A stretch of 41,438 nt of DNA from a bacterium (GTDB lineage: Bacteria > Patescibacteriota > Minisyncoccia > Phycocordibacterales > UBA2100): assembly GCA_030647655.1 (NCBI GenBank), contig JAUSJH010000013.1, positions 1 to 41,438 on the forward strand, written 5' to 3'. Made by a program: the position numbers and the translations under genes. This document shows positions 1-41,438 of the stretch, piece by piece. Each line of letters opens with the position of its first letter. The first letter of the stretch is position 1. Under the pieces are notes generated by a model, which made no database searches, was not told the DNA's origin, and worked only from the letters and a program-made list of their open reading frames with translations.

Positions 1-149
1 CAATTCAACGAACGAATGATCGACTGGCTCCTCTGGTACAACGCCGAGAGGCCCCACGAGTCGCTCGGCATGCTCTCTCCTTTGCAGTACTATGTGAAGA
101 CATTACCAGTCGAGGAGTGCCAAATGTGGTGGACCCGTACAAAAAGTTG
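1..149 (+). CDS. C-terminal fragment of rve/DDE-type IS transposase (copy 1, truncated by window edge)
   Basis: Translation QFNERMIDWLLWYNAERPHESLGMLSPLQYYVKTLPVEECQMWWTRTKS* is nearly identical to the C-terminus of the ORF at 4039-5118; ggagtgccaaatgt (114-127) matches the right inverted repeat of copy 2. Confidence 0.85.
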
Positions 150-394
150 ACGAACGCACGGAAACGCCTATAGTTCTGCACGGACCGTGACACAGTAGCG
201 GCGTCTCACGGTAGGGACGGGGCGAACCCCCGTTTACAAGACTTTTGCCGCTTAAAGGGAGGGTTTGGCGCACCATCCATTACTACCAACCCATGGAAGC
301 GGGTTCGAACCCCGCCTTGCGTTCGCGCATGCTAGTGCCCCCTCATAGGGGCCGGTGTTCTCATGGGCTCGCCAAGGGTGGAAACCGCAAACAG

Positions 395-428
395 GGCCGA
401 GGTTGTGAGTAACCCTCACTCCTCGGCC
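395..428 (+). terminator. Long stem-loop (GGCCGAGG-tt-GTGAG-taacc-CTCAC-t-CCTCGGCC) followed by a T-rich stretch, upstream of secE
   Basis: 8 bp + 5 bp perfect inverted repeat followed by tccattatttgttttcttg. Confidence 0.5.
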
Positions 429-556
429 TCCATTATTTGTTTTCTTGACTTTGTTCTGCGTTCGGCTACTATGTTTGAAACGCCGAGAGGCGTTTTTAAA
501 ATGGCAAAATTGATACATACTAGAACCTAACACCCAGTCCATAAAATCTGATTCCT

Positions 557-850
557 ATGTCAATCATTCAATATCTCAAAGACACCCAAGGCGAGCTACG
601 GCACGTCGCGTGGCCCACGCGTTTGCAAACAGTCGTCTACACCATTCTTGTGACCCTCATCTCTATCGGAGTTGCCCTCTACCTCGGCCTTTTTGACTAC
701 CTTTTCACAAGCACCCTCGCACGTTTCCTAGGTGTTGCGCCCACGCAATCGCCCATAACGGTGACACAGCCGGCCGCAACCTCTTCGACAAGCTCAGGGC
801 AAACGACGACGCCTGTCTTTAGCGTGGATCCCGCGAGCACGACTCAATAA
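557..850 (+). CDS. secE: Preprotein translocase subunit SecE
   Basis: MSIIQYLKDTQGELRHVAWPTRLQTVVYTILVTLIS.. short single-TM SecE pattern; directly upstream of nusG. Confidence 0.9.
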   Translation: MSIIQYLKDTQGELRHVAWPTRLQTVVYTILVTLISIGVALYLGLFDYLFTSTLARFLGVAPTQSPITVTQPAATSSTSSGQTTTPVFSVDPASTTQ

Positions 851-988
851 CATGCCCACACACCAAATTTGCCGACGCCTCTTTATGAATAAAAACGATT
901 TCACGAAAATGTTATCAGCACAAGCTCGTATTCCGCACGCGGGCATTATTGCCGCGGCAGGTAATATCGGCAAAATTGGTGTACGGGT

Positions 989-1531
989 ATGAAGCAAACG
1001 CACGGAGAAGAGCGCCAGTGGTACGCGATACACACGTACTCGGGCTATGAAGACGCTGTCGCACGCAATCTGAAACAACGCATCGAATCCTTCGGCATGA
1101 AGGAGAAGATATTCAATGTAGTTGTGCCGACCGAGAACAAGATAAAGATAAAGAACGGCCGCAAGACCGAGATGCGCGAGAAGACATTCCCGGGCTACGT
1201 ACTCGTGGACATGATCGCCTCTGACGACGCGTGGAGTGTCGTGCGCAACACTCCGCAGGTCACAGGGTTTGTTGGTACCGCGAATCAAGCGGTGCCGCTA
1301 TCACCCGATGAAGTGGAGAAAATCCTCAAGCGCGCGGGTGGAGACACCGTGCGGCATACAATCGACCTCTCCGAGGGCGACGCGGTCATCATCATCGACG
1401 GGCCCTTCAAGGACCTCGAAGGAAAAGTGGGGGAGATTGACGAAGAGCGCGGAAAGGTTAAAGTCTTAGTTCCGATGTTCGGTCGCGAGACTCCGGTGGA
1501 GCTCGAAGCCGACCAAGTGCAACGAGTTTAG
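989..1531 (+). CDS. nusG: Transcription termination/antitermination protein NusG
   Basis: WYAIHTYSGYEDAVARNL..FPGYVLVDM..VRNTPQVTGFVG..PFKDLEGKVGEID (NGN + KOW). Confidence 0.95.
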   Translation: MKQTHGEERQWYAIHTYSGYEDAVARNLKQRIESFGMKEKIFNVVVPTENKIKIKNGRKTEMREKTFPGYVLVDMIASDDAWSVVRNTPQVTGFVGTANQAVPLSPDEVEKILKRAGGDTVRHTIDLSEGDAVIIIDGPFKDLEGKVGEIDEERGKVKVLVPMFGRETPVELEADQVQRV

Positions 1532-1565
1532 AAAAATAAGGAGCTTAGCGACTATATTTTTCTTA

Positions 1566-1847
1566 ACCCTGTTAAATCCTTTCAAATCGATATGTACTTC
1601 TACACCTATGTGCTTCTGTCAGAAAAAGATAAGAAGTTCTACACTGGTTGTAGCGATGATTTGAAAGGACGATTTGAGGCGCACAACCGTGGACGAGTAC
1701 CTTCGACAAAATCTCGACGTCCGCTCGAACTCGTGTACTATGAGGCCTGTCGCGACCGCAAGGATGCTCGCCACCGTGAGTCATATCTGAAGACTCACCA
1801 CGGCAAGATGTTTTTACACAATCGCCTCAAATCGTATTTAACAGGGT
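1566..1847. repeat. 12-bp perfect inverted repeat ACCCTGTTAAAT / ATTTAACAGGGT bracketing the GIY-YIG ORF
   Basis: accctgttaaat at 1566-1577; reverse complement atttaacagggt at 1836-1847. Confidence 0.8.
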
Positions 1848-1861
1848 ATAAGAGCTTGTAA
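1592..1861 (+). CDS. Small standalone GIY-YIG nuclease family protein
   Basis: YTYVLLSEKDKKFYTGCSDDLKGRFEAHNRGRVPSTKSRRPLELVYYEAC..; GIY-YIG fold pattern, 89 aa. Confidence 0.9.
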   Translation: MYFYTYVLLSEKDKKFYTGCSDDLKGRFEAHNRGRVPSTKSRRPLELVYYEACRDRKDARHRESYLKTHHGKMFLHNRLKSYLTGYKSL

Positions 1862-1888
1862 TTCACTTCGTTCATAACAATCTCTAAC

Positions 1889-2311
1889 ATGGCAAAAGAA
1901 ATCACAAAAATAATCAAGCTCCAGATCGAAGCTGGCAAAGCCACGCCGGCTCCGCCGGTGGGCACCGCGCTTGGGCCTGCGGGAGTCAACATTGGCGAAT
2001 TCGTCAACCAATTCAATACACTGACGCGCCCGATGGCGGGCTCCATCGTTCCAGTCTTGCTCACGGTCTACAAAGACCGCAGCTTCACCTTTATCGTGAA
2101 GAAGCCGCCAGCCTCGCGCCTCATTCTGAAGGCGATGGGCTTGGAAAAAGGCTCTCAGAAAGCACAAGACAAAGTAGGCAAGCTCACCAACAAACAGCTT
2201 GAAGATATTGCCACAGAGAAAATGGAAGATTTGAATGCGGGAGATCTTGAGCAGGCGAAAAAGATAATCGCCGGCACCGCTAGGTCGATGGGCATCGATA
2301 GCGACCTCTAA
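1889..2311 (+). CDS. rplK: 50S ribosomal protein L11
   Basis: [35 protein letters not shown]...; canonical L11. Confidence 0.97.
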
Positions 2312-2332
2312 TCAGGCTGTACAATACGGGCT

Positions 2333-3988
2333 ATGCAAGCCGCCCGAGACATAAAAAATGCGCTTAAGCGGACCCTTAGCGGTTTGGGCATTTCCGAGGG
2401 AAAAATTACTCTCGAGCACCCTGCGGACCTGAAAAACGGCGATTATTCGACTGGCGTCGCGATGCAGTATGCGAAGCAGGCCAGAGTTGCACCGCAGGCG
2501 CTTGCGGAGAAAATAGTTGCAGAGCTCGGAGAAATTACTGGCGTCGCGAAAATCGAAGTAGCCGGAGCGGGATTCATCAATTTTTATCTCGACTCCTCGG
2601 CACTGGCGAAAGCTGTTGAACAAGCGCGCACGGAAGACAGGTGGGGGGCGAACGCAAATCTGTCGGGCAAAAAAATAATGGTGGAGTATACCGACCCGAA
2701 TCCTTTCAAAGAATTCCACATTGGTCACCTGATGAGCAATGCCATCGGCGAATCCATCGCACGACTGCTCCAATTTTCCGGTGCTGACGTGAAGCGAGCG
2801 AATTATCAAGGCGATGTAGGACCGCATGTGGCCAAGACGATTTGGGCAGTGGAAAATAAGAAAGTTTCTGGAGCCAATTGGGGAGCTGCGTACGTTGTTG
2901 GTAATCAAGCGTATGAGAGCGAGGAAGAGGCAAAAAAAGAAATAGACGAAATAAACACAAAGATTTACGACCGCTCGGACAGTGCCATAAACGAAATGTA
3001 CGACGCGGGCCGCAAAGCGTCACTAGCGCATTTTGAAGAGCTCTACAAGATCCTCGGAACGAAGTTCGACCATTACTTTTTCGAGAGCGTGACTGCCCCG
3101 AAAGGGATGGAAATTGTGCGCGCTCATCCAGAAGTGTTTGAACAAAGTGACGGTGCGATTGTGTACAAGGGCGAGAAAAAAGGTTTGCACACGCGCGTGT
3201 TCGTCACTTCGAAAGGTCTGCCAACGTACGAGACCAAGGACCTCGGACTTGCCGAACTGAAAGCGGAAACGTGGCCGTTTGACACATCGATTACGGTTAC
3301 GGCTCATGAGCAGGCGGATTATTTTGCTGTCGTTAAAGCTACGATGGAAGATGTGTTGCCAAACATTGCTCCCAAAATTCAACATGTGTCCCACGGCATG
3401 ATGCGTTTTGCCGAAGGCAAGATGTCTTCGCGGACGGGCAATGTCATCACGGGTGAATCTTTGCTCGCCGATCTCACCGAAGCTGCGAAAGTGCGCGCGG
3501 CAGAAAGCCGTGCCGATAACGCAGAGCAGCTTGCACAAGACGTCGCAGTTGCGGCTATCAAATACCAAATCCTCAAACAAGCTTCTGGCAAAGACATTAT
3601 TTTCGATCGCGAGCGGGCGCTTTCGCTCGAAGGCGATTCGGGGCCCTACTTACAATACGCGCATGCTCGCGCGCAGCAGGTGGTTGAAAAGGCAAAGGAA
3701 CAAGGAATTACCGCCATGACTGATGCGAATATAGAGCCGAACGATTTGGTTCGCCTTCTGCATCGCTTCCCGGAAGCAGTAGAGTATGCGGCATTTCACA
3801 ATGAGCCGCATCTCTTGACGAACTATCTTTTAAGTCTTGCAAGTGCATTCAACAGTTGGTACGCCCAAGTCCACATCCTCGACGGCACTCCCGAAGCTAC
3901 ACACAAAGTCGCGCTCGTCGATGCCGTCCGCCGCACGCTCAAAAACGGCCTTTGGATACTCGGCATCCCTGCACCGGAAAAGATGTAA
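2333..3988 (+). CDS. argS: Arginyl-tRNA synthetase
   Basis: VEYTDPNPFKEFHIGHLMSNAIGESIARLLQFSGADVKRANYQGDVGPH; C-terminus ends ..GIPAPEKM. Confidence 0.97.
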   Translation: MQAARDIKNALKRTLSGLGISEGKITLEHPADLKNGDYSTGVAMQYAKQARVAPQALAEKIVAELGEITGVAKIEVAGAGFINFYLDSSALAKAVEQARTEDRWGANANLSGKKIMVEYTDPNPFKEFHIGHLMSNAIGESIARLLQFSGADVKRANYQGDVGPHVAKTIWAVENKKVSGANWGAAYVVGNQAYESEEEAKKEIDEINTKIYDRSDSAINEMYDAGRKASLAHFEELYKILGTKFDHYFFESVTAPKGMEIVRAHPEVFEQSDGAIVYKGEKKGLHTRVFVTSKGLPTYETKDLGLAELKAETWPFDTSITVTAHEQADYFAVVKATMEDVLPNIAPKIQHVSHGMMRFAEGKMSSRTGNVITGESLLADLTEAAKVRAAESRADNAEQLAQDVAVAAIKYQILKQASGKDIIFDRERALSLEGDSGPYLQYAHARAQQVVEKAKEQGITAMTDANIEPNDLVRLLHRFPEAVEYAAFHNEPHLLTNYLLSLASAFNSWYAQVHILDGTPEATHKVALVDAVRRTLKNGLWILGIPAPEKM

Positions 3989-4006
3989 AAACTGGAAAAG
4001 TTCAGA

Positions 4007-5048
4007 TACATATGGCACTCCTCTAACAACAAGGAGCGATGAGGCAATTCAACATATTTAGAGGCACCAAGGGCTGGTTGAGCATGTACGAAAGCGTCAT
4101 ACGCTTCCGGTATATGAGAGACCAAAAAGAAGTAGATCGGCGGGTGAAGATCCTCGGGTTCTGGGAAGAACATGGAGGAAAGGCAACGAAAGACGCCTTC
4201 GGGGTTTCCAGACGCACCCTGTACCGGTGGAGCAAAGCCCTTCGGGATGGTGAGGGAAAGCTACCATCACTTGATCCGAAAAGTACAGCTCCCAAGAATC
4301 GCCGGAAGCGTATGTACGACCACCAATACGTCGAGAAGGTACTGGCACTCCGACGCGTACACCGAAAGCTCGGCAAGAAGAAGCTCGCGGTACTACTCGG
4401 CGTCTCCGAATCGTATGCAGGTCGCACCATCCTCGATCTCAAGAAACGGGGACTCCTTCCTGCATACGCTCGTATCACAACAACGAAAACAGGCCGTCTG
4501 CGGGTGAACGTACAGAAGAAACGCAAGAAACTGCGCCGTCCGAAGGAAGCGAAGCGAGGCATCGAGATCGACACCGTCGTGCGCTTCTCGGTTGCCGTGA
4601 AGCGGTACATCTACACCGCCATCGACCTTGAGCGTCGGTTCGCCTTCGCCGGTGCGTACGAGAGCCACTCGTCAAAGTCTGCTGCGGACTTCTTGCAGAA
4701 GCTCAGGACAGTCGCTCCCTTCGAGATCAAGAGTCTCCAGACCGACAACGGCTCCGAATTCGCCAAGTACTTCTCCGACGCATGTCGCGCGCTTCACATC
4801 GTGCAGTACCACACGTATCCGCGGACACCGAGGATGAACGCCCACATCGAACGCTTCAACCGGACCATCTCGGAAGACTTCATCGAGGAGCGACGGCTTC
4901 TCCTTGTCACCGACATCGATCGCTTCAACGAGGAGATGATTGACTGGCTCATCTGGTACAACACCGAACGTCCCCACGAGTCGCTGGGCATGCTCTCGCC
5001 TTTGCAGTATATTGTGAAGTCATTACCAGCACGGGAGTGCCAAATGTA
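4007..5048 (+). mobile_element. Insertion sequence (IS481/IS3-like rve family), copy 2
   Basis: Inner terminal inverted repeats tacatatggcactcc (4007-4021) / ggagtgccaaatgta (5034-5048), 14/15 match, around a DDE transposase; outer ends may lie slightly beyond. Confidence 0.75.
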
Positions 5049-5118
5049 CTGGACGCGTACAAAAGCTTGCGTTGTTGTACCGAGGAGTGTAATCTTTGTT
5101 TCGGAAAGGAAGGTGTGA
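4039..5118 (+). CDS. DDE/rve integrase-type transposase (HTH + integrase core)
   Basis: HTH ..KATKDAFGVSRRTLYRWSKAL..; catalytic region ..YIYTAIDLERRFAFAG..LQTDNGSEFAKYF..TPRMNAHIERFNRTISEDF..WYNTERPHESLGMLSPLQY; SD aaggag before ATG. Extreme C-terminus runs past the right IR. Confidence 0.92.
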   Translation: MRQFNIFRGTKGWLSMYESVIRFRYMRDQKEVDRRVKILGFWEEHGGKATKDAFGVSRRTLYRWSKALRDGEGKLPSLDPKSTAPKNRRKRMYDHQYVEKVLALRRVHRKLGKKKLAVLLGVSESYAGRTILDLKKRGLLPAYARITTTKTGRLRVNVQKKRKKLRRPKEAKRGIEIDTVVRFSVAVKRYIYTAIDLERRFAFAGAYESHSSKSAADFLQKLRTVAPFEIKSLQTDNGSEFAKYFSDACRALHIVQYHTYPRTPRMNAHIERFNRTISEDFIEERRLLLVTDIDRFNEEMIDWLIWYNTERPHESLGMLSPLQYIVKSLPARECQMYWTRTKACVVVPRSVIFVSERKV

Positions 5119-5119
5119 T

Positions 5120-5494
5120 ATGTCACACAATCGAACACGAGTACGGCTAAAAAGGCAGGACGAGAACGGTTTGAGTAATGTAATTGCGCAACTGCCACAA
5201 AAGCATAAACCATCTGACAACATCATCTGGATTAACGGAGTTCGGGTGACTAACAAAGACGCCGTGGTTCGCGAGGCCAAGGGTCAGTACCCAGTTCTTT
5301 GTCAATTTAACGAAACGGGGCGTCCGCATCAACTGAGCAATCCGTTCCGACACTGGAAACGGCGGTTTGACGACGAGATTAGTCTCAAGTGGGCACTCGG
5401 TGACATCGAGGGTTCTTTCATCGCCACCATCCGCCCAGTCTACGTGGATGTGGTGCTCCGCGCGCAGAACGCAGTCGCCGACATAACCACGTAA
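5120..5494 (+). CDS. Hypothetical protein (~124 aa)
   Basis: ATG at 5120 preceded by SD-like ggaaggtgtgat; no recognised family. Confidence 0.55.
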   Translation: MSHNRTRVRLKRQDENGLSNVIAQLPQKHKPSDNIIWINGVRVTNKDAVVREAKGQYPVLCQFNETGRPHQLSNPFRHWKRRFDDEISLKWALGDIEGSFIATIRPVYVDVVLRAQNAVADITT

Positions 5495-5521
5495 CTCATG
5501 CCGACTTCAGATAAGACGGCA

Positions 5522-5548
5522 GGGCCGGCCTCGCAGCCGGCCTTTTCG
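5522..5548 (+). terminator. Rho-independent terminator between hypothetical gene and ileS
   Basis: ggccggc-ctcgca-gccggcc followed by ttttcgttt. Confidence 0.7.
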
Positions 5549-5557
5549 TTTGTTACC

Positions 5558-8491
5558 ATGATGCGAATGACCGATGTCCCGAAAAGTGAGACCGCAAAGC
5601 GTGCCGCCTCCACAAATGTTTCGGCGAGCCAAAGGGAGGAAGCGACTCTCGCGTTCTGGAAGGAGCGCGATATTTTCAAGAAATCGCTTGATAGATTAGC
5701 CCCGAATGGGGAGTACGTCTTTTATGACGGCCCTCCTTTTGCGACAGGCTTGCCGCACTACGGGCACATCGTTGCCTCTGTAATCAAGGACGTGGTGCCC
5801 CGCTTTTGGACCATGCGCGGCTACCACGTGCCACGTGTGTGGGGGTGGGATTGCCACGGGCTTCCGATAGAGAACATCGTCGAAAAGGAGCTCGGTTTCA
5901 AGCACAAGAAAGAGATACTGAAATATGGTATCGATAAATTCAACGAGACATGCCGTGCACGCGTCCTTACCTACGCATCAGAGTGGGAAAAGATAATCCC
6001 GCGCATCGGTAGGTGGGCGGATATGGAGCATGCATATCGCACGATGGACAAGCCGTTTATGGAATCGGTGTGGTGGGTATTCAAGCAGATATACGACAAA
6101 GGATTGGTGTACGAGGACTATCGCTCGATGCACATTTGTCCGCGCTGTGAGACGACACTCTCCCAACAGGAGGTAGCGGAAGGGTACAAGGACGTAAAAG
6201 ATATTGCGGTCACAGTGAAGTTTAAAGTCAAAAATCCCGAAAAAATCAGGTTGAAGGGCGACGTGTATTTGCTCGCATGGACTACGACACCGTGGACGTT
6301 GCCGGGGAACGTCGCCTTGGCAGTTGGGAAAGACATTTTATATAGCTTGATTGAGTTAGGCGGGGAGCACTACATTGCCTCGAGTGATGCAATAATTAAG
6401 CAGACAATTTTTCAGACAAATCCGTCCTACAAAGTCATCAAAAAAAGTATAAGAGGTTCCGATCTTGTTGGTCTAGAATACGAACCGCTGTTCGACTATT
6501 ACAATACGGACTCAAAGCTCAAGAACAGGAACAACGGTTGGAAAGTATACGCCGCGGATTTCATTACGACTGATACCGGAACGGAAATAGCGCACATGGC
6601 GCCGGCGTTCGGCGCGGACGATTGGGAACTCTCAAAGAGAGAAAATTTGCCGTTCGTACAGCATGTCAACATGGACGGCACGTTCAAGGCGGAGGTGAAA
6701 GACTTTGCGGGGATGGAAGTGAAACCCAATTCCGAAGACGATAAAATCCGGCTCGGAGCCGACATCGCAGTACTGAAATACTTGGACGAGCACAAACTGC
6801 TCTTCCGGAAAGAGAACATCACGCACCCATATCCGCACTGCTGGCGTTGCGACACACCGCTCCTCAATTATGCGACCTCGTCGTGGTTTGTCTCCGTCAC
6901 GAAAATAAAGAAAAATCTTCTCAAGAATGCGGAAGCGATCAATTGGTCGCCGGCACACATAAAGAAAGGAAGGTTTGGCGATTGGCTCGAAGGTGCGCGT
7001 GATTGGTCAATCTCTCGCCAGCGTTTCTGGGCGAGTGTCATTCCGATATGGCGCTGCGAGGCTTGCAAAAAGCAGCGCGTGTTCGGGAGTGCCACTGAGC
7101 TCGAAGTGGCGAGCGGCAAGGAAATAAATGACCTGCACAAGCACATCGTTGACGAGATCACCGTGCCCTGTGAATGTGGCTCAACCATGAGACGAATTCC
7201 CGATGTTCTCGATACGTGGTTCGATTCAGGCTCAATGCCCTATGGCGAAAAACACTACCCTTTTGAGAACAAGGAACGATTTGAGGCTGTATTTCCTGCA
7301 CAATTCATCGCCGAAGGGCTCGACCAAACACGTGCGTGGTTCTACTACTTGCATGTGCTCGGCGGCGCACTTTTCCAAAAGAATGCTTTCCAACATGTCA
7401 TCGTGAACGGCATTGTGCTTGCGGAAGATGGCAAGAAGATGGCGAAGAAACTCCAGAATTACCCTGACCCTATTGAAGTCATCGAGAAGTATGGTGCGGA
7501 CGCGCTCCGGCTTTACCTCCTCTCGTCGCCTGTTATGCAGGCAGAAAATCTAAGTTTTTCTGAAAGCGGAGTCGATGAGATCCTTAAAAAGAATATCAGG
7601 CGCCTCGGCAATGTACTCGCGTTCTACAAATTATACGAAGACAGCACTGGACGCGATTACAAGAGCGTGAATATTCTTGACCAGTGGATTCTTGCGCGAC
7701 TCGCGGCACTCATCGGCGAGACGACCGAAGGATACGAACAGTATCAGCTCGACAAAGCGGTTCGCCCGCTCGCACTTTTCGTAGACGACTTTTCGGTATG
7801 GTACGTGCGCCGTTCCCGCGAGCGTTTCAAAAAAGATGGAGATGATAAGAAAGCCGCGCTAGCTACATTGCGCTACGTGCTCCACACGCTTTCGCGCGTC
7901 ATAGCTCCCGCGATGCCGTTCTTTGCCGAGCACCTCTTTCAAGCGGTGCGCGAAGGTGAGGATGAGGAAAGCGTGCATCTCGCGACGTGGCCAGAAATGC
8001 CGAAATTCAATTTTGATCCAGTTGAAGTACTTGCAGCGATGTTGTTTGCAAGAAGCTTTGTGACCATGGCCTTGATGCAACGTTCCGATGCGGGTATCAA
8101 GGTTCGACAGCCACTCCCGAAATTAACAATTAAACATTCGGGGTCGGAGCCCTCTTGGTGGCAGTACATTGTTCCAATCATCGCGGATGAAGTAAATGTA
8201 AAAGAAATCACGTTGGAAAATTTGGGTCAGGACGCTCCGAGTGTTGTGCTCGACACGAACATCACATCCGAGTTGAAAGAAGAGGGAATCGTCCGCGATA
8301 CCATTCGCGAGATACAAGCGTATAGGAAGGCGCAGAACATGAAGCCGGGGGAATCCGCGACGTGGCGAAAAGAAATATCACCAGAGTACAGCGATATTAT
8401 TTTGAAGCACAAAGACCAAATTCAGCAGACAACTCATACAACGGTGGAACTCAGTCTAAAAAATTCTCCTACAGAGGCTGAATCTAACTGA
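5558..8491 (+). CDS. ileS: Isoleucyl-tRNA synthetase
   Basis: HIGH-like PPFATGLPHYGHIVAS; WGWDCHGLPIE; GKKMAKK at KMSKS position; start moved past the terminator to 5558 (or 5561/5567). Confidence 0.95.
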   Translation: MMRMTDVPKSETAKRAASTNVSASQREEATLAFWKERDIFKKSLDRLAPNGEYVFYDGPPFATGLPHYGHIVASVIKDVVPRFWTMRGYHVPRVWGWDCHGLPIENIVEKELGFKHKKEILKYGIDKFNETCRARVLTYASEWEKIIPRIGRWADMEHAYRTMDKPFMESVWWVFKQIYDKGLVYEDYRSMHICPRCETTLSQQEVAEGYKDVKDIAVTVKFKVKNPEKIRLKGDVYLLAWTTTPWTLPGNVALAVGKDILYSLIELGGEHYIASSDAIIKQTIFQTNPSYKVIKKSIRGSDLVGLEYEPLFDYYNTDSKLKNRNNGWKVYAADFITTDTGTEIAHMAPAFGADDWELSKRENLPFVQHVNMDGTFKAEVKDFAGMEVKPNSEDDKIRLGADIAVLKYLDEHKLLFRKENITHPYPHCWRCDTPLLNYATSSWFVSVTKIKKNLLKNAEAINWSPAHIKKGRFGDWLEGARDWSISRQRFWASVIPIWRCEACKKQRVFGSATELEVASGKEINDLHKHIVDEITVPCECGSTMRRIPDVLDTWFDSGSMPYGEKHYPFENKERFEAVFPAQFIAEGLDQTRAWFYYLHVLGGALFQKNAFQHVIVNGIVLAEDGKKMAKKLQNYPDPIEVIEKYGADALRLYLLSSPVMQAENLSFSESGVDEILKKNIRRLGNVLAFYKLYEDSTGRDYKSVNILDQWILARLAALIGETTEGYEQYQLDKAVRPLALFVDDFSVWYVRRSRERFKKDGDDKKAALATLRYVLHTLSRVIAPAMPFFAEHLFQAVREGEDEESVHLATWPEMPKFNFDPVEVLAAMLFARSFVTMALMQRSDAGIKVRQPLPKLTIKHSGSEPSWWQYIVPIIADEVNVKEITLENLGQDAPSVVLDTNITSELKEEGIVRDTIREIQAYRKAQNMKPGESATWRKEISPEYSDIILKHKDQIQQTTHTTVELSLKNSPTEAESN

Positions 8492-8494
8492 CCC

Positions 8495-9067
8495 ATGTAC
8501 CAGAAATATCATACCGAGGCGCTCGTACTGGGGAATCGCGAAATGGGCGAGGCGGATAGGGTCATCGTACTTTTCACGCGAGACTTTGGACTCGTACGCG
8601 CCCGCGCCTCATCCATCCGCAAAGAGCATTCGAAGATGCGCTACTCGGTCCAAGATTATTCACGCGCGAAAGTTTCCCTCGTAAAAGGCAGGCGCGGGTG
8701 GCGGCTCGCGGGGGCGACCGCCGTCAAGTCTGCGACAGGGGAGCGAAAATGCATCGCTACTTTCGCGCGCATCGCAGAGCTCACCATTCGGCTCGTGCAT
8801 GGTGAAGAAAAGAACGACTATTTATTTGCCGTGCTCGCCGAAGCACACGACGCACTCATGCGCGAGCATGTAGAAGCAAGCGCCACTATCGAGATAGTCT
8901 GTGTTGCGCGCGTGCTCTATTCACTCGGGTATCTATCCGCTGAGGCACTGGAAACCGCGCTTTTTACGCATACCGCATACGACCGCGAGCACGTCATCGA
9001 AGCCGAGACGATGAAAGATAAACTTCTTTCCTCCATCAATAAAGCGATTGCAGAAACACACCTGTAA
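8495..9067 (+). CDS. recO: DNA repair protein RecO
   Basis: YHTEALVLGNREMGEADRVIVLFTRDFGLVRARASSIRKEHSKMRYSVQ; RecO OB-fold N-terminus. Confidence 0.85.
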   Translation: MYQKYHTEALVLGNREMGEADRVIVLFTRDFGLVRARASSIRKEHSKMRYSVQDYSRAKVSLVKGRRGWRLAGATAVKSATGERKCIATFARIAELTIRLVHGEEKNDYLFAVLAEAHDALMREHVEASATIEIVCVARVLYSLGYLSAEALETALFTHTAYDREHVIEAETMKDKLLSSINKAIAETHL

Positions 9068-9086
9068 GTGTAGGCTCTATATTATT

Positions 9087-9521
9087 ATGGTCACAATTGA
9101 ACGCGTCACATCCCCGGAGTCGGTAAAGTTAACAGATATTAATGAACTATTGCCACAGTTACATACTGACGCGACAGATCCGCGCGGAACGCAGGCTGAT
9201 TTGGACATAATCGCTTCAAACAAAAATACTATCTTTGTTGTCGCGAGAGACGGCTCGAAAATTATCGGAATGGCTACGGGCCATCTTGCAGTGAAATTCG
9301 GAAAGAAAATCGGATATGTGGAAGATGTTGTCGTGAGTGAAGCGTATAGAGGGCAAGGAATTGGACAAAAATTATTGGAACTTGTTATTAATGAAGCAAA
9401 GAAAGTCCAAACGAGGCAGCTTTATTTAACTAGCCGTGCCGGACGTACGGCGGCGAATTCGCTTTATCGGAAGGTCGGATTCGAGAAACGGGATACGAAT
9501 AATTACCGTCTGAAATTCTAG
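9087..9521 (+). CDS. GNAT family N-acetyltransferase
   Basis: GYVEDVVVSEAYRGQGIGQKLLELVINEAKK..LTSRAGRTAANSLYRKVGF. Confidence 0.9.
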   Translation: MVTIERVTSPESVKLTDINELLPQLHTDATDPRGTQADLDIIASNKNTIFVVARDGSKIIGMATGHLAVKFGKKIGYVEDVVVSEAYRGQGIGQKLLELVINEAKKVQTRQLYLTSRAGRTAANSLYRKVGFEKRDTNNYRLKF

Positions 9522-9557
9522 GCCAGAATGCTATCACCATCGTGATATAATTTCGCG

Positions 9558-11588
9558 ATGGAGCCCTCGGAGCATGAGAAAGACAAAGTCGAGCGTCTGC
9601 GGCGGGCGATGTACAGCCGCTCGCTTTCCGGCAAGATCCATGACCGCGAGCGTCGCCCCCTAGAGCAGCAAAACCCCATAGTCGGTAATGAATTTGTCGC
9701 ACCGGAGGAAAGGATTGCGGGTGTCGTCGTGGCACCGCGCGCGATAGGGCTTGCCCGCAAAGGCCTCTGGTGGCTTTTGGGCGGCGCGGTCGTCTTTTTC
9801 GTGGGCGCGACGGTGTTTTTCGGGTACTACTTTCTTTTCGGCGGTGGAAGCCTTGTGGCACCCCCGAGCAATATCGGGATTTCCGTCTCGGGGCCGCCGC
9901 AGATCGAGGGAGGCACTCCGACGGAGCTTCAAGTCGTCGTCAACAACCGGAACAAAGTACCACTCGAGCTCTCAGAGCTCGTCATCACGTATCCTGCCGG
10001 TACGCGATCGCCCACTGATTTTGCGACCGATCTTCCAAGCCAGCGCATACCACTCGGCACAATAGAATCTGGTGGCACCCGTCAAGGCACGGTCTCCGCG
10101 GTATTCGCGGGCAATGAGGGGGATCATGCGAATGTGAAAATAGAACTCGAATACCGGATAAGCGGCTCGAGTGCAATCTTTGCCGCATCTTCAGATTACA
10201 ACATCACATTCAATTCATCGCCTCTTTCGCTTGTGGTGCAAGGCAACAACGAAACCATCTCAGGGCAACCGGTCGAATTCACGGTCTCTATCGCATCGAA
10301 CGCAAATGCCCCGGTCAAAGACGTGCTCGTCGGTGCGCAGTACCCTTTTGGATTCAAACTCTCCTCTGCTTCTCCGGCGCCCTCGGCCGGAAGCAATTCA
10401 CTCTGGCAGATTGGAGACCTTGCGCCCGGGCAGAAGCGTGTCGTCACGATCCGCGGGACGCTCACCGGCGAGCAGGGCGATGATCGCGTTTTCCATTTCA
10501 CGGCGGGCACACGACGTAGCGAGACCTCGACGACCATAGAGACACAACTTGCGGACAATCTATTCCACGTCGCTATATCGAGGCCATTCCTCGGCCTCAC
10601 TGTTGCGGTGAACGGCGCCACGTCGTCCAACGTGGTACTTTCTCCTGGGAACAACGTTACCGTCCTGATTACGTGGAAAAACAATCTTCCCACGGCGATC
10701 ACGGATGCCGTTATCGTTGCCAAGCTCTCAGGATTCCCCATAGACGGGACGAGCGTGCACACGACGAATGGCTTCTACCGCTCCGCCGACGAGATAGTGC
10801 TCTGGGATAAAACGACCAGCGCAGGCCAACTCGCGAATCTAACCCCCGGCGCGCGTGGTTCTGTCGGTTTCTCGTTCCAAATGCCCAAAGGCGATGCATT
10901 GAAGATGTTCGTCAATCCTCGCCTCACCATCTCGGTGAATGCTGCAGGCAAGCGCGTGTCCGAAATCGGTGTTCCGGAGAACCTGCAGGCGAGTGTGACC
11001 CAGAAAATCTCTCTTGCAAGCGATTTTCAGCTTGAAGCGCAGGGTCTCTACTATGCGAATCCGTTTGGAAGCGTCGGGCCGATGCCACCCAAGGCAGGGA
11101 CGGAGACCACCTACGCACTTGTTTTCACAGTCACCAACACGACCAACAAGATATCGGATGCAAAAGTTACGGGGCACCTACCTCCTTATGTGCGGTGGGT
11201 GGGAATTTACAGTCCGTCTTCCGAAAATATCACGTTCAATCAGAATGACGGTACCGTGACGTGGAATCTTGGGAATGTGGAACCGGGGATAGGGCTGGGC
11301 GGCACGCCGCCGCGCCAAGCCGCTATAGCAATAGGATTTACACCGTCCACAAGCCAAATAGGCCAACAAGCACCGCTATTACAAGACATCGAATTATCGG
11401 GGATCGACCCATCCAAAATCGACGCTGCAAAAGCGGCAGATCCCAGCGCTCGAATTCCTCGCACGGTCCTCCAAACGGATTCCGACGTTACAACGAATCT
11501 TCTGCAAATCGCGAAAACATCCAAGGATGCCGCTACGGCCGGCACCGATCCAGGCTTCAGCACGGCGAATGCGACCGTGGTAAAGTAG
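9558..11588 (+). CDS. Large single-pass membrane-anchored protein with repeated Ig/CARDB/DUF11-like beta domains
   Basis: N-terminal TM (GLWWLLGGAVVFFVGATVFFGYYFLF), then serial beta-rich repeats (..LELSELVITYPAGT.., ..APVKDVLVGAQYPFGFK.., ..NKISDAKVTGHLPPYVRWV..). Confidence 0.75.
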   Translation: MEPSEHEKDKVERLRRAMYSRSLSGKIHDRERRPLEQQNPIVGNEFVAPEERIAGVVVAPRAIGLARKGLWWLLGGAVVFFVGATVFFGYYFLFGGGSLVAPPSNIGISVSGPPQIEGGTPTELQVVVNNRNKVPLELSELVITYPAGTRSPTDFATDLPSQRIPLGTIESGGTRQGTVSAVFAGNEGDHANVKIELEYRISGSSAIFAASSDYNITFNSSPLSLVVQGNNETISGQPVEFTVSIASNANAPVKDVLVGAQYPFGFKLSSASPAPSAGSNSLWQIGDLAPGQKRVVTIRGTLTGEQGDDRVFHFTAGTRRSETSTTIETQLADNLFHVAISRPFLGLTVAVNGATSSNVVLSPGNNVTVLITWKNNLPTAITDAVIVAKLSGFPIDGTSVHTTNGFYRSADEIVLWDKTTSAGQLANLTPGARGSVGFSFQMPKGDALKMFVNPRLTISVNAAGKRVSEIGVPENLQASVTQKISLASDFQLEAQGLYYANPFGSVGPMPPKAGTETTYALVFTVTNTTNKISDAKVTGHLPPYVRWVGIYSPSSENITFNQNDGTVTWNLGNVEPGIGLGGTPPRQAAIAIGFTPSTSQIGQQAPLLQDIELSGIDPSKIDAAKAADPSARIPRTVLQTDSDVTTNLLQIAKTSKDAATAGTDPGFSTANATVVK

Positions 11589-11595
11589 TGGACCT

Positions 11596-12900
11596 ATGAC
11601 CGATGTGACGATGGAAAAGATAGTGTCACTCGCAAAACGGCGCGGGTTCATTTATCCCGGAAGTGAGATATATGGCGGGCTTTCCGGCACGTGGGATTAC
11701 GGCCCTTTAGGTGTTGAATTGAAAAATAATATAAAAAATCTCTGGTGGCGGATGTTCGTGCAGGAGCGCGACGACATGTGCGGACTCGACGCGGCGATAT
11801 TGATGAACGCACGTGCGTGGGAAGCGAGCGGACACGTATCAGGATTTTCCGACCCGCTTGTTGAGTGCAAAAAATGCAAGCACCGGTTTCGCTCGGATCA
11901 AGTCGAAGACAAATGTCCTGAATGCGGCGGTCATTTTGGAGAAGTGAGGCAATTCAACATGATGTTCAAGACGCATGCGGGCGCTACAGAAGAAGAGTCG
12001 TCGGTCTCATACCTGCGACCTGAGACTGCCGGTGGCATCTTTGTGAACTTCAAAAATATCGTTGACTCGTTCCACCCCAAGCTGCCGTTCGGTATCGCGC
12101 AGATAGGGAAAGCATTTAGAAATGAAATCGCGCCACGTGATTTTATATTTCGCGTGCGCGAAATGGAGCAGATGGAAATCGAGTATTTCGTACGACCGAA
12201 TGAATGGGAGGTAGCTTTTGAGGAGTGGCGGCAGAATATGCATGCGTTCAATGACGCCGTTGGCATCCCGCGCGACGCAGTGCATGAGCTCGAAGTGCCC
12301 GATGGTGAACGCGCGCACTACTCGAAGCGCACGATTGATTTCGAATTTGATTTTCCATTCGGTCGCAAAGAGCTGTACGGACTCGCATATCGAACTGATT
12401 TCGATCTCTCCGCGCACGCAAAAGCCTCAGGAGCCCCGCTTTCCATAATAGACAAAGAAGGTGAGCCGCCAATCGTGCCGCACGTCATCGAACCATCTTT
12501 CGGTGTAGACAGGACCATTCTTGCGATTCTCACTTCCGCCTATACGGAAGACGAGCTTGGAGGCGAGCCGCGCTTATATCTTAAGTTCAACAAAGCCGTC
12601 GCTCCTATCAAGGCGGCTGTTTTCCCGCTTCTTAAAAATAAGCCCGAGCTCGTCGCGAAAGCACGCGAAGTGTACTCCATGCTCAAGAAACAAATCCCGC
12701 AAATCATGTGGGACGACAACGGCAACATCGGCAAGCGCTACCGCCGGCAGGACGAAATCGGCACGCCCTATTGCATTACCATCGATTTCGATACTCTCGG
12801 CGAGGAGCCTGAATTGAAGGACACGGTAACTATCCGAGATCGGGATACAGGTGAACAGGAGCGTATTTCAATTGACAATCTACTGTCTCGCATAGCATAG
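11596..12900 (+). CDS. glyS: Glycyl-tRNA synthetase (single-chain, alpha2 type)
   Basis: SLAKRRGFIYPGSEIYGGLSGTWDYGPLGVELKNNIKNLWWR..; class II motifs. Confidence 0.96.
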   Translation: MTDVTMEKIVSLAKRRGFIYPGSEIYGGLSGTWDYGPLGVELKNNIKNLWWRMFVQERDDMCGLDAAILMNARAWEASGHVSGFSDPLVECKKCKHRFRSDQVEDKCPECGGHFGEVRQFNMMFKTHAGATEEESSVSYLRPETAGGIFVNFKNIVDSFHPKLPFGIAQIGKAFRNEIAPRDFIFRVREMEQMEIEYFVRPNEWEVAFEEWRQNMHAFNDAVGIPRDAVHELEVPDGERAHYSKRTIDFEFDFPFGRKELYGLAYRTDFDLSAHAKASGAPLSIIDKEGEPPIVPHVIEPSFGVDRTILAILTSAYTEDELGGEPRLYLKFNKAVAPIKAAVFPLLKNKPELVAKAREVYSMLKKQIPQIMWDDNGNIGKRYRRQDEIGTPYCITIDFDTLGEEPELKDTVTIRDRDTGEQERISIDNLLSRIA

Positions 12901-13021
12901 TGCGGTTAGAACAGAGAGAATATTGTTCGCCATAGCTCAAAGCCGCTCAAAATATGGGCGTTTTTCAGCTGTGGCGACAATAACGTTGCCCGCTAGCTCA
13001 GCATCCCAAGGGAGGGAATTG

Positions 13022-13558
13022 ATGAAAGGCAATCGCATAACGAGACTGCCCCTCTTCGGGGCTGAAGTTGTGGTGTCAGTGCCCCGTATTGGGTTCCGGC
13101 CTGAGATGTTGAAGGTTGGGAATAATAACATCGTCTTCATCGGATCGGCGTTCAATGATCTGCTGAAGACCGGCAGATTCCGTTCACAAACGAGCACGGC
13201 GACGCTGGTGCTTGCAGAAGTAACCACCATCACCCCCGAGTTCAACTGTCGACATCTGCCTCAAAAGGTGCGACCCGTTGATTTGGTCGATGTGGTCGCG
13301 TTAACCACTGACCCCGGTCGACCGCTCGCCGAACGTGGACCTCACGGCATACCGGTACAAGGAATGGGGTGGCTGATGACCGAACACCCCGAGTACGCCG
13401 GCGTCCTGCGTTACTGGCATCCCAACAGGAAAATCTTTATCCCTTCAAAAGGGGATGTCGATTACGGGCCGAATCCTGGCTGGGCATTCGAGGCCCTGAA
13501 GCGATCCGAAGGCGAACACTGTTTGAGCGGCATGAGATTCCTGTTCGGGTGGTTCTAG
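13022..13558 (+). CDS. Hypothetical protein (~178 aa)
   Basis: SD gggagg 5-6 nt before ATG 13022; ORF closed by hairpin terminator; no recognised domain. Confidence 0.55.
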   Translation: MKGNRITRLPLFGAEVVVSVPRIGFRPEMLKVGNNNIVFIGSAFNDLLKTGRFRSQTSTATLVLAEVTTITPEFNCRHLPQKVRPVDLVDVVALTTDPGRPLAERGPHGIPVQGMGWLMTEHPEYAGVLRYWHPNRKIFIPSKGDVDYGPNPGWAFEALKRSEGEHCLSGMRFLFGWF

Positions 13559-13579
13559 AACCCTGCAGAGTCAAAGCCC

Positions 13580-13617
13580 TCCCGCGCGGGTATGTATCCG
13601 CGCGGACTTTTTTTAGA
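13580..13617 (+). terminator. Rho-independent terminator
   Basis: ccgcgcgg-gtatgtat-ccgcgcgg-acttttttt. Confidence 0.75.
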
Positions 13618-13642
13618 AGGCTGTTGTGCTACGATGCGCCAT

Positions 13643-14704
13643 ATGGAGGACCGCCAGTTCAATATCTCTATAACGGCGGGGACCGTGCTCAAAACCGTCC
13701 TTATTTTGGTCGGTGCGTGGCTTTTATTCACGCTTCGCAGCATCGTTCTTGACGTCGTGACCGCCATCGTTATCGCCTCTGCTATCGAACCGGGGGTGAG
13801 AGCCCTCATGCGCAACAAAATTCCCCGTATTCCTGCGGTGATACTCATCTACCTGCTTCTTTTCAGCACGTTCTTTTGCCTCTTTTATTTCTTCTTTCCG
13901 TCAGTCCTCGAAGATTTTGCGGCATTCATCTCCTCCCTGCCGATATACCTCAATGCCTTCGGTCAAACGGGTGCATTTGATACGTATGCCAATATTTTGG
14001 GTATTCCTGCCCCTTCAGCTATCTCGGCTGTAGACATAATGGCGGACATACGAAGCGCATTCGATATCAGCGGCACGTTGGGCAACGCATTCAGCGCATT
14101 CGCGCGCATCTTCGGCGGTGTCTTTTCCTTCGTACTCATCGTTGTGTTCTCCTTTTATTTTGCTGTCATCGAGACGGGGGTGGATGATTTTCTCCGCGTT
14201 ATCGCTCCCAAAAGACATCAAAGCTACGTCATTGATCTCTGGAAACGCTCGCAACACAAAATCGGCCTCTGGATGCAGGGGCAACTCATCCTGGCCTTGA
14301 TCATGGGGGTTTTGGTCTATCTGGGGCTCACGATCATTGGCGTGAAGCACGCGCTTCTACTCGCCGTCATTGCAGCGTTGTTTGAGATAATCCCCGTCTT
14401 TGGACCTATCTTGGCGGCAGTCCCTGCGGTTATGATCGGGTTCGTGGATGGAGGTTTTGCGATCGGCGGTCTTGTCATTGCACTCTACGTTATTTTCCAA
14501 CAATTTGAGAATCACCTCATCTATCCTCTCGTCGTTACGCGCGTCGTCGGCGTGCCTCCGCTTCTTGTAATTCTCGCCCTCATCATGGGCGCCGAACTCG
14601 CAGGTTTCTTAGGCATCATTCTCTCCGTGCCTGTGGCGGCAACGATTCAGGAGCTTGCCCGAGATATCGAGAGTGGTCGCCTCGGGCGGCAGTTCGAAAG
14701 CTAA
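13643..14704 (+). CDS. AI-2E family transporter (PF01594-like permease)
   Basis: Multi-TM protein with ..FEIIPVFGPILAAVPAVMIGFVDGG..FQQFENHLIYPLVVTRVVGVPPLLVILALIMGAELAGFLGIILSVPVAA. Confidence 0.9.
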   Translation: MEDRQFNISITAGTVLKTVLILVGAWLLFTLRSIVLDVVTAIVIASAIEPGVRALMRNKIPRIPAVILIYLLLFSTFFCLFYFFFPSVLEDFAAFISSLPIYLNAFGQTGAFDTYANILGIPAPSAISAVDIMADIRSAFDISGTLGNAFSAFARIFGGVFSFVLIVVFSFYFAVIETGVDDFLRVIAPKRHQSYVIDLWKRSQHKIGLWMQGQLILALIMGVLVYLGLTIIGVKHALLLAVIAALFEIIPVFGPILAAVPAVMIGFVDGGFAIGGLVIALYVIFQQFENHLIYPLVVTRVVGVPPLLVILALIMGAELAGFLGIILSVPVAATIQELARDIESGRLGRQFES

Positions 14705-14864
14705 CACCAGGGCTAAGCCGTTCTATAGACGCAGCGCAGTGAGCAAGGAATGAAACATAAACTTCGGGCGAGCGGCTCGATTTCCTTCATCAATAAAAAG
14801 GTCATTGGTGTTCTCGGCTGACAGTACCACTTCGATGCCTTAGTGAATGTGATACAATAATCTC

Positions 14865-15974
14865 ATGCATCGCATCTACACCTCCATTCCTAAACGAAAA
14901 TTAAGAGTATTGTACGGAGATCGTGGATTCTCATTGCGTTCCATTGCAAGAATATACCACTGCGACCCAGGCGTGATCGCCCGGGCGCTCCGTAAATACG
15001 GAATAACGATCCGACGACCAACCGCTTCCGTTTCTTTCGACGATTTCGCGCTCCGTACACTTTATTCGGATCGTAAGCTTTCGACCTACCAAATTGCCAA
15101 GCAGTACGGCTGCGACCCCAAGACTGTGTATCGTTATCTAAAGCGGAGTGGTATACCGACTCGTAGGCGCAGGCAGATTACGTTAACAAAATCAACGTTG
15201 CGCCATTTGTACCTGTTGGAACGTAAATCACTCGACTGTATTGCAAAAGAGCGCGGCTATTCTGCGGCGGGTATCCTCAATAAACTCAAGCTCTACCAAA
15301 TTGAGAGAAGGTCGCTCTCTGAAGCAGGCACAAAACATCAAAAAACTGATTTCAATGGGGACCAAAAAGAGAAAGCATACACGATCGGTTTCCGTCTAGG
15401 CGATCTTGGAGTGCGCAAGAGGGGTAATCTCATCTATATCAGTTCTGGAACGACAAAAATCGCGCAAAGCAAACTCATTCACGACCTGTTTTACTCGTAT
15501 GGTCCTGTATGGATTGGCAAGCGCAACAAGCGCGGCGCGATGAACGTCAGCTGTTCTCTCAATAACTCTTTTTCTTTCCTTCTGCCGAAGCACGCGCGTA
15601 TCCCAGAATGGATACGACGCTCGCCCACGTTCTTCTTTGCTTTTGTTGCCGGCTACACTGATGCAGAAGGTAACATCAGTATTACGAATGGGAGAGCAAG
15701 ATTCCGAATTCGCTCCTATGATAAGGGGATTTTGCGAGATATTAAAGCTGGATTGGAACGTAGTAGCATTCGCAGTTTATTCAGTCTTGATCGTAAGGCC
15801 GGCATAGATGCGCGAGGCGCACGGCGGAACAAAGACTGTTGGTCCGTGATCATAAATGAGAAACAGGCACTTTACCGTCTGTTTATTATGTTGTTACCGT
15901 TGCTGCGACATGAGAAGCGTAAAAAAGACACGGAGGTGGCAAGCGAAAACGTTGCCAAACGACTCGCGACATAA
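14865..15974 (+). CDS. LAGLIDADG homing-endonuclease-like protein with three N-terminal HTH units
   Basis: LAGLIDADG-like motifs KAYTIGFRLGDLGV and FFFAFVAGYTDAEGNISI; three HTH units: LRVLYGDRGFSLRSIARIYHCDPGVIARALRKYGI, LRTLYSDRKLSTYQIAKQYGCDPKTVYRYLKRSGI, LRHLYLLERKSLDCIAKERGYSAAGILNKLKLYQI. Confidence 0.88.
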   Translation: MHRIYTSIPKRKLRVLYGDRGFSLRSIARIYHCDPGVIARALRKYGITIRRPTASVSFDDFALRTLYSDRKLSTYQIAKQYGCDPKTVYRYLKRSGIPTRRRRQITLTKSTLRHLYLLERKSLDCIAKERGYSAAGILNKLKLYQIERRSLSEAGTKHQKTDFNGDQKEKAYTIGFRLGDLGVRKRGNLIYISSGTTKIAQSKLIHDLFYSYGPVWIGKRNKRGAMNVSCSLNNSFSFLLPKHARIPEWIRRSPTFFFAFVAGYTDAEGNISITNGRARFRIRSYDKGILRDIKAGLERSSIRSLFSLDRKAGIDARGARRNKDCWSVIINEKQALYRLFIMLLPLLRHEKRKKDTEVASENVAKRLAT

Positions 15975-16012
15975 TAATTGCAGTAAAGTCGTCTATCGCG
16001 TACGCTGATGTC

Positions 16013-17446
16013 ATGTCGAGACCTTTCTATCTTACGACTACCCTTCCATATGTAAACTCCGATCCCCATTTGGGTTTTGCGCTTGAGCTCGTACAGGCTG
16101 ATGTCATCGCGCGTTACCGCGCACTAATGGGTGATGAAGTATTTTTCAACACGGGTACGGACGAGCATGGTCTTAAGATTTACCGCAAGGCACAGGAAGA
16201 AAAGAAGGATCCGCAAGCGTATGTGGATGAGTATGCGGAGAAATTCAAGAAGCTTGCTCCTGCTCTGGGACTTTCCCCGGAACTGCATTTTATTCGCACG
16301 ACAGACGCACATCACAAAACAGCTGCACAAGAATTGTGGCGCCGATGCCTCAAGAATGGCGATATCTATAAGAAGAAATACAAAGGATTGTACTGCGTTG
16401 GCGATGAGGCTTTCATCAAAGAGACCGAGCTCGTAAACGGAAAATGCGCTAATCATCCGACGATGGCCCCGATTAAAATCGAGGAGGAGAACTATTTTTT
16501 CAAATTGAGCGCGTATCAGGAAAAATTGCTCGCGTACCTTTCTCGTGAGGGTGTCATTGTGCCGGAGTGGCGCAGACAGGAAGCGATTAATTTCGTGGAG
16601 CAAGGATTAGAGGATTTCAGCATTTCGCGCATAAAAGAAAAAATGCCCTGGGGTATCACCGTGCCCAACGATGAGACACAGGTGATGTACGTGTGGTTCG
16701 ACGCGCTCACGAATTACATTTCGACCTTGGGGTGGCCAGAGGACGCAGGGGGCAATTTCAAGAAGTATTGGGTGGAAGGAGAAACTCTCCAGCTTGCAGG
16801 CAAAGACCAAGTGCGATTCCAATCCATCATGTGGCAAGCGATGCTTATGTCAGCAAGTATCAAGACCACCAACAAGGTGCTCTACCACGGTTTCATCACA
16901 TCCGGAGGGCAGAAAATGAGCAAATCGCTCGGCAATGTCATCGACCCGCTAGCGATTATTGATGAGTATGGGGTCGACGCGCTACGGTATTTCTTGGCGC
17001 GACATGTACACCCATTTGAAGATTCGGACGTCACGATGGAAAAATTCAAGGAAGCATACAATGCTGACCTTGCTAACGGGTTAGGAAATCTTGTCGCACG
17101 TATCTTGCAGATGTCCAGCCAATATCTTGTTAAAACGCCTAGTATTCCGAATCTGGAAGATCTTCCCGAAATCCAGACGAGCGTTTACGCTTTTGAATTT
17201 AACAAATCCATGGATCATCTATGGTTCAGGATGCAATATTTAGACGGGCTAATTCAAGAGCAGCGAACTTTTGAAGTTGTAAAAACCAATAGAATTGCTG
17301 GTGAAAAGCAATTAGGATATTTACTCGGACAACTAGCGGAAATTGTAGTTTTGCTAGAACCATTTATGCCCGATACAAGCGCAAAAATAAAAATTGCGAT
17401 AAGAGAGAACAAAAAACCGAAGAATCTTTTCCCGCGGAAGGAATAG
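16013..17446 (+). CDS. metG: Methionyl-tRNA synthetase
   Basis: TTTLPYVNSDPHLGFALE; NTGTDEHGLKI; GGQKMSKSLGNVIDP. Confidence 0.97.
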   Translation: MSRPFYLTTTLPYVNSDPHLGFALELVQADVIARYRALMGDEVFFNTGTDEHGLKIYRKAQEEKKDPQAYVDEYAEKFKKLAPALGLSPELHFIRTTDAHHKTAAQELWRRCLKNGDIYKKKYKGLYCVGDEAFIKETELVNGKCANHPTMAPIKIEEENYFFKLSAYQEKLLAYLSREGVIVPEWRRQEAINFVEQGLEDFSISRIKEKMPWGITVPNDETQVMYVWFDALTNYISTLGWPEDAGGNFKKYWVEGETLQLAGKDQVRFQSIMWQAMLMSASIKTTNKVLYHGFITSGGQKMSKSLGNVIDPLAIIDEYGVDALRYFLARHVHPFEDSDVTMEKFKEAYNADLANGLGNLVARILQMSSQYLVKTPSIPNLEDLPEIQTSVYAFEFNKSMDHLWFRMQYLDGLIQEQRTFEVVKTNRIAGEKQLGYLLGQLAEIVVLLEPFMPDTSAKIKIAIRENKKPKNLFPRKE

Positions 17447-17447
17447 C

Positions 17448-18323
17448 ATGGACCAAGTAACTCTCCTCTGGACGCTTGGGTCGACCGTTCTTGCCGGTCT
17501 GACACTTTTTATACAAAAAGTGGTGGCGGAGGAGGGCCGGAGCTCGGCGTTCAACGGCTTCCTCATGTACGGAGCTTCGGGCGCATTCGCCCTCGTACTT
17601 CTCCTTGTGCAACACGATATGCCGGCCCAGTGGCCGCTCGTCGTCTTTTTCGGGCTCATGGGAGGGGCAGTACACGGTCTCGGGAATTTCATTCGCATCG
17701 AATCTCTGAAGTATATCGATAGCGTGTTGTTCTTCCCGCTCAACAAAATACTCGGGCCGCTCCTAGTCGTTATAGGAGGAGTTGCGCTCTTCGCCGATCC
17801 GCTCACCATGATGCAATACATCGGTATCGGATTGAGTTTGACGGTACCGCTACTTCTCGTTTCATCAGTTGAGCATCAACGGCAAAAGAATCTCCCTCTT
17901 GGGCTCAAGCTTCTTCTCGTGTCTACGATTCTCACGGCATGCTCTCTTTTACTTATTAAACAGGGGCTGCTCTACGGTTCAGCAGTGCTCCTCATGCTGT
18001 GTGCCTCGCAGCTTGCAGGCACGATTGCCTCTGCGGGCATACTTCTCAAACAGCATGGCGCGGGGTTCTCCATGATCGCGCACGCTGATCGGAGAGACGT
18101 ATCTCTAGGATTACTCTCAGCTTTCTTCGGTCTTTTCTCGGCATACGCTCTTTTCGAGGCTCTGAGCACAGGCCTCGTGAGCCTCGTGTACGTTATTCAG
18201 GCGCACTACATCCTGATTCCCATTATTCTCTCTGTCTGGTGGTACCACGACCATATCAACCTGCGTAAATTTGCGGCAGTTATGGTATCGTTCCTTGCGA
18301 TAACACTGCTGTACACGGGATGA
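17448..18323 (+). CDS. EamA/DMT-superfamily transporter
   Basis: ~10 TM helices in two halves; DMT-like ..FIRIESLKYIDSVLFFPLNKILGPLLVVIGGVALF.. Confidence 0.8.
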   Translation: MDQVTLLWTLGSTVLAGLTLFIQKVVAEEGRSSAFNGFLMYGASGAFALVLLLVQHDMPAQWPLVVFFGLMGGAVHGLGNFIRIESLKYIDSVLFFPLNKILGPLLVVIGGVALFADPLTMMQYIGIGLSLTVPLLLVSSVEHQRQKNLPLGLKLLLVSTILTACSLLLIKQGLLYGSAVLLMLCASQLAGTIASAGILLKQHGAGFSMIAHADRRDVSLGLLSAFFGLFSAYALFEALSTGLVSLVYVIQAHYILIPIILSVWWYHDHINLRKFAAVMVSFLAITLLYTG

Positions 18324-19129
18324 AATACTTCGACGCACATACACACATGAATTTTGTCGCATACGACGCTGATCGCGAGACTACTATCTTGCGCGCCAAG
18401 GATGCGGGGGTGGGAATGAATGTCGTCGGGACGCAATTCGATACCTCAAAAGCGGCTGTCGCGCTTGCGGAAAAGTACGACCACGTATTTGCGACTATCG
18501 GCTTGCACCCCATCCATACATCGAAGTCGTATCATGACGAAAAAGAGCTCGGTGAGGGTGGGAAAGAATTTACCTCGCGCGGTGAACAGTTCGATATGGC
18601 TGCGTACGAAGCACTCGGAAAAAATCCGCGCGTGATTGCGATAGGAGAGTGCGGACTCGACTATTTCAGATTGGAAGAAAAGACAAAAGAAGTCCAGAAA
18701 GAGGCGTTCGTCCAACAGATAGAACTTGCCAACAAGCTCGGCAAGCCATTGATGCTCCACATTCGCAATGCGTATGACGATGCGCTCGAAGTCTTGAAGG
18801 CGCACGCAAAAGTGAAGGGTGATGTGCACTTTTTTGCGGGCGATTGGGCCACGGCAAAGAAGTTCTTGGATTTCGGTTTTACGCTCTCGTTCACGGGTGT
18901 CATTACCTTCACACACGACTATGACGAAGTCATAAAAAACACGCCGCTCGACATGCTCCTCTCCGAGACCGACGCGCCCTACGTCACTCCCGCGCCCCAT
19001 CGCGGCAAGCGCAATGAATCCGCCTACATCCCCCTCATCGTCCGCCGTATCGCGGAGATTCGCGGTGAAGATGCCGAAAAAGTAACCCAACAGTTGCTCG
19101 CGAGCGCGAAGCGTGTTTTTAGGCTCTAA
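18320..19129 (+). CDS. tatD: TatD family metal-dependent hydrolase/DNase
   Basis: FDAHTHMNFVAYD; AIGECGLDYFR; LMLHIRNAYDDALEVL; LLSETDAPYVTPAPHRGKRNE; overlaps upstream stop (ATGA). Confidence 0.93.
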   Translation: MKYFDAHTHMNFVAYDADRETTILRAKDAGVGMNVVGTQFDTSKAAVALAEKYDHVFATIGLHPIHTSKSYHDEKELGEGGKEFTSRGEQFDMAAYEALGKNPRVIAIGECGLDYFRLEEKTKEVQKEAFVQQIELANKLGKPLMLHIRNAYDDALEVLKAHAKVKGDVHFFAGDWATAKKFLDFGFTLSFTGVITFTHDYDEVIKNTPLDMLLSETDAPYVTPAPHRGKRNESAYIPLIVRRIAEIRGEDAEKVTQQLLASAKRVFRL

Positions 19130-19172
19130 AGCTTGCCTAGACGTAGCTGTCTATGATAGAGTGCCCCAACAT

Positions 19173-19712
19173 ATGGCAGACGATGCAGTGATGGAAATCA
19201 ATGAGACCGACACAGACGCGGCAGTTCTTCGCATCTATGAGGTCGGCTACCACATCACTCCCTCAGCCAAAGAAGAGGACCTAGAGAAAATAGTGGCGAG
19301 CATCCGTTCCGTGATTGAATCCGCCGGAGGCGGACCCTCCTCCGGAGGGAAAGCTAGTTTTATCGCCGAAGGCGCGCCATCTCTCACCAAACTTGCGTAT
19401 CCGATCATGGTCCGCGTAGGCGACAAAAGTATTGAATACGATCGCGGATATTTCGGGTGGATCAAATTCGAATCTGCAATCGCTGTCGCCCGTTCTCTCG
19501 AAGCATCGCTCAAGCAGAATCAGAACATATTTCGTTCCATCGTGTTCCGGACGGTGCGAGAGGATACGCGCGCGAAAATGAAAGCGCCGCAACTGCGCGA
19601 AGTGAAGCGCACCGATACCATTCATAAGGCGCCACGCCGCGTGGAGGAGTCTTCTGCTCCTATCTCGGAAGAGCAGCTCGAGAAAGCGATACAGGACATT
19701 ACCGCGGAGTAG
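19173..19712 (+). CDS. rpsF: 30S ribosomal protein S6
   Basis: RIYEVGYHITPSAKEEDLEKIVASI..LAYPI..YDRGYFGWIKFES; followed by ssb and rpsR. Confidence 0.88.
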   Translation: MADDAVMEINETDTDAAVLRIYEVGYHITPSAKEEDLEKIVASIRSVIESAGGGPSSGGKASFIAEGAPSLTKLAYPIMVRVGDKSIEYDRGYFGWIKFESAIAVARSLEASLKQNQNIFRSIVFRTVREDTRAKMKAPQLREVKRTDTIHKAPRRVEESSAPISEEQLEKAIQDITAE

Positions 19713-19728
19713 TGCTAAAATTCTTGAT

Positions 19729-20181
19729 ATGTACATCAACAAAGCAATGATTTTCGGCAATTTGACCCGCGATCCCGAGCTTCGTGCACTGCCTTCAGGT
19801 ATGAACGTCGTTAATTTTTCCGTCGCGACCAATCGCGTCTACAAAGACCGCGATGGCAAGAAGCAGGAGCAGACCGACTTTCACAACGTCGTCGTCTTCG
19901 GCCGCCAAGCTGATACCGTCAACCAGTACTTAAAGAAGGGAAGTTCGGTATTTGTGGAAGGCCGCATGCAGACCCGCAGTTGGGAAAAAGACGGTGAGAA
20001 AAAGTATCGCACCGAGATCGTCGCCGACCGCGTGCAATTCGGCCCCAAGGGAAGTGGTGGCGGAGGAGGTGGCAAGCGTGAAAATGCTCAGCAAGCACCG
20101 GAGGAGGAGGTGTCTGCAGGAGGAGGCGCGGGTATTGAATACCCGAAAGACGATATTAATCCGGACGATATCCCGTTTTAG
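19729..20181 (+). CDS. ssb: Single-stranded DNA-binding protein
   Basis: MYINKAMIFGNLTRDPELRALPSGMNVVNFSVATNR..; acidic tail DDIPF. Confidence 0.97.
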   Translation: MYINKAMIFGNLTRDPELRALPSGMNVVNFSVATNRVYKDRDGKKQEQTDFHNVVVFGRQADTVNQYLKKGSSVFVEGRMQTRSWEKDGEKKYRTEIVADRVQFGPKGSGGGGGGKRENAQQAPEEEVSAGGGAGIEYPKDDINPDDIPF

Positions 20182-20231
20182 AAGCGCCGCGCTTTAATTG
20201 ACGATTACGCGGCATAATTTCGCAAAATTAC

Positions 20232-20432
20232 ATGTCCAACAACATTTTGACCCAGAACGATATCCAGCACGTCGACTACAAAGATGTCGACCTCTTGAAG
20301 CAATTCGTCAATCCGCACGGCCGCATCATGGGTCGCAAGAAAAGCGGCTTGACGGCCAAGCAGCAGCGCGCCGTCGAAGCCGCCATAAAGCGCGCGCGTT
20401 TTATGGGCCTCCTCCCGTTCATCCAAAAGTAA
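20232..20432 (+). CDS. rpsR: 30S ribosomal protein S18
   Basis: DVDLLKQFVNPHGRIMGRKKSGLTAKQQRAVEAAIKRARFMGLLPF. Confidence 0.96.
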   Translation: MSNNILTQNDIQHVDYKDVDLLKQFVNPHGRIMGRKKSGLTAKQQRAVEAAIKRARFMGLLPFIQK

Positions 20433-20435
20433 AGA

Positions 20436-20462
20436 AAGGCTTCTATTCGGGGCCTTTTCTTT
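20436..20462. terminator. Terminator between convergent rpsR and efp
   Basis: aaaggc...gccttt hairpin with A-rich and T-rich flanks. Confidence 0.6.
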
Positions 20463-21021
20463 AAACTCGCTCCACGTACTCTCCGGTTTCTGTATTGATA
20501 CGCACGACGTCGCCTTCATTCACAAACATGGGGACGTCCACAGTAGCGCCGGTTTCTAGTACGACAATTTTCGTGCCGCCTTGGGCTGTGTTGCCGCGGG
20601 TATTGGGCGGTGCTTCTTTCACTTTCAACTCCATTTTGATTGGAAGCTTCACACGGAAGAGTTTTTCGTCGAACCACAAGGTCTCGACCGCTGTGTTGCC
20701 TTTGAGGAACTTGCCGGATTCGCCCATCATTTCGTCAGTAACCGAAAAACGTTTCGACTTATCTTTGAGGTCGTGGAAAAACCACTCGCCGTTTCGTTCA
20801 TAAATAAAGACTGCCAGCCTGGTCTCTATCTCGGCCTCCTGTAGCTTATCGGATTGCTGGAAGGGATGTTCTATCACGTTGCCTTTGATAAGGTGGCGGA
20901 GCTTGGTCTGATTGACTGGCCGGCGTTGCTGCTTCTGCATGATATTGTTCCACGTGCAGACATACGGCTCTCCCTCGACGAGTACTGCTACCCCCGGCTT
21001 GATTTCGTTGTAACTCAACAT
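20461..21021 (-). CDS. efp: Elongation factor P
   Basis: MLSYNEIKPGVAVLVEGEPYVCTW..KLRHLIKGNVIEHPF..; EF-P three-domain architecture; supplied ORF extends further upstream, start approximate. Confidence 0.9.
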   Translation of the reverse strand: MLSYNEIKPGVAVLVEGEPYVCTWNNIMQKQQRRPVNQTKLRHLIKGNVIEHPFQQSDKLQEAEIETRLAVFIYERNGEWFFHDLKDKSKRFSVTDEMMGESGKFLKGNTAVETLWFDEKLFRVKLPIKMELKVKEAPPNTRGNTAQGGTKIVVLETGATVDVPMFVNEGDVVRINTETGEYVERV

Positions 21022-21069
21022 TCCGAGCATTCTATTCAAAAATGCGCGTTTGTCCAATGTTTGTAAGAT

Positions 21070-22140
21070 TTATTCCTCCGCACTTGCGGCTACGCTCTTT
21101 GCCATTCCACCATCCGCAAGCCCTTTCTTAATATCTTTCAATAGTTGATTCAGGATTGGTTTGTTCTCGCGCAGGAAGGTGCGCGCGGCGTCGTAGCCAC
21201 GGCCGAGTTTTGTCTCACCGATGGAATACGAGCCGCCGGCAGATTTCTGCACAAAGCCGAGCTTTTCGCCTAGGGCGAGACACTCGCCTTCTTTTGAAAT
21301 ACCTTCGCCGTAGAGCATGTCGAATTCGGTCTGGCGGAAGGGAGCCGCAACCTTGTTCTTCACTATCTTCACGCGGTGCCGGCCGCCCATCGTCTCGTCA
21401 CCTTTCTTTATTTGCGCGATGCGGCGGATGTCGATGCGCACCGATGTGTAGAATTTGAGCGCCTTGCCGCCCGTCGTCGTTTCAGGATTCCCGAACATCA
21501 CTCCGATTTGCATGCGTATCTGGTTGATGAAAATTATGAGAGTCTTCGTCTTTGCAACGATGGCAGTCAATTTTCGCAGAGCCTGCGACATGAGTCGTGC
21601 GTGCTTGCCCACATGCTGTGCGCCCATGTCGCCCTCGATCTCGTCCTTGGGCGTGAGTGCGGCTACCGAGTCGATGACGATGACATCTATCTTGCCGCTC
21701 CGCACGAGCGATTCGACTATCTCAAGCGCCTGCTCGCCGGTATCAGGTTGCGAAACGAGGAGCTCTTCAGTTTTTACACCGAGCTTCTTTGCATACTCCG
21801 GATCGAGCGCGTGTTCTGCATCAATGTATGCACACACGCCTCCTGCTTTTTGTGCTTCGGCGACAACGTGGAGCGAGAGCGTTGTTTTGCCGGAGGATTC
21901 CGGTCCGAATATTTCGATGATGCGTCCGCGGGGCAATCCACCGATTCCGAGGGCCCAGTCGACACCGATGGAGCCGGTGTGGATCGCATTCACATCTACT
22001 TTCGGCTGTGCTCCGAGCATCATGATGGATTCGTCACCGAATTTTGTCTTAATCTGCGCTATCGCGCGCTCGATATCTGCGTCGGACCCTGTGCCGGTCG
22101 TCTTTGGCGGTGCTTTTTCTTTTTTCTTGAATCCGGCCAT
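21070..22140 (-). CDS. recA: Recombinase A
   Basis: [51 protein letters not shown]..; start refined to MAGFKKKEK at 22140. Confidence 0.97.
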
Positions 22141-22174
22141 ATTCAGGTAAGTATCAAGTATTAGGTATAAAGTA

Positions 22175-22570
22175 TCAAGGGGTTGGGGTGGACGATGCGG
22201 ACTCGATAGTTGATGGCGTTGATGTCGAAGGCGTGTAGACAACCTCGATAACCTTGCTCCGGTGTCTGCCGTATTTGTCTTGCGCCTCGAGGACAATGCG
22301 ATTGTAGCCGACTGCAAGGAGGTACTGCTCTTCAAACACCCCGTCTTCAGTGACGGATATGGTCTTGCCATTCATTGAAAGAGCAGAGATCCTATCCGCC
22401 TTGCCTTTGATCGTGACGAGCGGGTCGTGAACCTCCGTGACTTCCGAGGGAATGGTGATGGAAGGGCCGTAGAGGAGCCCGCGCGCTTCGAAGTATGCAT
22501 AGCCTAAAACGATTAGGAAGAAAATCCCGAGCGCGATATAGGTGAGGCGACTATCTCGGTAGGGAAGCAT
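22175..22570 (-). CDS. Membrane-anchored protein with Ig-like domain
   Basis: N-terminal TM ..[28 protein letters not shown]..; beta-rich ..[51 protein letters not shown]. Confidence 0.65.
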
Positions 22571-22620
22571 AGATTAGCTTGTCGCCGGCAGCTTGTAGCC
22601 GTCAGTAAATGCAAGTATTT

Positions 22621-24855
22621 TCATATTTGCTCCTTTTCGGCCTCTTCCGGTTCTGCCGCGAGTTCGTCTGCGTTGCCATTCCCTATTATGTCCCGCGGCT
22701 TGGCGCCGTCGGCGGGCCCAACGATACCGCGCTCTTCGAGCATATCGATGAGTTTCGCGGCCCTAGCATAGCCCACACCGAGCTTGCGCTGAAGATATGA
22801 GGTGGAGGCCTTGCCAGCTTCTATAACGGTGCGCTTTGCTTCCACGTATAATTTATCATCTTCGCTATCGTCCTCGATTCCAGACGAGAAGATGGGATCG
22901 TTTGCTCGGTTGGCGTTGTCGGAAAAGTCAATTTCGCTTGGGAGTGTGCCGTCATTGGTCTTTACGATATAAGCGACGACGCGCTTGACCTCTTCCTCAG
23001 AAATGAAAGGGGCTTGGATGCGTCGCGGTTTTGACATTTCACCCGATAGGAAGAGCATGTCGCCTGAACCCAACAGCTTTTCCGCACCACCCATGTCGAG
23101 GATAGTGCGCGAGTCGATCTGGGATGCGACCTGCATTGCGACGCGTGCGGGGATGTTGGCCTTGATGAGTCCGGTTATGACTTTCACGCTCGGCCGTTGC
23201 GTTGAGAGAATGATGTGTATGCCGACCGCGCGGCTCATCTGCGCCAAGCGCACAATTCCACTTTCGAGCTCGCGCGGGTAAGTGGACATAATGTCTGCGA
23301 GCTCATCGATGACGACGACAATATACGGCATTGCCTCTGGAAGGGGCTCCTCACTCTCTTTTTTTGCGGCCTTCTCAAGCGCCGGAGCTACTACGTTCTG
23401 ATGGTATGACGCAATATCGCGAACAGCTTCGGCCTCCAGGATGTTGTACCGGCGTTCCATTTCTTTCGCGAGCCATTTGATAGCCAGGATTGCTTTCTTG
23501 GCATCGGTAATGACAGGGGTCAGCAGATGGGGTATCGAATTGTAGACGGTGAGCTCGACGCGTTTGGGGTCAACCATGATGAAACGCAGGCGCTCCGGCC
23601 CGCATCGGTAGAGTAGGGAGACGATGAAGCCGTGAATGGCGACTGACTTGCCGGCTCCCGTGGTACCGGCCACGAGCAAGTGCGGCATGCGCGCAAGGTC
23701 GGCAAAGTGCGGCGAGCCGGTGATAGATCGACCGAGTGAAATCAAAAGCGGTTTGTCTGACTGCACGAACGCACTATCAGAAACAAGAGGGGCAAGACCG
23801 AGGGTAGTTCGTGCGATGTTGGGCACTTCGATGCCGACGAGCGATTTGCCGGGTATGGGAGCCTCGATACGTACCGGAGAGGCGGCAAGGGCCAATTCGA
23901 GATTGCTCTGCAAAGCGATAATCTTTGAGAGGCGCACACCTTCCGCGGGTTTCATCGCATAGCGTGTCACTGTCGGGCCGATAGAAGCCTCGTCCATTTC
24001 CACCTGAATGCCAAAATTCTGGAGCGTGCGCCTGATGATATTCATGTTGGCTTTCACATCGCCTACTTCGGGTTTGCCTTTGTTTCGTGCAAGGAATGAA
24101 ACCGGTGGGGGAGTGTAGGCGCTACCAGTCGCCGCGATAATGGGGAATCCGTCGGCCACGTCCCCTCCAAAGAATTTCTTGATGGCACTTGCTCCCGATT
24201 CTTTTTGAGCATTACCCGCGGGTTCGGACGCGTCCGTTTTTTCCGCACTTACACCAGACTCAAGAGCTTCTTCCACCGATAACCCGACGACGGGAACATT
24301 GGCGATCTCTCCTTCCGTGTCTGCAGCGGGAGTATGCAGACCGCGTATCCAATTACGGATGTTTGTGAGAAGCACGCCGAGATGAATATCGAACGCAATG
24401 ACGAGAGACGCGATAAGAAAGGCGACTAGGAAGATGGCCGTTGCCGTAGTGTCAATTCCGGCAACGAGTGTGTTTGCGACGCTACCGCCCACAACACCGC
24501 CTCTGCCGGGAAAAGCAAGGTCGATAAGTCCGAGGCCAGCGAGCAAGAAAACTGTCATGCAAAGGAATTGCACCCAACCGAAATTACGCTCGAAGGAACG
24601 GAAAATGAGGATTGCGAGAAGCGTGAGTGAGAGCGGGAGCAGGAGGTACCCGACGCCGAAAAGCCACGAGAGCCACATATAAATACTCGCCCCTATGGCG
24701 CCACCCCCTCCAAGCTCGGCAAGGATGAGAAAACCTGCGATGGCGATAAAAAAAACAGCACACACCCCCCGCAGGGCTTCACTGCTCACATATCTGATGT
24801 CGTCATCACCCTCTTCAATATCTTTATCTTTTTCGCGTCTCCGCTTACCTTTCAT
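22621..24855 (-). CDS. ftsK: FtsK/SpoIIIE family DNA translocase
   Basis: 4-TM N-terminus; PHLLVAGTTGAGKSVAIHGFIVSLLYR; VVIDELADIMSTYP; STQRPSVKVITGLIKANIPARVAMQVASQIDSRTILDMGGAEKLLGSGDML; gamma-like C-term YLQRKLGVGYARAAKLIDMLEERGIVG. Confidence 0.96.
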   Translation of the reverse strand: MKGKRRREKDKDIEEGDDDIRYVSSEALRGVCAVFFIAIAGFLILAELGGGGAIGASIYMWLSWLFGVGYLLLPLSLTLLAILIFRSFERNFGWVQFLCMTVFLLAGLGLIDLAFPGRGGVVGGSVANTLVAGIDTTATAIFLVAFLIASLVIAFDIHLGVLLTNIRNWIRGLHTPAADTEGEIANVPVVGLSVEEALESGVSAEKTDASEPAGNAQKESGASAIKKFFGGDVADGFPIIAATGSAYTPPPVSFLARNKGKPEVGDVKANMNIIRRTLQNFGIQVEMDEASIGPTVTRYAMKPAEGVRLSKIIALQSNLELALAASPVRIEAPIPGKSLVGIEVPNIARTTLGLAPLVSDSAFVQSDKPLLISLGRSITGSPHFADLARMPHLLVAGTTGAGKSVAIHGFIVSLLYRCGPERLRFIMVDPKRVELTVYNSIPHLLTPVITDAKKAILAIKWLAKEMERRYNILEAEAVRDIASYHQNVVAPALEKAAKKESEEPLPEAMPYIVVVIDELADIMSTYPRELESGIVRLAQMSRAVGIHIILSTQRPSVKVITGLIKANIPARVAMQVASQIDSRTILDMGGAEKLLGSGDMLFLSGEMSKPRRIQAPFISEEEVKRVVAYIVKTNDGTLPSEIDFSDNANRANDPIFSSGIEDDSEDDKLYVEAKRTVIEAGKASTSYLQRKLGVGYARAAKLIDMLEERGIVGPADGAKPRDIIGNGNADELAAEPEEAEKEQI

Positions 24856-25060
24856 GATGACATCATATCATCCCACCTCACTTTTCTGAGGAGATTTTAC
24901 GAGGTAGATTCGTCCTGAAACGTTCGAATTTCTCACACCGGTGTGCCCAGAGCGTTATCCACAGAAAAGAGGGGCCGGATTGCATATCGGTCACGTCCTT
25001 TATATACTCCTGTTACCGGCGTGTACGTGAGGGCCTTATAGTACATGATTCGGACATAAA

Positions 25061-25810
25061 ATGGACGAAATAAAGGACATACAGAAGTCCAATCCAGTCT
25101 CCCGATTTTTTGATACGCACTCTGTTCGCACTAACCCTTTTGGAGCCAATCAGTCGGCTGAGAGAGCATATCGTCGGGCCGAACGGATTGTTGCGGCATT
25201 GCACCTCATCACCAACCACATTCCCGCTTCAGAATCGCTTCGTATATCGGTTCGGGCAGAGGGGCTACGGATGCTTGAAAATACGCTTTACTTGCGAGAC
25301 GAGATGAGAGCTCTCGATTCAGCACATTCTATAGCTTGTCGCGTATCGATACGGCACCTGATCTCTCTTGTACGTATGCTCGCGGCCTCCGGCTTCCTCT
25401 CCACTCAAAATACCCAAACGGTAGTGGAAGGATTAGATGAACTTGGCACTTTCCTTGACGCGTCTGCAAATTCCGCACTTTCAGAAAGTACCTCGCTCAC
25501 ACGGGAGAATTTCCGGGACATCCTCGGCGCTCCCATTAAGGACATAAGGGACATGAGGAGTATCAAGGACAAGACTTCGATAAAGGACATTGTGTCTGTG
25601 TCCAATATAATCCAGAAAGGATTAAGTGTCCGAGAGAGTGAAATAGTGGAAATCCTACGTACAGGCGGGGAGCTCGGGATCAAAGATATCGCTTCAAACC
25701 TTCCGGAATACAGTGAAAAGATGATCCAGCGTGACTTAATGAGGCTTGTCGTAGCAGGGCATGTGAAAAAGACAGGCCTTAAGCGCTGGAGCCGCTATTC
25801 TGTTGCCTAA
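25061..25810 (+). CDS. Conserved hypothetical protein with C-terminal winged-HTH
   Basis: C-term SVRESEIVEILRTGGELGIKDIASNLPEYSEKMIQRDLMRLVVAGHVKKTGLKRWSRYSV resembles DeoR-type wHTH. Confidence 0.65.
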   Translation: MDEIKDIQKSNPVSRFFDTHSVRTNPFGANQSAERAYRRAERIVAALHLITNHIPASESLRISVRAEGLRMLENTLYLRDEMRALDSAHSIACRVSIRHLISLVRMLAASGFLSTQNTQTVVEGLDELGTFLDASANSALSESTSLTRENFRDILGAPIKDIRDMRSIKDKTSIKDIVSVSNIIQKGLSVRESEIVEILRTGGELGIKDIASNLPEYSEKMIQRDLMRLVVAGHVKKTGLKRWSRYSVA

Positions 25811-26014
25811 TAAGCCTGTTTGTGTTGTCATGTTCTTACAGAACATAGGGGCGAACCTCTCATGAAAGATTACCTAGAGTGGCGCGTCAGTATGATTGAC
25901 TCCCTTTGTGTACTAGGGTATTGTGGCCCGCGATGACAGGTGGCTGGAAAGAGCCCGCAAGGCGTCTTTTGTCCCACGAGTTATCCACAAATTGAGTAGA
26001 CACATATCCGTGTG

Positions 26015-26477
26015 CCATAAGCGCCCTAGTATATAATTGCACCACGACGTCTCCTTAGAGATGTCGCGACGCAGTTAGGGCGTTGTGCTCTCTGTGTGGT
26101 TCGTTGACATTTAAATAGAACAAACATACAAGGCCCGCGTGGCCGGCTTCGTCTGGAAGACGAAGCGCTCCGCATTTCTTTTTCCGGTAACGATAGAATT
26201 CCCGCACGACACTTTCCTTCTTGCTGCTAATCCCGACCCTTCTTTATAAAATAAAGAAAGCGTGGGGCTAGCAAAAAAGGTGCAAGCCCGCACACCACAA
26301 TAATTTATTTTGTTGGTGTCCGGTCAAGCCCGATTATCAGTTGTCTTCAGTTAGTAGCAGATAGTTTAGTAGTTGAGCATTAGTAGAAGACACACAAACG
26401 CACATGACTCCTCGTCGAAAGGGTGTAGTGTGCGGTCCTCTGACTCCCTGACAATCTAATTGTCAGGAGATCAGGAG
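26015..26477 (+). promoter_or_regulatory. Long structured 5' leader/promoter region of the giant surface-protein gene
   Basis: TATAAT at 26032-26037; hairpins CGACGTCTC/GAGATGTCG (~26045-26066), GCTTCGTCT/AGACGAAGC (26146-26166), TTCTTTAT/ATAAAGAA (~26240), CGCACA/TGTGCG (~26400-26434) and an SD-overlapping hairpin (26435-26477). Confidence 0.5.
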
Positions 26478-29400
26478 ATGAAAAAGTCAGAATTAACTAT
26501 GAGTAAAGCATTAGCAACAAAAAATGTTGCGGCAGTGCTCTTGGCTGTGACGATGGTCATTGGATTCGCGTTTGCATTTGCCACACCGGCGAAAGCGGAT
26601 GTCATCTCCGACCTTCAGGCACAGATCCAATCATTGCTCGCACAGATTTCCGCACTTCAGGGCGGCACGGGTTCACAGCAAGTAGGTGGACTCTCCTGCA
26701 ACACGTTCACTCGCAGTCACCAACAGGGTGACAGCGGAGGTGAAGTGATGTGGATTCAGCAATTCCTTAACAGCGTTGATGGCACACAGGTCGCCACAAC
26801 CGGCGCAGGTTCTCCGGGTAACGAAACTTCGTTCTTCGGTGGGCTCACTCGCGCCGCGGTCTCTAAGTTCCAGCAAAAGTACGGCATCACGCCGACGGCT
26901 GGCTACTGGGGTCCAATCTCGCGCGCAAAGGCCAACGCCTTGTGCGCAGAGGCTCCAGCTCCAGGACCAGGCCCAGGACCAACTCCAGGACCGGTCACGG
27001 GTAATCTCAACGTCGCGGCTGGAGCTCAGCCGGCAAATTCGCTCGCGCCGACAAGCGCGATGCGTGTTCCATTCACTACCTTCACACTCACGAACGGCAG
27101 CAATACGGTCGTGACGGTAACGGGAGTGGTGGTACAGCGCACGGGTCTTTCCAACGACGCCGTATTCGCGGGGCTCGTCTTGATCGACGCAAACACCAAC
27201 GTTCAGATCGGCGTTCAGAGGACTCTCAACTCCAACCATCAGGCAACAGTGGGTGACACGATCTCCCTCAACCCTGGTGAGACGAGGACTCTCACAGTCG
27301 CGGGCAACATGGCCACGTCGCTCACAAGCTACGCAGGCCAAATCGTCGGCATCTCTGTCGTTGGTATCAACACCACCGCCACGGTTTCCGGCTCGCTCCC
27401 GATTACGGGCGCACAGCAAACGGTCAACTCGACATTGACTATCGGCACGGTTTCGACCTCGACCTCGTCCTACAATCCGGGCGGCACGTCGAGCAAGAAC
27501 ATCGGCGACACGAACATCAAGTTCTCGGGTCTGCGCTTCACCGCTCCTTCTTCGGAAGACGTGAAGCTCTACTCGATTCGTTGGCGCCAAGTCGGCACTG
27601 TCTCGTCTGCCGACCTTGCCAACGTCATGACCTACATCGACGGCACGGCATATCCGACGAGCGTTTCGTCTGACGGCAAGTACTACACGACGGTATTCGC
27701 GGGCGGTATCTTGGTTACCAAGGGTAATTCACTCGACACATACATTCAGGGTGACATCATCGGTACCAATGCAGCTTCGAGAACGGTAGACTTCAGTATT
27801 GACCGTGAATCCGACGTCTTCTTCATCGGCCAGACGTATGGCTACGGTATGGATCTCACCAACGGAGCTTCGTCCGACTGGTTCGATGGCTACGCGGTCA
27901 CGGTGACCGCAGGTACAGTAACGACGATAGGCAAGGCATCAGAAGTGCCTGCCCAGAACGTCGCACTCAACCTCCAAGGCCAAGTCTTGGGTGGCTTCGT
28001 TACAGACATCAAGGGTGAACCGATTTCGGTCCAACAGATCATTATCTCGGTCGCCACATCCGGCGCGGGTGTCGGCGTCATCACAAATGCCAGCATCTAC
28101 AACGCCAGTGGCGTCGTCGTTGCGGGTCCAGTTGACGCAAACACCGCAGGCACTTCACTCACGTTCACCGACACAGTTACCTTCCCGGTGGGTCGTCAGG
28201 TCTACACCATCAAAGGCAAGCTTGCCTCGGGTATGACCAACGGCGGCACGGTCATCCTCTCGACAACACCGTCGTCACAGTGGACGACTGTCACGGGTCA
28301 GACTACGGGCAACACCATATCGCTCTCGAGTAATGGCGCGTTCAACATGAACACCATGACTATCCGCGCGGCATCTCTGCAGGTGGCGGTCTCCTCCAGC
28401 CCCGCGACATCAACTATCGTTACGGGCGGTCAGGGAACGCTCTTCACCAACTACCAGTTCGACGCGTCGCAATCGGGTGAGGACGTGAAGTTCACGTCAC
28501 TCGTCATCGACTACAACGGGGGAACCCAGACCCTTGCCGCAAACCAGAACATGGTCTCGAGCTGTCAGCTCTGGGACGGTTCGGTTGCCTTGAACACGGG
28601 TTCCAACGTCTTGAATCCCGCGAGCACGGCGACGACAACCGGCGGTACCAACAACACCGTAACGCTTGACAATTCGCTCACGGTGACGAAAGGCACGATT
28701 AAGACGCTTGCATTCAAGTGCAACGTTTCGTCCAATGCCAACGACGCCTCGCAGATCCAGTGGGGTATCAGCAATGCGAACATCATCGCTATCGCCGCAA
28801 CAGGCCTCACATCCGGTTCTTCGGTAACGCCGGAAGCGGTCACGGCCGGAGTTGGCTACAACGGTAACCTCATGACGATCGGAAGCGGCACACTCGTCGC
28901 ATCGCTCGATTCCTCAAGTCCTTCCTACGCCATCGGCGCAGGCGGTACCAACGTCACACTCGGTGCCTACAAGCTCCGCGCTGCGAACGAAAACGTCAAC
29001 TTGAACAAAATCGGTCTCAAGCTCACGAACACAGCGTCGTCATCCGCGGCAGATCTCGTAACGGTTACCTTGCACACCGCAAGTGCGGTTTCGGCGACCA
29101 ACCCAACAGGTCAGATCGGTACAGCGACATTCGCTGGTGCGAGCACAAGTGCGCAAGTCATGCTCGGGACTCCGATCACTATTACAAAGGATGCAGATAC
29201 CGTCGTGACGGTTAAGGGCGATCTCGCAACGATTTCCGGCTCCGGCGCAGGCGCGCCTGGAACTCCGGGTCACTTGATTGCAGTTGACGTCGACACCACC
29301 GGCGCCAAGACACAGGGCACGGGCGCAGGTTCCGGCACGACCATCACCGGCACAGGCACGACAGCGGTTTCCGGCGTACGCCTCCAAAAGACGTACCCGA

Positions 29401-30014
29401 CAGTCGCACTCGAGACCCTTCCGTCTCCAGGCGTCGTCGACCAACGACTCTTGCGCTTCAAGGTGACGGCCAACGGGGCCAGTCCTCTTGGCATCGCGAA
29501 GTTCGTCTTGTCTATCTCTACCACGTCGGTCAACCTTGCCGGTTTCGACATCTTCTGCTACACGAACTCCGACTACTCGGGTCCGTGCAGTGGTGTCAGC
29601 TCGGACGGTGGCTTCCTCGCTACCGACCTCACAGGTGCAGACTGGGCGGCTGCTACAAGTCAGCTTGAGTTCCCAGCCCAGACATCTGCGGGCGCATCCT
29701 CGACGGTGCAGGTCCCAGCAGGAGGCACGCGCTACTTCGAAGCTCGCGCTTCGACAGTAGGTGGAATTGGCACGTCCTTCTCGGCCAACACCACGTTGCA
29801 GGGCGACACGGCTTATCCGGTACTGCCAGGATTCATGGCAGCTGCGGGTAGCGGTACCAGTGCAGACGACAGCATCACATTCGGTGCTAACAACGACTTC
29901 ATCTGGTCGCCGAACTCTACGACGACGGCTGCTTGGGTCGATGCTGACTGGACCAACGGATACGGTGTACCCGGCTTGTCTGCCAACGGCATCTCGCAGA
30001 ACCGCACTCAGTAA
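26478..30014 (+). CDS. Giant secreted surface protein with N-terminal PG_binding_1 domain and repetitive beta domains (S-layer-like candidate)
   Basis: Signal peptide ..[24 protein letters not shown]; PG-binding module ..[71 protein letters not shown] linker; ~1000 aa Thr/Ser/Gly-rich repeats. ATG 26478 with AGGAG SD. Confidence 0.8.
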   Translation: [1178 protein letters not shown]

Positions 30015-30070
30015 CGCTAGTTACGGGTAAGCCAAGTGATATCCACTCGCTCCTTGGCTTCGTAAAGAAA

Positions 30071-30111
30071 GCAAAAACCCCCTTCACCAAACGGTGACAG
30101 GGGGTTTTTGC
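30071..30111. terminator. Strong bidirectional terminator after the surface-protein gene
   Basis: gcaaaaacccccttcacc-aaac-ggtgacagggggtttttgc. Confidence 0.9.
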
Positions 30112-30142
30112 GTTGTGTGCCCGGAGAGGATACAATGCCCCA

Positions 30143-30913
30143 ATGCAAAATTCATATCGTATCTATCTTATTGGCGGAGTTGTCCTCGTCGTTCTCGCGG
30201 CAGCCGGATTTTGGCTCTTCAAAACCTCTGTACCAGCCTCACAGATGACATCGACATCATCGGCCACAACTACCGGAGGCGTGAGCACTTCAACCCCGCA
30301 AGTTTCCGCGGCACAATCCCTGCTCTTGGATCGCGCAATTCCTGCCACGTCGCCGAACCTGACCGCGCAGGCGCGCGCGATAGCTCTATCGAATCTCACA
30401 AAAGCCACAGAAAACGTGCGTAAAAACACCTTTTCCTACGGGGATTGGATTCAAATAGGCGTTTTGCGGCAAATGCTGGGTGATTACGAGGGCGCAGGAA
30501 TGATATGGCGTTACCTTGTTGCCGAAGGGACGCTCGATGCGGGTACAAAAGCGACCGCCTACGGCAATTTGGGCAACCTCTATGCTCTCCATCTCAAGGA
30601 CTACAGCCGCGCCGAAGCCAATTACAAGGCCGCTATAGACCTAAACTCTCAAAATCCGGATTACTACCGCTCGCTTCACGAATTGTATCGGTACACACTG
30701 AAGAATGCCTCTGCCGCCGAAGATATCTTACGAAAAGGTATAAAGAACATACCGCAAGCACTTGACTTGCAGGTTCTTTTGGCACGGTATCTAAAGGACA
30801 TCGGCAAGACGGCAGAGGCAAAGACCGCCTATGATGCGGCGATGGCGGCATTCGAGGCACAGGGGAATACTGTCGTGCGAGACGAATTGCGGGCGGAGCG
30901 GGACGCGCTCTAA
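30143..30913 (+). CDS. Membrane-anchored TPR-repeat protein
   Basis: N-terminal TM IYLIGGVVLVVLAAAGFWLF; TPR-like ..ATAYGNLGNLYALHLKDYSRAEANYKAAIDLNSQNPDYYRSL.. Confidence 0.8.
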   Translation: MQNSYRIYLIGGVVLVVLAAAGFWLFKTSVPASQMTSTSSATTTGGVSTSTPQVSAAQSLLLDRAIPATSPNLTAQARAIALSNLTKATENVRKNTFSYGDWIQIGVLRQMLGDYEGAGMIWRYLVAEGTLDAGTKATAYGNLGNLYALHLKDYSRAEANYKAAIDLNSQNPDYYRSLHELYRYTLKNASAAEDILRKGIKNIPQALDLQVLLARYLKDIGKTAEAKTAYDAAMAAFEAQGNTVVRDELRAERDAL

Positions 30914-31043
30914 GCCTAGGTTTATCCACAGTATTGTTAAAGCGGCAGCTTTACAAGCTGTCCGCTCCTGTACAATTGTCGCATTAGTGTACTCCACGCA
31001 TGCGTGGGGCGCGCAAAATTAATAATTTAGAAATCATTTTAGT

Positions 31044-31760
31044 ATGCACATTGTTAAAAGACTGTTTGCAAAAGAGGGCCCGCTCGCAATGATAGCGGCG
31101 GTAGTTGCTGGTGTACTCTTTATCACACTCGCGGCACAAGCGGCGACGACGATATCGACCTCGATAAACACCGAGGGTGCGATTGCGGCTTCGAGTACGA
31201 TTATCGGTTCGAGTACCTTGTCGATTACTGGTGCAACGATACTCCACGGCGCGACAACTCTGGGTGATCAAATAGGCGATACCGTCCTTGCCAACGGCCA
31301 GTTTGTAGCGTCAAGTACGCTACAGGCATCTTCGACGGCACTTTTCGGGTACACGGCGCTGTTCTACAATACCGGGTCAACATCCACAGTGAATCGCGGC
31401 ACAGCTTCGACCTCTAAGCTCCAAGTCGGTGGCGACAGCGTTCCGGTTATCGATGCTAGCGCAGGTACATTCGGCACGACGACAATTTCGGGGCTCGTCT
31501 TCGGGTACTGCAATATCGGTACTGTCACCATAAGCGCGTCGTCGTCTGACTACGCAGTGTGTGATGACGCAACAGGGGTTCGGTCAACAGACAGAGTATT
31601 TGTCCAAGCAACGAGCTCACTTCCGTCAGGCATGTTTATTGAAGCCGCATCTACAACGGCCGCGGCGACAATCAGCTTCCGCATCCACAATGACGGTTTG
31701 AGCGGTGGTGGGTCGCTTGCAACGGGTGCCATCTCAATCAACTTCTGGGCACTCAGGTAA
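31044..31760 (+). CDS. Secreted Ser/Thr-rich surface protein
   Basis: Signal peptide ..MIAAVVAGVLFITLAAQAA; STSTS-rich repeats; C-term ISFRIHNDGLSGGGSLATGAISINFWALR. Confidence 0.65.
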   Translation: MHIVKRLFAKEGPLAMIAAVVAGVLFITLAAQAATTISTSINTEGAIAASSTIIGSSTLSITGATILHGATTLGDQIGDTVLANGQFVASSTLQASSTALFGYTALFYNTGSTSTVNRGTASTSKLQVGGDSVPVIDASAGTFGTTTISGLVFGYCNIGTVTISASSSDYAVCDDATGVRSTDRVFVQATSSLPSGMFIEAASTTAAATISFRIHNDGLSGGGSLATGAISINFWALR

Positions 31761-31797
31761 TGCGGATATTGTTAGGATTATCAGCTAACATCCGCAT
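31760..31797. repeat. Nested inverted repeat immediately upstream of a start codon
   Basis: ATGCGGAT-att-GTTAG-gattatcag-CTAAC-ATCCGCAT, 3 nt before ATG 31801. Confidence 0.8.
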
Positions 31798-31800
31798 GTC

Positions 31801-32664
31801 ATGAGAAAACTAATTACAATCGGATTCGGTCTCGCGCTCTGTCTGCCTGTGGTGGCTTTGGCTGTGGAGGGCAGGTACGACCGCCTCCAGCTCACAGGCT
31901 CTGACGCGCACTTCGTGGTTGGTGGCGTTACTATTCAGGCCGTGAACTACGTAAAGCTGAGCATACTGACGATGGGCGCCAGTAGCTTCAATGTCGAAAT
32001 CGCACCGGGCTCCATCTTCGCGGCCAAATCGACTCTCACGGAGAATCTCGCGGTGAGCTACGTGAGCGGCAGTACCGACTATACGACAACAGATACCTGC
32101 ACGCAGACGGTCTCACAGGTAACTATCGAGACAGGAGCCGCAACTTCAACCCTCACTATTACACCAGATTCCACTAGTCTCTGCAGTACCATCAACACTG
32201 GCGGAAGTGGCGGGGGAGGCGGAGGCGGAGGCGGAGGAGGTGGTAGCGGAGGAGGCGGAGGCGCTCCGACCGTTACAACGACGACCAATACCCCTACAGT
32301 AACCACAACAACTACCGGCACCTTGACCGCAGAGGAGCGCACGGCGCTCATCGCTACACTGACGGCACAGGTACAGGCGCTTCTTGCGCAGGTAATGGCG
32401 ATGACGGGCGGCACGTATTCATCGTTCTCTCGCGATTTGCAGGTGGGCACGACGGGAGATGACGTTAGAGGTCTTCAAATCTATCTCAACACACACGGCT
32501 ATGCGGTCGCTTCAAGCGGCGCGGGGTCGCCGGGGAACGAGACGACGATGTTTGGTGGACTGACGCGCGCAGCGGTCAGGAAACTCCAGAAAGACGCGGG
32601 CATCACGCCAGCAGTCGGCTACTTCGGCCCCAAGACGCGCGCTTACGTCAACGCAAATCCCTAA
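31801..32664 (+). CDS. Secreted protein with poly-Gly linker and C-terminal PG_binding_1 domain
   Basis: Signal peptide; [21 protein letters not shown]; C-term [76 protein letters not shown]. Confidence 0.82.
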   Translation: [287 protein letters not shown]

Positions 32665-32752
32665 CCCCAGACGAGACTCCCATCTCATGGGGCGGGCGAG
32701 CATTTAGCGAAGCAAAATGTTTTAGCCCTAATATTTATCAGAGAATCTTTTC

Positions 32753-32779
32753 AAGAGTCCCGCCTTTGGCGGGACTCTT
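32753..32779. terminator. Bidirectional hairpin terminator
   Basis: aagagtcccgcc-ttt-ggcgggactctt between convergent genes. Confidence 0.8.
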
Positions 32780-32788
32780 GCTTAGGGG

Positions 32789-33568
32789 TTAATGTGGGCG
32801 GCGAACTGTTTTGTAGATGATGTACAGCCCAACGAAGAAAAGAAGCGCGAGGAATGGATAGAAAAGGACGAGCGAGCGCATGATGAAGAGCCCTGCCGCG
32901 ATAGCGAGTTGGCCCGCGGTGTGTAGAAATGATGACGGAACATCGCTCTCCTTTGTTGAGGTTCCGAGTACGAACCCCCTGACGTTTTTTACGAGTGCAT
33001 CTTTACTTTTTTGTGGAGGATCTACTTTTTTCTCCAAATATTCGATGCCCGTATTCCGCATCACCTCTGTCTTCGCGAATACTTCCTGTGCAATTTTCTG
33101 GACTATCGGCGCGGATGAAGAAGCGAATTGACTCGCGACCACTGTCGCTTTGTTCACACTATTTTGGAGCGCACTCGGCGGTGGCGGCTCGGGCACACTG
33201 ATCTTAATTGTGGTCGTTTGTTGCTGTGTCGCGGAATCCGCACCGCTCACGAAGCGTGCTACGAATGTGTGTACGCCTGCGGTCGCGGTCCATTTCTCGG
33301 ATATGATGCTACTGGACTGCGGAGCGAGCGACACATCTCGCGACGAGAGTTTTGCATCATTGGCAAAGAAGGTCAGTGTGCCGCCAACAGCCGCGTTAGT
33401 ACCATTGTAGAGTACTGTGTATATCAGGATTTCCTCGCCAGCCTTGGGCGCTGTATTGGAGAGCCAGAGCGAACGCTCGGGGAAACCTGCCCCTACGGGA
33501 CCTGCGGCCTGCGCACTCGCAAGAAAGGGAAAGGTCAATAGAGCGGTAATTGCCAACACTGTGCGCAT
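32789..33568 (-). CDS. Secreted/C-terminally membrane-anchored protein with CARDB-like domain
   Basis: Signal peptide MRTVLAITALLTFPFLASAQA; WLSNTAPKAGEEILIYTVLYNGTNAAVGGTLTFFANDAKLSSRDVSLAP; C-terminal TM RSLVLFYPFLALLFFVGLYIIYKTV. Confidence 0.7.
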   Translation of the reverse strand: MRTVLAITALLTFPFLASAQAAGPVGAGFPERSLWLSNTAPKAGEEILIYTVLYNGTNAAVGGTLTFFANDAKLSSRDVSLAPQSSSIISEKWTATAGVHTFVARFVSGADSATQQQTTTIKISVPEPPPPSALQNSVNKATVVASQFASSSAPIVQKIAQEVFAKTEVMRNTGIEYLEKKVDPPQKSKDALVKNVRGFVLGTSTKESDVPSSFLHTAGQLAIAAGLFIMRSLVLFYPFLALLFFVGLYIIYKTVRRPH

Positions 33569-33605
33569 GAATACCTACAGTATAGACCCTAAACTGCCCA
33601 CAAAG

Positions 33606-33682
33606 TCGGCTATAACCCTTGGTTCGCCCGGCGTTCAGCGTTGTGAACGCTTAGGGGCGAACACCGGAGGTGTTTTAGCCGA
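33606..33682. repeat. 77-bp multi-tier imperfect palindrome
   Basis: TCGGCTA...[GTTCGCCC..[GCGTTCA gcgttg TGAACGC]..GGGCGAAC]...TAGCCGA. Confidence 0.75.
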
Positions 33683-33702
33683 AATTCGCATATAATACGG
33701 GC

Positions 33703-33870
33703 ATGGAGCCTACTCCTGCCAGTTCGTTCGCACGCTTTTCTTTTGGCTTTTTATTGCTTATCTCGATTAGTTTCGGGGTTACTTTTGCCGTGCAAAAATA
33801 CGCGACTTCGCAGGACGCTGCGCGCCAACAGGCCGCAGCCGCGGCGGCAATGCTTGAGCAGGAAAAATAA
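33703..33870 (+). CDS. 55-aa single-TM microprotein
   Basis: MEPTPASSFARFSFGFLLLISISFGVTFAVQKYATSQDAARQQAAAAAAMLEQEK*; TATAAT 6 nt before ATG; absent from supplied ORF track. Confidence 0.55.
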   Translation: MEPTPASSFARFSFGFLLLISISFGVTFAVQKYATSQDAARQQAAAAAAMLEQEK

Positions 33871-33878
33871 GTGACACT

Positions 33879-34364
33879 CTATACTTTTTTGTACACCGAA
33901 CTACCCTGATTACCGCTAGGGTCAGAAAGAAGCTCGAGACCGGCGATTGGTTCGAAGAAATTCTCCACTGCGTAGTACGCTCCGTCTTTCTTGAGCACGC
34001 GCACGATCTCACTCAACATTGCCTTTTGGTCCGCGGGAGATTGAGGATAATGCCACCCATCGAATACGTGTTTTGACATAACATAATTAAATGATTCTGG
34101 TGGGTATGGCAGCTCTGCTATATTTGCTTTCTTGACGCCGGGTCCGCGTGGCTCGATATCTACGCCTTCCACGTCAAGGCCTCTTTTGCGTAAAAAGGTA
34201 AGAAAATTACCGTTGCCACTGCCTACTTCAAGAATTCTTTCTGTATGCGCCGGAGGCGGAACACCGCAATTCTGTAATTTTAGTAACATGCCGCGATAAA
34301 ATAACTGCAAGGCGTTCTTATCTTCAATACCTCGACCGAAGGCCGGAACGTCATCGTGTGACAT
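33879..34364 (-). CDS. Class I SAM-dependent methyltransferase
   Basis: ERILEVGSGNGNFLTFLRKRGLDVEGVDIEPRG..EIVRVLKKDGAYYAVENF; start refined to MSHDDV at 34364. Confidence 0.85.
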   Translation of the reverse strand: MSHDDVPAFGRGIEDKNALQLFYRGMLLKLQNCGVPPPAHTERILEVGSGNGNFLTFLRKRGLDVEGVDIEPRGPGVKKANIAELPYPPESFNYVMSKHVFDGWHYPQSPADQKAMLSEIVRVLKKDGAYYAVENFFEPIAGLELLSDPSGNQGSSVYKKV

Positions 34365-34479
34365 ACGAAAAGTATACACAATTCTTTTGGCTTGACACAT
34401 CCTTATACGACAGCAGTCTGGCGGACCACTACTCAATAGTTTGACGCGGGGCTTAAAACCTGTAAGATGCCTCATACAA

Positions 34480-34596
34480 GGCCAGAGAAAGCGGGCAGCT
34501 CAAAATAAACATTTGGGCGTCAGTCTTGCTGAGGTCGAAAACTCTCTTGGGGGCAACCCCAGCCTTGGTTAGAAAAGCGTTTTTTGTTTTGCAGAT
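34480..34596 (+). promoter_or_regulatory. Possible ribosomal-protein (L10-type) mRNA leader
   Basis: Structured interval before rplJ including GGGG-gcaa-CCCC hairpin; position fits known L10 autoregulatory leaders; fold not computed. Confidence 0.35.
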
Positions 34597-35091
34597 ATGG
34601 CAAAAACTAAGCAAGAGAAAGGCGTCATCATCGACAAACTCGCGGAGGCCTTCAAGAACGGCGCGTCGTCGGTATTCGTACACTTCACGAAAGTAAGTGT
34701 TGCGGAGGAATCGGCAATGCGCCGCGCACTTCGCAACGACGGGGTCTCGTACTTTGTCGCGAAGAAGACGCTGATGCGCCGCGCGCTCGACACGATGGGT
34801 CTGAAACACGATGAGCTCCCGCTCGAAGGCGAAGTGTCAATTGCCTACGGTGGCGCGGACTCGACCGCGGCGTCGCGCCTCGTGCATGAATGGGGCTCAA
34901 AGCTCGTCGGCAAGCTCACTATTCTCGGAGGCATCTTCGAAGGCAAACTCGTGGGACAAGCGTACATGCAGGAGATAGCGACTATTCCGTCGATGCAGGT
35001 GCTTCGCGGCATGTTCGTCAACGTTATCAATTCGCCGATCGCGGGTCTTGCGATAGCTCTCAAAGCTGTTGCAGATAAGCGGGCGGCATAA
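34597..35091 (+). CDS. rplJ: 50S ribosomal protein L10
   Basis: [64 protein letters not shown]; followed by rplL. Confidence 0.93.
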
Positions 35092-35093
35092 TA

Positions 35094-35114
35094 TCGGGAT
35101 TTACGAAATCCCGA
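35094..35114 (+). promoter_or_regulatory. rplJ-rplL intercistronic hairpin
   Basis: TCGGGATTT-acg-AAATCCCGA, perfect 9-bp stem right after rplJ stop. Confidence 0.75.
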
Positions 35115-35125
35115 CATCAAAAAAT

Positions 35126-35542
35126 ATGGCAGATGAAACGGCAGTAGTGGCAGAAACAAAGGAAGTAGCGGTAGAAGTGCCGGCGAAGTTCAAGAAACTC
35201 GTCGAGGAAGTTGAGAAGATGACAGTCTTGGAACTGAATGAGCTCGTGAAGGTCTTGGAAAAGAAATTTGGCGTTTCCGCGCAAGCGGTTGCCGTCGCAG
35301 GCCCCGCAGCAGGTGCAGCCGCAGACGAGAAAACTGAATTCAACGTCGAGCTTACTTCTATGGGTGAGCAGAAGATAGCGGTCATCAAAATCGTGAAAGA
35401 AGTGCTCGGCCTCGGTCTCGCGGAAGCGAAGACGATGGTCGAAGGCGCTCCGATCATGATGAAGACCGATGTGAAGAAGGAAGATGCAGAGGCGTGGAAG
35501 AAAAAGATTGAGACGGCGGGCGGCAAGGTCACTCTTAAGTAA
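35126..35542 (+). CDS. rplL: 50S ribosomal protein L7/L12
   Basis: [75 protein letters not shown]. Confidence 0.97.
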
Positions 35543-35562
35543 CTTTCCGTATTCCAAAATGT

Positions 35563-35596
35563 AATCGCCCCCGACAATTTGTGTCGTGGGGCGATT
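35563..35596. terminator. Terminator after rplL
   Basis: aatcgcccccgaca-atttg-tgtcgtggggcgatt. Confidence 0.8.
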
Positions 35597-35615
35597 TCAC
35601 GTTGGCCCACAAGCG

Positions 35616-35981
35616 TTAACTCTTGAGCCAGCGCTTTCTTCGATAGAACTTCCGGCGGCTGCCACGCACTTTCTTTAGAAGGCGTTTCGCGGCATGCTGC
35701 TTCAACACTTGGCGCAAATCCGTATAGAACTTTTCCACTTGTCGCTTGGTCATAGGCTCTAAAGTATCCAGATGATAGAGCCGCTCGGGGCAGCTGAGAT
35801 GCTTATCTCCCGAGTAATTCTTGACCAAAACAAGCGTGACGACTTTGCCCGTGCAAAGCAACAAACCGACGCGGCGATACGCTGGCTGCGGATGCGTTGG
35901 CTTTATGACGAGCAGCACGTCATCAATTCCGGAACCCGTCACGCGCAGGCAGGCCCCAAGTCGATACCCGTAGTTGCTCAT
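35616..35981 (-). CDS. Basic hypothetical protein (121 aa)
   Basis: Intact ORF with Arg/Lys-rich C-terminus (KRLLKKVRGSRRKFYRRKRWLKS); fills an otherwise empty interval. Confidence 0.5.
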   Translation of the reverse strand: MSNYGYRLGACLRVTGSGIDDVLLVIKPTHPQPAYRRVGLLLCTGKVVTLVLVKNYSGDKHLSCPERLYHLDTLEPMTKRQVEKFYTDLRQVLKQHAAKRLLKKVRGSRRKFYRRKRWLKS

Positions 35982-36094
35982 TGCGAGACCTCGTTTGTTC
36001 TCGGTCGTTCAAGACCGTGGCCACAATATAGTTGATTTTAGGATATTTGCCATATGAGTTGACTGCCGACACCATACGAGGATAATGAACCTCT

Positions 36095-36724
36095 ATGACC
36101 GATGACTTCCTCGGGAAATTCATGGGGAACGCATCACGCGCCAAGATAGTGCGTGTTTTCTCAATTGACCAATCAGGAGTCTTCACGCTCCCGCAGGCGG
36201 CGAAACGCTCCGGTGTCTCCCTGCGCACAGTCGCAAAGGAAATAAAAGCGCTCGAGCAGTGGGGAATATTGAAGCGGGGCAAATTCATGATAACGCTTGC
36301 TGGTGTGAACGGTATGAAGCGGGCGATAGGCGGCAGACAGAAAGAGCCGGCGTGGACGATTAATCCAGCATTCAAATACTTGCCCGCAATCTCCAAATTC
36401 GTGCACGAGGTCTCGCCAGTCAACCACAAGAGCATCGTTGTCGGAATGAAGCGGGCCGGGCGCATCACGGTTGTGGTGCTTTCCGGTTGCTTCATGGGCG
36501 ACATGAGCCGGCCAGCCGATATAGTGATTGCGGCTGATGGCATAAACGAGAGGCGCCTCGAATCTGCTATCAGAGCGCTCGAGCCTCAAGTCGGGCGCGA
36601 GATTCGCTACGCGGTCTTCACAACCCCCGAATTCAAGTACCGTCTCACAACGCAAGACCGCCTCCTTCGGGAGACTTTGGACTATCCGCACCTCATCCTT
36701 CTCGATAAAACCAAGCTTTTGTAG
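36095..36724 (+). CDS. wHTH protein fused to a degenerate nucleotidyltransferase-like domain
   Basis: N-term GVFTLPQAAKRSGVSLRTVAKEIKALEQWGILKRGK (wHTH); C-term VVVLSGCFMGDMSRPADIVIAADG resembles the GS..D.D strand-turn of NTases; promoter TTGACT-N16-GATAAT. Confidence 0.7.
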   Translation: MTDDFLGKFMGNASRAKIVRVFSIDQSGVFTLPQAAKRSGVSLRTVAKEIKALEQWGILKRGKFMITLAGVNGMKRAIGGRQKEPAWTINPAFKYLPAISKFVHEVSPVNHKSIVVGMKRAGRITVVVLSGCFMGDMSRPADIVIAADGINERRLESAIRALEPQVGREIRYAVFTTPEFKYRLTTQDRLLRETLDYPHLILLDKTKLL

Positions 36725-36729
36725 ACTCC

Positions 36730-36766
36730 CGATTTGTCCAAAATCGAAGCGATTGGTAACAAATCG
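36730..36766 (+). terminator. Nested hairpin downstream of the wHTH gene
   Basis: CGATTTGT-cca-AATCG-aag-CGATT-ggta-ACAAATCG type structure. Confidence 0.45.
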
Positions 36767-36820
36767 CAGTCCTTTAGGGCAAATAAGGGGATTTTCGACC
36801 TTTTAGCCCGCTTTTTAGGG

Positions 36821-36841
36821 CCCGCCTGCCGGCAAGGCGGG
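36821..36841. repeat. GC-rich inverted repeat CCCGCCT-gccggca-AGGCGGG
   Basis: Perfect 7-bp stem, intergenic. Confidence 0.6.
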
Positions 36842-36954
36842 TATCCACACGGTCTTCATAAGCCCCCTTCACAAAAAGGCACGGGTGCTATCATTAGTGC
36901 CATAAGTGGGGTCGAACCATCCTTTATAAACATTATCCATAATACTTAGTATTT

Positions 36955-37647
36955 ATGATAGTTACGCAATCGGCGGATGTAGTGCAGGCATCCTTTACGG
37001 GCCTGTGGTTCACCGTTGTGCAGTATCTTCCCGCCATTCTCGCGGCCATCATCATTTTCGTGATTGGCTGGATTGTGGGGGTCATCCTCTACCGTATCGT
37101 AGTGGAAATCGTCAAGGTGCTTCGCATCGACGAGGCGCTTAAAGCCGCAGGTCTCAACGATGCCGCAAAAGAGGCAGGCTTCACGCTTGATATCGGGCGC
37201 TTCTTGGGGACTCTTGTGATGTGGTTCATCGTCTTGGTGTTCCTCGTTGCTTCGCTCGATATTCTTGGTCTCAATAGTGTTACTATTTTCCTTCAGCAGG
37301 TCGTCTTGCTCTACCTCCCGCAGGTCATCGTGGCAGTCCTTATCCTCATCCTTGGTGCCGTCGTCGCCGAGGTGGTGAAGGGCTTGGTCGCGGGCTCGGC
37401 CCGTGCGGCGGGTGCTCATGGTGCGAATCTCGCAGGCGCAGTCGCCAAGTGGGCGATTTGGACCTTCGCGATCCTTGCAGCGCTTGATCAGCTTGGTATC
37501 GCATCGACGTTCCTCCAGACACTGTTCACGGGGCTTGTGATAGCGCTTTCGCTCGCTTTCGGGCTCGCCTTCGGTTTGGGCGGCAAGGAAGCCGCGTCGC
37601 GTACCATTGAAAGAGTACGCTCCGAGATCGCGCATCATCACGACTAG
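36955..37647 (+). CDS. Mechanosensitive channel-type TM-helix protein (MscS superfamily, PF05552-like)
   Basis: ..YLPAILAAIIIFVIGWIVGVILYRIVVEIVKVLRIDEALKAAGL..; ..GLVIALSLAFGLAFGLGGKEAASRTIERVR. Confidence 0.88.
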   Translation: MIVTQSADVVQASFTGLWFTVVQYLPAILAAIIIFVIGWIVGVILYRIVVEIVKVLRIDEALKAAGLNDAAKEAGFTLDIGRFLGTLVMWFIVLVFLVASLDILGLNSVTIFLQQVVLLYLPQVIVAVLILILGAVVAEVVKGLVAGSARAAGAHGANLAGAVAKWAIWTFAILAALDQLGIASTFLQTLFTGLVIALSLAFGLAFGLGGKEAASRTIERVRSEIAHHHD

Positions 37648-37666
37648 CGTCTCGTTTTTGTTTTCT

Positions 37667-37700
37667 GTAGAGGCCGCGTCAGACGCGGCCTCTACTTTTT
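37667..37700 (+). terminator. Rho-independent terminator
   Basis: gtagaggccgcgtc-a-gacgcggcctctac-ttttt. Confidence 0.88.
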
Positions 37701-37714
37701 GGTACAATCCCTCC

Positions 37715-38416
37715 ATGCAAGCGGTCATTCTCGCAGCGGGACGCGGTACGCGCATGGAAGAGCTCACCCATTCGGTTCCCAAGCCGATGCTTGATGTTGA
37801 AGGAAAGCCGCTCCTCGAATACAAATTCGAGGCGCTCCCCGATGAGGTCAATGAAGTGATAATCATCGTTGGTCATCTTGGCGGAGTAATCCAGAGACAT
37901 TTCGGTAGCTCATACATCAATAAAAAGATCCTCTATGTAGAGCAGAAGGAACTCAACGGCACTGCCGGCGCACTCTGGTGTGCGAAGGATGTTTTGAAAG
38001 ATCGTTTTCTCGTCATGATGGGCGACGACATTTATGCGAAGAGCGATATCGAAGCATGTATCGCGGAAGGCAATGTGTGGAGACTCTTGGTGCAACAGGT
38101 CCCGGAGATGCGTCGGGCAGGAGACGTGGAGCTCGATGAAGACGTGAACATCGCGGCTATCGTCGAGGGCGATAGGGGAACTACTCCAGGATTGGCGAGC
38201 ACGAATATGTTTCTACTCGACACCAGACTTTTTTCTTGTCCTCTGGTGCCGAAACAGGCCGATAGCCTTGAATATGGCTTGCCACAAACGGTGCTCGCCG
38301 GAGCAAAAAAGCTGGGAATCCGATTTGAGCCCGTTTTTACGGACAAATGGATACAAATTACCTCGCCCAAAGACCTCGTAAAAGCGGCAGATATGCTCAA
38401 GAAGAAGGACGTATAA
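37715..38416 (+). CDS. Sugar-1-phosphate nucleotidyltransferase
   Basis: MQAVILAAGRGTRMEELTHSVPKPMLDVEGKPLLEYKFEAL..LVMMGDDIY. Confidence 0.9.
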   Translation: MQAVILAAGRGTRMEELTHSVPKPMLDVEGKPLLEYKFEALPDEVNEVIIIVGHLGGVIQRHFGSSYINKKILYVEQKELNGTAGALWCAKDVLKDRFLVMMGDDIYAKSDIEACIAEGNVWRLLVQQVPEMRRAGDVELDEDVNIAAIVEGDRGTTPGLASTNMFLLDTRLFSCPLVPKQADSLEYGLPQTVLAGAKKLGIRFEPVFTDKWIQITSPKDLVKAADMLKKKDV

Positions 38417-38486
38417 TAGAAAGGATTTCCGCGGTAACTTGCTGCGGGGTAGTTGATTGCGGCCCGTAAGATACACTTGAAACCGT

Positions 38487-39176
38487 ATGATCGAATTTCC
38501 GCGCACAGGATTGGATTCAATGAAGAAGGAGTTCGATATGTCCGAGCTGCGAACGAACTTTCTGCGAGAAGCGAAAGACATTAAAATTAAGGATGAAAAC
38601 AGAAATGCCGAAGGCGCCTTACTAATTACTCCGAACGGTAAGAGATCCAATCTAAAAGAGGCATATTGGAGGATAGCTCGTACAAGCAGTTTCAAATCTT
38701 GGTTTGGTGACTGGGAAAGTAAAAGTTCGTGTAGCGTAGTTGTAGACGAGAATGGTGAACCGAAGGTAATGACACACCGCGCAGATAAAATGTTAACTGA
38801 TGCATTGCCTCCGCGAGAGAAGTTTTCCGTCAGTAGTCGTTTTATGCACTTCACTTCAGAGTGGAAAGGTACTGAGTCGACGTGGCGATACGGCAAAGTT
38901 ACTAACTTTGCCTTTCTCAACGCTCGTAAAATGCTTGACGCTGGAGCAGGCGGGATGAAGTATTACGATTACCCTAATTCACAAAGGGCTGGTTTTGTAC
39001 ACAATATCGACGACGATTTTCTGAAGTTTTTAATATCCAACGGATACGATGCGGCATATGCTTCCGGCGTTGATAGAGATAACTACACCGGACCCTTGAT
39101 GTACACCGATGAATTGGTAGTCTTGAATCCACCTTCGCAGGTATTATTCATAGAATCCGTTAGGGATTCAGAATAG
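38487..39176 (+). CDS. ADP-ribosyltransferase-like protein resembling ART-PolyVal domains
   Basis: SSFKSWFGDWESKSSCSVVVDENGEPKVMTHRA resembles the FKAWFGDSKVVDENGEPLVVYHGT signature; later FAFLNARKMLD and GYDAAYA..DELVVLNPPSQVLFI match the FLNIKNPLD and yDGi..yvvFnPsQIKS pattern. Confidence 0.55.
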   Translation: MIEFPRTGLDSMKKEFDMSELRTNFLREAKDIKIKDENRNAEGALLITPNGKRSNLKEAYWRIARTSSFKSWFGDWESKSSCSVVVDENGEPKVMTHRADKMLTDALPPREKFSVSSRFMHFTSEWKGTESTWRYGKVTNFAFLNARKMLDAGAGGMKYYDYPNSQRAGFVHNIDDDFLKFLISNGYDAAYASGVDRDNYTGPLMYTDELVVLNPPSQVLFIESVRDSE

Positions 39177-39306
39177 GTTCCAACGTCGTCCACGGCACCT
39201 CAATCTTGGGGGAAAATGCGGTCAGGTAGCGTTTTTGCTTGGGAAAAAAAGGGGGGGTCAAGTACCGCTTTCTTCCGGGCAACTTGCGACGCGGCGGGGA
39301 AGTGTT

Positions 39307-39330
39307 ATCATACGTATGATTATACGTATA
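39307..39330. promoter_or_regulatory. Paired palindromic operators of the toxin-antitoxin promoter
   Basis: ATCATACGTATGAT (39307-39320) and TATACGTATA (39321-39330), both perfect palindromes, centres 12 bp apart. Confidence 0.75.
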
Positions 39331-39341
39331 GTCGTGCGCAT

Positions 39342-39593
39342 ATGAAAACAACCACCACATTTACCAGCACCATTTCGCCGGAGTTAATCCGATGGATGGA
39401 CAGCATCGCGAAATCTAAGAAGCGCACGCGCCGCTCTGTTTTGGAAGAAGCAATAAAAAGGTACAAGCGGGATGTAGCCCGTGAGTATCTGGAGGAAGGC
39501 TTTAAGCGGGCGGCGAATGATCCCGATGTCGTAGAAATGGCAGAGTGGGGCATGGGGGAGTACGCCAAGATGCTCAACAGCTTTGACGCATGA
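39342..39593 (+). CDS. RHH (CopG/MazE-like) antitoxin
   Basis: TTTTFTSTISPELIRWMDSIAKSKKRTRRSVLEEAIKRYKRD; overlaps downstream toxin ATG. Confidence 0.85.
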   Translation: MKTTTTFTSTISPELIRWMDSIAKSKKRTRRSVLEEAIKRYKRDVAREYLEEGFKRAANDPDVVEMAEWGMGEYAKMLNSFDA

Positions 39594-39922
39594 GGCAGGG
39601 CGATATTTGGATCGCTGATCTCGAACCGGTGCGGGGATCTGAACAAGGCGGCCGGCGGCCGGTTGTAATCATTTCCGGTAACCCCCTCAACAACGCCTTG
39701 CCTATCGTGATCGCCGTGCCATTATCCACCAAACTCAAATCGTATCCGACGTCCGTCCGGCTTCGACCGAACAACACGAATGGTTTGAAAAAAGAAACGG
39801 AAGCGTTGCCGTTCCAGGTTCGTACCATTGCGAAAGGCCGTCTCAAGCAACACGTCGGTAGCGTGAGGTCGAGTGAATTGCAGGAGGTCATACAAGGTCT
39901 CGTTTTTGTGCTAACGCACTAG
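39590..39922 (+). CDS. mazF: MazF/PemK-family endoribonuclease toxin
   Basis: MRQGDIWIADLEPVRGSEQGGRRPVVIISGNPLNNALPIVIAVPLSTK.. Confidence 0.93.
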   Translation: MRQGDIWIADLEPVRGSEQGGRRPVVIISGNPLNNALPIVIAVPLSTKLKSYPTSVRLRPNNTNGLKKETEALPFQVRTIAKGRLKQHVGSVRSSELQEVIQGLVFVLTH

Positions 39923-39940
39923 GAAAATCAAGGAATAAGA

Positions 39941-39995
39941 GGCCTATCGGCGGTGATAGGCACCTGTGGACGGCCTATCGGAGGTGATGGGCACC
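39941..39995. repeat. Two 24-bp direct repeats, each able to form a hairpin
   Basis: GGCCTATCGGCGGTGATAGGCACC (39941-39964) and GGCCTATCGGAGGTGATGGGCACC (39972-39995), 22/24 identical. Confidence 0.85.
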
Positions 39996-40059
39996 CAGTA
40001 GGTGACTGTGCTCAATCACCTGTAGACGGGCATATCCACCTCTTGTCCACGGCCAAAAT

Positions 40060-40088
40060 TTGACATGGTGTGGGGGCTCGCATATACT
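40060..40088 (+). promoter_or_regulatory. Sigma70-type promoter of the 23S rRNA transcript
   Basis: TTGACA (40060-40065) - 17 nt - TATACT (40083-40088). Confidence 0.85.
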
Positions 40089-40164
40089 CTCTCGACGTAT
40101 ATGAATACGCTTAAAAGCTTCACGAAGTGGCGAGAGTAGCCGAGCTTAATAGCTTTGCGACTTT

Positions 40165-40187
40165 GGCCGCTTTCAAGCGGCTTTTTT
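40165..40187 (+). terminator. Terminator-like hairpin inside the 23S rRNA leader
   Basis: gccgct-ttca-agcggc-tttttt. Confidence 0.7.
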
Positions 40188-40435
40188 CGTGGGATTGTAC
40201 GTGAGATCGTTGAAAACTGAAGAGCGACAAAAAGAAAGAAAAACCCGCCGTTGTCGCGTCAAACGCGACTATGGCGAGGCAAAGAAAGAATCAAACGTTC
40301 CATGTTCGGTGTAGTCTACCGATATGGGATGCAGGAATGTCTCGACGACAACGTCGGGATGTAAAAACACAAAGCAAAAGAAAGTAGAAACATGTAAGAT
40401 ACGCGGTTCTTAGAATTCCTAACGGGAGTTCTGAG

Positions 40436-41438
<1,003 letters not shown>

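Follow-up and report, generated by a model that had tools for sequence, protein, structure and literature searches.

The window, a 41,438-nucleotide stretch of a patescibacterial genome (904 kb in 21 contigs), carries secE (557-850), nusG (989-1531), and rplK (1889-2311), whose identities were confirmed by family search. Between nusG, its upstream neighbor, and rplK, its downstream neighbor, lies an open reading frame (1592-1861, forward strand) with an inferred product of 89 amino acids. The original prediction had recognized it as a GIY-YIG gene of the secE-nusG-rplK interval, and this assignment is borne out by a match to Pfam family PF01541 (E 2.9e-15) that scores 56.7 bits against a curated cut-off of 22.6 and so places the protein, a standalone nuclease, in the GIY-YIG superfamily. 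An alignment of 25 homologues of the protein revealed conserved residues Y6, Y17, G19, R27, H31, and R62/E63. The nearest solved structures by sequence are those of UPF0213/YhbQ-type proteins (PDB 1zg2, 1ywl), which have the same domain and the same size. In all, the genome holds seven standalone GIY-YIG genes and one UvrC-like gene; several of the six other standalone genes have terminal repeats and internal stems of their own.

The open reading frame is framed, as had been noted, by a perfect terminal inverted repeat: the A arm ACCCTGTTAAAT at 1566-1577 and its complement A' ATTTAACAGGGT at 1836-1847 (codons Y-L-T-G), the right copy indeed encoding the YLTGY of the protein. The 8-bp sequence TCAAATCG is likewise found at both 1582-1589 and 1827-1834, but its description as a direct repeat gives way to a different one: one copy is part of the left B arm, the other of the right C arm, and each pairs with the middle of the open reading frame. 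These arms belong to two further perfect inverted repeats that had escaped notice. Repeat B joins TCCTTTCAAATC in the untranslated leader (1577-1588) to B' GATTTGAAAGGA within the gene (1658-1669, codons D-L-K-G); repeat C joins C' ACGATTTGAGGCG (1669-1681, codons R-F-E-A) to C CGCCTCAAATCGT (1823-1835, codons R-L-K-S), both within the gene. All six arms are given on the forward strand, and each of the three repeats is 12-13 bp long. The arms follow one another in the order A B ... B' C' ... C A', and their points of contact leave virtually no base unpaired. Judged by its sequence, a single strand of this DNA can thus close into a perfect, uninterrupted three-way junction, with A as the outer stem, B and C as the inner stems, and coding sequence in the two inner loops.

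The cassette so defined is about 282 bp long (1566-1847) and extends from 1526 to 1888 when its flanking hairpins are included. The left hairpin, hpL (1526-1567, no strand assigned), is 92% complementary, begins over the stop codon of nusG, and reaches the cassette's left end; the same hairpin also adjoins GIY-YIG cassettes and gene-less elements in other genomes. A comparison of nusG-rplK spacers and of the right-hand hairpins (hpR) of other copies identifies the right flanking segment (1848-1888, no strand assigned), which ends at the start codon of rplK, as the counterpart of hpR; it is a degenerate hairpin in the window. The cassette folds with a z-score of -6.9 under RNA parameters and -6.7 under DNA parameters, and none of 100 shuffled sequences was as stable.

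The pairing of the arms is conserved. Among 27 aligned homologues from one order, with all three stems counted, 89% of stem cells were paired as compared to 80% in shuffles, double-sided changes numbered 86 as compared to 27, and the covariation score was 0.228 as compared to 0.090. Sliding the partner register by a single column abolished most of the covariation signal. Compensatory changes preserve the pairs of each of the stems, a mismatch at position 5 of arm A being tolerated. Stem B is informative in that only one of its arms is translated: where a leucine codon in that arm is TTG or TTA, the left arm, in the leader, has the matching C or T. A scan of named genomes showed that the arms are kept in about 76 of the best 80 homologues. 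This set spans many groups of Patescibacteria and two isolate genomes, NaphS2 and Desulfosarcina cetonica, as well as metagenome-assembled genomes with the labels Cloacimonadota, Bacteroidales, Aminicenantes, Thermotogaceae, and Elusimicrobia; among the arm-keeping homologues are some from Desulfobacterota, Bacteroidota, and Cloacimonadota genomes. A phylogeny of the homologues, built from 85 columns, was poorly resolved and too short to support claims of specific transfers.

Does the structure act in DNA or in RNA? A transcript-level element that controls expression of the GIY-YIG gene or of the gene downstream would account for the strong RNA fold and for the position of most cassettes, which are codirectional with the next gene and lie just upstream of its start codon. 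Among some 2,860 stem cells from 96 distinct cassettes, however, we counted 29 mismatches of the G·T kind and 18 of the A·C kind (a tally biased toward matches, as the B and C windows were picked for best pairing), which is no clear preference for wobble pairs. Because both kinds of mismatch are rare, the pairing looks to have been kept as that of Watson-Crick DNA rather than RNA, and the sequence comparison points to DNA as the level of pairing. Nor did the window locus contain an Rfam RNA, the four weak matches being miRNA-like chance matches to long hairpins. Median fold z-scores were -4.2 for cassettes with the three-way junction and -4.0 for further GIY-YIG genes belonging to that class, as compared to -0.8 for downstream controls and -0.2 for ordinary GIY-YIG genes, whose want of structure also speaks against control of a GIY-YIG gene through its transcript. 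We consider such an RNA-level role very unlikely.

The ordinary genes, which in these genomes differ from the cassette in having neither flanking repeats nor an excess of folding and which represent the UPF0213/YhbQ type, correspond to what we call class 1; among loci L059-L088 they can be recognized by the C-terminal motif KREAEIKxWxRxKKL. Members of other GIY-YIG subfamilies (L080, L075, L085, L087, L078, and L005) have quite different terminal repeats, for example one of 21-22 bp (CCCCCACAC..), and they too contain internal stems that are long and fall on the same codons. Self-folding genes may therefore be a wider class. Two further GIY-YIG genes of the window genome (G000), L002 (contig C20, at about 130 kb) and L006 (contig C5, at about 14 kb), appear by eye to lie directly before a tRNA and a tmRNA gene; at one of them a 12-bp terminal repeat extends to the start of the tRNA.

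Nearly all cassettes are 278-293 bp long, run from ACCC to GGGT, and sit in the loose context TTn|ACCC..GGGT|RAA, with the stop codon usually completed by the flank. Each contains one open reading frame, that of the GIY-YIG gene. The cassettes precede rplK, secE, rplJ, mutM, gatC, nusA, aspS, def, rny, and other unrelated genes (named from their translations, family search having confirmed rplK, nusG, and secE), mostly in the same direction and directly upstream of the start codon. At the secE site, 1 of 11 genomes in the genus of G343 was occupied. At the rplJ site, for which we read 30 loci from the genus of G392, there were one GIY-YIG copy and one gene-less element, L242, with the same ends as the cassette, and other congeners had a flanking hairpin only. 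These precise ends at unrelated sites, and the absence of the element at secE and rplJ in most congeners, lend good support to the original idea of a minimal mobile cassette, its movement being judged by comparison. The companion suggestion of a homing element received no support: homing endonucleases have a fixed cognate target with matching alleles that are intronless or element-free, whereas here the insertion sites are unrelated, no single gene is targeted, and the element lies between genes with neither an intron nor an intein.

No target-site duplication was seen at the flanks of the cassettes; the TTn and RAA of the flanks extend the palindrome, and the empty sites are too diverged to be scored. 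Insertion into pre-existing palindromes was rejected as a general rule, since the complementarity of the flanks exceeded the control at the 99% level in only two of 105 cassettes, the hpL/hpR subset and L168 being set apart. At L168 the terminal repeat runs on into the flanking DNA, giving an inverted repeat of 37 bp, and the copy is centered in a larger palindrome. An origin from phages or plasmids was also rejected, viral contigs and plasmids being devoid of homologues and phages having only distant ones.

How is the nusG-rplK site occupied in relatives? The cassette was present in only about two of 40 same-genus genomes, that of the window and G014, rather than in all relatives. In five others (G027, G013, G024, G017, and G041), the two flanking hairpins are again present and enclose a palindrome without a gene; most of the remaining spacers are short or consist of unrelated sequence. 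In G070, a member of the Taylorbacteria and of another family, a cassette is likewise found between nusG and rplK, its arms showing compensatory changes. The nusG-rplK spacers of loci L041, L058, L090, L042, and L055 contain gene-less long hairpins between flanking hairpins of the window type, with promoter-like sequence in their loops that may drive rplK.

Since the window genome and G014 share the cassette at the same site, it may here have been simply inherited, and vertical descent would suit an ordinary chromosomal gene whose arms arose by chance or by quasi-palindrome correction and have no function. We give that explanation next to no credence: it is at odds with the existence of matching gene-less elements and with a covariation that recurs, from phylum to phylum, at the same codons.

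Further copies flanked by ACCCTGTTAAAT, which had been envisaged for the window genome, were not found in a whole-genome search; cassette copies with the window's end sequence were found in other genomes. The window genome does contain a family of palindromes of the form TATACCCCGTGAGATAA..TTATCTCACGGGGTATA, on contigs C1, C3, C5, C7, C9, C14, C17, and C20 (loci L009, L012, L014, L016-L022, L024, and L025). Their interiors are unrelated and bimodal in length (about 31-37 or about 69-72 nt), and their ends are identical at 13 of 14 positions to the cassette ends of G070. We do not count the approximately 20 dispersed TATACCCCGTGAGATAA palindromes among the members of the cassette's family: no three-way fold was evident by eye, and no GIY-YIG gene was found with exactly those ends.

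The gene-less element L242 prompted a search of 397 genomes of the order for A arms lying 14-44 bases apart. Elements of about 45-65 bp, consisting of the ends of the cassette and two abutting hairpins and containing no gene, were found in 41 of these genomes. Elements of the GTTAAAT type occurred in 26 genomes (one for a reversed-pattern control) and elements of the GTGAAAT type in 22 (none for the control); neither pattern search returned an exact match in the window genome. Pattern matches were also found in 16 of 25 homologue-holding genomes of other phyla (none for the control), several of them with interiors that fall short of a clean double hairpin. A pair of perfect hairpins, directly adjoining and with stems totaling at least 8 bp, was present in 51 of 80 mini-elements as compared to seven of 400 shuffles. 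As read from its sequence, then, a whole mini-element would typically form a miniature three-way junction with the same topology as that of the gene, its interior being set by structure, with no shared sequence. The mini-elements are largely extragenic, 67 of 80 lying outside long open frames as compared to 33 of 158 control positions, and many are bordered by the hairpins that also flank the GIY-YIG cassettes. Beside genes, the two hairpins occur in either order, a further point against a role in the transcript.

The mini-elements track the gene. Of 28 genomes with a close homologue of the junction-forming gene, 20 contained them, but only 21 of 369 others did (Fisher p = 2e-16), and within families the overlap was 16 as compared to 6.3 expected (p = 5e-5). 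Exact-match mini-elements were missing from eight of the 28 gene-carrying genomes. Of the 41 genomes with mini-elements, 36 had some homologue at E < 1e-15; among the 21 without a close homologue, five had none at that threshold. The end sequence of the mini-elements also tends to match that of the gene: in genomes where the gene has GTTAAAT ends, the mini-elements number 32 of the GTTAAAT and 11 of the GTGAAAT type, and in those where it has GTGAAAT ends, there are 18 GTGAAAT and no GTTAAAT mini-elements, counts in which copies within one genome are not independent. The exceptions are G131, G230, and G194, in which a GTTAAAT gene is accompanied by GTGAAAT mini-elements only. It is mainly because the mini-elements track the gene and the end types match that we call the gene the autonomous partner.

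The same correspondence bears on the possibility that the cassette is a non-autonomous passenger of some other transposase, with the GIY-YIG gene as cargo. Its terminal inverted repeats do resemble the ends of insertion sequences, and an IS481-like transposase is encoded close by, at 4039-5118. Yet the mini-elements tend to have the end type of the GIY-YIG cassette itself, and the gene fills the cassette almost end to end, leaving no room for another. We find the passenger explanation scarcely credible. (The transposase was assigned from a match to NF033577 with E 9.5e-48, below the cut-off; positions 1-150 of the window, at the edge of the contig, contain the apparent 3' end of a second IS481-like copy.) The system does recall miniature inverted-repeat elements (MITEs) and their parent insertion sequences, in that coding and short noncoding elements have terminal inverted repeats in common, but here there is no transposase, no target duplication was seen, and the interior of the mini-elements is structural rather than shared sequence.

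A closer parallel is the REPIN/RAYT system (REPs, BIMEs, and REPtrons, with TnpA-REP, a Y1 HUH enzyme), in which short, structured, palindromic repeats are dispersed between genes and also flank the gene, in the same genome, for a single small enzyme that processes single strands (PMC3116915, PMC3733652, PMC8266576). In the present case, too, dispersed structured repeats share their arms and topology with the ends of an enzyme gene, by whose product they would have been dispersed, and multicopy extragenic repeats accompany the gene in 20 of the 28 gene-carrying genomes, the window's own not among them. The systems differ in that the enzyme here is a GIY-YIG hydrolase of 89 residues with that domain alone, whereas RAYT is a Y1 HUH transposase of the IS200/IS605 superfamily, and in that the repeat is a three-way junction, formed by the gene itself as well, rather than paired hairpins. 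GIY-YIG enzymes go unmentioned in PMC3733652 and PMC8266576 on REPIN/RAYT. In a limited search of the literature, we found no description of a link between GIY-YIG enzymes and repeats of three-way topology.

We infer that the standalone GIY-YIG nuclease is probably the autonomous partner of a REPIN/RAYT-like system, its cassette of about 282 bp belonging to a family of small, structured, mobile repeats. The enzyme would recognize the single-stranded, folded ends and make its cut at the ACCC/GGGT ends, at the junction, or close by. Cutting would mobilize or maintain both its own cassette and, in trans, the mini-elements, as RAYT transposases do for REPINs, although cleavage and movement are here proposed from the comparative analysis. 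Single strands could be supplied by lagging-strand replication or by DNA uptake in natural transformation. Because GIY-YIG enzymes hydrolyze DNA and, to our knowledge, do not transfer strands, the joining step would be carried out by host enzymes.

A different role, which we judge unlikely though worth weighing, is that of a sequence-specific, single-strand nuclease that targets the A arm or hairpin, cuts incoming single-stranded DNA at the repeats, and thereby modulates natural transformation, with the repeats spread by recombination rather than by the enzyme. The Neisseria nuclease Ssn, reportedly described in Nat Commun in 2025, is said to be single-strand specific and to have dispersed repeats as its targets. 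By that description, it shares with the present enzyme its small size, its standalone GIY-YIG domain, and repeat-like targets that surround its gene and recur elsewhere in the genome, much as target-like repeats are found here at both ends of the gene and dispersed in the same genomes. Such a role by itself leaves unaccounted for, however, both the folding of the gene into the three-way topology of the mini-elements and the precise ends of cassettes at unrelated sites. Were the Ssn work already to describe flanking repeats of this kind, the novelty of our findings would lie in the three-way junction and the mini-elements only.

A bolder version of the REPIN/RAYT-like reading, which we hold to be possible but somewhat doubtful, is that these elements are a separate class of mobile DNA. 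In such a class a single-stranded DNA three-way junction would be the transposition signal, the nuclease gene would be constrained in its codons to fold into the very junction that its product recognizes, and the product would disperse gene-less junction repeats across several phyla.

Finally, we consider what the REPIN/RAYT-like interpretation would mean. The gene-less mini-elements are a new finding, and the gene seems to be the member that encodes the enzyme in a previously undescribed family of small mobile repeats. The conserved ends and the matched mini-elements make specificity directly testable in vitro. If the interpretation is correct, the cassette would be a self-contained genetic element of very small size (282 bp) and a rare instance of protein-coding sequence under strong selection for self-complementarity of its DNA. 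Standalone GIY-YIG genes are abundant in Patescibacteria, with up to 10 GIY-YIG matches in a genome of about 0.9 Mb, and we know of no established role for them; a part of these genes would then be the enzymes of a repeat family that is comparable to REPIN/RAYT but is built on a different nuclease fold.
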